Positions 1 through 64,000 of a DNA stretch of 64,000 nucleotides are shown piece by piece. A program made the position numbers and the translations under genes. The stretch is from NCBI RefSeq assembly GCF_000421465.1, contig NZ_ATXB01000001.1, forward strand, positions 186,001 to 250,000, read 5' to 3'. Position 1 is the stretch's first letter, and each line of letters opens with the position of its first letter. Source of the stretch: Methylohalobius crimeensis 10Ki (GTDB lineage: Bacteria; Pseudomonadota; Gammaproteobacteria; Methylococcales; Methylothermaceae). The notes beneath the pieces are model-generated. The model had not been told where the DNA came from, ran no database searches, and saw only the letters and a program-made list of their open reading frames with translations.

Positions 1-237
1 ATCGGTTTGGATGAAATCGTTTGAACTTGCATCAAGGCACACGGCCACCATGCAAGGCGCGATTCCTTCCGTTCCTAACTTCGGGTAAACCTCGATAAAG
101 TCTCCATCCTCTGGAAAGTTAATCGCTGCCCCTCTCGAATAGCCATTACGTTGTAGCGCGTCCTCAAAATCCATTAGGTCCGGCCAGTCAAAAACGGATT
201 CCGCCCATTCGCCTCGGCTGTACTTCCAAATATCCAT
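1..237 (-). CDS. hypothetical protein, 3' end outside window
   Basis: An open frame starts at an ATG at 237 and runs off the left edge without a stop, so only the first 79 residues are visible. It begins MDIWKYSRGEWAESVFDW and is acidic and aromatic-rich. A good ribosome binding site (AGGAGA, minus strand, about 243-248) sits upstream of the ATG, which supports real translation. I recognise no family. It follows the 97-residue gene on the same strand with a gap of about 26 bases, so the two are probably co-transcribed accessory genes of the integrative element. Confidence 0.55.
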   Translation of the reverse strand, partial: MDIWKYSRGEWAESVFDWPDLMDFEDALQRNGYSRGAAINFPEDGDFIEVYPKLGTEGIAPCMVAVCLDASSNDFIQTD

Positions 238-263
238 GTATATCTCCTCACTAATGCGTTAAT

Positions 264-557
264 TCAAAGCCACAATCCAATGTCTCGTAGTGCTTCCCAA
301 TGCTCCATATCTAGCCGGTCAATCGCTGTAAAGCCACTTCGCTTGGCAGTCTCTCCCCACGGTGCTTGGTCTATGTTTCTCTCGTACCGAAGCACAACTG
401 GGTCGATTTGGATGCGGTCATGCAAAACGCACCCTTGCTGAAACCCGCGGCGGTACGATGTCTCAGAAACTCTTGCAACGAACTTAATCAGAGATTTCTT
501 CTCGCGCTCGGTCAGCTTGTCGCTCAGGTCAAGAGTTATTCCTTTTGAGATACTCAT
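264..557 (-). CDS. hypothetical protein (97 aa) of the integrative element
   Basis: A 97-residue frame opens with an ATG at 557 preceded by an AATGAGGTG-like ribosome binding site. The N-terminal half is charged and helical (LTEREKKSLIKFVARVSETSYRR); the rest contains aromatic and acidic stretches. There is no membrane segment or signal peptide. I do not recognise the family. It lies downstream of the DUF927 gene and upstream of the truncated edge gene, all on the minus strand, so it is probably cargo of the element. Confidence 0.5.
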   Translation of the reverse strand: MSISKGITLDLSDKLTEREKKSLIKFVARVSETSYRRGFQQGCVLHDRIQIDPVVLRYERNIDQAPWGETAKRSGFTAIDRLDMEHWEALRDIGLWL

Positions 558-594
558 TTTTCACCTCATTTCATTTTCAATTCATCGTTTAATG

Positions 595-801
595 GTGTGG
601 ACAGTGTGGACGGTGTGGACATCCCGCATGATTCCTTGACTCCCACTGTCCACAGTTAGAAAACCATAGTGTGGACAGTGTGGACGGCTCAATGGATCAC
701 CTCCCCACTGTCCACACTGTCCACACTCTCGGTTTCGTTGTGTGGACGGCCTCTATCCCGCATGGACTCTTGCCTGTCCACACCGTCCACACTGTCCACA
801 C
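595..801. repeat. array of GTGTGGAC/GTCCACAC octamers (block A)
   Basis: About eleven exact copies of GTGTGGAC or its complement GTCCACAC lie between 595 and 801. Within clusters they are spaced 9 bases start to start (for example 595, 604, 613; 776, 785, 794), in both orientations. The block is homologous to block B (884-1089), in which the corresponding positions carry GTCCGGAC instead. A degenerate third copy of the unit is visible at about 595-656. The array could be iteron-like protein-binding DNA near the replication genes, or simply the product of tandem gene-end duplication. Confidence 0.8.
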
Positions 802-850
802 TTAAAACTGACGCCTTGATACTGAAAACGGGGATGCGCTCGTTGTTCAC
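689..850 (-). pseudogene. duplicated C-terminal tail of the DUF927 gene
   Basis: Read on the minus strand, this stretch encodes ERIPVFSIKASVLSVDSVDG and continues RQESMRDRGRPHNETESVDS. It is colinear with the last roughly 60 residues of the neighbouring DUF927 protein (ERIPVFSIKSSILSPDSPDG, then RQEYMRGSGRPDNETASPDS). It has no start codon or upstream domain of its own that looks functional, so it is best read as a leftover second copy of the 3' end. The SVD tripeptides replace the SPD tripeptides throughout, which reflects the octamer difference between blocks A and B. Confidence 0.7.
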
Positions 851-883
851 TCTATTCGCCTCATTAGAATCAATTAAAAAACT

Positions 884-1089
884 GTCCGGACAGTCCGGAC
901 GGGTTGGACAGACCGCATAAACTCTGCCTTCCCGTCGTCCGGACACCTGATTTTAAAGTCCGGACATGTCCGGACGGTTGATTTCTCCTGCATCGCTGTC
1001 CGGACTGTCCGGACTAGCGGTTTCGTTGTCCGGACGGCCTGAACCCCGCATGTACTCTTGCCTGTCCGTGCCGTCCGGACTGTCCGGAC
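884..1089. repeat. array of palindromic GTCCGGAC octamers (block B)
   Basis: Ten exact copies of the self-complementary octamer GTCCGGAC occur, starting at 884, 893, 937, 958, 968, 998, 1007, 1028, 1073 and 1082. Adjacent copies are often 9 or 10 bases apart. The right part lies inside the last codons of the DUF927 gene, where the repeats encode SPD tripeptides; the left part lies beyond its stop. An array of identical short palindromes next to primase and helicase genes looks like an iteron-type origin or a regulatory site, but this function is inferred. Confidence 0.8.
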
Positions 1090-2800
1090 TTAAAATAGAA
1101 GATTTGATACTGAAAACGGGGATTCGCTCGCCGTTAACTCTGATTCGGCTCTTATATTCGCGCCCCTGACGATGCAGCAGCCGCATTTCCATCAGCTCCT
1201 TGAGCGCTGCATTTTGATTGGCCCCGTTAAGCGCCTCCTTGAATGACTCCGGCGTAAAGTGATAAAAACCATCCCGAACCCATCCGGCCCTGTCTCGCGG
1301 TATATCGCCATCAAGACGCTCAAATCTGGAATCATTTTTAAGGATGAAATCCTGTATGGCGACGATGCCCCGCTCGGCGTCGGTGCTGGATGACTGACTA
1401 CCACGCCAAACCTCGTAAGCAAAACGTGCAGCATTGAGTGCATCGCCCTCATTCCAGGGCAATAGCCCAATTCGGATTGCCAATTCGCCAGCGCAGGCAG
1501 CCAGCGCAAACCGCTTTCGGACGCGGCCTGCTTCCGGTGTCCTGGCTTCGCCGACCATGCTTTCCTCAAATGCCTTCCAGTGGTTGAGCATCATTTGCGT
1601 CCCATGCTCAATGAAAAGCGGCCCAACGTGGCCAAAATGACTCGCGCAAATATGCTTGATCGTGTCGGCTTCATCGGCGTCACGAAAAAGCGTAACTTGA
1701 TCTATCGGTATATCCGCCAACCTGACGCGTTGCCCGCCACGTACTTTTTTGCCGCCTTCCTCGGCGTACTCTGACGCTGCCAGCTCGCCAGCACTCAGCA
1801 CCATGACGCGCCATGATTTCGATTTTCTCAGCCCGCCACTAGTGGTGGAGCGCTTCCGCCCGGTCCCCGCCATGATGCGGTAGATCGTCCGTCCGAAATC
1901 TTTGGTATCGCTTTCGCCGATTTCATCGACGCAAAGCGGCAAATCGTTGAAGCATTCGGCGGTTGCCTCTAGCGCGTTATCGGTGGCATTCCATCGCTGG
2001 ATGTAAGCCGTGCTCCCCCCGGCCATCTGCGGATCCGAGCCATCGCCCCAAACACTTGCTGCAGCTTGCAGCAGGGTGGTCTTGCCGTGCGAAGTCTGCC
2101 CATGGAAGTGAAAACCGCCCGCCTCAATCCCGGTGATAAACCTCATCGGCGCGGCTAGCGAAGCGGAGACGGAAAAAACGATGAGCGCCGAAGCATTTTT
2201 CAGGGCGGCTTGCCATTCATCAATCGACCCTTTCGATCCGAAGGCATCGGCGGCCGTCTGGATGTCCGGCGGCTGATAGATAATTTTTTCGCCAACCGGG
2301 TTGTTGATGGTCCCAGAAGGCAAAACAAACGCTCGGCCATTCCAGCCTGTGACGGTTGCTGATGTGAGTCTCTTTTTGGTGGCGAATGACGCCAGATATT
2401 GGAGAAGCTTACGTTCCTTTCCGGGTACAATTGGAAGCCCGCCGACTGACAGTAGTTGCGCCATCTCGTTGCCGCTTGAATGCAGCAGATTTGCCGACAT
2501 CGCCATTTCGTGACGATGATTGTCGTGATCCAACCAAACAACAAGCCGCCCCCACGATTCTTTCTTACCGTCTCGGGATAAGGCATCTACCCAAACAGGC
2601 TTGTGTGCGATTTTTACCCATTCGGTTTTATCGTCCTTCCCTTCAACCGAGTAAGCCACGCCTCGATCCGTGCATTGCCATCCGTCAGGGGATGGGTACT
2701 TGGTTTTCCGCATGGCGGATTTTTTTCGGCCTTGCGCTTTCTCTAGCCGCTTTCTGGCCAATTCGTCTAATCTTTCCTTTTCGTCCAAATCATTTGTCAT
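953..2800 (-). CDS. DUF927 domain protein, helicase-like P-loop ATPase
   Basis: This 615-residue protein has a charged N-terminus, then a DUF927-type region, a Walker A-like loop (GQTSHGKTTLL, around residue 235) and a Walker B-like strand (LPLCVDEIGE, around 285). DUF927 proteins usually pair with CHC2 zinc-finger primase proteins in phages and satellites, where they are thought to act as the replicative helicase. The start ATG at 2800 overlaps the end of the CHC2 gene by 11 bases, indicating translational coupling. The last roughly 60 residues are a low-complexity SPD-rich tail encoded by the GTCCGGAC array, and a second copy of that tail lies just downstream. The family is clear; helicase activity is inferred. 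Confidence 0.85.
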   Translation of the reverse strand: MTNDLDEKERLDELARKRLEKAQGRKKSAMRKTKYPSPDGWQCTDRGVAYSVEGKDDKTEWVKIAHKPVWVDALSRDGKKESWGRLVVWLDHDNHRHEMAMSANLLHSSGNEMAQLLSVGGLPIVPGKERKLLQYLASFATKKRLTSATVTGWNGRAFVLPSGTINNPVGEKIIYQPPDIQTAADAFGSKGSIDEWQAALKNASALIVFSVSASLAAPMRFITGIEAGGFHFHGQTSHGKTTLLQAAASVWGDGSDPQMAGGSTAYIQRWNATDNALEATAECFNDLPLCVDEIGESDTKDFGRTIYRIMAGTGRKRSTTSGGLRKSKSWRVMVLSAGELAASEYAEEGGKKVRGGQRVRLADIPIDQVTLFRDADEADTIKHICASHFGHVGPLFIEHGTQMMLNHWKAFEESMVGEARTPEAGRVRKRFALAACAGELAIRIGLLPWNEGDALNAARFAYEVWRGSQSSSTDAERGIVAIQDFILKNDSRFERLDGDIPRDRAGWVRDGFYHFTPESFKEALNGANQNAALKELMEMRLLHRQGREYKSRIRVNGERIPVFSIKSSILSPDSPDGTDRQEYMRGSGRPDNETASPDSPDSDAGEINRPDMSGL

Positions 2801-3245
2801 TTTGGCGGACTCCTGAAATTTTCATCGCGTTCTCGATTCGTGATACAGCCACCTCGATACGATCTAGGTCGTGGTCGCTGAACTCAGCGCCTTGCAAGAG
2901 CGTTTCCCCGGCGGCCATCAGCACCAGCGATTCGTAATGCAGCGCACGTAGCACATCGGATGCGTAGAACGCCGGTTTGATTCGCTTGGCCGGTTTTCCC
3001 GGCTCGGGTGGTCGTGGCGGGAACAAATCCCGGAGTTCCAACCCAAGCGCTTGGGTGATCTCGTGGATGCTGCATTCTGCGAAGCACTTCAATAAAATCC
3101 GCCCATCGTCGCCTTCGCGGATCGAAAGTGACGGCGATTTGTCATCATGGGCTGGGCATTTTGCGGTCCATCGGCCTTGGCCGGTCCGCTTCACTTTTTC
3201 GAGTCGCGGTAGGATCGTTTCGGCGGGGGATGTGGTGATGCTCAT
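2790..3245 (-). CDS. CHC2 zinc-finger (primase-type) protein
   Basis: I start this gene at the ATG at 3245 because a strong GGAGGTGGG ribosome binding site precedes it and because the start overlaps the upstream stop as ATGA. The protein has 151 residues. Residues about 25-75 form a CHC2-type DNA primase zinc-binding domain (RWTAKCPAHDDKSPSLSI, then LLKCFAECSIHEI), with the Cys/His ligands visible. There is no TOPRIM catalytic domain, so it is probably the zinc-binding half of a split primase working with the DUF927 protein. The C-terminal part is helical and unassigned. Confidence 0.8.
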   Translation of the reverse strand: MSITTSPAETILPRLEKVKRTGQGRWTAKCPAHDDKSPSLSIREGDDGRILLKCFAECSIHEITQALGLELRDLFPPRPPEPGKPAKRIKPAFYASDVLRALHYESLVLMAAGETLLQGAEFSDHDLDRIEVAVSRIENAMKISGVRQNDK

Positions 3246-3457
3246 ACGCCCACCTCCAGCATCCGCAACGATGCCCGAATCGACGCCCGAAGGTGCTCGT
3301 ATGCGCGACACGTCCGACAAGGCGCGCCGTCCTGAAAACACGAGCAGGCTGGAAGAACTTTTTCGTAAGTGGCTGATTTAGAAGGGTTTTTTTCTTGCGA
3401 TTTACGCAGAAAAACCTTGCGGCGGTGGTCGCCGTTGTGTAGAATAGTGTCTAGCAT
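3242..3457 (-). CDS. small cysteine-containing protein coupled to the primase gene
   Basis: A 71-residue frame ends in a TGA that overlaps the ATG of the CHC2 gene (ATGA, 3242-3245). That argues it is translated and coupled. The protein is basic in its first third and has a compact cysteine cluster, CSCFQDGAPCRTC, that could bind zinc. I do not recognise the family. A small zinc-ribbon DNA- or RNA-binding accessory of the replication module is plausible but unproven. Confidence 0.5.
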   Translation of the reverse strand: MLDTILHNGDHRRKVFLRKSQEKNPSKSATYEKVLPACSCFQDGAPCRTCRAYEHLRASIRASLRMLEVGV

Positions 3458-3522
3458 TCGCTAGCTCCTATGCATGCTATGCAACGCGAGTCTTGGCGAA
3501 GAGTGGCGTTGCGATTAAGATT

Positions 3523-3544
3523 GCCCCGGCCAATGAGCCGGGGC
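3523..3544. terminator. GC-rich hairpin between element genes
   Basis: GCCCCGGC and GCCGGGGC form a perfect 8-bp stem with a 6-base loop in the gap between the 98-residue gene (ends 3562) and the 71-residue gene (starts 3457). There is no strong T-run on the minus strand. A second, weaker inverted repeat (GCAACGC / GCGTTGC, 3481-3512) lies beside it. It could be an attenuator or processing site splitting the upstream small-gene operon from the primase operon. Confidence 0.45.
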
Positions 3545-3561
3545 ATTCGCGCTTCTGGCGT

Positions 3562-3858
3562 TCAGCTATCTGCGTTCAGCACGACCTTCAGAGCATCGAC
3601 ATTTGCGCCCACGAGTTCGCCCAATCCGGTAATCGTCCGACCATCCACCAGTTCGGTTTCGTCGGCGGCAATCCCGGCAGCAGTGGCAAGCCTGCCGATG
3701 GTCTCCAGTCGCCGTAAGATCGTCTCGACGGCGTCCATCCGCCCGACGTCTCCGTCGATGTCATGCGTTCCGATTAGCGCTCGCAGCAATTCCCGCGCGC
3801 GGTCTCGCTTGACGCGGTTTCGCAGGTTTTCCAAGTCTTCATCGTATGCACGGTTCAT
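3562..3858 (-). CDS. hypothetical protein (98 aa) of the element
   Basis: The start is placed at the ATG at 3858 because GGGAGGTG lies just upstream and because it overlaps the stop of the preceding gene as ATGA. The protein begins MNRAYDEDLENLRNRVKRDR, a highly charged helix that may form a coiled coil, and ends with a less charged region (ELVDGRTITGLGELVGANVD). There is no recognisable family, membrane segment or signal. It is the last gene of a coupled run starting with the AlpA-like gene. Confidence 0.55.
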   Translation of the reverse strand: MNRAYDEDLENLRNRVKRDRARELLRALIGTHDIDGDVGRMDAVETILRRLETIGRLATAAGIAADETELVDGRTITGLGELVGANVDALKVVLNADS

Positions 3859-4367
3859 CGGGCACCTCCCTGCTGTAACTCGCCCTGCAAGTGCTCGCAA
3901 AGCGCCCGCCGGGCAAGCAAAAGCAAACCGCATGCAGCACGGGCAGCGCCACGATCAAACGCATGGTCGCGTAGATCGTCCTCTGCCGCTTGGACGGCAA
4001 GAATGCATCGCTTCAAGCAATCAAGGCGCTGCAGGTATGTATCCGAATAGACGGGGGTGGATTCGCCTGAAAAGGCGCGTTCGATTGTGGATGTGGTTTT
4101 GGTGGGCATGATTGCCTCCATACATTCAGAGTTTTTCGGTCGGCCACCATCAATAGGGTGGCCGGGTGTCACTCTCGGCTGCATGGAGCCGCCGCCATTA
4201 TTCCCGCCGAAACGGTCTTGTATTCCTGGCTGTCCACCCGACCATAAAAACTGGCCGGTAAAATTTCCGGTAGGCAAGAAAAAACCGCCTGACGGGGCGG
4301 GGTATCCGCCATGCATTTTGAGAGTGTATTCAGAATAACCCCGCGCGCCGTCGAAGGTCAAGGGCAT
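3855..4367 (-). CDS. Ash-like leader ORF fused to a small helical domain
   Basis: The frame from the ATG at 4367 gives 170 residues. Its first part reads GARGYSEYTLKMHGGYPAPS and then a glycine/proline-rich stretch with SGGQPGIQ and GHPIDGG. This resembles the Ash-family ORFs found in the immunity/leader region of P4-like prophages. The ATG overlaps the upstream stop as TGATG, which favours translation. An alternative start at 4109 (MPTKTTSTIERAF), with its own GGAGGC site, would give only the 84-residue helical C-terminal part. It is possible that the first 250 bases act mainly as RNA and only the shorter product is made. The Ash assignment is by motif memory and moderately certain. Confidence 0.55.
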   Translation of the reverse strand: MPLTFDGARGYSEYTLKMHGGYPAPSGGFFLPTGNFTGQFLWSGGQPGIQDRFGGNNGGGSMQPRVTPGHPIDGGRPKNSECMEAIMPTKTTSTIERAFSGESTPVYSDTYLQRLDCLKRCILAVQAAEDDLRDHAFDRGAARAACGLLLLARRALCEHLQGELQQGGAR

Positions 4368-4582
4368 CAAGCAGCCACACCACGCCCGGCCAGCATATCC
4401 TCCTTAAGCTTTAAAGCCTGGTCCTTTGGCCACAACAGACGCCCCGTCGGCAGTTTGACGGGGCGCAAACCATAATAGCTGCCCTCAGTACAAAGCCGCC
4501 CTCGAACACTTGTGGGCTTGACGTGGAAAAGTTTCGCCAATTCGTCAGTAGTTATTTCGTTAATATCCAAAGCAAACTCCAT
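4367..4582 (-). CDS. small helix-turn-helix protein, AlpA/excisionase-like
   Basis: The protein has about 71 residues from the ATG at 4582 (a GTG at 4588 is also possible). It contains ITTDELAKLFHVKPTSVRGR followed by a wing-like stretch (YYGLRPVKLPTGRLLWP). This fits the small MerR/AlpA-type DNA-binding proteins that sit near integrases in P4-like elements and act as excisionase or transcription activator. No clear ribosome binding site is visible. It is the first gene of the minus-strand run and faces the DnaA-box intergenic region, a sensible place for a regulator. Confidence 0.65.
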   Translation of the reverse strand: MEFALDINEITTDELAKLFHVKPTSVRGRLCTEGSYYGLRPVKLPTGRLLWPKDQALKLKEDMLAGRGVAA

Positions 4583-4710
4583 AAACACGTTTTAATTCGA
4601 TACGCGAATTATTAAATCACAAGACTTTTCTGCCTGACACCATACATGGATACCATCAAAAACCGGACATAAAAACGCCGAAAGCCTGAATAAATGCGGC
4701 CTCCAGCGTT

Positions 4711-4788
4711 TTGTCCACAGACTTATCCACTAAAAATGTGGATAACTTTGCATAATTATCTTTTGTGGTGTGAATAATCTGTGGATAA
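4711..4788. promoter_or_regulatory. cluster of DnaA boxes, candidate origin or control region
   Basis: Three exact DnaA boxes of the TTATNCACA type occur on the minus strand at 4737-4745, 4769-4777 and 4780-4788. Near-matches are TTATCCACT at 4723-4731 and TTGTCCACA at 4711-4719, both on the plus strand. That is five boxes in 78 bases. The adjacent 4790-4960 sequence is strongly AT-rich. The region lies in the roughly 365-base gene-free gap between the AlpA-like gene and the integrase, inside an element with its own primase and helicase genes. An origin of replication, or DnaA-dependent regulation of the element, would explain it. I see no convincing gene in the gap. Confidence 0.7.
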
Positions 4789-4948
4789 CTTTTTGGTTAG
4801 TTATATGTTGTGATGTCTTGGTTTGTGTTGCGATAAGTTGAAATCATCAAAAGCAGGTATTGCGATACCTTGTTTTACGTTGTTTTTTATTGCAGCCGGG
4901 GGTGATTATCTTTCGTTTCCTATTAAGAAAAAAATTGTTTCCTATAAG

Positions 4949-6274
4949 TTAATTGTCGTCTTTACCGACAACTCGCAAGCCGGTTCCCCCGTCCTGAGGG
5001 TGCTCAATTCCGGCCTGCTCTAAAATCCATCCCTCGATTCTAGAATGCCAAAGTCGTAGCAGGTCCAGCGGTCGGCGGCGGTAATGTTTTTCGGCCAAGG
5101 CCGACGGTTTGTGTCCCATGATTTGCGCCACCACGCCCACGGGTGCTTCGGTCCATTCCGCCAGCGTCCCAAAGCTCCGCCTAAGTCCGTGCAGCGTCAG
5201 ATGTGGAAGCCCCGCCCTTGCAAGCGCCTTGGAATGAGGGTGGTTCGGGGTGGCAAGCTTGCCGCTCGATGACGTGCCGGAATAGAAAACAAACTCGTTA
5301 CGACGCGGCAAAGCATCCAGGACTTGCGCCAAGTAAGGCGTCAATGGGACGATCCGCTCGCCATCGATTTTGTCCTTCAGCGTCATCGATCGCCATTGGA
5401 AATCCACGTCCGCCCAACGCAAGCTCGCCATTTCCTCCCGCCGCGCCCCGGTCAGCAGCAGCGCTTGCAAGTAGGCGCTAACGGACGGATGGGGAATTTG
5501 CCGAACGGCATCGAACCATGTCCTAAGCTGTTCGCGCTGAAGGCAATCATCTTTTGTGCGGGGCTTCGGTACGGCTCGGCGAACATTCCCATTAAGCAAG
5601 GCGGCCACGTCCACAAGACCGCGATAGTCCGGGTGGGCGGTCGTCCAGTTCAGAAATGCCCGTAAAAGCCGAAATGCCCCAGCGGTGGAAGTCGGCCTAG
5701 TCCGTTTCTCTTGGTTCAGCCATTGCATCAACCCCTCCGGCGTCAGGTCTGCTAGCGCCTCGCCCCTCAGCGCCCACAATGGCCCGGCTTTCGTTTTCTG
5801 GCTGGTGCGCTCCCTGGGTTGTCCGGGGGGCTGCATCATCTTCTCGTGATCTCTGAGGGTTCGCGCGCTCCAGTCCTTTCGGCGGGCCTCGATGTAGGCG
5901 TCCCAAGCCTCGCCTAGCGTAACTTCCGCCCTCTCCTCCTCCTGGCGCTGGACCTCGGCTTCCAGTTCGCGCCGTCTCTTCTCTTCGCCGGGGTGAATGC
6001 CTGCATCCACCAGTGTCCGTAATCGCCGTGCCTCGGCGCGTGCCTGGGCAATGTCGAAAGCGTCCTGGCGGCCTATCCTGTAGCGTCCTGATTTGCCGCG
6101 AAGCGAGAATTTGAAGACGTAGGCACGCTTGTCATTTTTCGTGACGCGAAGCCCAAGCCCGGACACTTCGGCATCCCATAGGGTAGCCTCAGACTTCCCC
6201 GGCGGACATTTAAATTCGGCCACTCGACCGGCGGTGAATTTGACTCGATTGGTGTTTTTTCGACCGTTAGGCAT
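4949..6274 (-). CDS. int: P4-type tyrosine recombinase (integrase)
   Basis: The start is placed at the ATG at 6274 (MPNGRKNTNRVKFTAGRVAE), where the family normally begins; the open frame extends upstream only through a TTG. The 441-residue protein has an N-terminal DUF4102 arm-binding domain (about 1-90), a core-binding SAM-like domain (about 115-220) and a C-terminal catalytic domain. Catalytic residues are visible: Arg in TGARREEMASLRW, Lys in TLKDKIDGERI, HGLR, GHKPSA, and the nucleophile Tyr in AEKHYRRRP. It catalyses integration and excision of the element, usually at a tRNA or gene end, but no tRNA is visible here. It is transcribed away from the CRISPR locus, so the element edge is probably near 6.3-6.4 kb. 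Confidence 0.92.
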   Translation of the reverse strand: MPNGRKNTNRVKFTAGRVAEFKCPPGKSEATLWDAEVSGLGLRVTKNDKRAYVFKFSLRGKSGRYRIGRQDAFDIAQARAEARRLRTLVDAGIHPGEEKRRRELEAEVQRQEEERAEVTLGEAWDAYIEARRKDWSARTLRDHEKMMQPPGQPRERTSQKTKAGPLWALRGEALADLTPEGLMQWLNQEKRTRPTSTAGAFRLLRAFLNWTTAHPDYRGLVDVAALLNGNVRRAVPKPRTKDDCLQREQLRTWFDAVRQIPHPSVSAYLQALLLTGARREEMASLRWADVDFQWRSMTLKDKIDGERIVPLTPYLAQVLDALPRRNEFVFYSGTSSSGKLATPNHPHSKALARAGLPHLTLHGLRRSFGTLAEWTEAPVGVVAQIMGHKPSALAEKHYRRRPLDLLRLWHSRIEGWILEQAGIEHPQDGGTGLRVVGKDDN

Positions 6275-6413
6275 GAATCCGTCATCCGTACCAGTTTTCT
6301 TGGTCCGGCTATGGTACGGCAAAACGCAAATTTTTAGGTGTTTTTTAGCATTCAAACATATTATCAGGATATTCTGATATATGGCCTAAATGACTGACTT
6401 TACAAGGAGAAAT

Positions 6414-7043
6414 TCAGTAAAACCGGGGGGTGTGGAGGATTGCTTGGAATGAATAAATGATTCGTTGATCGGGGGTGGGATAAAAAAATTGGGGATGGGA
6501 TTCGAACGGCGGCGAGACCAGCACGTGCGACAGGCGATCCTGCCGGCGTCCGTAAAGGGACAGGGCGTAGCCCAGATAGTAGCCCATGGTCTTGCGTCCG
6601 CCGGCGAGGGAAATATGCAGCGCGGCTTGCTTGTCTTCGGTCAGTCGGCGGACGGTGTCGACGACGAAATCGGCCGTTTGTTCGTTGTCCTTGGGGGTGC
6701 GAATGTCGGCGGCCGGCTGACCTTCCGCGTCGGGAATGGTCAGAATCCGGTCCGAATCGAAGGCGATGTGCGGCAGGTCGTATTCGCGGCATAGGCGATG
6801 AAACCAACCCGGCTCATCGGATAGGAGATGAAGCCGTGCATGCTCGGCGCCGGTGCGGGTGGTGATCAGGATGATCTCGGTGGGAATGAAAGCCGGTTCG
6901 CCTAGCACAGCGAGCGCGTACAGGGTTTCGGTCACTACTTGGGGCGACAAGCCGGTGACCGCTAGCAGGATTCGGCGTGGGTAGGTGTACGGTTGTTCCG
7001 GGTCAAAATTGATTGTTGGCTTATTATTCTGCAATTCCTTCAT
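6414..7043 (-). CDS. CARF-domain CRISPR accessory protein, NE0113 (Csm6-like ring nuclease) family
   Basis: The start at 7043 (MKELQNNKPTINF) has a GGAAG ribosome binding site. The 209-residue protein contains RRILLAVTGLSPQVVTETLY near the N-terminus and the ligand-loop motif SLAGGRKTMGYYLGYALSL near residue 165, both hallmarks of the CARF fold in the Cas_NE0113 family. Such proteins sense cyclic oligoadenylate made by type III effectors, and some degrade it. No HEPN motif is visible, so this is a sensor or ring nuclease rather than a full Csm6 RNase. After FFYP the tail (IIYSFQAILHTPRFY) is short and may be an altered end created by the neighbouring integration. It lies downstream of the array on the same strand. 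Confidence 0.8.
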   Translation of the reverse strand: MKELQNNKPTINFDPEQPYTYPRRILLAVTGLSPQVVTETLYALAVLGEPAFIPTEIILITTRTGAEHARLHLLSDEPGWFHRLCREYDLPHIAFDSDRILTIPDAEGQPAADIRTPKDNEQTADFVVDTVRRLTEDKQAALHISLAGGRKTMGYYLGYALSLYGRRQDRLSHVLVSPPFESHPQFFYPTPDQRIIYSFQAILHTPRFY

Positions 7044-7268
7044 GCCACTTCCATTGGGACGCTCTGCCCTAAGGTTAGATGCATTCAGTCGATTTTTCCA
7101 ATCCGGCAAGCTTGCAGAACGGGAGTAATCTTGCTGATTGGCTGACGCGGATCGTTGCCCAGGGTTGGATGTGGTCCCACGGGAGCTACCCTGCTGGAAG
7201 GGGATATGTGGCGGTTATTTTGGGTTGTCGGAATAGGTTATACGTTAGATCGGCTGAGCCGGTAATTG

Positions 7269-8501
7269 GTCTTAATCCCTTTTTCATCAGGTCAATTTCT
7301 CGAGAGCCAATAAAGCACGGAAGAAATACCTACGCGAACGTCTTAATCCCTTTTTCATCAGGTCAATTTCTCGAGCCAGAAAGGGGCGTTGGTTATCGTC
7401 GGCGGACGTGTCTTAATCCCTTTTTCATCAGGTCAATTTCTCGAGCTGACTGTTATTGTCAATTACCAGAGTAGGAGAAGTCTTAATCCCTTTTTCATCA
7501 GGTCAATTTCTCGAGCATGCCGACCTGTCCGGTGCCAATCTGACCTATGCGTCTTAATCCCTTTTTCATCAGGTCAATTTCTCGAGTGACAATGATGGTT
7601 AAGTATGCGCTGTTACATGGGGTCTTAATCCCTTTTTCATCAGGTCAATTTCTCGAGGAAACTTGGCCACAGTGAGTGGCGTGCAGAAATAGTCTTAATC
7701 CCTTTTTCATCAGGTCAATTTCTCGAGCTAGCAGATCTTTAACAATTGGGATAGCGTCGTCGTCTTAATCCCTTTTTCATCAGGTCAATTTCTCGAGGCT
7801 GGTAAAGCACCTCCATGCGTCCGGATTGGACGTCTTAATCCCTTTTTCATCAGGTCAATTTCTCGAGGCAGCGAGCTTAAGAAAGCGGTCGGCACGTTTA
7901 GGTCTTAATCCCTTTTTCATCAGGTCAATTTCTCGAGAGGAGAAAGAATCAACCGTGAGCGACCTGAACAAGGTCTTAATCCCTTTTTCATCAGGTCAAT
8001 TTCTCGAGGGATCTCGTGCGCCTAGATAAATCTCCAAACCAAGGTCTTAATCCCTTTTTCATCAGGTCAATTTCTCGAGGAGACAGCGGCCATTGGGCCG
8101 CTAGCAGATCTTTGTCTTAATCCCTTTTTCATCAGGTCAATTTCTCGAGAAAGAAGACGCCTTTGGGGCGTTTTTAGATTACGAGTCTTAATCCCTTTTT
8201 CATCAGGTCAATTTCTCGAGAAACATCTCTGCGGAAACAGTCCATTCAACTCTGTCTTAATCCCTTTTTCATCAGGTCAATTTCTCGAGTGTTGCACATA
8301 TCGATGACGGCTTTCGGCTCCAATGTCTTAATCCCTTTTTCATCAGGTCAATTTCTCGAGCGGCATAAACCAAGAGGAGAGAGAGATGAAGCAAGTCTTA
8401 ATCCCTTTTTCATCAGGTCAATTTCTCGAGAGGGGCGTTGGTTATCGTCGGCGGACGTGCGCCAAGTCTTAATCCCTTTTTCATCAGGTCAATTTCTCGA
8501 G
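7269..8501 (-). CRISPR. CRISPR array, 18 repeats and 17 spacers
   Basis: Eighteen apparently identical 36-base repeats begin at 7269, 7340, 7410, 7480, 7551, 7622, 7692, 7762, 7832, 7902, 7973, 8044, 8114, 8185, 8254, 8325, 8395 and 8466. Spacers are 33-35 bases. On the minus strand the repeat begins CTCGAGAAATTGACC and ends ATTAAGAC, an 8-base end like the 5' handle of type I/III crRNAs. That gives a minus-strand reading with the leader at the right, just after cas6. No repeat is visibly degenerate at either end. Spacer 2 (7376-7409) and spacer 17 (8431-8465) share 28 bases; spacer 7 (7728-7761) and spacer 12 (8080-8113) share 13 bases. Confidence 0.98.
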
Positions 8502-8610
8502 AGCACCCCCTAATTTTCTTTTTAAAGATCAACGCCTTACAAGGACCCTTGAAGAAATTTTTTGACGCCAAAAAGTTGACGCTCATCAATTGCCTCCATC
8601 GGCTTAAAAT
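8502..8610 (-). promoter_or_regulatory. probable CRISPR leader
   Basis: The 109 bases between the cas6 stop and the first repeat (in minus-strand order) are AT-rich, with runs such as AAAAAATTT and TTTAAAAAGAAAA. This fits a leader that carries the array promoter and integration signals. A short minus-strand frame, MEAIDERQLFGVKKFLQGSL, fits within it. It follows the cas6 stop closely, but I cannot tell whether it is translated. The opposite flank (7110-7268) is not AT-rich and looks like the distal end. Confidence 0.6.
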
Positions 8611-9603
8611 CTAGCATCCGATGTCTGTTTCTACAAGCGGGTTTCGGGAGTATTTGTGCTCGGACAGCGGTTCCACTTGGTATTTTCCCAACCCCATCAC
8701 CGTACCCTTGCCCACGTGTAACCATTGGCCGGCGCTTAGCCAGGGCCAGAATGGAGCCAGGGCTTGTCCCTCCAGAATCACTTGTCCGAGCAGTCCCCCC
8801 ATGTGCATTTCGGTTTTTTGGCGGTTGGAGTAGCGTTTCCAATCGAACCAGCGGAGTTCGGTGCGAAGCGGGGTGACGGATTTTGCTTGGTCGATTAATG
8901 TACGAAAATCGATTTCCAAGGGCGTATCGCCGTGAAAATAACAGAGGAGTGACAGGCGCCGAAGCAGGGCGGCGAGCAGGCCGCGGAAGCTGAAGTTTTC
9001 GACCCCCATGAGCCGATCCCGATAGCGGACTCGGAGCGGGGTATGGAAGGTCAGCACGCATTGTCCGTTGGGCGCGGGCGTTGGCGGCGGCGTTTGCGGG
9101 GACAGGGCGGTCAGGGGGTTGCCGCGGCGGTGGATTTCTTGCCATTCCGCGTTCGGTGTTGCTTGCTGTTCGACGCTTTCCAACTCGAAACGCCCCTTGC
9201 CGCCGCCGATGCCCAAGTCGCCGATCTTTTGCCAGGCATGAACGAGGTAGGGCAGACGGGCGTTGGCGTGGCCGATGAGGGTCAGATCCACGGAAAACGG
9301 TTCGCCCGCTTGATAACGCCCGCTGTTGGTGGCCTCGGGATGGATGATGAAGGGGTGGGGGGCGGCGGGGTATTTGCGCAGGATGTCGGCGTTCTCCGGC
9401 GGCGGGGTTTCGAAGATGTAGCTGTAGGCGCAGCTCCGCCACAACAGGCAGTCGCGGCAGTCGGGTTGACGGGTGACGCAGACCGACTTTTTCAGCGCGT
9501 GGCCGAAAGCGCCGCGCCAGGTGGAGCCGGCATAGCGGGGAAAGCTCAGTGGCGTCAGGGCGCGGCAGTGGAAACGGTAGTGGGCAAGAGGCAGCGGTAA
9601 CAT
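8611..9603 (-). CDS. cas6: CRISPR pre-crRNA processing endoribonuclease Cas6
   Basis: This 330-residue RAMP protein starts at an ATG at 9603 with an AGGAG site. Family marks include the N-terminal SFPRYAGSTWRGAFGHAL, a cysteine cluster typical of this Cas6 group (CVTRQPDCRDCLLWRSC), and the C-terminal glycine-rich GKGTVMGLGKYQV. Cas6 cleaves repeat RNA to give crRNAs with an 8-base 5' handle, and the ATTAAGAC end of the repeat fits this. The gene sits immediately upstream of the leader and array on the same strand. No cas10, csm/cmr, cas1 or cas2 gene is present within the window, so it must work with an effector encoded elsewhere, or the locus is incomplete. Confidence 0.9.
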   Translation of the reverse strand: MLPLPLAHYRFHCRALTPLSFPRYAGSTWRGAFGHALKKSVCVTRQPDCRDCLLWRSCAYSYIFETPPPENADILRKYPAAPHPFIIHPEATNSGRYQAGEPFSVDLTLIGHANARLPYLVHAWQKIGDLGIGGGKGRFELESVEQQATPNAEWQEIHRRGNPLTALSPQTPPPTPAPNGQCVLTFHTPLRVRYRDRLMGVENFSFRGLLAALLRRLSLLCYFHGDTPLEIDFRTLIDQAKSVTPLRTELRWFDWKRYSNRQKTEMHMGGLLGQVILEGQALAPFWPWLSAGQWLHVGKGTVMGLGKYQVEPLSEHKYSRNPLVETDIGC

Positions 9604-9735
9604 GCAATTCTCCTTTTGGATGCGGTCAGTCTACTTTTTTAATAGGTTAGTCGATCGCCGGGCAAGCTTGCCGCACTGGTCTCGGAGGAAGGATGCTAGG
9701 ATAGCCTTTCGGCGACCGATTGCGAGGATTGCACG

Positions 9736-10209
9736 ATGTTTTTGTTCAAGATCGTCTTTTTTGGGGCGCTCGGGTTGGTCCTGTTGGTGTCCCTGGGCGG
9801 CTGGGTGTTGGCTCGGACCGCCGCGCCCCCGTCGGGTCTGGGGGTGCGCGACGGCAAGCTGGCGCCGTGTCCGGACAGTCCCAATTGCGTTTCCAGCCAG
9901 GCCGATTCTTCCGATTCAGCGCATTATTTGCCGCCGATCGCATTTTCCGGCGATCCCGCTCGGGTCCGGGAACGTTTGCGTCAAGTATTGGAAAGTCGGC
10001 CGCGGGTGACCGTATTGCGCGACGAGTCCGACTATCTCTACGCCGAGTTCCGGTCCCGGTGGTTCGGTTTCGTCGACGATGTGGAATTCTGGATCGATCC
10101 GGAGGCGGGGCTGATGCATTTTCGTTCTGCTTCCCGGGTGGGCTACAGCGATCTGGGGGTGAATCGATCCCGGATGGAACGGATTCGCGATCTGTTGAAG
10201 CAGGATTGA
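9736..10209 (+). CDS. DUF1499 family protein, membrane-anchored
   Basis: The 157-residue product begins with a hydrophobic helix (FLFKIVFFGALGLVLLVSL) that acts as signal anchor. It then has the DUF1499 hallmark CPDSPNCVSSQA and a mixed alpha/beta domain with RSRWFGFVDDVEFWIDP and RSASRVGYSDLGVNRSRMER. The biochemical role of DUF1499 is not established. It is a single gene with its own upstream gap of 132 bases and converges on the copper-storage gene across a hairpin. Confidence 0.85.
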   Translation: MFLFKIVFFGALGLVLLVSLGGWVLARTAAPPSGLGVRDGKLAPCPDSPNCVSSQADSSDSAHYLPPIAFSGDPARVRERLRQVLESRPRVTVLRDESDYLYAEFRSRWFGFVDDVEFWIDPEAGLMHFRSASRVGYSDLGVNRSRMERIRDLLKQD

Positions 10210-10214
10210 GCGCC

Positions 10215-10236
10215 CGGCGGTCGTTGCCGACCGCCG
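10215..10236. terminator. hairpin between convergent genes
   Basis: CGGCGGTCG, loop TTGC, CGACCGCCG forms a perfect 9-bp stem directly after the DUF1499 stop and before the end of the convergent copper-storage gene. There is no long T-run, but the position suits a bidirectional terminator. Confidence 0.6.
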
Positions 10237-10250
10237 AGATTGGGGTTCGT

Positions 10251-10565
10251 TCAGGCGGCCATCTGCCGGCAGGCGTCGGCGCATTTCCGGCAGCTTTCGG
10301 CGCATTTGAGGCAATGGTCGTGGTGGGTGTGCTCGGCGCACTGCTCGGCGCACCATTCACAAACTTCGGCACATAAGCGGCAGTATTCCTTCTCCCATTT
10401 GCTTTCGCGCGCCATGGCTTGGGCGCACAAAAGACACAGTTCCAAACATTCGCGGCAGCAGACGGGACAGTCGTTATGGCTTTTGAGTCCGGACATTTTG
10501 TACAGGCAGACTTCGCAAGCGATGGCGCATTCGAGGCAGAGACGGATACATTCGTCGCGGTTCAT
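10251..10565 (-). CDS. four-helix-bundle copper-storage protein, Csp3-like (DUF326)
   Basis: The 104-residue protein contains 21 cysteines arranged in CxxC and CxxxC steps along helices (for example CIRLCLECAIACEVC and CRLCAEVCEWCAEQC), plus a histidine patch (HTHHDH). This is the signature of Csp proteins, whose helical bundle is lined with Cys that bind many Cu(I) ions. There is no signal peptide or Tat motif, so the cytosolic Csp3 type is expected, storing copper or buffering its toxicity. The family was first characterised in methanotrophs but is widespread in bacteria. A GAGG ribosome binding site precedes the ATG at 10565. Confidence 0.9.
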   Translation of the reverse strand: MNRDECIRLCLECAIACEVCLYKMSGLKSHNDCPVCCRECLELCLLCAQAMARESKWEKEYCRLCAEVCEWCAEQCAEHTHHDHCLKCAESCRKCADACRQMAA

Positions 10566-10763
10566 AATAACCTCCTCGTGATGGTCGTTTTGCGACGCTT
10601 GCAGTGTATACCCGTTCTCTGTATGGGGTAAACCGAATATCGTGGAATTGAATGTGAGATGGGAGGGTCCGAGAGAATGGGAACGGATTGAAATGGCTTG
10701 TATTGTTTGGTGGCAGCCCGCATTATTTGGTTCGAGGCAATGGGCTAAGAGTGTTTATTCTCC

Positions 10764-11558
10764 ATGTTTCGTCAGATTTTGAAAATGTTTACCGTGGTGG
10801 TGGGGGTCAGCCTGGTGTGTTCACTGATGGTCACCAGCGCCGCGGTGCTGCTCGCCGAGCGTCAAGCACACAATGCGCGCGTCAATCAGATCGATCATCT
10901 CATGGATGTGGCGGGTGTTTCCGGGATCGGTGAGGATGCCTTGGAACTCTATCGAAGCCATGTGGAAGCGATGCTGGTGGATTTGGATACCGGCCGTCCG
11001 GTGGATCCGGAGGCGGTGGGGATCACCGAATTGGTGTCCTACGACATCCCCATCATGGCGCACGATCCTCGCTACGGCGAGCCAATTCCGGCCGATCGGG
11101 ACATCGCCGGCATCAAGCGGCGGCCCCGCTACATGCCCGTCTATAAAGTCCGGCGGAAGCAGGGAGGCGACTGGCTGATCCTGCCCATTTACGGCCGTGG
11201 CCTGTGGTCCACCTTGTATGGGTACTTGGCGTTGGAGCAGGATTTGGTCACCGTCGCCGGCATTACCTTTTATCAGCACCAGGAAACGCCGGGCTTGGGC
11301 GGGCAGGTGGATAATCCCGCCTGGAAGGCTCAGTGGCGGGGTAAAGCGATTTATGACGAGCAGGGCCGATTGGCGATTCAAGTGATCAAAGGAACGGTGG
11401 ACGAGGGCGGCCCCCGGGCCGAGTATCGCGTGGACGGCCTGAGCGGGGCCACCTTGACCACCCGGGGGGTCAACGATTTGGTCCGCTACTGGCTCGGCCC
11501 GCACGGTTACCGGCCGTTCCTGGAATGGATGCGTTCGCGGATGAATACGGAGTCTTGA
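10764..11558 (+). CDS. nqrC: Na+-translocating NADH:quinone reductase subunit C
   Basis: The 264-residue protein has an N-terminal transmembrane helix (about residues 8-30) and an FMN-binding domain. The covalent flavin attachment motif SGATLT lies near residues 227-232. In the Nqr complex NqrC carries FMN on a periplasm-facing domain and passes electrons towards quinone. The stop is 5 bases before nqrF. Unusually, nqrA, nqrB, nqrD and nqrE are not next to it: the upstream neighbour is the divergently oriented copper-storage gene. The start at 10764 follows a CTCC rather than a clear ribosome binding site. Confidence 0.88.
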   Translation: MFRQILKMFTVVVGVSLVCSLMVTSAAVLLAERQAHNARVNQIDHLMDVAGVSGIGEDALELYRSHVEAMLVDLDTGRPVDPEAVGITELVSYDIPIMAHDPRYGEPIPADRDIAGIKRRPRYMPVYKVRRKQGGDWLILPIYGRGLWSTLYGYLALEQDLVTVAGITFYQHQETPGLGGQVDNPAWKAQWRGKAIYDEQGRLAIQVIKGTVDEGGPRAEYRVDGLSGATLTTRGVNDLVRYWLGPHGYRPFLEWMRSRMNTES

Positions 11559-11563
11559 GCTTT

Positions 11564-12856
11564 ATGGAAGCCAGCGAAGTGTTGACGACTCAGTTGCAGC
11601 AGTGGACGGATTTCCTGGCCGCGTTGTGGTCGGAGCACGGTTTCTTGATCGGCTTGGGGGTGGGGGTCTTCATCGCCATCGTGGTGGCATTGACCACGCT
11701 GATTTCCATCGCGCAGGCATTCCTGGTGCCCAAGGGAGAAGCCAAGATCCTCATCAACGACGACCGGGAACTGGAAGTGCCGATGGGCAATAAGCTGCTG
11801 CAGGCGCTGGCGGCGCAGGGGATTCAGTTGCCGTCGGCCTGCGGCGGCAAGGGGATGTGCGGCGAGTGTAGGGCGATCATCGAGGAGGGCGCCGGACCGC
11901 CGCTACCGACCGAACGGGACAACCTGGGGCGGGCGATGATTCGACAGGGCTATCGCTTGACCTGTCAGGTGAAGGTCAAGGACGACATCGAGATGGTGAT
12001 TCCGCCGGAGATTCTGGGGACCCATACCTGGAAGGCCACCGTCCGCAGCAATCGCAATCTGACGCCGCTGATCAAGGAGCCGGTGTTGGACTTGCCCGAG
12101 CCCGCCATGCGTTTCATGGCCGGGCAATACCTGTTGTTGGAGGTGCCGCCGCACCGTCTCGCTTTCCGGGATTTCGACATCGACGAGGCGTTTCACGAGG
12201 AATGGGACGGATTCGATTGGTGGCGCTACGAGTCCCGGCTGAAACAAGCCACCACCCGCTCCTATTCCATGGCCAACTATCCGGAGGAAGGCAATATCGC
12301 CATCCTCAACGTGCGCCTCGCCCTGCCGCCGAAGGACCCGCCGGGGATTTCGCCGGGCAAGGTGTCCTCCTATGTGTTTTCCCTCAAGCCGGAGCAGAAA
12401 ATCAAGGTTTCCGGCCCTTACGGGGATTTCAACGTGCGCGAAGGCGACGGCGAAATGATCTTCGTCGGCGGCGGGGCGGGGATGGCGCCGCTTAGATCGA
12501 TGATTCTGGATCAGCTCGAACGCGTGCAGACGCGGCGCGAAATCTCCTATTGGTACGGGGCGCGAGGATTGCGGGAGCTGTTCTACGCGGATCTGTTCGA
12601 GGAATTGGCCGAGCAGCACGACAATTTTTCTTGGCATGTGGCGCTCTCGGAGCCCCGTCCGGAGGACCATTGGGACGGCCCGACCGGGTTTATCCATCAG
12701 GTGTTGTTCGATCGCTATCTGAAGGATCACCCGGCCCCGGAGGATTGCGACTACTATCTCTGCGGTCCGCCCCCGATGCTCAAGGTGTTGTTGAAAATGC
12801 TCGATGAACTCGGAGTGGATGGGGAAAATATCTTTTTCGACGATTTCGGCGGTTAA
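11564..12856 (+). CDS. nqrF: Na+-translocating NADH:quinone reductase subunit F
   Basis: The start is placed at the ATG at 11564, with a GGAG site 11 bases upstream, rather than the longer frame that overlaps nqrC. The 430-residue protein has one N-terminal membrane helix (about residues 24-48) and a ferredoxin domain with [2Fe-2S] ligands (CGGKGMCGEC, later LTCQVK). FAD-binding (TRSYSMANYP) and NADH-binding (FVGGGAGMAPLRSM, YLCGPPPM) motifs follow. It is the NADH-oxidising entry point of Nqr. It forms a two-gene unit with nqrC and ends just before a hairpin. Confidence 0.92.
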   Translation: MEASEVLTTQLQQWTDFLAALWSEHGFLIGLGVGVFIAIVVALTTLISIAQAFLVPKGEAKILINDDRELEVPMGNKLLQALAAQGIQLPSACGGKGMCGECRAIIEEGAGPPLPTERDNLGRAMIRQGYRLTCQVKVKDDIEMVIPPEILGTHTWKATVRSNRNLTPLIKEPVLDLPEPAMRFMAGQYLLLEVPPHRLAFRDFDIDEAFHEEWDGFDWWRYESRLKQATTRSYSMANYPEEGNIAILNVRLALPPKDPPGISPGKVSSYVFSLKPEQKIKVSGPYGDFNVREGDGEMIFVGGGAGMAPLRSMILDQLERVQTRREISYWYGARGLRELFYADLFEELAEQHDNFSWHVALSEPRPEDHWDGPTGFIHQVLFDRYLKDHPAPEDCDYYLCGPPPMLKVLLKMLDELGVDGENIFFDDFGG

Positions 12857-12858
12857 TA

Positions 12859-12882
12859 GGGGCGGACCTGAGTGTCCGCCCC
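12859..12882. terminator. hairpin between nqrF and the convergent CDP-alcohol transferase gene
   Basis: GGGGCGGAC, loop CTGAGT, GTCCGCCCC makes a perfect 9-bp GC-rich stem directly after the nqrF stop. It lacks a strong T-run on either side but lies between two convergent genes, so a bidirectional terminator is likely. Confidence 0.6.
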
Positions 12883-12889
12883 GAGGCTC

Positions 12890-14071
12890 TCAGTTGCGAG
12901 GCGCGAACCAGCGAACGGCGGGATGGTCCGGGTTCTCCTCTTCGGGCTTTTGCAGCCACGATTCCAGAGATTCGCCCGTAAAGCGGGCCTGAATGCCCAT
13001 GGTCAGCCGGATCAGCAAAAACGCGGTGGATAGCAGGGTCCAGAGGATGACCGCTTCCAGCCCCAGATCCGGCCTTCCGGCGACAAATCCCAGGGAGAGC
13101 AGGATCAAGCACGGATTGCGGCGGGCGGTGATCAGGCGGGAGATGGAATCCACGGGTCGCCAGCTGAAAATCCCGAAACGGCCCAGGAAACGCTTGAACA
13201 AGCCTTCGACGGCGCGTCCTCCCACGTAGCCCGCCAGCAGGATATAAAAACCTCCCGGAACCGATGTTTTCAGCAAGGCCGGTTCGTAGAACGCCAGGCC
13301 CAACCCCCATGCCAGATACCAGAAGGGCGGATGGACGATATCCAGGATATGATCGAGATAATGGCCCAATTTGCTGGAATCCAAGGTCACTCGGGCTAGC
13401 TTGCCGTCCACGGTATCCAGGAAGGTCATGAGCCAGCCGGCGAGCAGTCCCCATCCCAATTGGCCGGCAAAAAACAGCCCGGTGGCCGCGATCACCAAAA
13501 CCCAACTGAAGGCGGTCACGTGGTTGGGACGGATGCCGAGTTTGACGCAGCCGCGCACGACTTGCTCCGCCGGACGCGGCCAGACCCATTTGGTGATCAA
13601 GTCGGTAACGCCCTTATAGGCTTCATTGAAAAGATGGTGTTCCAATGGGCGGACGTTTGCGGGGGTGATTTCGAGCGCGAAAGGCGGGCTGGCTTTTCGC
13701 AGTTTATTGTGGAAAGATGAAGCGGCCTGCGCCGGCGTGAGCGTTCGAATATCGGCAGGGAGTGGGGTTTCACCCGTCAGGATGGGTATTAACTCTGAGA
13801 CTTCGGCGCCGTTTGTCATGGCGGCAACGGGCCTGCCGTCAGCTTTCAGCACCGCCCGGCCGCTTTTTATCAATCCTTGGATGATCCTTTCGTCCAGCAA
13901 GTAGTCGGCACGGAGCAATAAAACCCGGTCGTTCCGCTCGATTCGTGATAGATCGGTGACGGCTTGCCAGTCTTCCTGCCGAGTCAGAATGCGTTCGAGC
14001 CGTTCCCGGGTGGTCAACCCCCAAATGGAAGCGACCTCCTCGCCAATCAAGTAAAAATAATGACTGCTCAT
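12890..14071 (-). CDS. CDP-alcohol phosphatidyltransferase family protein with degenerate nucleotidyltransferase-like N-domain
   Basis: The 393-residue protein has a soluble N-terminal region (about 1-140) and a membrane C-terminal domain. The latter carries the CDP-alcohol phosphotransferase motif DGKLARVTLDSSKLGHYLDH followed by ILD, with all expected Asp/Gly/Arg positions. The N-terminal part (DRVLLLRADYLLDERIIQGL, then LKADGRPVAAM) resembles the middle of a sugar-phosphate nucleotidyltransferase but lacks its N-terminal glycine-rich loop. This layout recalls the fused inositol-phosphate cytidylyltransferase/DIPP synthase, whose partner activity could come from the divergent nucleotidyltransferase gene. 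The substrate is unknown; a phospholipid headgroup or compatible-solute polyol phosphate is possible. Confidence 0.75.
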   Translation of the reverse strand: MSSHYFYLIGEEVASIWGLTTRERLERILTRQEDWQAVTDLSRIERNDRVLLLRADYLLDERIIQGLIKSGRAVLKADGRPVAAMTNGAEVSELIPILTGETPLPADIRTLTPAQAASSFHNKLRKASPPFALEITPANVRPLEHHLFNEAYKGVTDLITKWVWPRPAEQVVRGCVKLGIRPNHVTAFSWVLVIAATGLFFAGQLGWGLLAGWLMTFLDTVDGKLARVTLDSSKLGHYLDHILDIVHPPFWYLAWGLGLAFYEPALLKTSVPGGFYILLAGYVGGRAVEGLFKRFLGRFGIFSWRPVDSISRLITARRNPCLILLSLGFVAGRPDLGLEAVILWTLLSTAFLLIRLTMGIQARFTGESLESWLQKPEEENPDHPAVRWFAPRN

Positions 14072-14372
14072 GTGGGTGATTTATTTTGTTTTAGAGTTGG
14101 ATTTCAGTTATCAGATCAAAACAAAGCTTAAAAATTGCCGAGCCGCAACAAATATGTAATTTTTTGGCTGATTTTATTGCCGGTTTGCGCCCTTTTCGAG
14201 ATAATCTTAATCAATCCGTAAGAATTATTTGCTAGCGCGAAGCGGGTGTTTTAGGGCAAGCCGAGAGCAGGTGGGCCTTTCCCGGATCTTGGTATCCGGA
14301 TCGGCAAACGCCAGCTAAATTTTGGAAGCCATTCCGATTTTTTAAAAATACCTTTAAAAGGATAACGGTTAT
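14072..14372. promoter_or_regulatory. AT-rich divergent intergenic region
   Basis: The 301 bases between the two divergent genes hold no gene I can support. The region is much richer in A and T than its surroundings, and the TTTAAAAATACCTTTAAAAGG stretch just before the nucleotidyltransferase ATG includes its AAAAGG ribosome binding site. Promoters in both directions are expected, but I cannot assign -35/-10 boxes with confidence. Confidence 0.4.
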
Positions 14373-15146
14373 ATGAAAGCGATCATTCTGAGTGCTGGGC
14401 AGGGGAGTCGTTTGTTGCCCCTGACCGCCGATACTCCGAAATGCACCTTGCGCCTGCATGGAAAGTCTATCCTAGAGTGGCAGATCGATACATTGCAAGC
14501 GGGCGGTATCGAAGAAGTGGTAGTGGTCACCGGCTACCGGGCGGACAAAGTGGAGAAGCTGGTGTCTCGCCGCTATTCCCCGCAGCAGGTTCGTACGGTC
14601 TTCAACCCTTTTTACGATGTCGCCGACAACCTGGCCAGTTGTTGGATTGCGCGCGACGAGATGAAAGGGGAATTTATCTTGTTGAACGGCGACACCCTCT
14701 TCGAAACCGCTGTTATGCATCAGTTATTAGAGGCGCCGGCGGAACCGATCGTCCTGGCGAAGGACCACAAATCGCATTACGATACCGATGATATGAAGAT
14801 CGTTCAGGAAGAGGGTCGTTTGCGCGCCATCGGCAAGAAGCTTTCCTTGGAATCGGTTAACGGGGAATCCATCGGTATGATTCGTTTTCTACCGGCAGGT
14901 GCGCGTTTGTTTCGCGGCGCCATCGAGCAATGCATGTATTCCGCCGAGTCGTTGAACCGCTGGTACCTCTCCGTGATCGGCCAATTGGCTGCCGAGCATG
15001 GATGTGTCTGGACGCAATCGATTCACGGGCTCCAGTGGGCGGAAGTGGATTATCCCCTGGATTACAAACATGCGGGCGAATTGGTTCGAGAATGGTCGGA
15101 TCCCGCGCAAGCGAGTCAAAAAGAGTCCACCTTGTCCGCCGGTTAG
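14373..15146 (+). CDS. phosphocholine/inositol-phosphate cytidylyltransferase-like nucleotidyltransferase
   Basis: The 257-residue protein has the classic N-terminal loop of sugar-phosphate nucleotidyltransferases (MKAIILSAGQGSRLLPLT, then PKCTLRLHGKSILEWQ), a metal-binding LLNGDTLFE and a late WAEVDYPLDY motif. The VADNLASCW segment is typical of the LicC/inositol-phosphate cytidylyltransferase branch rather than glucose-1-phosphate enzymes. It probably makes a CDP- or NDP-activated alcohol or sugar phosphate that the divergent CDP-alcohol transferase uses. It starts at an ATG after AAAAGGATAACGGTT. Confidence 0.75.
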   Translation: MKAIILSAGQGSRLLPLTADTPKCTLRLHGKSILEWQIDTLQAGGIEEVVVVTGYRADKVEKLVSRRYSPQQVRTVFNPFYDVADNLASCWIARDEMKGEFILLNGDTLFETAVMHQLLEAPAEPIVLAKDHKSHYDTDDMKIVQEEGRLRAIGKKLSLESVNGESIGMIRFLPAGARLFRGAIEQCMYSAESLNRWYLSVIGQLAAEHGCVWTQSIHGLQWAEVDYPLDYKHAGELVREWSDPAQASQKESTLSAG

Positions 15147-15177
15147 TCTCCTTTCCTTCCAAATTTCCAGCCTGCCC

Positions 15178-15216
15178 GGAGCTTGCCGAAAGCGTTTCCC
15201 GCTTTCGGCAAGCTCC
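15178..15216. terminator. perfect 17-bp hairpin downstream of the nucleotidyltransferase gene
   Basis: GGAGCTTGCCGAAAGCG, loop TTTCC, CGCTTTCGGCAAGCTCC is a perfect 17-bp stem 31 bases after the stop codon. A short CATTTAAAT follows, not a T-run. It can serve as a terminator or mRNA 3' stabiliser. Its length and perfection are unusual for a simple terminator. Confidence 0.6.
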
Positions 15217-15257
15217 ATTTAAATACTTCGATCTCGAAAGCACACCGCTTTGCCTTA

Positions 15258-15409
15258 GAGCTTGTTTACAAATCCGAAAAGGCGGGTATCGGGCGTTCGT
15301 CCGAAGGGCGTACTCGGTCGGGATGGCCGAGTCCCGAGCGTCCAGGGACGGACTTGCAGCGACCCTGAGGACGAATGGCCGATATCCCACAGCAATTGTA
15401 AACAAGCTC
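15258..15409. mobile_element. MITE-like element, 152 bp, with 14-bp inverted ends
   Basis: GAGCTTGTTTACAA (15258-15271) and its exact complement TTGTAAACAAGCTC (15396-15409) bound a 152-base GC-rich sequence with no gene. TTA flanks both sides (15255-15257 and 15410-15412), matching a 3-bp target duplication. Such ends and a TNA-type duplication are typical of IS5-superfamily (IS1031/IS427-like) elements, so this may be a deletion derivative mobilised by a relative elsewhere in the genome. Confidence 0.65.
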
Positions 15410-15412
15410 TTA

Positions 15413-16869
15413 GCTCGACTTTCCCCATTATGCGGCATAGCACATTATCTCGATACAGCGGGTCAGTAATGGGTTGGGATTTTTTTCCACGTCGGTGGCT
15501 GGCGGCGACCTGGAAAAAAGGTGTGCACTCCACAGGTGACGGCGTACCAAGGCCAACGCATCGATAAAGGTCGGGTGAGTTTTGCGATACCAGGCAGCGG
15601 TACGCACCGGCATCGCCTGGTTGGCGACCAGCCGATCGGCCATGAGGGTGACCAGGGAGAACAAGCCGAGCAGGATGGGCGTGGTCCGGGCGATCGCCCG
15701 CCTTGACCATTGGCGCTGCGTTTCCAGTCCCAAGTGGGCACGGGTTTCTTCGAAGGTGACCTCGACCTGCCAACGGCGGATAAACCACTGGACGATCTCT
15801 GTCGGCGCGGCCTTCGGATCCGTGCACAACAGCGCTTGGGCCTGGAAGCGCTGGAGCGGATCGCGGATCAGCACCCAACGGAGCGGTACGGGCGGTTTGC
15901 CCGCGTGGTACCACACCGCCGTGCCCGAGGCGATTTCCACCGGGCGGTCGGATTCGCCATACCACCGCGCAACGGTCAAGCGTTGCCAACGGGTCGCCGG
16001 GTCGGCGGCCACTTGCGCCAGCGTGGGGAGCCGTTTCCCTTTTTTGCGCGGTCGACCAGAGCGGCCCGGTCGCGGCGGCGGGGCCGGTTCGTACAACGCC
16101 GCATCCAACCGCAGCCGGGTCACGACACTGAACCGGTCCCCGGTCACAGCCGCCAATAGATCCAAGGCCGCAAAGCTCTGATCGGCGACCACCACGATCG
16201 AGCGGGTGGGCAACCAGCGCCGGACCATCCGCAAGAGCTGCCGGGCCCGCTCGGTCAAGGATCGATGCGCACGCCGATAGCGCCGATAGTAGCGCTCCGA
16301 GGGGCATAGCGAGGTCAGAAAAGGAAGCGCCCAAACCCGATGGGCCCAAGGGATCGGCACCAACAGCATCAGGCTCAACCAGCGCAGGCCGCTGGCTTTC
16401 ACAAAATGCCCCCGGCTGGAGCGGACCGGGTCCCGGTAGATCCCCCGAGCACCAATCTTGCGCCCCCACCGTCGCTCAATCGTGTCATCCAATCCCATCA
16501 CCAAGGGTCCCTGCCAGGCAAACGCCTGGATTAACAGCCCCAACAACAGGCGACTGCTGGCCAGCCCAGACCACCGCGCCCGGCTGAGCACCCGATGGTA
16601 GTTCTTGAACCGTCGCTCCTCGCCGAGCCCCATCACCCGAAGCACTGCCGCCACCGTGCGTCGACCAGGCGTGAGGATCGCACCTATCAGTAACACTTGC
16701 GCCCGTTGCCATACCCTTTTGCTGAACAGCGGTGCAAACACCTTTATAATCGACAAGACGTCGGGAGGTAATCCGCCCATCTGAAGAACCTCTTTTTGGT
16801 CGAAGATGATTCTTCATAGGTGGTTATCTCCCGGCCCTTATACAACCCCTCAAATGGGGAAAGTCGAGC
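15413..16869 (-). mobile_element. IS701-like insertion sequence, 1457 bp
   Basis: The element is bounded by inverted ends GCTCGACTTTCCCCATT (left, from 15413) and AATGGGGAAAGTCGAGC (right, to 16869), a perfect 17-bp match. TTA (or, shifted by one base, TTAG) is repeated on both flanks (15410-15412 and 16870-16872), consistent with target duplication. It holds a single full-length transposase gene and looks intact. Its left flank is the right-hand TTA of the MITE-like element. Confidence 0.85.
15428..16780 (-). CDS. IS701-like family transposase (DDE)
   Basis: The intact 450-residue transposase has an N-terminal helical region (VFAPLFSKRVWQRAQVLL). It has a DDE-type catalytic core with Asp in LVMGLDDTIERRWG and IVVVADQSFAALDLL and a late Glu in FIRRWQVEVTFEETRAHLG. 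The YREK-like arrangement and overall layout fit the IS4/IS701 group; I favour IS701 because of the N-terminal region and size. It catalyses cut-and-paste movement of the surrounding element. No frameshift or stop is visible, so it may be active. Confidence 0.85.
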   Translation of the reverse strand: MGGLPPDVLSIIKVFAPLFSKRVWQRAQVLLIGAILTPGRRTVAAVLRVMGLGEERRFKNYHRVLSRARWSGLASSRLLLGLLIQAFAWQGPLVMGLDDTIERRWGRKIGARGIYRDPVRSSRGHFVKASGLRWLSLMLLVPIPWAHRVWALPFLTSLCPSERYYRRYRRAHRSLTERARQLLRMVRRWLPTRSIVVVADQSFAALDLLAAVTGDRFSVVTRLRLDAALYEPAPPPRPGRSGRPRKKGKRLPTLAQVAADPATRWQRLTVARWYGESDRPVEIASGTAVWYHAGKPPVPLRWVLIRDPLQRFQAQALLCTDPKAAPTEIVQWFIRRWQVEVTFEETRAHLGLETQRQWSRRAIARTTPILLGLFSLVTLMADRLVANQAMPVRTAAWYRKTHPTFIDALALVRRHLWSAHLFSRSPPATDVEKNPNPLLTRCIEIMCYAA

Positions 16870-17005
16870 TTAGCTTTGTTGATATTGGTATGATTTTTGG
16901 GAGTGAGTGGGTGTCAACAGGTGCCTAATTTATTGGCTGGCCATGCTTGGGCACATTACTCAATTGATCTTAACCTGGTCTGTCTTTATAGAGCCGCCGT
17001 GGAAA

Positions 17006-17021
17006 TGTTTCACGTGAAACA
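17006..17021. promoter_or_regulatory. parS site 1 (ParB binding)
   Basis: TGTTTCACGTGAAACA is a perfect match to the 16-bp bacterial parS palindrome, here extended to 18 bp by flanking A and T. ParB-CTP clamps load at such sites to build the chromosome segregation complex. It lies in an intergenic region between the insertion sequence and mpl. Confidence 0.93.
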
Positions 17022-17053
17022 TAATCGTCCAGACGGTTTCACGTCTCCTCGAA

Positions 17054-17069
17054 TGTTTCACGTGAAACA
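17054..17069. promoter_or_regulatory. parS site 2 (ParB binding)
   Basis: This is a second perfect TGTTTCACGTGAAACA, 48 bases after the first. A half-site (GGTTTCACGT, 17036-17045) lies between them. Chromosomal parS sites cluster near the replication origin, so this window is probably origin-proximal. The rest of the 300-base gap (16870-17171) shows nothing else I can support. Confidence 0.93.
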
Positions 17070-17171
17070 TTCGTCGGACCATAATCATGCTAGGAAGCGA
17101 TTCAAGCGCCGCAGAGAACGCCTACGGGAGTGCGGGAGGAAGCGTAAAAAGAGGGCTTGCTAAACCCTTCT

Positions 17172-18533
17172 TTAATCGGGAAGGTTTTCCAGTGCCCGTA
17201 GCGCGCGAGAGTGAATGTCTCCGAAACCGCCGTTACTCATAAACAACCAATGATCGCCCGGCCGGGCGAGTTTAAGTAGGGCATCCAGCAGGTCGTCCAG
17301 GTTGTGAAAGACCTTTAGGGCGGGGTGCTCGGCGGTGAGGGTTTCGGCGTTCCAACCCAGATCGGGCGGCGCGTAGACGAAGGCCATGTCGGCCGTGGAA
17401 AACGAGGAAGCCAGGGTATGGGAATGAACGCCCAGGCGCATGGTGTTGGAGCGGGGCTCTAGAATGGCGAACAAGCGTTGATTGCGAATGCGGGCGCGGA
17501 GTCCCTGGAGTGTGGTGGCGATGGCGGTGGGATGGTGGGCGAAGTCATCATAAACCGAAACGCCGGCGACTTCGCCGCGCAGCTCCAGACGCCGTTTCAC
17601 ACTTTCGAAACGATTCAGGGCGGCGGCGGCCGTGCTCGGATCGATGCCTGCGTGATGGGCGGCGGCGACCGCCGCCAGGGCGTTGCTGACGTTGTGGCGG
17701 CCGCTGAGAGGCCAGTCCACCGGAGCGATCGATTCCTTGCCGCGATAAACCTGGAAGCGGCTGCCGTCCTCGGCGAGCAGGCGAGCGTGCCAGCCGCTGT
17801 TTTCAACCAGGCCGAAATGTTCCACCGGCGTCCAACAACCCCGATCGAGCACTTGTGCCAGATTGGCGTCGCCTGCCGCGGCGATGATTCGGCCATTGCC
17901 CGGCACGGTCCGGATCAGGTGGTGGAACTGGGTTTGAATGGCGGCCAGATCGGGGAAGATGTCGGCGTGATCGAATTCCAGATTGTTGAGAATGGCGGTG
18001 CGGGGGCGGTAATGGATGAATTTGGAGCGTTTGTCGAAAAAGGCGGTGTCGTATTCGTCCGCCTCCACCACGAAGAAGGGCGCATTTCCCAGGCATGCGG
18101 AGCGTCCGAAGTTCTGAGGAATGCCCCCGATGAGATAGCCCGGGGATTTCCCCGTTGCTTCCAGAATCCAGGCGAGCATGGAGGCGGTGGTGGTCTTGCC
18201 GTGGGTGCCGGCGACGCCCAGCACCCAGCGATCCCGCAGGATGGTCTCGGCCAACCACTGGGGGCCGGAAGTGTAGGGCATTCCCCGATCGAGCACCGCT
18301 TCCAGTTCAAGATTGCCGCGAGACAAGGCGTTGCCGACGATAACCAGATCGGGGTTGGTGTCGAGATTGGTCGGGTCGTAATGATGAAGCTGGATGGCCT
18401 GGGCTTCCAGTTGCGTGCTCATGGGCGGGTAGACGTTGCGGTCGGAGCCGCTGACATGAAAGCCCATTTCACGGGCGAGCAAGGCCAGCCCGCCCATGAA
18501 GGTGCCGCAGATGCCGAGTATGTGGATATGCAT
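17172..18533 (-). CDS. mpl: UDP-N-acetylmuramate:L-alanyl-gamma-D-glutamyl-meso-diaminopimelate ligase
   Basis: The 453-residue Mur-ligase relative begins MHIHILGICGTFMGGLALLA, with the nucleotide-binding GICGTFMGG loop. It has the ATP-binding GVAGTHGKTTTASML and the Mur-ligase signatures YLIGGIPQNF, VVEADEYDTAFFDKRSKF and LNNLEFDHADIF. Mpl reattaches recovered tripeptide to UDP-MurNAc in the cytoplasm during murein recycling. The length is normal for the family. It is followed on the same strand by nothing closely linked, and the next gene upstream is the ankyrin-repeat gene. Confidence 0.95.
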   Translation of the reverse strand: MHIHILGICGTFMGGLALLAREMGFHVSGSDRNVYPPMSTQLEAQAIQLHHYDPTNLDTNPDLVIVGNALSRGNLELEAVLDRGMPYTSGPQWLAETILRDRWVLGVAGTHGKTTTASMLAWILEATGKSPGYLIGGIPQNFGRSACLGNAPFFVVEADEYDTAFFDKRSKFIHYRPRTAILNNLEFDHADIFPDLAAIQTQFHHLIRTVPGNGRIIAAAGDANLAQVLDRGCWTPVEHFGLVENSGWHARLLAEDGSRFQVYRGKESIAPVDWPLSGRHNVSNALAAVAAAHHAGIDPSTAAAALNRFESVKRRLELRGEVAGVSVYDDFAHHPTAIATTLQGLRARIRNQRLFAILEPRSNTMRLGVHSHTLASSFSTADMAFVYAPPDLGWNAETLTAEHPALKVFHNLDDLLDALLKLARPGDHWLFMSNGGFGDIHSRALRALENLPD

Positions 18534-18557
18534 GGCGCTATGGTACCGGAAGGCGGT

Positions 18558-19082
18558 TTATTTTTCCTCTTGAGGGGCCGGCTTTTGCGCGTCCGGCTCC
18601 TTCGCTGGCGGAGCCGGGTTTTTTTGGGCGCCGGCCGCTTTAAGCAAGCGAATGATGACCCGGTTGCCCGACTGCTCGGCTTTGCTCAAAACCGATTGTC
18701 CGCTGGAGTCTCGGGCATTGACGTCGGCACCGGCCGCCAACAGCAATTCCACCACCCGTGGCCAGCCGCCGGCGACCGCATCCATCAAGGGGGTGATGCC
18801 GCGATTGTCCGCCGCATTGACGTCGGCACCGTAGCCCAAAAGCAGCCGCACGGTATGTTCGTTGCCGAAGAAGGCCGCGCCCATCAGGGCGGTCCGCCCG
18901 CCGGCAAGTTCGGTGTCCACCGGCACCCCCTGGCTCAAAACCGCTTGGACTAGGGCGGTTCTGCCCTGACTGGCGGCGGCGAACAGATCGTCGGCCGGTT
19001 CGGCGGCGTGGGGCGGGGGGGCGAGCAGGCATAGGAAAAGTGCGGTCGCGCCGCGATTGGGAAAATAGAACACCCGAGCCAT
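18558..19082 (-). CDS. exported ankyrin-repeat protein
   Basis: The start is placed at the ATG at 19082, which gives a signal peptide (NRGATALFLCLLAPPPHAAE) and a mature protein of about 150 residues. Three to four ankyrin repeats follow (GRTALMGAAFFGNEHTVRLL, ITPLMDAVAGGWPRVVELLL, GADVNARDSSGQSVL). The C-terminal tail is rich in Pro, Ala and Lys. Periplasmic ankyrin proteins act in protein binding, but the partner is unknown. The longer upstream frame is unlikely because it hides the signal peptide. No strong ribosome binding site is visible. Confidence 0.8.
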   Translation of the reverse strand: MARVFYFPNRGATALFLCLLAPPPHAAEPADDLFAAASQGRTALVQAVLSQGVPVDTELAGGRTALMGAAFFGNEHTVRLLLGYGADVNAADNRGITPLMDAVAGGWPRVVELLLAAGADVNARDSSGQSVLSKAEQSGNRVIIRLLKAAGAQKNPAPPAKEPDAQKPAPQEEK

Positions 19083-19264
19083 CTGGATCGTCGTAGAAGT
19101 GAAACTTGTCAAACAGTATAGCGGCGGGTGAGCGCTTAAAGGAAAATAAAAAACCGACTCCAAACTTGCTTTGAGGTGGGCGATGCGGTACAAGATCAGG
19201 CTTTTTAAAGAGGGGGCGTCGCCACCAGGGCGGAGGCTCTCTCAAAGTGAAAGGAGTACCATCT

Positions 19265-20080
19265 ATGGCGCATTATGCCATCGGAGATATCCAGGGGTGT
19301 TTCTTCGAGTTGCAGCAACTGCTGGATAAGATCAACTTCGATCCGGCGACGGATCAACTTTGGTTCGCCGGGGATCTGGTCAACCGGGGGCCTCATTCCT
19401 TGGAGACCCTCCGCTTCGTGAAGGCATTGGGCGATCGGGCCGTCAGCGTGCTGGGGAACCACGATTTGCACCTATTGGCGCTGGCTTACGGTCAGTCGTC
19501 TAAGGGGCGGCGGGGTTTGGCCGACGTGCTGGAGGCTCCGGACCGGGATGATTTGATCGACTGGCTGCGCCACCGCCCCCTGTTTCACCACAACGAACGG
19601 TTTTGCCTGGTACACGCCGGGTTGCCGCCCCAGTGGGATATCGATACCGCCATCCATTGTGCCCGCGAGGTGGAAGCGGTGCTGCAAGGGGACGAGGTGG
19701 AAGTCTTCATGGGGCAGATGTACGGCAACGAGCCCAACCTTTGGTCGGAAGACTTGGCGGGCTGGGATCGCTTACGTTACATCGTCAATTGCCTTACCCG
19801 CTTGCGTTATTGCGACTCGGAGGGGCGGCTGGCCTTGGAGCCTTCCGGTCCCCCCGAGGATCAACCGCAATTGATTCCCTGGCTACGTTTTCCGGGGCGC
19901 AAGAGCGAGGACCGCGAAATCGTATTCGGACATTGGTCCACGCTCGGGTTTGTGGCGGAAAACGGCTGTTACGGGATCGACACCGGTTGCCTGTGGGGCG
20001 GTCAACTGACCGCGCTCCGGTTGGACGGGGATATGTATCGGGTAAGCATCGATTGCCCCCGCCATTGCCAGCCGGGTTGA
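19265..20080 (+). CDS. apaH: symmetrical bis(5'-nucleosyl)-tetraphosphatase
   Basis: The start is placed at the ATG at 19265, downstream of an AAAGGAGT site. The 271-residue metallophosphatase shows the family motifs GDIQGC, GDLVNRGP, GNHD and HAGLPPQW, which bind two metal ions. It hydrolyses Ap4A to two ADP and so controls alarmone dinucleotides. It converges on folA with a 19-base gap; in many gammaproteobacteria apaH and folA are also neighbours. Confidence 0.96.
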   Translation: MAHYAIGDIQGCFFELQQLLDKINFDPATDQLWFAGDLVNRGPHSLETLRFVKALGDRAVSVLGNHDLHLLALAYGQSSKGRRGLADVLEAPDRDDLIDWLRHRPLFHHNERFCLVHAGLPPQWDIDTAIHCAREVEAVLQGDEVEVFMGQMYGNEPNLWSEDLAGWDRLRYIVNCLTRLRYCDSEGRLALEPSGPPEDQPQLIPWLRFPGRKSEDREIVFGHWSTLGFVAENGCYGIDTGCLWGGQLTALRLDGDMYRVSIDCPRHCQPG

Positions 20081-20099
20081 AAAGCGGATTGAATCGATA

Positions 20100-20606
20100 T
20101 CAGGCCGTCCTTTCCAGGAGGATGAAACTGTAGGGATGGGGAAAATCCGGGTTCGCCGGCCGATCTTCCCGCGCCACTTCCCGCCACGAGTGAATCGACC
20201 ATTCGGGGAAATAGGTATCGCCGGAATAATCGGCGTGGATCAAGGTTAAATAGATCCTTTGGGCCCGGGGCATCAGCGCGGCGTAAAGCGTCGCCCCGCC
20301 GATCACCATCAATTCCGTTTCGCTATGGTTGGAACCGATTTCCTGTGCCCGGGCCAATCCCTCTTCCAGGGAATGCACCACTGAGCAGCCGGAGGGATGA
20401 AAAGCCGCCGAACGGCTGACGACGATATTGTGCCGTCCCGGCAGGGGGCGCCCGATGGACTCGAAAGTGCGCCGCCCCATCAAAAGGGGTTTGCCCCAGG
20501 TGATTTTTTTAAAACGGCGCAGGTCTTCCGACAGATGCCAGGGCATTCGACCATGGCAACCGATCACCCGGTTGCGCGCCATGGCGACGATCAGGTTGAT
20601 TTGCAA
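20100..20606 (-). CDS. folA: dihydrofolate reductase
   Basis: The best start is a TTG at 20606, because AGAGGTG sits just upstream and translation then begins QINLIVAMARNRVIG as in the family. The open frame extends 11 codons further, also only to a TTG. The 168-residue enzyme has the substrate/NADPH motifs GRMPWHLSEDLRRFK, MGRRTFESIGRPLPGR and MVIGGATLY. It reduces dihydrofolate to tetrahydrofolate using NADPH, supplying the pathway that thyA, 2.5 kb away, drains. Confidence 0.95.
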   Translation of the reverse strand: MQINLIVAMARNRVIGCHGRMPWHLSEDLRRFKKITWGKPLLMGRRTFESIGRPLPGRHNIVVSRSAAFHPSGCSVVHSLEEGLARAQEIGSNHSETELMVIGGATLYAALMPRAQRIYLTLIHADYSGDTYFPEWSIHSWREVAREDRPANPDFPHPYSFILLERTA

Positions 20607-20773
20607 GCGATCACCTCTCTGTGTGAATGAGTCGTTCAAGGCAAGGATTCGAGCATCTTCGGAAAGGGAACGAGAGCGGCGTCCCTGCTCGTTGCTGAAA
20701 TTTATACCATAATTGTATGGGAAGCCTTGGAGGCGTCACAACACTGCCTCCAAGAATGGTTCATTGGAGTAGG

Positions 20774-21772
20774 ATGCTTAGGATGGAGGACCGAGATTCA
20801 TTGACGCCCTTTCGTTTTACCGGCGAAGGCGGGGAATACTTCAAAATCTGGATTGTGAATGTGGCGCTGACGATATTGACCCTGGGTGTGTATTCCGCGT
20901 GGGCGAAAGTTAGGCGCGAGCGTTACTTCTACGGCAATACCTGGCTGGGGGACCATGCCTTCGAATATCTGGCCAGCCCCACGGAGATTCTCAAGGGGCG
21001 GGCGATCGTCTTTGCCGTTTTATTGGCGAGTGCGGCGATCGCCCATTATTATCCGCTGGCCGAGTCGGTGTTGGGCTTGCTGGTTTTGGTTGCGACTCCG
21101 TGGGTGGTGGTCAAGGCGTTGCAATTTCGGATGCGGAAATCGGCATTCAGGAATATTCGTTTCAACTTCGACGGGACGGTTTGGGAGGCCGCAAAAGCGT
21201 ATTTGTGGTGGCCGTTTTGGATGCCGTTCACCTTGGGATTGCTGTTGCCTTATGTGATTTATCGGCAAAAACGGCTTCGGGTGGCGAATAGCCGTTACGG
21301 GGCCACGCCGTTTTCCTTTCACGCCCGGCCAGGGGATTTTTACCGGGTTTCGGGTAGATTCCTGGTGATCGCAATCGGGGGCGGCGTGCTGGCCTTGCTG
21401 CTGGGACTGGCGATTCCCGCGGTGGGCGCGGCGGTGGTTTCCGTTCCCCTGGCGTTCTTTTTGTATGCCTATTTTCAAAGTCGCGTGCAGAACGTGCTGT
21501 TCAATCACACGCGCTTGGGGGCGCATGGCTTTCAGAGCCGCTTGGAGGCGGGCCCCCTGTTTTGGATCTATCTGACCAACGCGCTGGGGATGGCGCTGAC
21601 CCTGGGTTTGTATGCGCCATGGGCCCAAGTGCGGTTGGCGCGCTACCGGGCGGAAAGACTGGCTCTGGCCGGCGAAAGGGATCTGGACGCGTTCGTCGCC
21701 GACCAGGTGGAGCGTGTCGGCAGTTTGGGCGAGGAAATGAGCGAGGCTTTCGACATGGACATCGGCCTGTGA
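20774..21772 (+). CDS. DUF898 (YjgN-like) membrane protein
   Basis: The protein has about 332 residues with roughly six to eight hydrophobic helices (for example IVFAVLLASAAIAHYYPLAE, LGLLVLVATPWVVV, GVLALLLGLAIPAVGAAVV). It has the repeated DUF898 pattern: FRFTGEGGEYFKIWIVN, LTLGVYSAWAKVRRERYFYG near the N-terminus and LTLGLYAPWAQVRLARYRAE near the C-terminus. Function is unknown. The ATG at 20774 or 20783 may be used. It overlaps the next gene by one base (TGATG), so the two form a coupled pair as often seen for DUF898 and M48 genes. Confidence 0.88.
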   Translation: MLRMEDRDSLTPFRFTGEGGEYFKIWIVNVALTILTLGVYSAWAKVRRERYFYGNTWLGDHAFEYLASPTEILKGRAIVFAVLLASAAIAHYYPLAESVLGLLVLVATPWVVVKALQFRMRKSAFRNIRFNFDGTVWEAAKAYLWWPFWMPFTLGLLLPYVIYRQKRLRVANSRYGATPFSFHARPGDFYRVSGRFLVIAIGGGVLALLLGLAIPAVGAAVVSVPLAFFLYAYFQSRVQNVLFNHTRLGAHGFQSRLEAGPLFWIYLTNALGMALTLGLYAPWAQVRLARYRAERLALAGERDLDAFVADQVERVGSLGEEMSEAFDMDIGL

Positions 21773-22806
21773 TGACGAGATTGGAGGGCTATTATTACGA
21801 TGGGCGAAGTGCCCGCGGCCATCCCGCCGAGGCGATTCTCGGGCGCGACGGCCGATTGTCGCTGACCCGGGCCGGGCAGACCACGAGTTGGCCGCTGCGG
21901 CAAGTCCGGATCAGTTCCCGTCTGGGCGGGACGCCGCGGCATTTTTATCTGCCCGATGGCGGCAAATTCGAAACTCTGGCCAACGACGACGTGGATCGGG
22001 CATTGGATGCGCTGGGCTTGCACGCGGGTCAGCGTTGGCTGCATCGTTTGGAGTCCCGCCTGGGATGGGTGGTGCTGTTTGCCGCGGCGGTGGGGCTTTT
22101 CAGTTGGGGCTTCGTCCGTTACGGCGTGCCCATGCTCGCCCAAGGGGCGGCGTTCGCCCTGCCCGCCGAAACCAGCGCCGAGGTGGGGCAGGGGGCTTTG
22201 GCGATCATGGATCGGACCCTGTTCCGACCCAGCCGTTTGCCGCCCGAGCGCCGGCGAAACTTGCAGCAAGTGTTTAGCCGGCTGGTGGCCGCCCAGCCAC
22301 CGGACTACGCCTATCGATTGGTGTTCCGGCGCGGGGAGAAAATCGGCGCCAATGCCTTCGCCCTGCCTTCGGGTACCATCGTCATGACCGACGAACTGGT
22401 GAAGCTGGCCCGGCGCGACGAGGAACTGCTGGGCGTGATGGCTCACGAAGTCGGGCACGTGATTCACCGCCACGGACTGCGGCGGTTGATTCAGGATTCC
22501 CTGGTGGCGATGCTGATTATTTGGGTGACCGGCGACCTATCCGCGTCCAGCTCCCTGGGAGCGGCGCTGCCGACTCTGCTGGTGGAGCGGCAATATTCGC
22601 GCGCTTTCGAAACCGAAGCGGACCGTTTCTCGGCGGCGTATTTCTGTAAAGAAGGCCTCGATCCGGCCCATTTCGCCGCGCTCCTGGAACGATTGGAGGA
22701 AGCATTCGGTGGTGGAGAAATGGGCTATCTGGCCACCCATCCGTCCACCGCGGAACGGATCGCTAAGGTGCGTGATGCTTGTCCGGCGATGCGTTTTACT
22801 TTCTGA
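21772..22806 (+). CDS. M48 family metallopeptidase
   Basis: Translation starts at the ATG sharing its A with the DUF898 stop. The 344-residue protein has an N-terminal beta-rich segment, a transmembrane helix (about residues 97-115, LGWVVLFAAAVGLFSWGFV), and an M48 domain with the zinc site HEVGHVIHRHG and a downstream EADRF. It is predicted to be a membrane-bound zinc endopeptidase. The partner DUF898 protein may be its substrate adaptor or a transport partner; that is inference from adjacency. Confidence 0.9.
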   Translation: MTRLEGYYYDGRSARGHPAEAILGRDGRLSLTRAGQTTSWPLRQVRISSRLGGTPRHFYLPDGGKFETLANDDVDRALDALGLHAGQRWLHRLESRLGWVVLFAAAVGLFSWGFVRYGVPMLAQGAAFALPAETSAEVGQGALAIMDRTLFRPSRLPPERRRNLQQVFSRLVAAQPPDYAYRLVFRRGEKIGANAFALPSGTIVMTDELVKLARRDEELLGVMAHEVGHVIHRHGLRRLIQDSLVAMLIIWVTGDLSASSSLGAALPTLLVERQYSRAFETEADRFSAAYFCKEGLDPAHFAALLERLEEAFGGGEMGYLATHPSTAERIAKVRDACPAMRFTF

Positions 22807-22854
22807 CGCTGCCTCAAAACTTGTGTGAGGCTCGTCATCGCGATTACCGTTATC

Positions 22855-22958
22855 GCCCTCTCCCGATGGCGGATGGGGTTGGAGTGAGGGTGATTTAAAA
22901 TAAAAATATTTTTCATTTCAATTAGATCCACCCTCTTCCTCCAAGAGGGAGAAGGGAT
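22855..22958. repeat. imperfect inverted repeat, dispersed family copy 1
   Basis: A GC-rich arm starting CGCCCTCTCCCGATGGCGG and ending GAGTGAGGGTG is separated by an AT-rich spacer from an opposite arm, CCACCCTCTTCC then GAGGGAGAAGGGA. A related arrangement with similar arms occurs at 53511-53613. Both are intergenic and downstream of genes. They look like REP-like or MITE-like palindromic repeats. The rest of the 22807-23053 gap holds nothing I can support. Confidence 0.7.
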
Positions 22959-23053
22959 CTTTACTTTTGCGATACTTCCCGCCCTCGAAAAGGGGAGAGA
23001 GAGTAATATGAGCGATTAGCTTATTTTCATAGGTAGGGGCGGGTCGTCCCTGA

Positions 23054-23848
23054 TTAGACCGCCACCGGCGCCTTGATGTGGGGATGGGCTCGATAGTCGT
23101 GGAGTTGGAAATCCTCGAATCGGTAATCGAACAGCGACGGCGATCGGCGCAGGATTTCCAGACGCGGCAAGGGATAGGGTTCTCGTTCCAGTTGCAGGCG
23201 GGCCTGGTCCAGGTGGTTCGAATACAGATGGACGTCGCCGCCGGTCCAAATCAATTCCCCCACCTTCAGCCGGCATTGATCGGCCACCAGATGGGTCAAT
23301 AGCGCATAGCTGGCGAGATTGAAGGGCAGCCCGAGAAACACGTCCACCGAACGCATGTTGAACAGGCACGACAAGCGGCCGCCGGCGACGTAGAACTGGA
23401 ACGCGTAGTGACACGGCGGAAGGCGCATTTGGGCCAGTTCGCCCACGTTCCAGGCATTCACCAGCAAGCGGCGGGAATCGGGATCGCGCTCAAGCGTTTC
23501 CATGACCTGGCTCAATTGGTCGATGGTTTCTCCGCTTGCCCCCTTCCAGGCACGCCATTGCTGGCCGTAGACCGGCCCCAAATTGCCCGCCTCGTCGGCC
23601 CATTCATTCCAGATGCGGACCCCGTGTTCGGCGAGGTAACGGATGTTGGTGCTGCCGGACAAAAACCACAGCAGTTCGTGGGCGATGGAGCGCCAGTGCA
23701 GCTTTTTGGTGGTGAGGAGGGGGAAGCCCGCGGAAAGGTCGACGCGCAACTGGCGGCCGAAGACGCTCAGGGTACCGGTGCCGGTGCGGTCGTCTTTGGG
23801 GGCGCCGTGATCGAGAATGTCCCGGAGTAGGTCGAGATAAACGCGCAT
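23054..23848 (-). CDS. thyA: thymidylate synthase
   Basis: The 264-residue enzyme shows the active-site cysteine in [12 protein letters not shown]. It has the folate/dUMP-binding segments [31 protein letters not shown] and GDVHLYSNH. It methylates dUMP to dTMP using methylene-tetrahydrofolate. It follows lgt with a 3-base gap, the usual lgt-thyA arrangement of gammaproteobacteria. The ORF starts at an ATG ([12 protein letters not shown]) that suits the family. Confidence 0.97.
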
Positions 23849-23851
23849 GAT

Positions 23852-24646
23852 TCATTCCCTGGCGGTGGCCGGCGATGGGCGTCGGTAGGCGAAGGCAAGC
23901 AAAAGCAAACCGGCGAGGATCATGGGGGTGGACAGCAATTGGCCCATGGTCAGCCAGCCGAACGCCAAGTAGCCGATGTGGGCGTCGGGCTCGCGGATGA
24001 ATTCCACCAGAAAGCGGAATGCGCCGTAGAGCAGCAGGAAAAGGCCCGAGACCGCCATTTGGGGGCGGGGTTTGGCCGAATAGATCCAAAGCACCGTAAA
24101 TAAGACCAGGCCCTCCAGAATCGCCTCGTAGAGTTGGGACGGATGGCGCGGCAGGGGGCCGCCGGTGGGGAACACCATCCCCCAGGGCAGATCGGTTACC
24201 TTGCCCCAGAGTTCGCCGTTGATGAAATTGCCCAGCCGGCCGAAGAAGAGACCGATGGGCACCAAGGGGGCGAGGAAGTCGGTGACCTCGAAAAACGAGC
24301 GCCGGTGCTTGTGGGCGAACCACCCCATCGCCGCCAGTACCCCCAACAGTCCGCCGTGGAACGACATGCCGCCTTCCCAGACCCGAAAGAAGCTCCACGG
24401 GTCATGAAGGAGCACCGGAAAATTGTAGAACAGCATGTAGCCGATCCGGCCTCCCAGCACCACGCCCAAGGCGCCGTAGAAAATCAGGTCGTCGATGGCC
24501 TCGTTCCGCCAATCGTGCCGCTGGGCCCGCCGGCGTGCCAGGAACCAGGCGCCCAGGAAGCCGATGACGTACATCAGGCCGTACCAGTGGACCTTGAGGG
24601 GACCGATTTGAACGGCGACCGGATCGATCTGAGGGTATGGCAGCAT
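23852..24646 (-). CDS. lgt: phosphatidylglycerol-prolipoprotein diacylglyceryl transferase
   Basis: The start is taken at the ATG at 24646 ([20 protein letters not shown]), which lies 2 bases after the gyrB stop; the longer open frame is an artefact of gyrB. The 264-residue membrane protein has about seven helices and the Lgt signature [13 protein letters not shown] plus [12 protein letters not shown] and the essential His/Arg surroundings ([21 protein letters not shown]). It adds diacylglycerol to prolipoprotein cysteines at the inner membrane. The tight gyrB-lgt-thyA spacing suggests co-transcription. Confidence 0.96.
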
Positions 24647-24648
24647 GG

Positions 24649-28159
<3,511 letters not shown>

Positions 28160-28188
28160 TCCCTCATGATACCCGACTCTGTAGCGGC

Positions 28189-29619
28189 TTACCCGTAGAA
28201 CAAGCGATAGGCGCAGAAATCATCCGTCCATTCCAGGAGACGGAGGATTTGGGCCTCCCGGTCGCCGATCCATATCTGGACGCCGGGTTTGATGCGTGTC
28301 GGCGGGAGAATCAGGGCCGCTTCCCGCTGCCGGGCTTGGATGATTCCGATCGCGGGCGTGGGGCCTTGGCCGGGGATGATGGCCTGAACGTGCTCCACTT
28401 TGCCGGCGAACAGATCCAGGCCGAAGCGAACCTTACTGTCCTGGAAGCTGGTTTGAAGCCAACGGACCACCGCCGCGATCCGGGTTTCGTCGAGCAGTGT
28501 CAGGATCACCAAATCACCCGGGCGAACTTCGATGTGTTCAATTTCCAATACCGCGACCGGATCGTCCCGCCGCTGCCTGAGCCGACCGTCGAGTCGCCGA
28601 TGGACGCGGCTGACCCTTTCCGACGGGGCGGCGGGTTCGGCGGCGGCGAAGGGCGCATGATCCAGCGGCGTGAGTTCGAACTCGGGAACCGTCAACCATT
28701 CGCCGGACGCCGGGGAACGGGAGTGGCGGCGTTTGAGTTCCGCCATCGCGCTTTCCCGCCGGCACCACAATTCGTCGACCCGGCGGTCGGAGGTGTATTC
28801 CTCTCCCCCTTGCGGTTGACCGAGATGATGGCGCAGGCGCCGCAGCAATGGCGGGGCGCCCTCCTCCGCGGGCGGCGGCGCCATGTTCAAGTAGAGGCAT
28901 AAATCCGTTGCTTGCTTGAACTCGGGAGCGGCTCGCCGGGGACCGTGGGGTTGGGATAAATCGAGATACCAGCCGTCCGTGGAAGGGGTGTTGTTCAGCT
29001 CGATGGCGTGTCGATGCCGGGAGAGGAGCAGGAATAGATCACCCAGGCGTTCGGGGGCGAATCGCATGGGCGCCAAGGCGACGAACATGACGGCGTGCTT
29101 GAACGCTTCCAGGGGCGTTTCTTCGGCGTTTCCTCGCGTCGGATCCGCCACCGGCCGGGTCAGCCAGCCCCGGGTTTGTCCTTGTCGATACAGGCGATAT
29201 AGGCGCTGCCACACACTGGAACCGATCGGCTCGCCCAGTTGCAGAATGCGCACCAACATCCAGCCCAGCGATACCAAAGCTCGGTGACCCGCGAGAGGTG
29301 CCGATTCTTCCGTGAGGCTTTCGTAGCCGGCGGCCAATTGATGATGGAGGAAGACACTCAGCTTGGCGGTGTTGCGGGCGGTTTCCGACAACGGCGCGGC
29401 GAGGCGGGTGAAGTCCCGAGCCAGGATTTCGGAAGCGGTGTACACGCTGGGTCGCAGGGTTTCCAAAAGGGCGATTCGAGCCTCGGCCGGGGCAATGTCG
29501 GTCATCGCCTGAAGCACGGTGTACAAATGCCGGCTGCGCGTCTTGGGAGGCGCCGAGTCCATTTGGGCGAGCCATTGGGCGGCGGCTTCCGGCCGTAATT
29601 CAAAAGGCAAATTGGCCAT
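28189..29619 (-). CDS. conserved hypothetical protein with possible PilZ-like C-terminal barrel
   Basis: The 476-residue soluble protein has a helical N-terminal two-thirds (RPEAAAQWLAQMDSAPPKTR, ARNTAKLSVFLHHQLAAG, EAFKHAVMFVALAPMRFAPE). The C-terminal 150 residues are beta-rich and include RPGDLVILTLLDETRIAAVV and VRWLQTSFQDSKVRFGLDLF, the last of which recalls PilZ-type barrels. The canonical RxxxR and D/NxSxxG motifs are not clearly visible, so c-di-GMP binding is only a possibility. It lies 29 bases upstream of recF on the same strand and may share its transcript. Confidence 0.6.
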   Translation of the reverse strand: MANLPFELRPEAAAQWLAQMDSAPPKTRSRHLYTVLQAMTDIAPAEARIALLETLRPSVYTASEILARDFTRLAAPLSETARNTAKLSVFLHHQLAAGYESLTEESAPLAGHRALVSLGWMLVRILQLGEPIGSSVWQRLYRLYRQGQTRGWLTRPVADPTRGNAEETPLEAFKHAVMFVALAPMRFAPERLGDLFLLLSRHRHAIELNNTPSTDGWYLDLSQPHGPRRAAPEFKQATDLCLYLNMAPPPAEEGAPPLLRRLRHHLGQPQGGEEYTSDRRVDELWCRRESAMAELKRRHSRSPASGEWLTVPEFELTPLDHAPFAAAEPAAPSERVSRVHRRLDGRLRQRRDDPVAVLEIEHIEVRPGDLVILTLLDETRIAAVVRWLQTSFQDSKVRFGLDLFAGKVEHVQAIIPGQGPTPAIGIIQARQREAALILPPTRIKPGVQIWIGDREAQILRLLEWTDDFCAYRLFYG

Positions 29620-29712
29620 AAATTTCAGTCATGCCTCGTCGTCTTTCGGCGGGGAGTGATTTCTGCGGGATTCCTTCGCTATATTTAAGTTTAGTCCAAG
29701 CGACGCCAAGGC

Positions 29713-30693
29713 TTAGGGAATCAAAACGATTTTGCCGATGTGCTCGCAGTTTTCCAGAATCCGATGGGCGTCGGCGGCCTGCTCCAGGAAAAGCGTTTTA
29801 TGGAGGATGGGCCGTACTTCCCCGCGCTCGAGAAGCGGCCAAACCCGAGTCGACAATTGACGGGCGATGGCGGCCTTGAACTCCGGATCGCGGGCGCGCA
29901 GGGTGGACCCGGTGAGCGTAAGCCGCTTGAGAAAAACGTCGGGAAGCGAAATTTCCCCCTTGGCGCCGCCCTGGGCGGCGATGATCACCAAGCGCCCCTC
30001 CGTGGCCAGCGATTTCAGATTGGCGTGAAGATAGGGACCGCCAATGATATCCAAAATAATGTCCACCCCTTTTCCGTGGGTGAATCGAGCGATGCACTCG
30101 GCGAAATCTTCCCGGCGGTAATGGATGGCGCGGCGGGCGCCCAGCTTTTCGCAGAATCGGCGTTTGGCCTCGCTGCCGCAAGTGGTATAGACCTCCGCCC
30201 CGCGCAGGGCCGCGGCAAGTTGGATGGCGGTGGTGCCGATTCCGCCGGCGCCGCCGTGAACCAGCAGCCGCTCACCGTCTCGGAGGCGTCCGCGCTGGAA
30301 AACATTGGCCCAAACGGTGAAAAAAGTCTCCGGCAGCGCGGCCGCTTGCACCCAATCCAAACCCGCCGGAATCGGCAGGCAGGTCAGCGCCGGCGCCGTG
30401 CAGTATTCCGCGTAGCCGCCTCCGGTAACCAGGGCGCACACCCGGTCACCCGGGCGCCATGCCCGAACATCGCCCCCCACCGCAACGACGGTCCCGGCGA
30501 CTTCCAGGCCGGGAAGGTCGGAAGCCCCGGGAGGCGGGGGATAAAAGCCCTTGCGCTGGAGAATGTCCGGACGGTTGACGCCGGCGGCGGCCACTTGGAT
30601 AAGTACTTCGGTCGGCCCCGGTGCCGGGACGGGGCGACGGGTGATTTGCAGCATCTCGGGGCCGCCCGGCGCCCGGATTTCGACGGCGCGCAT
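29713..30693 (-). CDS. zinc-less MDR-family NAD(P)H:quinone oxidoreductase (PIG3-like)
   Basis: The start is set at the ATG at 30693 (MRAVEIRAPGGPEMLQIT), where the family usually begins; an ATG at 30798 would add a 35-residue basic, low-complexity extension. The 326-residue enzyme has the MDR fold: catalytic-domain motifs (AAGVNRPDILQRKGFYPPPP, LPGLEVAGTVVAVG) and the NADPH-binding loop VHGGAGGIGTTAIQLA. The PIG3/TP53I3 subgroup reduces quinones. It is a monocistronic gene with no obvious functional neighbours. Confidence 0.88.
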   Translation of the reverse strand: MRAVEIRAPGGPEMLQITRRPVPAPGPTEVLIQVAAAGVNRPDILQRKGFYPPPPGASDLPGLEVAGTVVAVGGDVRAWRPGDRVCALVTGGGYAEYCTAPALTCLPIPAGLDWVQAAALPETFFTVWANVFQRGRLRDGERLLVHGGAGGIGTTAIQLAAALRGAEVYTTCGSEAKRRFCEKLGARRAIHYRREDFAECIARFTHGKGVDIILDIIGGPYLHANLKSLATEGRLVIIAAQGGAKGEISLPDVFLKRLTLTGSTLRARDPEFKAAIARQLSTRVWPLLERGEVRPILHKTLFLEQAADAHRILENCEHIGKIVLIP

Positions 30694-30901
30694 GGCTGAC
30701 TGGGGCGTTACGGGCGGTTTGCGATCCGTCTTCTCGGGCGCGTGTCCTCGGGGGGCGGCTTCCGGCTGTTGCAATCGGTTTTTTGGGCGACGATTCATGG
30801 AGTGCGGATCGATGGAAGTATTCGGAGAATTGTACTGAATAGGGAGAATTCGAATCTAATTCGGTTCCTGATGATAAAAAAACAACAAGTTACAAAAAAC
30901 T

Positions 30902-30935
30902 ATTATGCATGTCGCTGTATGGCGACATGCATAAT
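30902..30935. repeat. perfect 14-bp inverted repeat in promoter region
   Basis: ATTATGCATGTCGC, loop TGTATG, GCGACATGCATAAT is a perfect 14-bp inverted repeat within the gap between the divergent quinone oxidoreductase and acyltransferase genes. Being between divergent starts it is not a simple terminator. It may be an operator or a leader hairpin. The whole 30694-31223 gap is AT-rich around 30840-31040 and holds no gene I can support. Confidence 0.6.
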
Positions 30936-31223
30936 TCGTTATTTAACAAATAGTTACTAAAAAAATCGAAAAAAGTGTCGCCTTTTGGTATCAAAAAATG
31001 CGCGAATTGTCATACAAATTCTATTTTTTTTGCGTTGTGAGCATCGTTGGCACGGTTCGTGTATTAATTGTGCCCGGGGGTTGGGATAAGCGATCGGACT
31101 CGTTTGAGTTGGCATTAAGCAACGAAAGTGTGCCGGTGAGAATACTTCAGGAACGTTCTCACTGGTTCTCATGGTGAATGTCGACAACGTTCTAAGCGAA
31201 AGAAATAATAGGGAGGGATGTAT

Positions 31224-31901
31224 ATGTTCGACGGTCGTTATCGGGCCATTCTTGCCGACACCGATGAGAGTCGTTCCATTCATTATCAGTTACGTTATCA
31301 GGTTTACTGTTTGGAAAAACGCTTCGAGCCGGTCGGCCGTTTCGTCGATCGCATGGAAATCGACGCTTTTGATGGCCATTCCGTGCATTTCTTGATTCAG
31401 CACAAAGCCACCGGACGATGGGTGGGCACCGCCCGTTTGGTGATCGATGAACCGGATCGATTGCCGATGACTCGAATCGCCGATTTTTCCCTCCAAGATT
31501 ATGACGTACATGGGCGAAGTTTTGCCGAATTGTCGCGCCTATCCATTCTTAAATCGTTTCGTCGTGGGAGCCAGCAGCAGGTGGTTAGTGAACCTGAGGT
31601 GCTGTTGGGGTTGATTCGCGCGGTCAAGGATTACAGCGAGCAAACCGACATTGATTACTGGCTCTTTCTATGCCGACGATCGATCATGCGAGTGGTGGGC
31701 AATTTGGGGATGCAAATGGATGTGATCGGCGAACCGTGCGAACATCGAGGCATCCGGATGCCGTATCTGGCCACATTGGCCAGCGCGTTCAATGGTATCG
31801 CGCACCGTTCGGCGCCGGTCCACGCCATGTTTTCCCGCAAAAATACCTTGGTGCCTTATTCCTATTTGGCCAGATCGGCGACGCTGGCGGCTTGCGCTTG
31901 A
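31224..31901 (+). CDS. PEP-CTERM/exosortase system-associated acyltransferase
   Basis: The second ATG (31224) is preferred because GGGAGG then lies 7 bases upstream. The 225-residue GNAT-fold protein resembles LuxI-type autoinducer synthases at the start (SIHYQLRYQVYCLEKRFEP). It carries exosortase-associated acyltransferase features (WVGTARLVIDEP, FAELSRLSILKSFRR, WLFLCRRSIMRVVGNLGMQM). Family members are thought to make N-acyl amino acid type molecules linked to exopolysaccharide/PEP-CTERM loci. No exosortase or PEP-CTERM gene is in this window, so here it is an orphan. Confidence 0.8.
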   Translation: MFDGRYRAILADTDESRSIHYQLRYQVYCLEKRFEPVGRFVDRMEIDAFDGHSVHFLIQHKATGRWVGTARLVIDEPDRLPMTRIADFSLQDYDVHGRSFAELSRLSILKSFRRGSQQQVVSEPEVLLGLIRAVKDYSEQTDIDYWLFLCRRSIMRVVGNLGMQMDVIGEPCEHRGIRMPYLATLASAFNGIAHRSAPVHAMFSRKNTLVPYSYLARSATLAACA

Positions 31902-31930
31902 ATCAAACGGATACTTTTCCATTTGACCGG

Positions 31931-31967
31931 GGTTGTACAATGGCTTTTTTGCAGAAAAAGTACAACC
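31931..31967 (+). promoter_or_regulatory. nested hairpin ending at the cysZ-like start codon
   Basis: GGTTGTAC (31931-31938) and GTACAACC (31960-31967) form an 8-bp stem whose right arm ends immediately before the ATG at 31968. Inside, CTTTTT and AAAAAG can extend the pairing. Such a structure would cover the weak ribosome binding region and could limit translation, or it could terminate transcription from the acyltransferase gene. Confidence 0.45.
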
Positions 31968-32711
31968 ATGGAAACATTCGCTTACGATACCAAAAAACTG
32001 AATAATCCGGTTTACGCCTTGCGCTGTCTCGGCCAAGGAATGGCTTTGTTGGGACGTCCCCAGCTGCGCAAGTTCGTGCTGATCCCTTTGTTCATCAATT
32101 TGATTCTATTCGCCGGCGCTTTCACATTGGCGGGGTATTTTTTCGCCGATTTCCTGGACTGGTTGATACCCGGTTGGTTGGATTTCTTGCGCTGGCTGCT
32201 ATGGCCACTGTTCGGCCTGGCATTCATCCTGATCACCTTTTTCAGCTTCACCCTGGTGGCCAACTTGCTGGCCTCGCCGTTCTACGACAAGTTGGCCGAG
32301 CGGACCGAAGAACTGCTCACCGGCATACCGCCGCAACCGCCGGAGAAAAGTTTTGCCAAGGCGGTGATTCGGGAGATGGGCGCGGAGTCGAGGCGGCTGG
32401 CTTATTTTGTGTTGCGGGCCATTCCCTTGGCGATTCTGACGCTGATCCCGGGCGTGAATTTGATCGCGCCGTTCCTGTGGCTCCTGTTCAACGCTTGGTT
32501 CATGGGATTGGAGTATACCGCATATCCGCTCGCCAACCACGATATTCTGTTTCCCGAGCAGCGTGCATTGCTGGCCAAGGTGCGATTGGGCAATTTGACC
32601 GTGGGCGGCGTGGTGATGTTCGGCGTGGGGGTTCCCTTGCTCAACATCGTGATGCCGCCGGCGGCGGTCATCGCGGCGACGGTCTATTTCGTCAATGCCC
32701 GGCGGGATTAG
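31968..32711 (+). CDS. cysZ: CysZ/EI24-family membrane protein
   Basis: The 247-residue integral membrane protein starts at the ATG at 31968 (METFAYDTKKLNNPVYALRC). Family segments include GRPQLRKFVLIPLFINLILF, NLLASPFYDKLAERTEELL, LTLIPGVNLIAPFLWLLFNA and WFMGLEYTAYPLANHD. CysZ takes up sulfate for cysteine synthesis in E. coli. Sulfate transport here is inferred from family membership, and sulfur genes are not adjacent. Confidence 0.88.
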   Translation: METFAYDTKKLNNPVYALRCLGQGMALLGRPQLRKFVLIPLFINLILFAGAFTLAGYFFADFLDWLIPGWLDFLRWLLWPLFGLAFILITFFSFTLVANLLASPFYDKLAERTEELLTGIPPQPPEKSFAKAVIREMGAESRRLAYFVLRAIPLAILTLIPGVNLIAPFLWLLFNAWFMGLEYTAYPLANHDILFPEQRALLAKVRLGNLTVGGVVMFGVGVPLLNIVMPPAAVIAATVYFVNARRD

Positions 32712-32738
32712 TTTGCGATTCAGATTCATGGGGGCACT

Positions 32739-34019
32739 TCAGGCCGGTTCCGCCACCAGTTGATCGCCCTCCGCAGTAAGCGCATTCAGACGGGCCGGGC
32801 GGATGGCGTTGGTCAGATCGATTGCGTCCGGAACCGCCATTTGCACCCGGAGGTAATGGGGGGTATAGCCGGAAAAGATCCGCCGGCCTTCGATTTCCCG
32901 GGCTTTCTCCCACAATATCGGTTCGACGTGGCCCAAATGCCGCTGGAGAGCGTCCCGGCGTAAATCGGCAGCCAGGGCGTGCAATCTGCGGCTGCGGTCT
33001 TTTTTCGTCGCTTCCGGGATTTGATCGGGAAATGCGGCGGCGGCGGTGCCCGAGCGCGGGGAATAGGTGAAGATATGGAGATGGGCGAAGCCGATTTTTT
33101 CCACCAACGCCAGCGTTTGCTGAAAGTCTGCCTCGGTTTCGCCGGGAAATCCGACGATGATGTCGGAGGTCAAGGATAGGTCCGGGCAATGCCGGCGAAG
33201 ATCGTCCGCCAGACGGCGAAAATCGTCCCGACGGCAGCGCCGCGCCATGCGCTTGAGGATCGCGTCGGAACCGCTTTGCAAAGGCAAATGAAGATGCGGC
33301 ATCAGGCGGCGGTTTGGAAACAGCTGGAAGAAACCCGGCGTGAGTTGCCACGGTTCCAGCGAACCGAGGCGGAGGCGCGGCAGATCGGTTTCTTCCAGAA
33401 TGGTTCGAATCAAATCCGCCAGTTCGAGCCCCAAGTCGCTGCCGTAGCCGCCCAGATGCACGCCGGTGAGAACCGCTTCTTGAATCCCCGCGGCGCGAAG
33501 GGCTTGGATCTCCGTCACGATGTCGGCCACCGGACGGCTGCGTTCTTCTCCCCGGGCCACGGTGACGATACAGAAGGTGCAGCGGTGACGACAGCCGTCC
33601 TGGACTTTAACGAAAGCCCGCTGCCGACCGCGGGTGAATAGGGCGGCGGCATCGTCCGGGGAAGGCGAATCGTGATGGGCGCCTACCAGGTTTCGGGTCA
33701 GTTCCACCAATCGGTCCTTGTCGCGGTTGACCACCACCAGGTCGACCCCCAGCGCGTCGGCGGCCTCGGCGGGCTGCAAAGTGGCGTAGCAGCCGCTCAC
33801 CACCAGGCGGGCGCCGGGATTGGCCCGCTGCAGGCGCCGGATCATTTGGCGCGATTTACGGACCGCCTCTTGGGTGACGGCGCAAGTATTGAGCACCACC
33901 ACGTCCGCTTGTTTCGCCGGAACGATTTCCGCGCCGACGGTGCGGAAGCGGCGTGCCCAGGCTTCCGATTCCGCCTCGTTGAGGCGGCATCCCAGGGTTT
34001 CGAAGGCAACGTGTAACAT
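32739..34019 (-). CDS. mtaB: tRNA t6A37 methylthiotransferase
   Basis: The start is set at the ATG at 34019 (MLHVAFETLGCRLNEAESEA), the family N-terminus. The 426-residue protein has the UPF0004 domain with cysteines for one [4Fe-4S] cluster (GCRLNEAE, NTCAVT, VSGCYA). A radical-SAM domain follows (CRHRCTFC) and then a C-terminal TRAM-like segment. It adds a methylthio group to threonylcarbamoyl-A37 of ANN-decoding tRNAs. It lies 2 bases downstream of the nucleoside-recognition gene and is probably co-transcribed. Confidence 0.93.
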   Translation of the reverse strand: MLHVAFETLGCRLNEAESEAWARRFRTVGAEIVPAKQADVVVLNTCAVTQEAVRKSRQMIRRLQRANPGARLVVSGCYATLQPAEAADALGVDLVVVNRDKDRLVELTRNLVGAHHDSPSPDDAAALFTRGRQRAFVKVQDGCRHRCTFCIVTVARGEERSRPVADIVTEIQALRAAGIQEAVLTGVHLGGYGSDLGLELADLIRTILEETDLPRLRLGSLEPWQLTPGFFQLFPNRRLMPHLHLPLQSGSDAILKRMARRCRRDDFRRLADDLRRHCPDLSLTSDIIVGFPGETEADFQQTLALVEKIGFAHLHIFTYSPRSGTAAAAFPDQIPEATKKDRSRRLHALAADLRRDALQRHLGHVEPILWEKAREIEGRRIFSGYTPHYLRVQMAVPDAIDLTNAIRPARLNALTAEGDQLVAEPA

Positions 34020-34021
34020 GG

Positions 34022-35251
34022 TCAACCGAAAAACCAATAAGCGATAAGTATGGCCGCCGTCAGGCCGGCGCCGTCCGCCAGAAGACCGCAGCCGAGGGCG
34101 TGGCGCACGTTCCGGATGCCCACCGCCCCGCAATAGACGGCGAGGACGTAGAAAGTGGTTTCGGTGCTGCCCTGCATGATGGCGGTCATTCGGCCGGCGA
34201 GCGAGTCGGGGCCGTGGGTGTGCATGGCGTCGATCATCATGGCCCGCGCGCCGCTGCCGCTGAAGGGCTTCATCAAGGCGGTGGGGAGTGCGTCCAGGAA
34301 CCGGCTGTCGACGGAATAACTTTTTAGAATACCACGCAGTCCATCCAGAGCCAAGTCCAGCGCACCGCTGGCGCGCAACAGGCCCACCGCGGCCAGCATC
34401 GCCACCAAATAGGGGATGATCGTGACGGCGGTCTGGAACCCCTCCTTGGCGCCTTCCACGAAGGCATCAAAAGCGTTGACGCCGCGCACCAGCGCGGCGA
34501 TCAGAAAGGCTGCGATGATTCCCAACAGCAGGAAGTGACTGAGTTGGGCCGAGCGTTGTTGCAATGTATCTTGATCCATTCCGCTGAGCCAGATGGCGAT
34601 GCCGGCGATCAAGCCGCCCAGTCCGAGAAGGTAGGCCAGGACTGCCGGATCGAAGAGTTTCAACTTCTGGACCGTCGCCACCGCCAGCAAGCCCACCAGG
34701 GTCGAGCAATAGGTGGCCAGCAGAATGGGCAGGAACACATCGGTGGGGTTGGCGGCACCCAGTTGGGCGCGGTAGGTGAACACCGCCACCGGCACCAATG
34801 TGACGGCCGAGGTGTTGATGACCAGAAACAGGATCTGGGCGTCGCTCAAGGTATCCGGCTTCGGGTTGAGCGCTTGGAGCTCCCGCATGGCTTGAATCCC
34901 CAAGGGCGTGGCGGCGTTGTCGAGCCCCAAGGCGTTGGCGGCCAGGTTCATGGTGATTGTCCCCAGCGCCGGATGATCGGAGGGAACCTGAGGCATGAGG
35001 CGGCGGAACAGGGGGGTCAAAAGGCGGGTGAGCAGACTTACCGCGCCGGCCTGCTCCCCGATTCTCAGGATGCCCAGCCACAAGGCCAGTACGCCGGTCA
35101 GCCCCAGGGAAATTTCGAAGCCGGTTTCGGCCATGTCGAACAGGGCTTCCATCATTCGCCCCAGCACCTTTGGGTCGTCCTGGATCAGAAAACGGAAAGC
35201 GCCAGTGGCGAAAGCGATCAGAAACAGTCCGGTCCAAACGCGATTCAACAT
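34022..35251 (-). CDS. nucleoside-recognition domain membrane protein (SpmA-SpmB fusion type)
   Basis: The 409-residue protein has about ten membrane helices and two nucleoside-recognition (Gate) domains, resembling spore maturation proteins SpmA (N-terminal: MNLAANALGLDNAATPLGIQ) and SpmB (C-terminal: GSTETTFYVLAVYCGAVGIR) fused in one chain. Such fusions occur in many non-sporulating bacteria, with unknown substrate. I use the ATG at 35251; the open frame includes an upstream GTG. The next gene, mtaB, follows with a 2-base gap. Confidence 0.88.
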   Translation of the reverse strand: MLNRVWTGLFLIAFATGAFRFLIQDDPKVLGRMMEALFDMAETGFEISLGLTGVLALWLGILRIGEQAGAVSLLTRLLTPLFRRLMPQVPSDHPALGTITMNLAANALGLDNAATPLGIQAMRELQALNPKPDTLSDAQILFLVINTSAVTLVPVAVFTYRAQLGAANPTDVFLPILLATYCSTLVGLLAVATVQKLKLFDPAVLAYLLGLGGLIAGIAIWLSGMDQDTLQQRSAQLSHFLLLGIIAAFLIAALVRGVNAFDAFVEGAKEGFQTAVTIIPYLVAMLAAVGLLRASGALDLALDGLRGILKSYSVDSRFLDALPTALMKPFSGSGARAMMIDAMHTHGPDSLAGRMTAIMQGSTETTFYVLAVYCGAVGIRNVRHALGCGLLADGAGLTAAILIAYWFFG

Positions 35252-35284
35252 GGCGGCCACCGTATCGTGACGACGGTACGAACG

Positions 35285-35324
35285 AAAAAGCCCCGGACGC
35301 GGCCTTGCGGGCGCGTGACGGGGC
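35285..35324 (-). terminator. Rho-independent terminator for purB
   Basis: Read on the minus strand, GCCCCGTCACGCG pairs with CGCGTCCGGGGC around a short loop and is followed by TTTTTCG. This is a standard intrinsic terminator for the leftward mnmA-purB transcript, ending before the nucleoside-recognition gene begins. Confidence 0.8.
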
Positions 35325-35455
35325 AGGGCTGCCGGAGAGGGCGGAGGGAGGAGGGGATAGAGGGCAGATTCACCGCCGTCCTGCCGGGCAACCCCGGTTT
35401 GAAGTGTGGCACATGGAGTAAATTATTATGTGAACTGGGTCACATAATTAAACGG

Positions 35456-37952
<2,497 letters not shown>

Positions 37953-37956
<4 letters not shown>

Positions 37957-38399
37957 AGGTATGTCTGTAGCGCTGCCAAGGGAAATCGTTGGCCTTGTTC
38001 GTAGGCGGCGATGGCTTCCATGACCAAGGGGCTGCGCAATTCATCCCGGCAGTGTTCGATTTCCGCCCGGCTCAGCCAGCGAGCGGCGATGATGCCCTCG
38101 TCCAGCGGCCGGTCCGGATCGTGCGCGTAAAGCTTGCCGGTGAAGGTAAAGCGCAGGAAGGTCAATGCGGCGTCGGGTACTCGATACAATTGGACCGCCA
38201 CCAGGGTGCGCGGTTCGAACCGCCAGCCGGTTTCCTCCAAGACTTCCCGCGCCGCCGCCTGGAGCAAGGATTCGCCTTCCTCCAAATGACCGGCGGGTTG
38301 GTTCCAGACGCGGCGGCCTTCGATTTCCTCTTCGACCAATAAATAACGGCCGTCCCGTTCGACCACGGCGGCCACGGTTACGTTGGGTTTCCAGACCAT
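37953..38399 (-). CDS. nudJ: Nudix hydrolase, NudJ-like
   Basis: The start is set at the ATG at 38399 ([20 protein letters not shown]). The 148-residue protein has a complete Nudix box ([20 protein letters not shown] then TGW). The position immediately before mnmA matches NudJ (phosphatase of thiamin and HMP pyrophosphates and of NTPs in E. coli). The exact substrate here is inferred. The longer frame upstream has no start signal. Confidence 0.85.
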
Positions 38400-38528
38400 T
38401 GTATCTCTGTCGCTAAAATCAATAGCTAATTTTACTTGATTTCCTCCGTTCGTACTTGCCAAACCGGATGCCGGGGGAAAATAATGATTTTCAGTCGTCC
38501 GTAAATTCACCGCCAGCGAGATTGTACG

Positions 38529-39299
38529 ATGTCCTACGATTTGAAGAATCTGCCGTTTTCGGTCAAAGTCTTATTTACCTCCTATCTGATCATCATCGCC
38601 ATGGGGTACTTTATCGCCATGCTGCAGATTCTGTTCACCCATGGACTGGCCGACAGCAAGTTCGGATTGTCGATTCAGGATATCGTTTACAGTTACTACG
38701 GCAATCGTTCCGGCTCCAAGCTGGAAACCATGCTCAACGGCTCCATGGAGCCCTATGCCCCGCCCGAGGAGCGTTTTCGAATTATCCAATGGGTTCGCGA
38801 CGGGGCTTCCCAAGCCGCCTATGCAAAAAACATCCGGCCCATTATTCAAAATCGCTGCGTGATGTGCCATAACGCCGATTCTCCCCAGCCGGATTTTACT
38901 CGCTTCGAGGCGGTGAAGAAGCGCGCCGCGACCGATACCGGCGCCACCATCCAGTCACTGGTGCGCGTGTCGCACATTCACTTGTTCGGCATCGCCTTCA
39001 TTTTCATGTTCGTAGGTATTATTTTTTGTTTCGCGGCCGGGGTGTCCGAATATTTGAAAGGGTTGGCGGTGGCGATGCCGTTCATTTTCCAGTTGACCGA
39101 CATCGCCTCCTGGTGGCTGACCAAATTGTCGCCCCATTTTGCCTGGCTGGTGATCGCCGGCGGGGCGGGGATGGCGATGTCGTTCGTGTTCATGTGGATC
39201 TTTTCCCTTTATGAAATGTGGATTTTGCCGATGCAGCAAAAACGTGCCGGCCTTCGGACCGAATCCTATTTGAATTATTTGCGTCCCAACAAAAGCTGA
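38529..39299 (+). CDS. membrane protein with a single CxxCH haem-binding motif
   Basis: The 256-residue protein has an N-terminal helix (SVKVLFTSYLIIIAMGYFIA), then a soluble segment with CVMCH near residue 114, a cytochrome c attachment motif. Two or three further helices follow (HLFGIAFIFMFVGIIFCFAA, FAWLVIAGGAGMAMSFVFMW). It looks like a membrane-bound monohaem cytochrome-like protein, possibly in electron transfer; similar proteins exist in other proteobacteria with unclear function. It is a single gene before clpS, with no respiratory genes adjacent. Confidence 0.65.
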   Translation: MSYDLKNLPFSVKVLFTSYLIIIAMGYFIAMLQILFTHGLADSKFGLSIQDIVYSYYGNRSGSKLETMLNGSMEPYAPPEERFRIIQWVRDGASQAAYAKNIRPIIQNRCVMCHNADSPQPDFTRFEAVKKRAATDTGATIQSLVRVSHIHLFGIAFIFMFVGIIFCFAAGVSEYLKGLAVAMPFIFQLTDIASWWLTKLSPHFAWLVIAGGAGMAMSFVFMWIFSLYEMWILPMQQKRAGLRTESYLNYLRPNKS

Positions 39300-39340
39300 A
39301 CCCGAAAGGAAGAATCCGGTCAAATGGAGTAAGGTGAATC

Positions 39341-39700
39341 ATGGCGTTCAATAAATTTCGCGAGCCTGTCTTGTCGCAATATAATGACGAAAAAACCGAC
39401 GAAGGCGGGTCCGGCACGGCGGTTCAGGAAACCCGGCCCAAGCTCAAAAAGCCGCCGCTGTACAAAGTAATTCTACTCAACGACGATTTCACGCCGATGG
39501 ATTTCGTCGTCGAAGTGTTGATGCGGTTTTTCGTGATGAACGAAGAGCAAGCCACCCGCATCATGATGCATGTGCATACCCGGGGAGTGGGCGTATGCGG
39601 ATTGTTTTCCAGGGACGTGGCCGAAACCAAGGTGCAACAGGTTAACGAATATGCGAGGCGCCACCAGCACCCGTTGTTATGTACGATGGAAGAAGCCTAA
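39341..39700 (+). CDS. clpS: ATP-dependent Clp protease adaptor ClpS
   Basis: The 119-residue protein has a flexible N-terminus and the ClpS core [20 protein letters not shown], then [13 protein letters not shown] and a closing segment. It delivers N-degron substrates (leading Leu, Phe, Tyr, Trp) to ClpA. The next gene is clpA, 22 bases away, the usual pairing. Confidence 0.95.
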
Positions 39701-39722
39701 CTGAACAATAAAGAGTTTTGTC

Positions 39723-41996
<2,274 letters not shown>

Positions 41997-42003
41997 AAGG
42001 GCC

Positions 42004-42035
42004 GCCGGATCACTTGAGACGGAAGGTGATCCGGC
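42004..42035. terminator. hairpin between clpA and infA
   Basis: GCCGGATCAC and GTGATCCGGC form a 10-bp stem with a 12-base loop, spanning the short gap and the last codons of infA. It can end both convergent transcripts. There is no long T-run. Confidence 0.55.
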
Positions 42036-42228
42036 CTTTGCTGAGGTCATAGGGGGTCATCTCCACCTTGACCCGATCTCCGGTCAGAATGCGGATATAG
42101 TGCTTGCGCATCTTGCCGGAAATATGTGCGGTAATGATATGTCCGTTTTCCAGTTTGACCCGGAACATGGTATTGGGCAGGGTTTCGATCACCGTGCCTT
42201 CCATTTCGATGACGTCTTCTTTGGCCAT
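42010..42228 (-). CDS. infA: translation initiation factor IF-1
   Basis: The 72-residue OB-fold protein ([20 protein letters not shown], ending [12 protein letters not shown]) is a full-length IF-1, which binds the ribosomal A site during initiation. Convergent clpS-clpA and infA is a common gammaproteobacterial arrangement. The length and sequence are standard. Confidence 0.97.
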
Positions 42229-42359
42229 ATGGGCGTTTTGCTCGCTTCTTGGAATTTAGGGAAAAACGCTGAGATTCTACCATAAAGACTTTTGCGGTAG
42301 CCAACCAAGACAGGGTGGATAAGCGCAGCGCATTCGCCAAACGCCTGGCGAGCGATTTT

Positions 42360-43463
42360 CTAGTGTCGGGCAGCCTTGAGTCCCGAACAGTTCTCGGAAA
42401 ACCGGTTTTCCCCTTCTTCCGGTACCTCGGCTTTCGCCCAATGCGTTTGGTCCCAGGTGGATTGAGTCCATTCCGGGCGGACCGCCCAATCTCCCTTTTT
42501 GAGCCAAGCGGCGATTTCTCCGGCCACATCGGGATAGTCGACTTTGATCGCCACCGGTTTGTCCAGCCAGGCCGCCACCCGGTCGGCGTCCAGGGTGGTC
42601 ATCGACTCTCCCCAACCCAGCTCGGCTAATGCCTTGGCGTTGCTGCGCTGCTCCCATTGGCCGGCGAGGGGCTTTACCAGAATCTTTTTGCCCGCCTGCA
42701 AAGCTTCCGAGATCAACTCGAAACCGGCGTTGCATAAAACCCCGTTGCAGGTGGCCAGGGACTTGAGGAAACCCCGGCGCGACAGAGGGTGGTAATGAAT
42801 GTGACCGGATTGATTCGGCATCTTAACGGCGCTGCAGTAGACCTGGAACCGGTATTCCGGAAAACGGCGCAATAGGGCGCGGACGGTCGCTAGGGATTCG
42901 AACGGCAGGTAAACCAGGATGGTACGCGGTTCAGGGAGTGCCGCCAGCGGCTTTTCCACCAAGGGAGGAAGAATCGGCTGGCCGAAGGAATGCCAGTGCA
43001 GCCCCAGCGTCGTGGGTGCGGGCGCATAGCCGCGCATCAGCATCCGTGCGATTAAGCCGCCGCGGGATTTGGGAATCGGGAAATGGAAAGCGTATTGATG
43101 TCCCATTCCGATGAGGGGTTTGCCTCGAAGCCGGGCCGCCCAAGCGGTGATCGGCTCGAAGTCGGTCAGCACCAAGTCGAACGATTCCAGATCGAGGTCG
43201 GCGACATCGCGGATGAAGGGCGCCAAGTCGGGCGCTTTGGTCAAGGTGCGGGGGAGACTGACCCGGCCGTTGCGGGTCACGAAGGTCAGCCCCTTGCGCC
43301 ACCACCAATCCCCGAAGCCCTGCATATCGAAAAAGCGTTCTCGCGGCCGGCTGGAGAAAAGATATTGGACTTCTATCCCGGCGGACTTCAGCGCCGGCGC
43401 CATGACGCGGGCGCGGGTCAAATGGCCGTTGCCGGTTCCTTGGACGCCGTACAATAACCTCAC
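42360..43463 (-). CDS. glycosyltransferase family protein, MJ1255/VC2487 type
   Basis: The start is taken as the GTG at 43463, where translation begins RLLYGVQGTGNGHLTRARVM and which overlaps the PAP2 stop as GTGA. The 367-residue protein has a GT-B fold like MurG (N-terminal glycine-rich loop, GMGHQYAFHFP, then GVLCNAGFELISEALQAGKK and LVKPLAGQWEQRSNA as the donor site). The acceptor is unknown. Coupling to a PAP2 phosphatase suggests a lipid- or cell-wall-linked sugar pathway. Confidence 0.82.
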   Translation of the reverse strand: MRLLYGVQGTGNGHLTRARVMAPALKSAGIEVQYLFSSRPRERFFDMQGFGDWWWRKGLTFVTRNGRVSLPRTLTKAPDLAPFIRDVADLDLESFDLVLTDFEPITAWAARLRGKPLIGMGHQYAFHFPIPKSRGGLIARMLMRGYAPAPTTLGLHWHSFGQPILPPLVEKPLAALPEPRTILVYLPFESLATVRALLRRFPEYRFQVYCSAVKMPNQSGHIHYHPLSRRGFLKSLATCNGVLCNAGFELISEALQAGKKILVKPLAGQWEQRSNAKALAELGWGESMTTLDADRVAAWLDKPVAIKVDYPDVAGEIAAWLKKGDWAVRPEWTQSTWDQTHWAKAEVPEEGENRFSENCSGLKAARH

Positions 43464-43987
43464 AGCGCCACCGCCCAGATTCCGAAAAGCGCGCATGCGC
43501 AGCCCATCAAGGCGCCGATCGCCACGTCGGCGGGATAGTGGACGCCGAGGAAAATCCGCGATACGCCCACCGCCGGCGCCCACAGAAATACCCAGGGCGC
43601 GGTCGGCGGGTAAAAATAAGCGCATAGCAAGGCGGTGAGAAAAGCGGCCGAGGTATGGCCGGACGGAAAGCTGAATTCGTCGGAAGGAACGATGTGGCTG
43701 CGGAAATCCGGGATCCGAGTCTGCGGCCGCCCCCGCTTGAGGCTGTTTTTGAGAAGGAAGTAAAGCGGCCGCTCCAGGGCGAAGGCCGCCGCGCCCGTGG
43801 CCAGAAACAGCGGACCGTAGGTCGGCTCCAAGCGGAACAGCGCCAAACCGAGGACAACGTACCAGATTCCGTCGCCGGTTTTGGACAGCCAGCGGCTCAG
43901 GGCGACGAGCCGGGCGTAATGCTTGCGGTGCAAGAACCAGGCAAACAGATGCTGATCATAATACAGTATGGAGTGAATCAGGCGCAT
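43460..43987 (-). CDS. PAP2-family lipid phosphatase
   Basis: The start is set at the ATG at 43987 (MRLIHSILYYDQHLFAWFLH). The 175-residue membrane protein has the PAP2 triad: KNSLKRGRP, PSGHTSAAF and SRIFLGVHYPADV. Such enzymes dephosphorylate undecaprenyl pyrophosphate or phosphatidic acid on the periplasmic side. Its stop overlaps the glycosyltransferase GTG, so both are translated together. Confidence 0.88.
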   Translation of the reverse strand: MRLIHSILYYDQHLFAWFLHRKHYARLVALSRWLSKTGDGIWYVVLGLALFRLEPTYGPLFLATGAAAFALERPLYFLLKNSLKRGRPQTRIPDFRSHIVPSDEFSFPSGHTSAAFLTALLCAYFYPPTAPWVFLWAPAVGVSRIFLGVHYPADVAIGALMGCACALFGIWAVAL

Positions 43988-44096
43988 AAGGGTCACCGTC
44001 TGTCTCGTGATCGAGACGAGTACCCTAATTTGCTCAGATGACGCCGTCGTGACCGTTCGGTTAAGATTTGTTGACAGGCCAATCCGGGGAGATCGT

Positions 44097-45314
44097 ATGG
44101 ATGCCATGAAACTGCGTGACTGGTGGGAAGGGGGGCGCGCTTTCTGGGAATATTTCTGGCGCCGCTTCGAGGAGAGTCACTGCACCCACAGCGCGGCGGC
44201 GCTTTCCTATACTACCCTGCTGGCGCTGGTTCCCTTGTTGGCGGTGTCGCTGGCGATTTTCGCCGCTTTTCCGGCTTTCAACGAGGTCAGTGACAAGCTC
44301 CTGAACGTGGTGTTCGAGAACCTGGTGCCGGCGGCCCAGGAGACCATCGAGGAGTACATGCGTACCTTCGCCGAGAAGGCCAAAAAGCTGACCGGTCCCG
44401 GCGTCGTGTTTCTGATCATCACCGCCTTGATGCTGATGGTCACCATCGAAAAATCCCTCAACGAAATCTGGCGCGCGCCGCCTTATCGCGCCCTGCCTCG
44501 CCGTCTATTGGTGTACTGGGCGGTGTTGACTTTGGGGCCGCTTCTGATCGGCACCGGCATCGCGGCCACTTCCCAGTGGGTCGCCGACTTCGCCGGAGAA
44601 GGGGAAGCCGAAGGATTCGGTCTGCTGAACCTTTTGCCGTTTCTGTTGGAAGCGGTGGCCTTTACCTTGCTTTATCAATTGGTTCCCAACACCAAAGTCA
44701 TCCTCAAATTGGCGGTGTGGGGCGGGCTTCTGAGCGCGGCCATGTTCGAAATCGCCAAGGCCGGATTTGCTTTTTATATCGCCCGGTTTCCCACTTACGA
44801 GGCGATTTACGGTGCCCTGGCGGCGGTGCCGATTTTTCTGGTATGGATCTATTTGTCGTGGATGGTGACCTTGATCGGCGCCCAGTTCGTTTATTGTCTC
44901 CATGCCTTTCGTCGAGGCAGGCATCTCACCGAAGCGGTGACCCCCGAGCGTGATCTGGGGTTGGCCTATACGGTGCTCGCGAGTCTCTGGCAAGGCCAGC
45001 GGAATTCCGATCTGTTGAACGAGGCCGCCTTGGCGCACCGTTTGCCCGAGATCAGCCCGGTGGAGTTGGACAAGGTGTTGGCCGTTTTGCGGGGCAACGG
45101 ATGGGTCGCGCGCGCCGAGGCGGGAGGGTGGTTGCTGCGTTGCGACCCGCACTTGGTCACCTTGTTGGATCTTTATCTCAGCGATGCCTATATTCTCCCG
45201 TCCGCCGCGAAGATGCAATCGCCCCTGAGATCCCTTTTCGAGGAGGCGGAAGGCGCGTTGAGACAAGTCCTGAATGTGCCCTTGGCGAAATTATTCGCCG
45301 CGCAAGATCCTTGA
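44097..45314 (+). CDS. YihY/virulence factor BrkB family membrane protein
   Basis: The start is set at the ATG at 44097 with a GGGGAGA site. The 405-residue protein has about six helices (family motif HSAAALSYTTLLALVPLLAV, VFLIITALMLMVTIEKSLNE, IWRAPPYRALPRRLLVYWAV). After residue about 290 it has a soluble winged-helix-like C-terminal domain. The family was once called RNase BN, but that activity belongs to another protein; its function is unknown. It is divergent from the PAP2 gene. Confidence 0.88.
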   Translation: MDAMKLRDWWEGGRAFWEYFWRRFEESHCTHSAAALSYTTLLALVPLLAVSLAIFAAFPAFNEVSDKLLNVVFENLVPAAQETIEEYMRTFAEKAKKLTGPGVVFLIITALMLMVTIEKSLNEIWRAPPYRALPRRLLVYWAVLTLGPLLIGTGIAATSQWVADFAGEGEAEGFGLLNLLPFLLEAVAFTLLYQLVPNTKVILKLAVWGGLLSAAMFEIAKAGFAFYIARFPTYEAIYGALAAVPIFLVWIYLSWMVTLIGAQFVYCLHAFRRGRHLTEAVTPERDLGLAYTVLASLWQGQRNSDLLNEAALAHRLPEISPVELDKVLAVLRGNGWVARAEAGGWLLRCDPHLVTLLDLYLSDAYILPSAAKMQSPLRSLFEEAEGALRQVLNVPLAKLFAAQDP

Positions 45315-45386
45315 ATCTTGGCTTTGACCGCTCATGAGGCCGGGGCGGTATGCCTCCGTGCGAACGATGCATGGACGCATAACACC

Positions 45387-45415
45387 TTGACGGTAAAACG
45401 ATATTTGCGTTAACT
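45387..45415 (+). promoter_or_regulatory. possible promoter of ilvB
   Basis: TTGACG at 45387-45392 and TTAACT at 45410-45415 are separated by 17 bases and lie about 50 bases before the ilvB start. The -35 box is good and the -10 box is weak, so this is a plausible sigma-70 promoter only. Confidence 0.35.
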
Positions 45416-45463
45416 TAATCTACTATTTCTCTGCAAAAACGGTATTGTTTTTAGGGGTATAAG

Positions 45464-47194
45464 GTGGAGTTGAGCGGTGCGGAAATCGTCATTCAGGCGT
45501 TGAAGGACGAAGGGGTCGAATTCATTTTCGGCTATCCCGGCGGGGCGGTATTGCATATTTACGACGCCCTGTTCGGTCAGGAAGACGTCAAGCACGTCCT
45601 GGTACGTCACGAGCAGGGCGCCGCCCACATGGCCGACGGCTACGCCCGCGCCACCGGCAAGCCCGGCGTGGTGCTGGCCACTTCCGGGCCGGGCGCCACC
45701 AATTTGATCACCGGCATCGCCACCGCCCACATGGACTCCATACCGCTGGTGGTGCTCACCGGCCAGGTGGCAACCCCGGTGATCGGCAGCGATGCCTTCC
45801 AGGAGTGCGACACGGTAGGGATTACTTTGCCGTGCGTGAAGCACAATTTTTTGGTCAAGGATCGCCGGCAACTGGCCGAAACCATCAAGAAAGCCTTTTA
45901 TATCGCCACCACCGGGCGTCCGGGTCCGGTGGTGGTGGATATTCCCAAGGACGTCACCGATCCCAACGTCAAAATCCCCTATCATTATCCCGACAATGTC
46001 TCGCTGCGTTCGTATCGGCCCAAGATTCAAGGGAATCCGCGCCAGATCCGCAAAGCCGCCGAATTGATTCTGGAGGCCCGCCGGCCGATGCTCTACACCG
46101 GCGGCGGCGTGATCTTGGGGGAGGCCGCGGCGGAACTGACCGAACTCACCCGCTGGCTCGGATTTCCCATCACCAATACCCTGATGGGGCTGGGCGCTTA
46201 TCCGGGCGCCGACCGCCAGTTTTTGGGCATGCTGGGGATGCACGGCACCTTCGAGGCCAACATGGCGATGCACGAATGCGACGTGCTGATCGCCGTCGGC
46301 GCCCGCTTCGACGATCGGGTGACCGGCAAGCTGGACGAATTCTGTCCCTATGCCAAGATCATCCACATCGACGTGGACCCGGCCTCGATCGCCAAGACCG
46401 TACCGGTGGACATTCCCATCGTGGGACAGGTTAAACCGGTCCTGGCCGCGTTGATCGAACGGCTCAAGTCCACAGGAAAGCGTCCGAATCCGGACGCCCT
46501 GGCGGCTTGGTGGGAGCAGATCGAGAACTGGCGCGCCATCGATTGCCTGCGCTACGAGCAGGACAGTCCCTTGATCAAGCCGCAATACGTGATCGAGCAG
46601 TTGTGGGAGGCCACGCGCGGCAAGGCTTATGTCACTTCGGACGTGGGTCAGCATCAGATGTGGGTGGCCCAATACTACAAGTTCGACCGGCCTCGGCATT
46701 GGATCAATTCCGGTGGCTTGGGAACCATGGGCTTCGGCATGCCGGCGGCGATCGGTGTCAAGTTGGGATTTCCGGAGGAGGATGTGGTCTGCGTGACCGG
46801 CGAGGCCAGTATCCAGATGTGCATCCAGGAGCTGTCCACCGCGCTGCAGTACAAGGCGCCGATCAAGATCGTCAATCTCAACAACCGCTACATGGGGATG
46901 GTGCGCCAGTGGCAGGAGTTCAGCTACGAAAGCCGCTACTCCCATTCCTATATGGACACCTTGCCGGATTTCGTCAAGCTGGCCGAGGCCTACGGCCACG
47001 TGGGAATGCGCATCGAAAAACCGGAAGACGTGCGCCCGGCCCTGGAAGAGGCCTTCCAAATGAAAGATCGATTGGTGTTTCTGGATTGCATCACCGACCG
47101 GACCGAAAACGTCTATCCGATGGTGGAAGCGGGCAAGGCGCAGCATCAAATGCGCTTGCCGCCTTGGATCACGACCGACAGGGAGCTGGCTTGA
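45464..47194 (+). CDS. ilvB: acetolactate synthase large subunit
   Basis: The gene opens with a GTG at 45464, preceded by AGGGG 7-8 bases away. The 576-residue TPP enzyme begins MELSGAEIVIQALKDEGVEF, carries the catalytic Glu in LVRHEQGAAHMADGYARA, and has the TPP-binding motif TGEASIQMCIQELSTALQYK ending NLNNRYMG. It condenses two pyruvates, or pyruvate with 2-oxobutyrate, at the first step of branched-chain synthesis. It is coupled to ilvN (TGATG). It is of the IlvB/IlvI type. Confidence 0.97.
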   Translation: MELSGAEIVIQALKDEGVEFIFGYPGGAVLHIYDALFGQEDVKHVLVRHEQGAAHMADGYARATGKPGVVLATSGPGATNLITGIATAHMDSIPLVVLTGQVATPVIGSDAFQECDTVGITLPCVKHNFLVKDRRQLAETIKKAFYIATTGRPGPVVVDIPKDVTDPNVKIPYHYPDNVSLRSYRPKIQGNPRQIRKAAELILEARRPMLYTGGGVILGEAAAELTELTRWLGFPITNTLMGLGAYPGADRQFLGMLGMHGTFEANMAMHECDVLIAVGARFDDRVTGKLDEFCPYAKIIHIDVDPASIAKTVPVDIPIVGQVKPVLAALIERLKSTGKRPNPDALAAWWEQIENWRAIDCLRYEQDSPLIKPQYVIEQLWEATRGKAYVTSDVGQHQMWVAQYYKFDRPRHWINSGGLGTMGFGMPAAIGVKLGFPEEDVVCVTGEASIQMCIQELSTALQYKAPIKIVNLNNRYMGMVRQWQEFSYESRYSHSYMDTLPDFVKLAEAYGHVGMRIEKPEDVRPALEEAFQMKDRLVFLDCITDRTENVYPMVEAGKAQHQMRLPPWITTDRELA

Positions 47195-47685
47195 TGCGTC
47201 ATATCATTTCGATTTTGCTGGAAAACGAAGCCGGCGCCTTGTCGCGGGTGTCCGGTTTGTTCTCGGCCCGCGGATACAATATCGAAGCCCTTACGGTGGC
47301 CCCCACCGAGGAGCCGTCCGTGTCGCGCATGACCATCGTCACCCGCGGCGACGAGCGGATCATCGAACAGATCACCAAGCAGCTCAACAAGCTGATCGAC
47401 GTGATCAAGCTGATGGATATTTCCGAGGCCAACCACATCGAGCGCGAATTGATGATGATCAAGGTTCGCGCGAAAGGCCCGGACCGGGAGGAGGTCAAGC
47501 GCTTGGTGGATATTTTCCGGGGCCGCATCATCGATGTGGCCGCTTCCGCCTATGTGATCGAAATGACCGGCGACGGCGCCAAGCTGGACGCCTTCCTGAC
47601 CAACCTGGCCCCGGGCCAGATCCTCGAGGTGGTCCGCTCGGGGCCGACCGGCATATTGCGCGGCGAACGCGGTTTACACCTTTGA
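47194..47685 (+). CDS. ilvN: acetolactate synthase small (regulatory) subunit
   Basis: The start ATG shares its A with the ilvB stop. The 163-residue protein has an N-terminal ACT domain (MRHIISILLENEAGALSRVS, GYNIEALTVAPTEEPSVSRM) that binds valine for feedback control, and a second domain (RIIDVAASAYVIEMTGDGAK). The long type (IlvH-like) is expected for this length. It activates and regulates IlvB. Confidence 0.96.
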   Translation: MRHIISILLENEAGALSRVSGLFSARGYNIEALTVAPTEEPSVSRMTIVTRGDERIIEQITKQLNKLIDVIKLMDISEANHIERELMMIKVRAKGPDREEVKRLVDIFRGRIIDVAASAYVIEMTGDGAKLDAFLTNLAPGQILEVVRSGPTGILRGERGLHL

Positions 47686-47690
47686 AATGA

Positions 47691-48806
<1,116 letters not shown>

Positions 48807-48821
48807 GATTCCTCGTCGGCC

Positions 48822-49565
48822 ATGGTTACTACTCCGCCCCGAAAGCGTCCGCGCGGCATTTATCTGCTGCCCAACCTGTTCACCACCGGCTGCCTGTTTT
48901 GCGGTTTCTATGCGGTGACCGCATCGATGAACGGTCAGTTCGACAGGGCCGCCTTTTCCATTTTCGCCGCCATGGTGTTGGACGGCTTGGACGGCCGGGT
49001 GGCGCGCTTGACCCATACCCAAACCGCTTTCGGGGGGGAATACGACAGCTTGTCCGACATGGTCTCGTTCGGTTTGGCGCCGGCCTTGATCATGTACTTA
49101 TGGTCGCTTTCCTTTCTAGCCAAACTGGGCTGGTTTGCCTCCTTCGTCTATGCCGCCGCGGCCGCTTTGCGGCTGGCCCGATTCAACACCCAGATCGGGG
49201 TCGAGGACAAGCGCTATTTCCAGGGATTGCCCAGTCCATCGGCGGCGGCGATGGTCGCCGGTATGATTTGGTTGGGGGAGAACTACGGTCTGCAAGGAGA
49301 GGCCATGCGCTATGTGGCGGTGGTGATGACTACCGTCGCCGCCTTGTTGATGGTGAGTAATTTCCGCTATTACAGCTTTAAGGATATCGACATCCGCGGA
49401 CGCGTGCCCTTTGTGGTCATTATTTTGATCATGCTGGGTTTTGCCGTGGTGTTCACCAATCCGCAGCTGATGTTGGTTTTGATTTTCTCCGGCTATGCCG
49501 TTTCCGGCCCCCTGTTGACATTGATCTGGCTGCGCCAGCGCCGGATGAAGAAACGTCACCGGTAG
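48822..49565 (+). CDS. pssA: CDP-diacylglycerol-serine O-phosphatidyltransferase
   Basis: The 247-residue membrane protein has the CDP-alcohol transferase motif DGLDGRVARLTHTQTAFGGE followed by YDSLSDMVSFG, with several helices. It makes phosphatidylserine, the precursor of phosphatidylethanolamine. Its position between ilvC and leuA is common in proteobacteria. It starts 15 bases after ilvC and probably shares its transcript. Confidence 0.93.
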   Translation: MVTTPPRKRPRGIYLLPNLFTTGCLFCGFYAVTASMNGQFDRAAFSIFAAMVLDGLDGRVARLTHTQTAFGGEYDSLSDMVSFGLAPALIMYLWSLSFLAKLGWFASFVYAAAAALRLARFNTQIGVEDKRYFQGLPSPSAAAMVAGMIWLGENYGLQGEAMRYVAVVMTTVAALLMVSNFRYYSFKDIDIRGRVPFVVIILIMLGFAVVFTNPQLMLVLIFSGYAVSGPLLTLIWLRQRRMKKRHR

Positions 49566-49655
49566 CCGCGTCGGGATGATATGCGGATTGGCGGCTTGGT
49601 ATATTGGCGCGGGTCGGTGTATATTCAACAATTTTAAACAGATTGATTTGACTGG

Positions 49656-49820
49656 ATGAATAATCGCTTCGCCAGGTCTAGGGTGATGTCCGTCTTAATG
49701 CATGCTTTGCGGCCGGAATCCTCCGGCAGCGCGGCTGCGGGAGCGCGTTCGGTCGATGAGTATCAGGTTTGGGGACCGGCCCTGAGCCGCGCTTTCCTTC
49801 GGGTGCGACTGCCCCGCTAG
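49656..49820 (+). other. short open frame in the leuA upstream region, possible leader
   Basis: In the 323-base gap before leuA an ATG at 49656 opens a 54-codon frame ending at a TAG (49818-49820). The TAG sits inside a small hairpin (TGCCCC GCTA GGGGCA) followed by a T-rich run. The peptide has ordinary leucine content (about six) and no run of leucine codons, so classical leucine attenuation is not shown. A weak ribosome binding site makes translation uncertain. Otherwise this gap holds nothing else I can support. Confidence 0.3.
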
Positions 49821-49888
49821 GGGCAATATCGGAAATCTCTTTTTTATTTTCCCCGAAATATGCGCGACACCTGAAAGGAGCATCAACC

Positions 49889-51433
49889 ATGCAAGACAAG
49901 CTCATCATTTTCGATACCACCCTCCGCGACGGCGAGCAAAGTCCCGGCGCTTCCATGAACCGGGAAGAGAAAATCCGTATTGCCAAGGCGCTGGAGCGCC
50001 TCCGGGTGGATGTGATCGAGGCCGGGTTCCCCGCCGCCAGCGGCGGAGATTTCGACGCGGTCAAAGCCGTCTCCCAGGCGGTTGGCGAGAGCGCCGTATG
50101 CGGTTTGGCCCGCGCCCTGGATACCGATATCGACCGTGCCGGCGAGGCCCTGGCAGTGGCCCGGCGTTCCCGCATCCATACCTTCATCGCCACTTCGCCC
50201 ATTCATATGGAGCACAAGTTGCGCATGACGCCCGACCAGGTGGTGGAGCGGGCGGTGGCGGCGGTGCAACGGGCGCGCCGGTATACCGACGACGTGGAGT
50301 TCTCGCCCGAGGACGCCGGTCGCAGCGAAGAGGATTTCCTGTGTCGGATCATCGAGGCGGTGATCGCCGCCGGGGCCACCACCATCAATATTCCCGACAC
50401 CGTGGGTTACAGCCTTCCCCCGGCTTTCGGCGCAATGATCGGCCGCCTGCGCGAGCGCATCCCCAATGCCGACAAGGCGGTGTTTTCGGTGCATTGCCAC
50501 AACGATTTGGGGTTGGCGGTGGCCAATTCCCTGGCCGCGGTGATGAGCGGCGCGCGCCAGGTGGAGTGTACCATCAACGGCTTGGGCGAGCGGGCCGGCA
50601 ACGCCGCGCTGGAGGAAGTGGTGATGGCGGTCAAAACGCGCCAGGACGCCTTCCCTTGCGATACCGGGATCAACACGCAGGAAATCGTGCCTTGTTCGAA
50701 ATTGGTTTCCAGTATTACCGGTTTTCCGGTGCAGCCCAACAAGGCCATCGTCGGCGCCAATGCCTTCGCCCACGAGTCGGGCATTCATCAGGACGGCGTG
50801 CTGAAAAGCCGCGAAACCTATGAAATCATGCGCGCCGAAGACGTCGGCTGGAGCGCCAACCGAATGGTCCTTGGGAAGCATTCGGGACGCAACGCGTTTC
50901 GGACGCGGATGCGGGAGTTGGGGATCGAATTCGAGGCCGAGGAAGCGCTCAACGAGGCGTTCGCCCGGTTCAAGGACTTGGCGGACAAGAAGCACGAGAT
51001 TTTCGAAGAGGATCTCCAGGCGCTGATTTCCGAGCAGATCTACGAATCCGAGGCGGAACGGGTCAAATTGATCGCGTTGCATGTGTGTTCCGACACCGGC
51101 GAGACGCCCCGGGCGCAAGTGGTGTTGAAGGTGGATGGCGAGGAAAAGACCAGCGAGTCGGAAGGAAGCGGGGTGGTGGACGCCACCTTGAAGGCGATCG
51201 AGTCCTTGCTCGCCACCGGCGCTTCCTTGCTTCTGTATTCGGTCAACAGCATCACCACCGGCACCGATGCCCAGGGCGAGGTGACCGTGCGCTTGGAGCG
51301 CGGCGGGCGTATCGTCAACGGTCTGGGGGCGGACACCGATATCGTGATCGCCTCGGCCAAAGCCTATCTCAATGCGGTCGATAAACTGCTCAGTAGCGCC
51401 GGGCGCAAGCATCCGCAAGTGGCGGATGTCTGA
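49889..51433 (+). CDS. leuA: 2-isopropylmalate synthase
   Basis: The start is set at the ATG at 49889, with GAAAGGAG upstream; the longer frame is unlikely. The 514-residue enzyme has the catalytic TIM barrel ([16 protein letters not shown], metal-binding [30 protein letters not shown]). The C-terminal LeuA dimer domain binds leucine for feedback inhibition. It condenses 2-oxoisovalerate with acetyl-CoA at the start of leucine synthesis. Its end overlaps the uracil-DNA glycosylase gene. Confidence 0.97.
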
Positions 51434-52124
51434 GGCGGTGGATCCGATCCGGTTGCACTACCTGCTGGCGATGGGGGTTCAGCCGTGGGCTCTGCGCCGT
51501 CCGCAGATCTCGGCGGCGCCGGCCGAAAAGGCCGTGGAGACCTCTTCGGAGGAGGAATGGGAACAGCTGGAACGGGAAGTGTCCGCGTGTACCGCCTGCC
51601 CCCTCTATCGGACCCGTACCCAAGCGGTATTGGGGGTAGGCGATCGACGGGCCGATTGGATGCTGATCGGAGAGGCGCCGGGGGAGCAGGAAGACCTCAA
51701 GGGCGAGCCTTTCGTGGGCCGTGCCGGTCAGCTGTTGAATGAAATGCTCAGAGCCATGCAACTGAGCCGCGAGCAAGTGTATATCACCAATATCCTCAAG
51801 AGCCGCCCGCCCGGCAACCGCGACCCCAAGCCGGAGGAGGTGGCGGCTTGCGAGCCCTTTCTGAAACGCCAGATCGCCCTGGTGAAGCCGAAAATCATTC
51901 TGGCGGTGGGCAGGATCTCGGCCCAGAGTCTGCTGCGGACCGGGGCGTCGCTCTCCAGGCTGCGGGGTAAAGTCCACCGCTATGAAGCGATCCCCTTGGC
52001 GGTGATCTACCATCCCGCCTACTTGCTCCGCAACCCGGGAGCCAAGCGCCAGGCATGGGAGGATTTGAAACTCGCCCTGCAGGTGTATGCCGCCCCGCAG
52101 GGCTCCGAGCCGGAACGCCAATAG
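51426..52124 (+). CDS. uracil-DNA glycosylase, type 4/5-like Fe-S family
   Basis: The start is at the ATG at 51426, overlapping the leuA stop by 8 bases. The 232-residue protein has a variable N-terminus, then a cysteine pair (CTACPLY) for the [4Fe-4S] cluster. It has the active-site motif [36 protein letters not shown] and the closing [10 protein letters not shown]. It removes uracil from DNA in base-excision repair. The GEAPG motif and Fe-S layout fit the family 4 group. Confidence 0.88.
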
Positions 52125-52131
52125 GAAATTC

Positions 52132-53049
52132 ATGGATAAACTGACGAGCATGAGGGTCTTCGCCCGGGTGGCCCAGAGCGGCAGTTTTGCCGCCGCGGCC
52201 AAGGAATTGGGAGTTTCCCGCGCGATGGCGACCAAACACGTGATGTATTTGGAAAACTCCCTGGGGGTGCGCCTGCTGAATCGGACCACTCGCCGGATCA
52301 GCCTGACCGAAGCCGGGGTGGCCTACCTGGAGCGTTGTTTGCAGATTCTCGAGGATATCGAGGAGACCGAGTTGTCGGTCGCCCAGCTCCATACCGAACC
52401 GCAAGGCCTGCTCCGGATCTCCACGCCCCCGTTTTTCGGCACGTTCCACCTCGCCCCCACCGTCGCCGCCTATATGCAGCAATACCCCAAAGTGCGGGTG
52501 GATATAGACATCCGCGGGGGCGTGGTGGATGTGGTGGCCGAAGGACTGGATTTGGCGATTCGTCTCGGGGAATTGCCCGACTCCAGTCTCATCGCGCGTA
52601 AGCTGGCCAGTTCGCCGCGGGTGGTATGCGGCGCTCCCGACTATTTCGAAAAACACGGGCGGCCCCGGGAGCCGCAGGATCTGCGTTCCCATAATTGTCT
52701 GGTCAACTGGGGATTCGAGCCCCACGACCAATGGCGGTTCACCGGCCCGGACGGCGAGGTGAGCACGATCCGCGTCTCCGGCACCCTGCAGGCCAACACC
52801 GCCGACCCACTGCGCCTGGCGGCCATTCATGGCGCCGGTTTGGTGGTGCTGCCGACTTACATCGTCGGCCAGGATTTAAGCAAGGGCCGCTTGGAAGCGG
52901 TACTCCAGGATCATGAGCTGCCCGCCATGGATATTTACGCGGTTTATCCCCACCGCCGTCATCTCTCCGCCAAGGTGCGAACTTTCCTGGATTTTCTCGT
53001 GGAACGCCTGCATCCTATCCCCTATTGGGAAGGATGGCGCGGGGTATGA
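52132..53049 (+). CDS. LysR-family transcriptional regulator
   Basis: The start is at the ATG at 52132 with an AGGAA site. The 305-residue protein has the N-terminal winged HTH (MRVFARVAQSGSFAAAAKEL, GVSRAMATKHVMYLENSLGV, RLLNRTTRRISLTEAG) and a C-terminal substrate-binding domain of the CrgA/AaeR-like group (RISTPPFFGTFHLAP, AIRLGELPDSSLIARKLASS). The effector is unknown. It is followed by a PilZ gene 3 bases later. Confidence 0.93.
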   Translation: MDKLTSMRVFARVAQSGSFAAAAKELGVSRAMATKHVMYLENSLGVRLLNRTTRRISLTEAGVAYLERCLQILEDIEETELSVAQLHTEPQGLLRISTPPFFGTFHLAPTVAAYMQQYPKVRVDIDIRGGVVDVVAEGLDLAIRLGELPDSSLIARKLASSPRVVCGAPDYFEKHGRPREPQDLRSHNCLVNWGFEPHDQWRFTGPDGEVSTIRVSGTLQANTADPLRLAAIHGAGLVVLPTYIVGQDLSKGRLEAVLQDHELPAMDIYAVYPHRRHLSAKVRTFLDFLVERLHPIPYWEGWRGV

Positions 53050-53052
53050 GGC

Positions 53053-53412
53053 ATGGAGCGGAGAGGTGGCATTCGGGTTGTTGTGGATTTGCCGGGTGAG
53101 GCGTTGCCGGCCGGCGGAGGAGACGCCGTGCCGGTTCGGGTTCGGGATCTGTCCGAGGGCGGCGCCCAGATCCAATGTACGGCCCGGGGAAGCGAATGCC
53201 TGGCGCCGGGCGCCAACTGCCTAAACGACTCGGGCAGGCTCTTGGAATTGGAGTTGATTTGTTGTCCCGATCAAACTTCCTTGAATATACGATGTCGAGT
53301 GGTTTTTGTGCGTCGGATCGCCCGTGACGAGTACCGGATCGGTTTGCGCTATGCCGATCCGCTGCAAGCGGATCTGTTGGCACTGAAGCAATTCATCCGC
53401 AGTCATTATTAA
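53053..53412 (+). CDS. PilZ domain protein
   Basis: The 119-residue protein has the two c-di-GMP motifs of PilZ: an arginine-rich start (RRGGIRV) and RDLSEGGAQI. Hydrophobic strands follow (LNIRCRVVFVRRIARDEYRI then GLRYADP). It is a single-domain c-di-GMP receptor. It follows the LysR gene by 3 bases and is probably co-translated, suggesting c-di-GMP-linked output in the same unit. Confidence 0.85.
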   Translation: MERRGGIRVVVDLPGEALPAGGGDAVPVRVRDLSEGGAQIQCTARGSECLAPGANCLNDSGRLLELELICCPDQTSLNIRCRVVFVRRIARDEYRIGLRYADPLQADLLALKQFIRSHY

Positions 53413-53510
53413 CCCCTTCCCGCGAACGGTCCCAAAACGTTCTCTCCGGTTCCCAAAGAGCGTATAAAGTGCGTGTGGGGGGCAAGGTAATCGCGCGAAT
53501 GCCATTATCT

Positions 53511-53613
53511 CCCTCTCCCGCTGGCGGGGTCGGGGTGAGGGTGGAATTCATTAGGAAAATGCCTTTATTTCGAACCACCCTCATCCTAGCCTTCTCCCGC
53601 CAGCGGGAGAAGG
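53511..53613. repeat. imperfect inverted repeat, dispersed family copy 2
   Basis: Left arm (CCCTCTCCCGCTGGCGGGG, then GTGAGGGTGG) and right arm (CCACCCTCATCC, then CCCGCCAGCGGGAGAAGGGA) form a long imperfect palindrome separated by an AT-rich spacer of about 30 bases. A related copy is at 22855-22958. It occupies most of the 310-base gap between the PilZ and glnD genes; nothing else there can be supported. Confidence 0.75.
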
Positions 53614-53722
53614 GACTCTATTTGAGACATTCCCGGACGGAGAGGGGGTGAAGCTGATGTCATGCCTCGTCGCTTGTATGGTATATCGAAGTTTTGAACC
53701 GGCTGTAAATGTCAACCAGAAC

Positions 53723-56302
53723 CTAGCGGATGGCCTCCTTCAAGGCTTGCGCCAATGCCTCCCGACGCTCCTCGCTGATCAGCGGCCGGCCGGCGTGATC
53801 GGTGAGAAAGAAAATGTCTTCGGCGCGATTGCCGAGGGTGGCGATTCGCGCTTCGTGGAGACCGAGTTGCTGCTGTTCGAAAACTTCCCCCACCCGGGCC
53901 AGAAGGCCGGGGCGGTCGGCGGCGATCAGTTCGACCACCGTGTGGCGGTGCTTGGGGTCGCGAAGAAAGTGCACCTGGGTCGGAATGGAGAAATGCTTTA
54001 GGCGCCGGTTGGGGCGTCTGTCAATGGTGAAATGAGGGGGCTGGGGATCTTTCAGGCAGTGCCGGATGCGGGAGGATATCTGCTGTTCCCGCGCCAGGTC
54101 CCGGATCGGCTGGCCGTCTCCTTCCAGTACCAGAAAGCTGTTGATCACATAGCCGTCCCCGGTGATTTCCAATCGCGCCGCCAGCACCGTCAATTCCAAT
54201 TGATCCAACAACGCGGCGGTTTGGGCGAAAATCCCGTCGCGGTCGTGCATGTACACGAACACTTCGGCACTGCCATGCTGGGTTTTGGGCCGAAGGAGCA
54301 CCAGCGGCAGGTCTTCGTCGGGCGTCTCGGCGATGGCCAGAGTTTGCCAAGCGCATTCCTCCGGTTGGCAGCGAAGGAAATAGCTGCCGCTGAAATGGCG
54401 CCATACCCGTTCCACGTCGGTATCGTTCATCCCCAGACGCAACAGCAGGTCGCGGGCGTCGCGTTGGGCTTCGGCGATGCGTTCCTCGGTATCGGGGCTT
54501 TCCAGGCCGTAGCGGAGCTGATCGCGGGTGGCCAGGTAGAGTTCTCGCAGCAGGGAGTCGCGCCAGGCGTTCCAGAGGCTGGGATTGGTGCCGCGGATAT
54601 CGGCGACGGTCAAGAGATAGAGATGATTGAGCCGTTCCTCGCCGCCCACCTTGAGGGCGAATTCGCGGATCACCCCCGGATCGCTGATATCCTTGCGTTG
54701 GGCGGTGAGCGACATGACCAGGTGATTACGCACCAGCCAGGCCACCAGGCGGATGTCGTGCTCGGGAAGGCCGTGGCGGCGGCAGAAGTCGCGCACCAGG
54801 CGTTCCCCGATGATTGAGTGATCGCCGCCCTGGCCCTTGCCCATGTCGTGGTAAAGACCGGCGAGATACAGCAGTTCCGGTTTGGCGACCAAGGGGAAAA
54901 TATCGGTGGCCAGGGGCAGTTCCTGGCGATATTGGGGGAGGGCGAGGCGACGCAGATTGCGGACCACGAACAGGATGTGCTCGTCCACGGTGTAGGCATG
55001 GAACAGGTCGTACTGCATTCTCCCCACGATGCGCGCGAATTCGGGCAAATAGGCGGCGAGGATGCCGTACCGATTCATGCGGCGGAATTGGTGGGTGATC
55101 CCGCTGGGCTGGCGTAGAATCTCCAGAAACAGGCGGCAGGCGCGGGGATCGCCGCGAAAGTCTTGGTCGATGCGGTGAAGGTTCTGGCGAATGGCGCGGA
55201 TGGTGTGGGCGCGGACGCCTTTGAGCTCGGCGTGTTGCTGCAGGCGCAGAAAAATCTCCAGCAGCCCGAGGGGATATTCGGCGAATACTTGCGGGTGGCG
55301 GATTTCCAGGTGGCCGTTGACCACTTGAAAATGCTCGTCCAAAGTGCGGGGTTCGCTGCGGAAGTCCGGGCACAGGATTTCCTCGAGCAGTTGAAGTAGC
55401 ATTTCCCCCAGCCGTTGAACGCTTTGGGCGGTGCGGAAATAGGATTGCATGAAGGTTTCCACCGGGGCGTTGCCTTCCCCCCGATAGCCGCACCATTCGG
55501 CCAGGGTGCGCTGATAGTCGAACAGAATCCGGTCCTCGCAACGCTCCGCGGTCAGGTGGAGCGCGAAGCGTATCCGCCAGAGCATATTGAGGTCGTGCTC
55601 CAGCTCGGCGTATTCGTCTTCGGTCAGGTAGCCTTGGTCCACCAGTTCGTGCAGGGTGGTGGCGCTGAAGTGGCGCTTGACCACCCAGGCGATGGTCTGG
55701 ATGTCGCGGATGCCGCCGGGCCCTTCCTTGAGGTTGGGTTCGAGGTTGTAGGCGGTGTCGTGGTATTTGGCGTAGCGCGCCGCCTGTTCGTCGAGTTTGG
55801 CTTGAAAAAAGGCGCCGGATGGCCAGATCCGATCCGGGCCGATGCGTGCCTCCATGGCGCCGAACAAGGCCGAATTGCCGGCGACTCGGCGCGCATCCAT
55901 GAGATTGGTGACCACGGTTTGGTCCTTGGCCGCCTCTTCTTCGCACTGAGTCACGGTGCGTACGCTGTGCCCCGGCTTGAGACCGATGTCCCAAAGGAAG
56001 GTGAACAACCCCGAAAGACCGGTTTCCAGGGCCGGCGGCATGGCGTTCGGCACCAGCACCAAAAGGTCGATGTCGGAGTGAGGATGCAGTTCCCGCCGAC
56101 CGTAGCCGCCCACCGCCGCCAACGCCGCTTGTTCCGACGCATTGCCCAGATGCTGCTGCCAGCATTCCCTAAGCAGGGCGTCGATGAAATGGGCCCGCGC
56201 CCGCAGCAGATCGACGACCGGCGCGCCGGCGTGGAAGCGGCGTTCCAGTTCGGCGTGAAAGGCTTGCAGGGAGGCCTTGTAGGGGCGAACGTGGGAAAGC
56301 AA
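53723..56302 (-). CDS. glnD: bifunctional uridylyltransferase/uridylyl-removing enzyme
   Basis: The 859-residue protein has a nucleotidyltransferase domain (AVGGYGRRELHPHSDIDLLV), the GlnD-PII helical domain (ERCEDRILFDYQRTLAEWCG), and a metal-binding HD domain (YLAGLYHDMGKGQGGDHSII). Two C-terminal ACT domains sense glutamine. It uridylylates and deuridylylates PII according to nitrogen status. It lies 4 bases downstream of map on the same strand, a common pairing. Confidence 0.96.
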   Translation of the reverse strand: MLSHVRPYKASLQAFHAELERRFHAGAPVVDLLRARAHFIDALLRECWQQHLGNASEQAALAAVGGYGRRELHPHSDIDLLVLVPNAMPPALETGLSGLFTFLWDIGLKPGHSVRTVTQCEEEAAKDQTVVTNLMDARRVAGNSALFGAMEARIGPDRIWPSGAFFQAKLDEQAARYAKYHDTAYNLEPNLKEGPGGIRDIQTIAWVVKRHFSATTLHELVDQGYLTEDEYAELEHDLNMLWRIRFALHLTAERCEDRILFDYQRTLAEWCGYRGEGNAPVETFMQSYFRTAQSVQRLGEMLLQLLEEILCPDFRSEPRTLDEHFQVVNGHLEIRHPQVFAEYPLGLLEIFLRLQQHAELKGVRAHTIRAIRQNLHRIDQDFRGDPRACRLFLEILRQPSGITHQFRRMNRYGILAAYLPEFARIVGRMQYDLFHAYTVDEHILFVVRNLRRLALPQYRQELPLATDIFPLVAKPELLYLAGLYHDMGKGQGGDHSIIGERLVRDFCRRHGLPEHDIRLVAWLVRNHLVMSLTAQRKDISDPGVIREFALKVGGEERLNHLYLLTVADIRGTNPSLWNAWRDSLLRELYLATRDQLRYGLESPDTEERIAEAQRDARDLLLRLGMNDTDVERVWRHFSGSYFLRCQPEECAWQTLAIAETPDEDLPLVLLRPKTQHGSAEVFVYMHDRDGIFAQTAALLDQLELTVLAARLEITGDGYVINSFLVLEGDGQPIRDLAREQQISSRIRHCLKDPQPPHFTIDRRPNRRLKHFSIPTQVHFLRDPKHRHTVVELIAADRPGLLARVGEVFEQQQLGLHEARIATLGNRAEDIFFLTDHAGRPLISEERREALAQALKEAIR

Positions 56303-56306
56303 GGGA

Positions 56307-57128
56307 TCAGTCCGGTTCGGCCGAAGTGCGGGGGAAGTCCTCTTCCTCCCGCAGGGTCAAAACTTCGAAGCCATCGTCCGTGACCAGGAGGGTATGCTCC
56401 CACTGAGCCGACAAGCTGCGGTCCTTGGTGACCACGGTCCAACCGTCGGGCAGCATCTTCACTTGGCGTTTGCCCGCGTTGATCATGGGCTCGATGGTGA
56501 AGGTCATTCCCGACTCCAGGATGATCCCGGTTTCGGGTTTGCCGTAATGAAGCACCTGGGGTTCCTCGTGGAAGCCGAGGCCGATGCCGTGGCCGCAGAA
56601 CTCGCGCACCACCGAATAGCCTTGAGCTTCGGCGTATTTTTGAATGACGTGGCCGATCTGCCCCAGGTCCACCCCCGGTCGAACCTCTCGGATGGCCCGG
56701 TACATGGCTTCCTGGGCCGTTTTGACCAAACGTTTGGCCTTGATGGAGGGCTCTCCCACCAGGAACATCTTGCTGGTGTCCCCGTGAAAGCCGTCCTTGA
56801 TGACGGTGATGTCGATATTGACGATATCGCCGTTTTTGAGCCGCTTGTTTGCGGGGATGCCGTGACAGACCTGATGGTTGACGGAAGTGCAAATGGATTT
56901 GGGAAACCCCTTGTAGTTCAAGGGGGCGGGAATCGCTTGTTGAATCTCGACGATGTAGTCGTGGCAGAGCCGGTCCAGTTTTTCGGTGGTGACGCCGGCC
57001 TGGACGTGGGGCTCGATCATGTCCAATACTTCCGCGGCCAAGCGCCCGGCCGTGCGCATGGCTTCCACCTCCGCGGGGGTTTTCAGGGGAATGCCCTGAC
57101 GCGTGCGACGTTGGTATTCCTGTCTCAT
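56307..57128 (-). CDS. map: methionine aminopeptidase type I
   Basis: The start is set at the ATG at 57128 (MRQEYQRRTRQGIPLKTPAE); a TTG at 57170 would add 14 residues. The 273-residue enzyme has the two-metal site with HQVCHGIP, NIDITVIKDGFHGDTSKMF and a late His (GHGIGLGFHEEPQ). It removes the initiator methionine from nascent proteins. It diverges from rpsB across the shared regulatory region. Confidence 0.95.
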   Translation of the reverse strand: MRQEYQRRTRQGIPLKTPAEVEAMRTAGRLAAEVLDMIEPHVQAGVTTEKLDRLCHDYIVEIQQAIPAPLNYKGFPKSICTSVNHQVCHGIPANKRLKNGDIVNIDITVIKDGFHGDTSKMFLVGEPSIKAKRLVKTAQEAMYRAIREVRPGVDLGQIGHVIQKYAEAQGYSVVREFCGHGIGLGFHEEPQVLHYGKPETGIILESGMTFTIEPMINAGKRQVKMLPDGWTVVTKDRSLSAQWEHTLLVTDDGFEVLTLREEEDFPRTSAEPD

Positions 57129-57159
57129 TCGGATAACTTGTTCTCGACGGTTCAGGCCA

Positions 57160-57296
57160 TTGTCTGACAACGGCCAATTATGGTATAAAGCATTGCTATT
57201 TTAGCAGCAATCCACACACCTATCGACACATCCGGTAGGGTGCCCGTTCCCTTGGTGCGGGTGTCCGGATGGGATAGGTGGAGGCCCAACCCTACC
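57160..57296 (+). promoter_or_regulatory. rpsB promoter and S2-type autoregulatory leader
   Basis: A promoter of TTGTCT (57160-57165), 18-base spacer and TATAAA (57184-57189) is followed by a long hairpin. CACCTATC (57217-57224) pairs with GATAGGTG (57273-57280), and CATCCGG (57229-57235) pairs with CCGGATG (57265-57271). Inside, GGTAGGGT (57234-57241) is complementary to ACCCTACC (57289-57296), a possible pseudoknot just before the ribosome binding site. A conserved structured rpsB leader through which S2 represses rpsB-tsf is known in gammaproteobacteria. Confidence 0.7.
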
Positions 57297-57315
57297 TTTT
57301 AAGGAGCAATACACC

Positions 57316-58086
57316 ATGGCGAATGTTAGCATGCGCGAGCTGTTGGAAGCCGGCGTACACTTCGGGCATCAGACCCGTTACTGGAATCCCAAAATGGCCC
57401 CCTACATCTTCGGGGTGCGCAGCAAAATCCACATCGTGAATCTGGAAGAAACCCTGCCCCTGTTGCGGGAGGGGTTGCATTTTCTGGAACAGACCGCCGC
57501 CAACCGGGGGACCGTCTTGTTCGTGGGGACCAAACGAACCGCGCGCAACGCGGTGCGAGAAGAAGCCGCGCGCTGCGGCATGCCCTACGTCAATTATCGC
57601 TGGCTGGGCGGTACCCTGACCAATTTCAAGACGATCCGGCATTCGGTCAAGCGTCTCAAGGACCTGGAGGCGATGCGCGACGACGGCACCCTGCAGCGCT
57701 TCAGCAAGAAGGAAGCCCTGCAGTTGATGCGCGAACTGGAAAAGCTGGAACGCAGCTTGGGCGGGATCAAGGACATGGACAGCCTGCCGGACGTAATGTT
57801 CGTGCTCGACGTGGGCCAGGAGCACATCGCGGTCAAGGAGGCGCGGAGACTGGGCATCCCCATCGTCGGCGTGGTGGACACCAACAATAATCCCGCCGGG
57901 GTCGATTACATCATTCCCGGTAACGACGACTCCATTCGCGCCATTCAGCTGTATTGCCGCGCCGCAGCCACGTCCATTCTGGAAGGCAAAGCCAGCCAGG
58001 CGGAGTTGGTGGCGGCGGAAGACGAATTCGTGGAAGCCCCGGAAGAAACCGCCGAAGCGCCGGCGGCGGAATCCGAGTCGGAATAA
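57316..58086 (+). CDS. rpsB: 30S ribosomal protein S2
   Basis: The 256-residue protein begins [20 protein letters not shown] and shows the S2 signatures [20 protein letters not shown] and FVDTNNNP-like positions ([20 protein letters not shown]). The C-terminal tail is acidic and repetitive ([10 protein letters not shown] type), as in some proteobacteria. It joins the 30S subunit late. AAGGAGC lies before the ATG. tsf follows by 53 bases. Confidence 0.98.
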
Positions 58087-58139
58087 AGGCACATTGAGCG
58101 GAAATTATTTGCACGAGACGTAAACGAGGTAAGCATTAG

Positions 58140-59027
58140 ATGACGAAGATAACCGCGGCATTGGTCAAAGAGCTGCGTGAACGGACCGGCTCCGGCATGA
58201 TGGAATGCAAGAAAGCCCTGGTGGAAACCGGCGGCGACATCGAAGCCGCGATCGAGCAGATGCGCAAGTCCGGCCTCGCCAAGGCCGACAAGAAATCCGA
58301 TCGCACCGCGGCCGAGGGGCAGATCGCCATCGAGAGAAGCGACGACGGTAAGCGGGCCGTGATCGTCGAAGTCAACAGCGAAACCGACTTCGTGGCTAAA
58401 AACGAAGATTTCCAAGGCTTCGTCGGCAAAGTGGCCAAGCAAGCGTTGGCGAGCGGCGCGCAAACCGTGGAGGCGCTTTTGGCCGCGCCGATCGAAGCGG
58501 GCGGGCCGAGCATCGAAGAAGCCCGCCGCGAATTGGTGGCCAAGCTCGGAGAGAACATCAATATTCGCCGCTTGATGCGGTTCGAAACCGAAACCGGCAA
58601 GGTGTCTCACTACCTGCACGGCAACCGGATCGGCGTGGTGGTGGAAGTGGAAGACGGCAGCGACGAATTGGGCAAGGATCTGGCCATGCACGTCGCCGCC
58701 AGCAAGCCCCACTGCGTGAGCGAGGAAGACGTCTCCGCCGACGCCCTGGAAAAGGAAAGGGCCATTTTCACCGCCCAGGCCGAGGACAGCGGCAAGCCCG
58801 CCAACATCATCGAAAAGATGGTCGAAGGCCGCCTGCGCAAATTCCTTCAGGAAATCACCCTGCTGGGACAACCCTTCGTCAAGGATCCCGATCAGAGCGT
58901 CGGCGAGTTGTTGCGCCAGGAAGGCGCCAAAGTGGTCCGGTTCGTCCGTTTCGAAGTGGGCGAGGGCATCGAAAAAGCCGAGGCCGACTTCGCCGAGGAG
59001 GTGATGGCCCAGGTGCGCGGCGATTGA
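58140..59027 (+). CDS. tsf: elongation factor Ts
   Basis: The 295-residue protein starts [20 protein letters not shown] and has [20 protein letters not shown] and the conserved [14 protein letters not shown] that contacts EF-Tu. It exchanges GDP for GTP on EF-Tu. It is co-transcribed with rpsB. Confidence 0.98.
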
Positions 59028-59049
59028 TGGGCGAGGCAGAGCGATCAGG

Positions 59050-59794
<745 letters not shown>

Positions 59795-59802
<8 letters not shown>

Positions 59803-60352
59803 AGACATCTATCAGGAATCCCGGGGCAAAATGGACAAGACCATTGCCGCGATCAAGCAGGAGTTGGCCAAAATCCGCACCGGTCGCGCCCATCCCAGCC
59901 TTCTGGACCATCTCAAAGTGTCTTATTACGGCAGCGAGGTGCCCATGAGCCAAGCGGCCAACATCATCGTGGAAGACGCCCGCACCCTGGCCATCACGCC
60001 GTGGGAGAGAAACATGATTCCGGTGATCGAGAAGGCGATCATGGAGTCGGACCTGGGCATCAATCCGCAGACCGCCGGCACCGTGATTCGGGTGCCGCTG
60101 CCTTCCCTGACCGAAGAACGTCGCCGGGAATTGATCAAGGTGGCCAGGCACGAGGCGGAACAGGGGCGGATCGCCATTCGCAACCTTCGCCGCGAGGCCA
60201 ATACCGAGCTGAAAGAGGCGTTGAAGGAAAAACTGATTGGCGAGGATGAGGAACGCAAGGCGGAAGAGCGTATCCAACAATTGACCGATCAATACGTCAA
60301 GAAAATCGATCAAATGTTGGAGGAAAAAGAGCGGGATCTCTTGTCCCTCTGA
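59795..60352 (+). CDS. frr: ribosome recycling factor
   Basis: The start is set at the GTG at 59795, which has GGAGG 5-10 bases upstream and begins [20 protein letters not shown]; the open frame starts earlier inside pyrH. The 185-residue protein contains [20 protein letters not shown] and the closing coiled-coil region. It splits post-termination ribosomes with EF-G. Confidence 0.97.
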
Positions 60353-60368
60353 ACGCCTGACCCAAGTT

Positions 60369-61166
60369 ATGAGCCAATCACGCAGCGCAGAAGATTCCAC
60401 CTCCGCCGTTTCAGAAGAGCTTCAGGGACGAATTCCCCGCCATGTCGCCGTCATCATGGACGGTAACGGTCGCTGGGCCAAGCAGCGTCATCTGCCCCGC
60501 ACCGCCGGTCATCAGGCCGGCGTCACCGCCGTCCGCAAAACCGTCGAGCACTGCGCCCAATGCGGCGTCGAAGTGTTGACCTTGTTCGCATTCAGCAGCG
60601 AAAACTGGCGCCGGCCGGCGGAGGAAGTGTCGGTGTTGATGCGCCTGTTCCAGCTGACTTTGGAGCGCGAGTCCCGGCGCTTGCACGAGCACGGGATTCG
60701 CTTGCGGGTGATCGGCGATCGGGCCGCTTTTTCCCCGGACCTGCGACGACGGATCGACGAATCGGAGCGCTTGACCCGGGACAACCGGAAGATGACCTTG
60801 ATCATCGCCGCCAATTACGGAGGGCGTTGGGATATCGTCCAAGCGGCCCAGCGCTTGGCGCGTCAAGTCGAATGCGGCGAATTGAGCGGCGATGCCATCG
60901 ATGAATCCCGGCTTGCCGCCCAGCTCTCCTTCGCCGACTTGCCGGACCCGGATTTGTTTATCCGAACCGGGGGAGAGTTGCGCATCAGCAATTTCTTGGT
61001 TTGGCAGTTGGCCTATACCGAGCTTTTCTTCAGCGACGTGCTGTGGCCCGATTTCGATGAAACCGAATTGAATCGGGCCTTGGTCGAATATGCCCGCCGC
61101 GAGCGGCGTTTCGGTCACACCAGCGAGCAATTGAGGCATCGATCCCGAGCGGTTTCATCCACATGA
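60369..61166 (+). CDS. uppS: di-trans,poly-cis-undecaprenyl diphosphate synthase
   Basis: The 265-residue cis-prenyltransferase has [42 protein letters not shown] and the late [20 protein letters not shown]. It makes the C55 lipid carrier for cell wall synthesis. The N-terminal 20 residues are polar and non-conserved. It follows frr by 16 bases. Confidence 0.97.
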
Positions 61167-61219
61167 CCTCCCCGGACCGGGCGGTAGAACCATGACAACA
61201 ACAAGAACCGGAATGCATT

Positions 61220-62152
61220 ATGGCTGATTCGAGAAACGTCCAAGGAAAGCCTCTTTCCACCAACGGCCCGCTTTGGAACCGAACCCTGGGTTTACGGATT
61301 CTCACCGCGGCGGTATTGATTCCCCTCGTGGTATGGGCGGCTTACGCCCTGTCGGTCAGGAGCTTCCTCATCGTCTGGGGAGCGATTATTCTGGCCGCCG
61401 CCTGGGAGTGGGGGGCTCTGGCCGGCATTCGCAACCGGATCGGACGTGGTGTGTTCGTAGGCTTGGTGTTGGCGGCTCAGGTTTTGGCCTGGTATTGGCC
61501 CGAGTTGTTGAACTGGGTGGCGGATTTGACCGATTGGCAGGGTGTGTTGAGTCTGGTGCTGGCGCTGGACTACATCGCCTTTCCGACCGTCGCGGCTTGG
61601 CTGGTGCTGGGATTTTTCCTGCGCACCTGGCCGGACAAACTGGTCGGGCGGCCGTGGCCGCAGGGCGCGCAGATATTCGTCGCCTGGTTCGTGCTGTTTA
61701 CCGCCTGGTTGATGATGGCGAGATTGCGGGCCAATTTCGGCAATGCTTCCATTCTCTATTTGCTGTTTTTGATCTGGATCGCCGATACCAGCGCCTATTT
61801 CATCGGCAAAAAATGGGGGCGCACGCCGCTGGTGCCCGCCATCAGTCCGGGCAAGACCATGGCGGGCGTTTACGGTGCCTTGCTGGTCTGTGCGGTTTTC
61901 GCCGGCGTGATCGGGTATATGGTTGAATTAAAGGCCAAGCTGGTCGTGGACTTCGTGATGCTATCGGTGATTGCGGTCCTGGTATCCATCTGCGGTGATC
62001 TATTGATTAGCCTCTACAAGCGCTGGGCGGGCGTGAAAGACTCGGGTAAATTGCTCCCCGGTCACGGCGGGTTGTTGGATCGGATCGATAGCCTGCTGGC
62101 TTCCAGCGTGGTGCTTTATGCCGGATTCCTGGGAAGGAGGTTGTTTTGGTGA
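61220..62152 (+). CDS. cdsA: phosphatidate cytidylyltransferase
   Basis: The 310-residue membrane protein has many helices and the CdsA signature [20 protein letters not shown] near the C-terminus. It makes CDP-diacylglycerol from phosphatidate and CTP, feeding PssA and other enzymes. It overlaps dxr at the stop. Confidence 0.95.
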
Positions 62153-63351
62153 GGCAGGAAGCAACCCGAGCCAAGGGCCTGTGCATTCTGGGGTCGACCG
62201 GCTCCATCGGGGTCAGCACCCTGGACGTGGCGGCGCGTTATCCGGACCGATATCGCATCATTGCCCTGACCGGCAATCGGCGCACCGAGGATTTATATCG
62301 CCAATGCCTTCGCCACCGGCCGCGCTACGCAGTGGTGGCGGCGCCGGAGGCCGCCGGCGATTTGAGTCGGCGACTCGACTCGGCCGGTCTCGACACCCGC
62401 GTCCTGGTGGGCGCCGAGGCCCTGGCGGAGGTGGCGACCCTGCCCGAAGTGGATTACGTGATGGCGGCGATCGTCGGGGCGGCGGGGCTTTTGCCCACCC
62501 TGGCCGCGGCCCGGGCCGGGAAGCGGATTCTCTTGGCCAACAAGGAAGCGCTGGTGGTTTCCGGGCCGATTTTCATGGACGCCGTCCGGGAATCGGGGGC
62601 GGAACTGCTTCCCATCGACAGCGAGCATAACGCCATATTCCAATGCATGCCCGCCGGTTACCGGGCCGGCGCCGATCCGCTGGCGGTGCGAAAAATCCTG
62701 CTCACCGCCTCCGGCGGTCCGTTTCTGGACACGCCTTTGGAGGCGTTGCCGCAAATGACTCCGGAACAGGCGGTGGCCCATCCCAAGTGGGATATGGGGA
62801 AGAAAATTTCGGTGGATTCGGCGACCATGATGAACAAGGGACTGGAAGTCATCGAAGCGAGCCTTTTGTTTGCCCTGCCGCCGAAGCGGATCCAGGTGGT
62901 CATCCATCCCCAGAGCGTCATCCATTCCATGGTGGACTATGCCGACGGCTCGGTGTTGGCCGAATTGGGCAATCCCGACATGCGCATTCCCATCGCCTAC
63001 GGTCTCGCCTGGCCGCAGCGGATCGAGTCGGGTGTCGAGCCGCTGGACCTATACGAAGTGGCGCGGTTGGATTTCCGAACCCCCGATTGGGATCGTTTCC
63101 CCTGTTTGCGGCTTGCCTTCGAGGCCGCCCGCAGCGGCGGTACCGCCCCCGCCCTGCTCAACGCCGCCAACGAAGTGGCGGTGGCCGCGTTTCTCGAGCG
63201 CCGGATTCCCTTCACCGGGATTGCCGCCATCATCGAACGCACTTTGGAAACTATTCCGGTTTCCACCGTCCAAGACTTGGACGGCGTCCTGGCGGCCGAT
63301 GCCGAAGCGCGCCGGATTGCGACGACGCTGATTGGAGATCATCCACTTTAG
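62149..63351 (+). CDS. dxr: 1-deoxy-D-xylulose 5-phosphate reductoisomerase
   Basis: I prefer the GTG at 62149, 8 bases after GGAGG and overlapping the cdsA TGA; a TTG one codon earlier is possible. The 400-residue protein has the NADPH loop [30 protein letters not shown], the metal site [11 protein letters not shown] and [20 protein letters not shown]. It makes 2-C-methyl-D-erythritol 4-phosphate in the MEP isoprenoid pathway, upstream of UppS substrates. Confidence 0.96.
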
Positions 63352-63360
63352 GTGACGATC

Positions 63361-64000
63361 ATGGGAGCCTTAACCCACAACCTGTTTTTTTTCATCCTGG
63401 CCATCGGGGTTCTGATCACCTTTCACGAATTCGGCCATTTCTGGGTGGCCAGGCGGGCGGGGGTCAAGGTGTTACGCTTCTCGGTGGGCTTCGGTACGCC
63501 GCTGTGGCGCTACCGAAAATCCCCTAAAGACACCGAATTCGTCATCAGCGCGTTGCCGCTCGGCGGTTACGTCAAAATGGTGGACGAGCGGGAAGGCGAA
63601 GTCGCCCCTCAAGATCTGCCTTATGCGTTCAACCGCCAATCGCTGGCCAAGCGGTTCGCCATCGTCGCCGCCGGCCCCGTTTTCAATCTGATATTGGCGG
63701 TGTTGCTGTACTGGGTGATTCTGGTCAGCGGAGAAACCGGTCTCAAATCGGTGATCGGACCGGTGGAGCCGAATACCTTGGCGGCTCAAGCCGGTTTCCA
63801 GAGCGGGGAGGAAATCGTCTCGGTGGAAGGAGAAAAGACGCCCACCTGGACCCAGGTGCTCGGCCGTTTGTTCGCGGAAGTGATCCAGAATCGCCAGGTT
63901 CGGGTGACGGTTCGCACGCCGGCGGGAAACGAATTGACCAGAATTCTGGAAATCCCGCCGGAATTATCCGAAAACCCCAATCTATTGGGACAGAAACTGG
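63361..64000 (+). CDS. rseP: site-2 zinc protease RseP, truncated by the window
   Basis: A frame begins at the ATG at 63361 (MGALTHNLFFFILAIGVLIT), 9 bases after dxr, and runs off the right edge with 213 codons visible. It contains the HExxH zinc site FHEFGHFWVARRAGVKVLRF and a helix (FAIVAAGPVFNLILAVLLYW), then the start of a PDZ domain (VIGPVEPNTLAAQAGFQSGE). RseP cleaves the anti-sigma factor RseA in the membrane during the envelope stress response. The distal catalytic Asp motif lies outside the window. Confidence 0.95.
   Translation, partial: MGALTHNLFFFILAIGVLITFHEFGHFWVARRAGVKVLRFSVGFGTPLWRYRKSPKDTEFVISALPLGGYVKMVDEREGEVAPQDLPYAFNRQSLAKRFAIVAAGPVFNLILAVLLYWVILVSGETGLKSVIGPVEPNTLAAQAGFQSGEEIVSVEGEKTPTWTQVLGRLFAEVIQNRQVRVTVRTPAGNELTRILEIPPELSENPNLLGQKL

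What the first reader, a model, noticed from the sequence alone, without database searches (positions are those of the whole stretch)
595..1089. Duplicated gene tail with a wholesale switch of its octamer array
The 3' end of the DUF927 gene (block B) and a downstream copy (block A) are colinear, yet nearly every GTCCGGAC in B is replaced by GTGTGGAC/GTCCACAC at the matching place in A, turning SPD codons into SVD. A third, degenerate unit lies at 595-656. Random drift would not change all copies in the same way, so some process (gene conversion, or recognition by different cognate proteins) must act on the octamers. Next to a primase and helicase they could be iterons of an element origin, with older versions pushed outward by tail exchange.
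Basis: partly seen in the sequence, partly recalled or inferred. Interest (0 to 1): 0.75.

Follow-up and report, generated by a model that had tools for sequence, protein, structure and literature searches.

The report
Helicase gene's origin with swappable address
The repeated 8-letter words are very probably docking sites of a mobile element's own DNA-copying start point, and comparison with relatives suggests that the start point and the tip of the protein that reads it change 'address' together and sometimes leave the old address behind.

Summary
Two colinear units of 12 octamers each (offset 288-290 bp at all 12 places) lie at the 3' end of a DUF927 helicase gene: GTCCGGAC in B, GTGTGGAC/GTCCACAC in A. 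The "third unit" is A's distal arm. Best reading: each unit is a replication origin of the SaPIbov1-Rep/Cch kind, its octamers bound by the helicase's C-terminal winged helix. Of 110 related loci, 52 carry a 7-mer at least 6 times within 400 bp at the gene's 3' end; 0 of 103 gene-body controls do. Octamers differ between loci but share one layout (triple, reversed single, pair, often mirrored); 45 of 47 run-single-run triplets fit, and the annotated P4 origin has the same order. Among close relatives, octamer change follows change in two beta-hairpins of the winged helix (partial r 0.63), not the rest of the domain or the helicase core; an unbiased scan ranks the beta-wing first. A second element (Mariprofundaceae) independently carries a tandem copy: winged helix plus complete origin with another octamer. 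So octamers do switch wholesale, apparently with their reader domain. Origin activity is inferred, not shown. New variant of a known kind.

The parts
953..2800 (-). DUF927 helicase gene (615 aa), the presumed self-loading replication initiator; its 3' end runs through 8 of the 12 B sites (7 exact, 1 degenerate)
   Evidence: Pfam DUF927 E 1.5e-64; profile of homologues matches SaPIbov1 Rep 8tch E 2.4e-49 and Cch 5dgk E 1e-39; model pLDDT 93.3, Foldseek top hits 5dgk and 8tch
1052..1393 (-). stretch modelled as the C-terminal winged helix (HTH_56-like), presumed octamer-binding domain
   Evidence: model mbb4b6a7eeb88; VIA-align Z 12.1 to 8tch_A 450-556, Z 10.2/10.1 to TcpK, Z 9.2 to Cch; Pfam HTH_56 reported at E<=1 for 25 of 56 homologues, window's own match E 0.035, below cut-off
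1130..1183 (-). beta-wing of the winged helix (residues about 540-557), best candidate for the specificity determinant
   Evidence: of the 10-residue windows scanned over core and winged helix, 544-553 has the highest partial correlation with octamer change, r 0.56
1256..1291 (-). first beta-hairpin (residues about 504-515), second candidate determinant
   Evidence: differs between the two L055 cassettes; only a weak peak, r 0.23,
884..1089 (.). origin unit B: 12 GTCCGGAC sites (884, 893, 902d, 937, 958, 968, 998, 1007, 1028, 1064d, 1073, 1082; d = degenerate), layout 3-1-2-2-1-3
595..801 (.). origin unit A: 12 GTGTGGAC/GTCCACAC sites (595, 604, 613, 648d, 669, 678, 710, 719, 740, 776, 785, 794), a dyad with reversed single sites
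802..860 (-). remnant of a second DUF927 gene tail that belongs to unit A
   Evidence: the genome search match to residues 553-606, 73% identity, genome C1:186701-186856 = window 701-856; alignments
2790..3341 (-). CHC2 zinc-finger primase-like gene
   Evidence: Pfam PF01807 E 0.00068, below cut-off; PHROG 6088 DNA primase E 6.5e-15
4367..4588 (-). small helix-turn-helix gene (regulator or excisionase-like)
   Evidence: Pfam HTH_17 E 0.004, below cut-off
4949..6355 (-). tyrosine integrase of the element
   Evidence: Pfam Phage_integrase E 8.9e-17, Arm-DNA-bind_3 E 2e-13

Best explanation
Units A and B are each a complete iteron replication origin of an integrative element. The element's DUF927 helicase is a relative of SaPIbov1 Rep and SCCmec Cch. 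It binds the octamers with its C-terminal winged helix, mainly through the beta-wing and a first hairpin, much as TcpK binds its tandem 9-nt boxes. A half-origin has six sites in a fixed order (three in a row, one reversed, two in a row); I infer that one hexamer sits on each half and two on the mirrored full origin. Order and about 9-bp spacing are conserved while the octamer letters are free to change, provided that the wing and the sites change together. The winged helix and its origin thus behave as a specificity cassette at the gene's tail. In the window, B is fused to the live gene; A is the origin, with a stub of gene tail, of a displaced or captured relative. Shown by computation: arrays, layout, fold, wing-octamer association, a second independent tandem cassette. 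Inferred: origin activity, hexamer stoichiometry, direct wing contact, order of events.
For: Arrays: 52 of 110 homologous loci have a 7-mer >=6x within 400 bp at the gene's 3' end, 0 of 103 gene-body controls; >=5x: 62 of 110 against 6 of 103. Layout: in 61 arrays, 216 of 218 neighbouring sites <=11 bp apart share orientation (177 of 218 at exactly 9 bp); 45 of 47 run-single-run triplets have like runs and a reversed single (1/4 expected). P4 record: 8-bp type 1 repeats at the ori in the order <<< > <<. Fold: 8tch, TcpK and Cch. Literature: SaPI/PICI origins lie directly 3' of rep and consist of iterons; the Rep C-terminal domain recognises them (PMC7581432, PMC6092414; passages and one section); TcpK reads tandem boxes by its beta-wing (PMC6137059; passages and section 11). 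Cassette: L055 gene+origin (CGGTGGAC) followed by a 148-aa winged-helix ORF+origin (GTGTGGAA); protein differences concentrate in parts of the winged helix, 0 of 60 nt over residues 81-100. Association: octamer distance with hairpin distance, given rest of domain and core, r 0.63, permutation p 0.0005, 66 pairs; rest -0.35, core 0.04. L137/L132: core distance 0.03, winged helix 0.25, one octamer letter changed across a colinear array (GGGGAAC, GGCAAC).
Against: A plain test over all pairs did not separate winged helix from core (partial r 0.12 against 0.15; mutual information no higher in winged-helix than core columns, p 0.51). In the all-pairs version of the hairpin test the core keeps an effect too (hairpins 0.15, p 0.002; core 0.13, p 0.03). 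The hairpin limits were set after seeing L055, though; one L055 patch (model 25-31) lies outside them. In one search some core windows reach r 0.47, so clade structure is not fully removed. In L137/L132 hairpin enrichment was not significant (p 0.19). 48 of 110 loci show no array at the cut-off. The published PICI origins flank an AT-rich stretch; the centres of A and B are not AT-rich (AT 0.42 and 0.50 against 0.46 around; flanks 560-594 and 802-883 are, 0.71 and 0.61). Cumulative GC skew of four small replicons has its maximum, not its minimum, within 340 bp of the gene's stop codon, confounded with gene orientation; two of the four have a clear array. P4 alpha shows no profile match to this winged helix, and P4's gaps around the single are the other way round (22 bp on the triple side, 43 on the pair side). 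L027 and L096 are oriented the other way.
Confidence: 0.82

Rival explanations
1. The octamers matter as protein: SPD/SVD repeats form a functional, repetitive C-terminal tail of the helicase, and the DNA pattern follows.
For: 8 of 12 B sites are inside the gene and read SPDSPD; L010 reads TVETVET. In 8 of 61 loci most sites lie inside the reading frame.
Against: In 44 of 61 loci with an array all sites of the leading word lie after the stop codon, in 53 of 61 most do; unit A is outside the helicase gene; mirrored sites encode other peptides; the orientation layout has no meaning for a peptide; tails differ (SPD, TVE, SGE).
Confidence: 0.04
2. Unit A is not a displaced origin but a working second origin or decoy, kept for another initiator (a co-resident or helper element) or for copy-number control.
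For: A's octamers are 95/96 uniform although its spacers match B at only 77/134 columns, so A has not visibly decayed. L055 also keeps a complete second origin, with an intact winged-helix ORF above the HTH_56 cut-off. P4 uses two separate iteron regions, ori and crr.
Against: Recent capture explains intactness as well. The co-resident element L010 has a different octamer (CGGTGGAA), so it would not serve A. P4's two regions share one octamer.
Confidence: 0.3
3. The octamer switch is neutral concerted evolution: gene conversion homogenises the sites regardless of the protein.
For: Identical stretches between the two L055 cassettes (0 of 60 nt at residues 81-100) point to recombination in the tail.
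Against: Sites are separated by diverged spacers and stand in both orientations; octamer change goes with hairpin change.
Confidence: 0.08
4. The arrays are regulatory operators for a repressor or partition protein rather than an origin.
For: Winged helices often regulate transcription (general knowledge); TcpK, a close fold match, acts at oriT rather than at a replication origin.
Against: Position 3' of a SaPI-Rep-like helicase, where a PICI origin was tested (PMC6092414); the same order of sites in the annotated P4 ori.
Confidence: 0.08

Closest known systems
SaPI/PICI Rep-ori modules (SaPIbov1 Rep 8tch; SCCmec Cch 5dgk; PICI origins in PMC6092414, passages and section 6 read)
   Same: DUF927-type helicase with HTH_56-like C-terminal domain (SaPIbov1 Rep, Cch); iterons directly 3' of the gene; two iteron sets; rep plus ori shown to drive replication for PICI EcCICFT073
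   Different: Here sites lie partly inside the coding sequence, two full units with different octamers stand in tandem, the centres are not AT-rich, and octamer letters vary between relatives under one layout. I did not see that layout or a wing-octamer link in the passages read.
Satellite P4 ori/crr type 1 repeats (NC_001609)
   Same: 8-bp sites (TGTTCACC = GGTGAACA), at the ori in the order 3-1-2 with the single reversed
   Different: alpha is not of this winged-helix family by profile; gaps around the single are the other way round; crr has another order; ori and crr lie apart and share one octamer
TcpK and its boxes in pCW3 oriT (PMC6137059, passages and section 11 read)
   Same: Same winged-helix fold (Z about 10); tandem 9-nt boxes; the bound stretch contains CAGGGAAC, like the GAGGGAAC octamers of several loci
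   Different: Transfer origin, free-standing dimer, two boxes only, 12-bp period
PLE RepA iterons and Odn nuclease of ICP1 (PMC8263062, PMC7145576; passages read)
   Same: Satellite origins diversify under attack directed at iterons; replication modules are exchanged
   Different: RepA_N family, about 30-bp iterons, no helicase fusion

Membership tests
SaPIbov1 Rep / Cch (DUF927 self-loading initiator helicases) | DUF927 AAA+ helicase core | tested here: met
SaPIbov1 Rep / Cch (DUF927 self-loading initiator helicases) | C-terminal HTH_56 winged-helix domain | tested here: met
   By fold (Z 12.1 and 9.2); by Pfam the window's own match is below cut-off (E 0.035), HTH_56 reported for 25 of 56 homologues at E<=1
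SaPIbov1 Rep / Cch (DUF927 self-loading initiator helicases) | Iterons directly 3' of the gene | tested here: met
   Array present and over-represented; that it is an origin is not testable here
SaPIbov1 Rep / Cch (DUF927 self-loading initiator helicases) | Hexamer, helicase activity, specific iteron binding | not testable with these tools
   needs protein
Phage satellite / PICI | Integrase, AlpA-like regulator, primase-rep-ori order | tested here: inconclusive
   Integrase and primase/helicase found; regulator HTH_17 below cut-off
Phage satellite / PICI | Two iteron sets flanking an AT-rich stretch | tested here: inconclusive
   Mirrored half-units present; centres AT 0.42 and 0.50, not AT-rich, but flanks are
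Phage satellite / PICI | Helper-phage dependence, capsid or packaging genes | tested here: inconclusive
   Ten ORFs downstream searched in Pfam: only an SSB is clear, no capsid gene; induction not testable
P4-type replicon | 8-bp type 1 repeats in 3-1-2 order with reversed single | tested here: met
   gap lengths differ
P4-type replicon | alpha-family primase-helicase initiator | tested here: not met
   No profile match of the winged helix to alpha; PDB profile search gives Rep/Cch instead

The most novel reading that the evidence does not exclude
DUF927/HTH_56 elements use a general 'addressed origin': a fixed layout of six octamers per half-origin with freely evolving letters, read by the beta-wing through a learnable code, and carried as a tail cassette (winged helix + origin) that is captured, stacked and swapped so that related elements stay mutually orthogonal or escape agents that target their iterons.
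Probability: 0.35. Interest if true: 0.82.

Novelty: new variant of a known kind. Interest (0 to 1): 0.64.

Why it matters
Initiator-origin specificity usually has to be worked out one replicon at a time. Here a readable layout, about 40 natural octamer variants among 58 loci and close pairs that differ in wing and octamer make the recognition code, and how an initiator and 12 sites can change together, directly testable. It would also give a set of candidate orthogonal origins and a way to find origins of many unstudied elements.

Tried and rejected
Close relatives by the search for related loci with the single window protein: none in genome contigs or viral contigs; with alignment A3, 3 loci in genome contigs, none in viral contigs. 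Plain Mantel and mutual-information tests: no separation of winged helix from core; only the hairpin split did. GC skew of four small replicons: no support for origin polarity. P4 alpha OBD: no profile link, and I saw no P4 structure among the rows shown; that absence excludes nothing. Tandem-cassette hunt, limited to the stretch held beyond each stop codon (mostly 1 to 1.6 kb): second words with >=5 copies were listed for L026, L052, L060, L125 and the window. L052 and L125 had no real first array, L060's second word is not regularly spaced, so the window and L026/L055 (one contig, two ids) remain; a tail copy by tblastn supports both (its other rows are mostly overruns past a stop or split genes). 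L108 and L101 repeat the same octamer. Of six short winged-helix ORFs fetched, L190 and L187 are followed by five exact copies of a 7-mer, the other four by none at that level. Rfam on 1-9000 and tRNA scan of the window: nothing.

Rows dropped before counts: 6 duplicate loci and L122 (101 bp downstream) of 117; 7 of 110 loci had no gene body long enough for a control. My notebook says 53 loci with >=6 copies; the count is 52. L010/L011 and L111/L112 are near-identical pairs and count twice; L011 and L112 were left out. In some searches, 58 loci with octamers oriented by hand: of the 62 array loci, L011, L027, L029, L083, L096, L100, L101, L102, L108, L112 and L133 were left out as copies, split genes, irregular or ambiguous, and 7 loci with 4 copies were added; 57 had enough core for, 56 were used (L036 left out as a twin of L037).

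Full report
What is there. On the minus strand the window holds a tyrosine integrase (4949-6355), a small HTH gene (4367-4588), a CHC2 primase-like gene (2790-3341) and a DUF927 helicase gene (953-2800). The gene's end and the DNA beyond it carry 10 exact GTCCGGAC in 884-1089 and 11 exact GTGTGGAC (either strand) in 595-801, where about one of each is expected in the whole 64 kb. Counting three degenerate sites, both blocks have 12 sites at the same places, offset by 288-290 bp. Blocks A and B are each a whole unit: three sites 9 bp apart, one site, two sites, then the mirror image. In A the word has a direction, and the order is +++ - ++ | -- + ---, a dyad in which the single sites are reversed. 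The 'third unit' at 595-656 is the outer arm of A.

Not peculiar to this window. Two more DUF927 loci of the same genome (near-identical to each other) and one of the same genus have arrays of other words, GGTGGAA and GTGGGGAA, in the same arrangement. I collected 117 loci from partly overlapping searches of 10 family, 398 phylum, 311 order and 369 class genomes plus named records. After removing 6 duplicates and one short locus, 52 of 110 have a 7-mer at least six times within 400 bp at or after the gene's 3' end, against 0 of 103 gene bodies; at five copies 62 of 110 against 6 of 103. Neighbouring loci excepted, the words differ: GTGTTAC, GTGGGAC, GGGGACA, GGCAAC, GGTTACA, CCGTGAC and others; I count 40 distinct fully defined octamers among 58 loci. 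Oriented by the layout, most end in AC.

The layout is the conserved thing. In 61 arrays, 216 of 218 neighbouring sites within 11 bp point the same way, 177 of the 218 spaced 9 bp. Of 47 run-single-run triplets, 45 have like runs and a reversed single. The loci are related, so the binomial p (5e-25) is not a true probability, but the sample spans many genera of one phylum. Where a pair faces a triple, the gap on the pair side is mostly 19-25 bp and on the triple side mostly 29-35 or 52-58 bp, roughly whole helical turns; L027, L052, L063, L090 and L121 deviate. Copy numbers of the leading 7-mer: 5 (10 loci), 6 (16), 7 (5), 8 (7), 9 (4), 10 (3), 11 (2), 12 (8), 13 (6), 14 (1), with humps near 6 and 12-13 that fit half and full units. 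The published P4 record marks its ori type 1 repeats as 8-bp sites in the order <<< > <<, but with the longer gap on the pair side, and P4 alpha shows no profile match to this winged helix.

What reads the octamers. A profile of 55 sequences (window and homologues) matches SaPIbov1 Rep (8tch) along nearly its whole length and SCCmec Cch (5dgk) from the ATPase part to the C-terminus. The predicted structure (pLDDT 93) has the same best matches. The C-terminal domain alone aligns with SaPIbov1 Rep 450-556 (Z 12.1), with TcpK (Z 10.2 free, 10.1 on DNA) and with Cch (Z 9.2). According to the passages I read, SaPI Rep recognises, with its C-terminal domain, an iteron origin directly downstream of its gene (PMC7581432). 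PICI origins lie immediately 3' of rep, with two iteron sets flanking an AT-rich stretch, and one was shown to replicate (PMC6092414). In the window the centres of A and B are not AT-rich, the flanks are. TcpK binds tandem 9-nt boxes with its beta-wing in the major groove and with neighbouring loops, hardly with the usual recognition helix (PMC6137059).

A second natural switch. The Mariprofundaceae contig L055 (L026 is the same locus) has a full DUF927 gene and origin (CGGTGGAC), then a 148-aa ORF that repeats the last 140 residues, then a second complete origin with GTGTGGAA. The short ORF passes the HTH_56 cut-off. The two tails differ by 2, 4, 7, 29, 0, 19 and 7 nt per 60. In model numbering, differences fall at 17, 25-31, 39-43, 72-86 and 98 and none in the recognition helix 60-69; hairpins 14 of 32 positions, rest 8 of 69 (the hairpin limits were set after seeing this pair, and the patch 25-31 lies outside them). 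The window shows the same situation with a shorter remnant. Elsewhere, L137 and L132 have helicase cores 3% apart but winged helices 25% apart and a one-letter octamer change (GGGGAAC, GGCAAC) over colinear arrays; L041 and L134 have core 11%, winged helix 32% and two letters.

Test of association. Over all pairs, octamer distance correlates with winged helix and core about equally (partial r 0.12 and 0.15), and mutual information is no higher in winged-helix columns than in core columns; this test was inconclusive. Splitting the domain at the hairpins, over all 1540 pairs hairpins have partial r 0.15 (p 0.002), the rest 0.03 and the core 0.13 (p 0.03). Among 66 pairs with core distance below 0.4, octamer distance follows the hairpins (0.63, permutation p 0.0005) and not the rest of the domain (-0.35) or the core (0.04); with 121 pairs below 0.5 the values are 0.51, -0.25 and 0.08. 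A scan that presupposes no split puts the wing window 544-553 first (r 0.56), with neighbours over 532-557 at 0.40-0.46; core windows reach 0.47 at most, and the first hairpin only 0.23. Three further switched pairs gave hairpin-enrichment p of 0.19, 0.016 and 0.018; five pairs with octamers alike (0 or 1 letter apart) gave 0.32 to 0.94. L010 and L026, from different families, share the wing string RADR.GNRI and the octamer start CGGTGGA.

Mechanism proposed. The helicase binds six octamers of a half-origin through the winged helices of one hexamer, and two hexamers load on a mirrored origin. Shown here by computation: arrays, layout, fold, association. Inferred: origin activity, stoichiometry, direct contact. 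Because reader and sites are neighbours on the DNA, one recombination in the gene tail could exchange both at once and leave the former unit downstream; that would explain a wholesale change that drift would not give. Unit A's octamers are 95/96 uniform while its spacers match B at only 77/134 columns, so A was kept functional until recently or still is. Which of A and B is older is not shown. A possible selective reason, from another satellite system, is escape from nucleases aimed at iterons (PMC8263062); avoiding cross-talk between co-resident elements is another. Neither was tested.

Novelty. The kind of system is known. The searches for a report of the layout, the switching cassettes or a wing-octamer link (in a library of open-licence papers only) listed none that I could recognise from titles, starts of abstracts and the passages read; subscription papers, and so probably the older P4 and SaPI work, are mostly missing from that library, so this is no proof of absence.

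Noticed in passing
window 7079-8513: Repeated translated strings (LIPFSSGQFLE / LNPFFIRSISRE) in several ORFs look like a CRISPR array, with a possible Cas6-like ORF at 8611-9603 (labels from recall, not searched).
   Followed up: no
L009:5408-5800 (genome C1 about 185408-185800): An SSB gene (Pfam E 8e-20) follows the origin region of the element; an ORF with an SSB-like tip, recognised by eye, also lies near the array in L015.
   Followed up: partly
L012, L013, L014 (contigs C3, C4, C5 of the same genome): Short contigs carry the front part of the DUF927 gene of the L010 kind and end inside it; C3 also has an ORF that looks like a transposase (by eye). Probably repeat-broken assembly pieces of several near-identical elements.
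   Followed up: no
L190 (G676:C212): A short winged-helix remnant ORF (91 aa frame) followed by five exact copies of ATGGAAC in a pattern like a half-origin: a possible orphan cassette.
   Followed up: partly
L027, L096: Arrays with the same layout but the word in the opposite direction relative to the gene (TTGTCCA / TTGTCCC first).
   Followed up: no
L101, L108: Several half-origins of one and the same octamer, repeated or facing outward, some far downstream of the stop codon.
   Followed up: no
PMC6137059, TcpK site: The minimal TcpK site contains CAGGGAAC, the octamer core of a whole group of loci here (L061, L070, L075, L080, L111).
   Followed up: no
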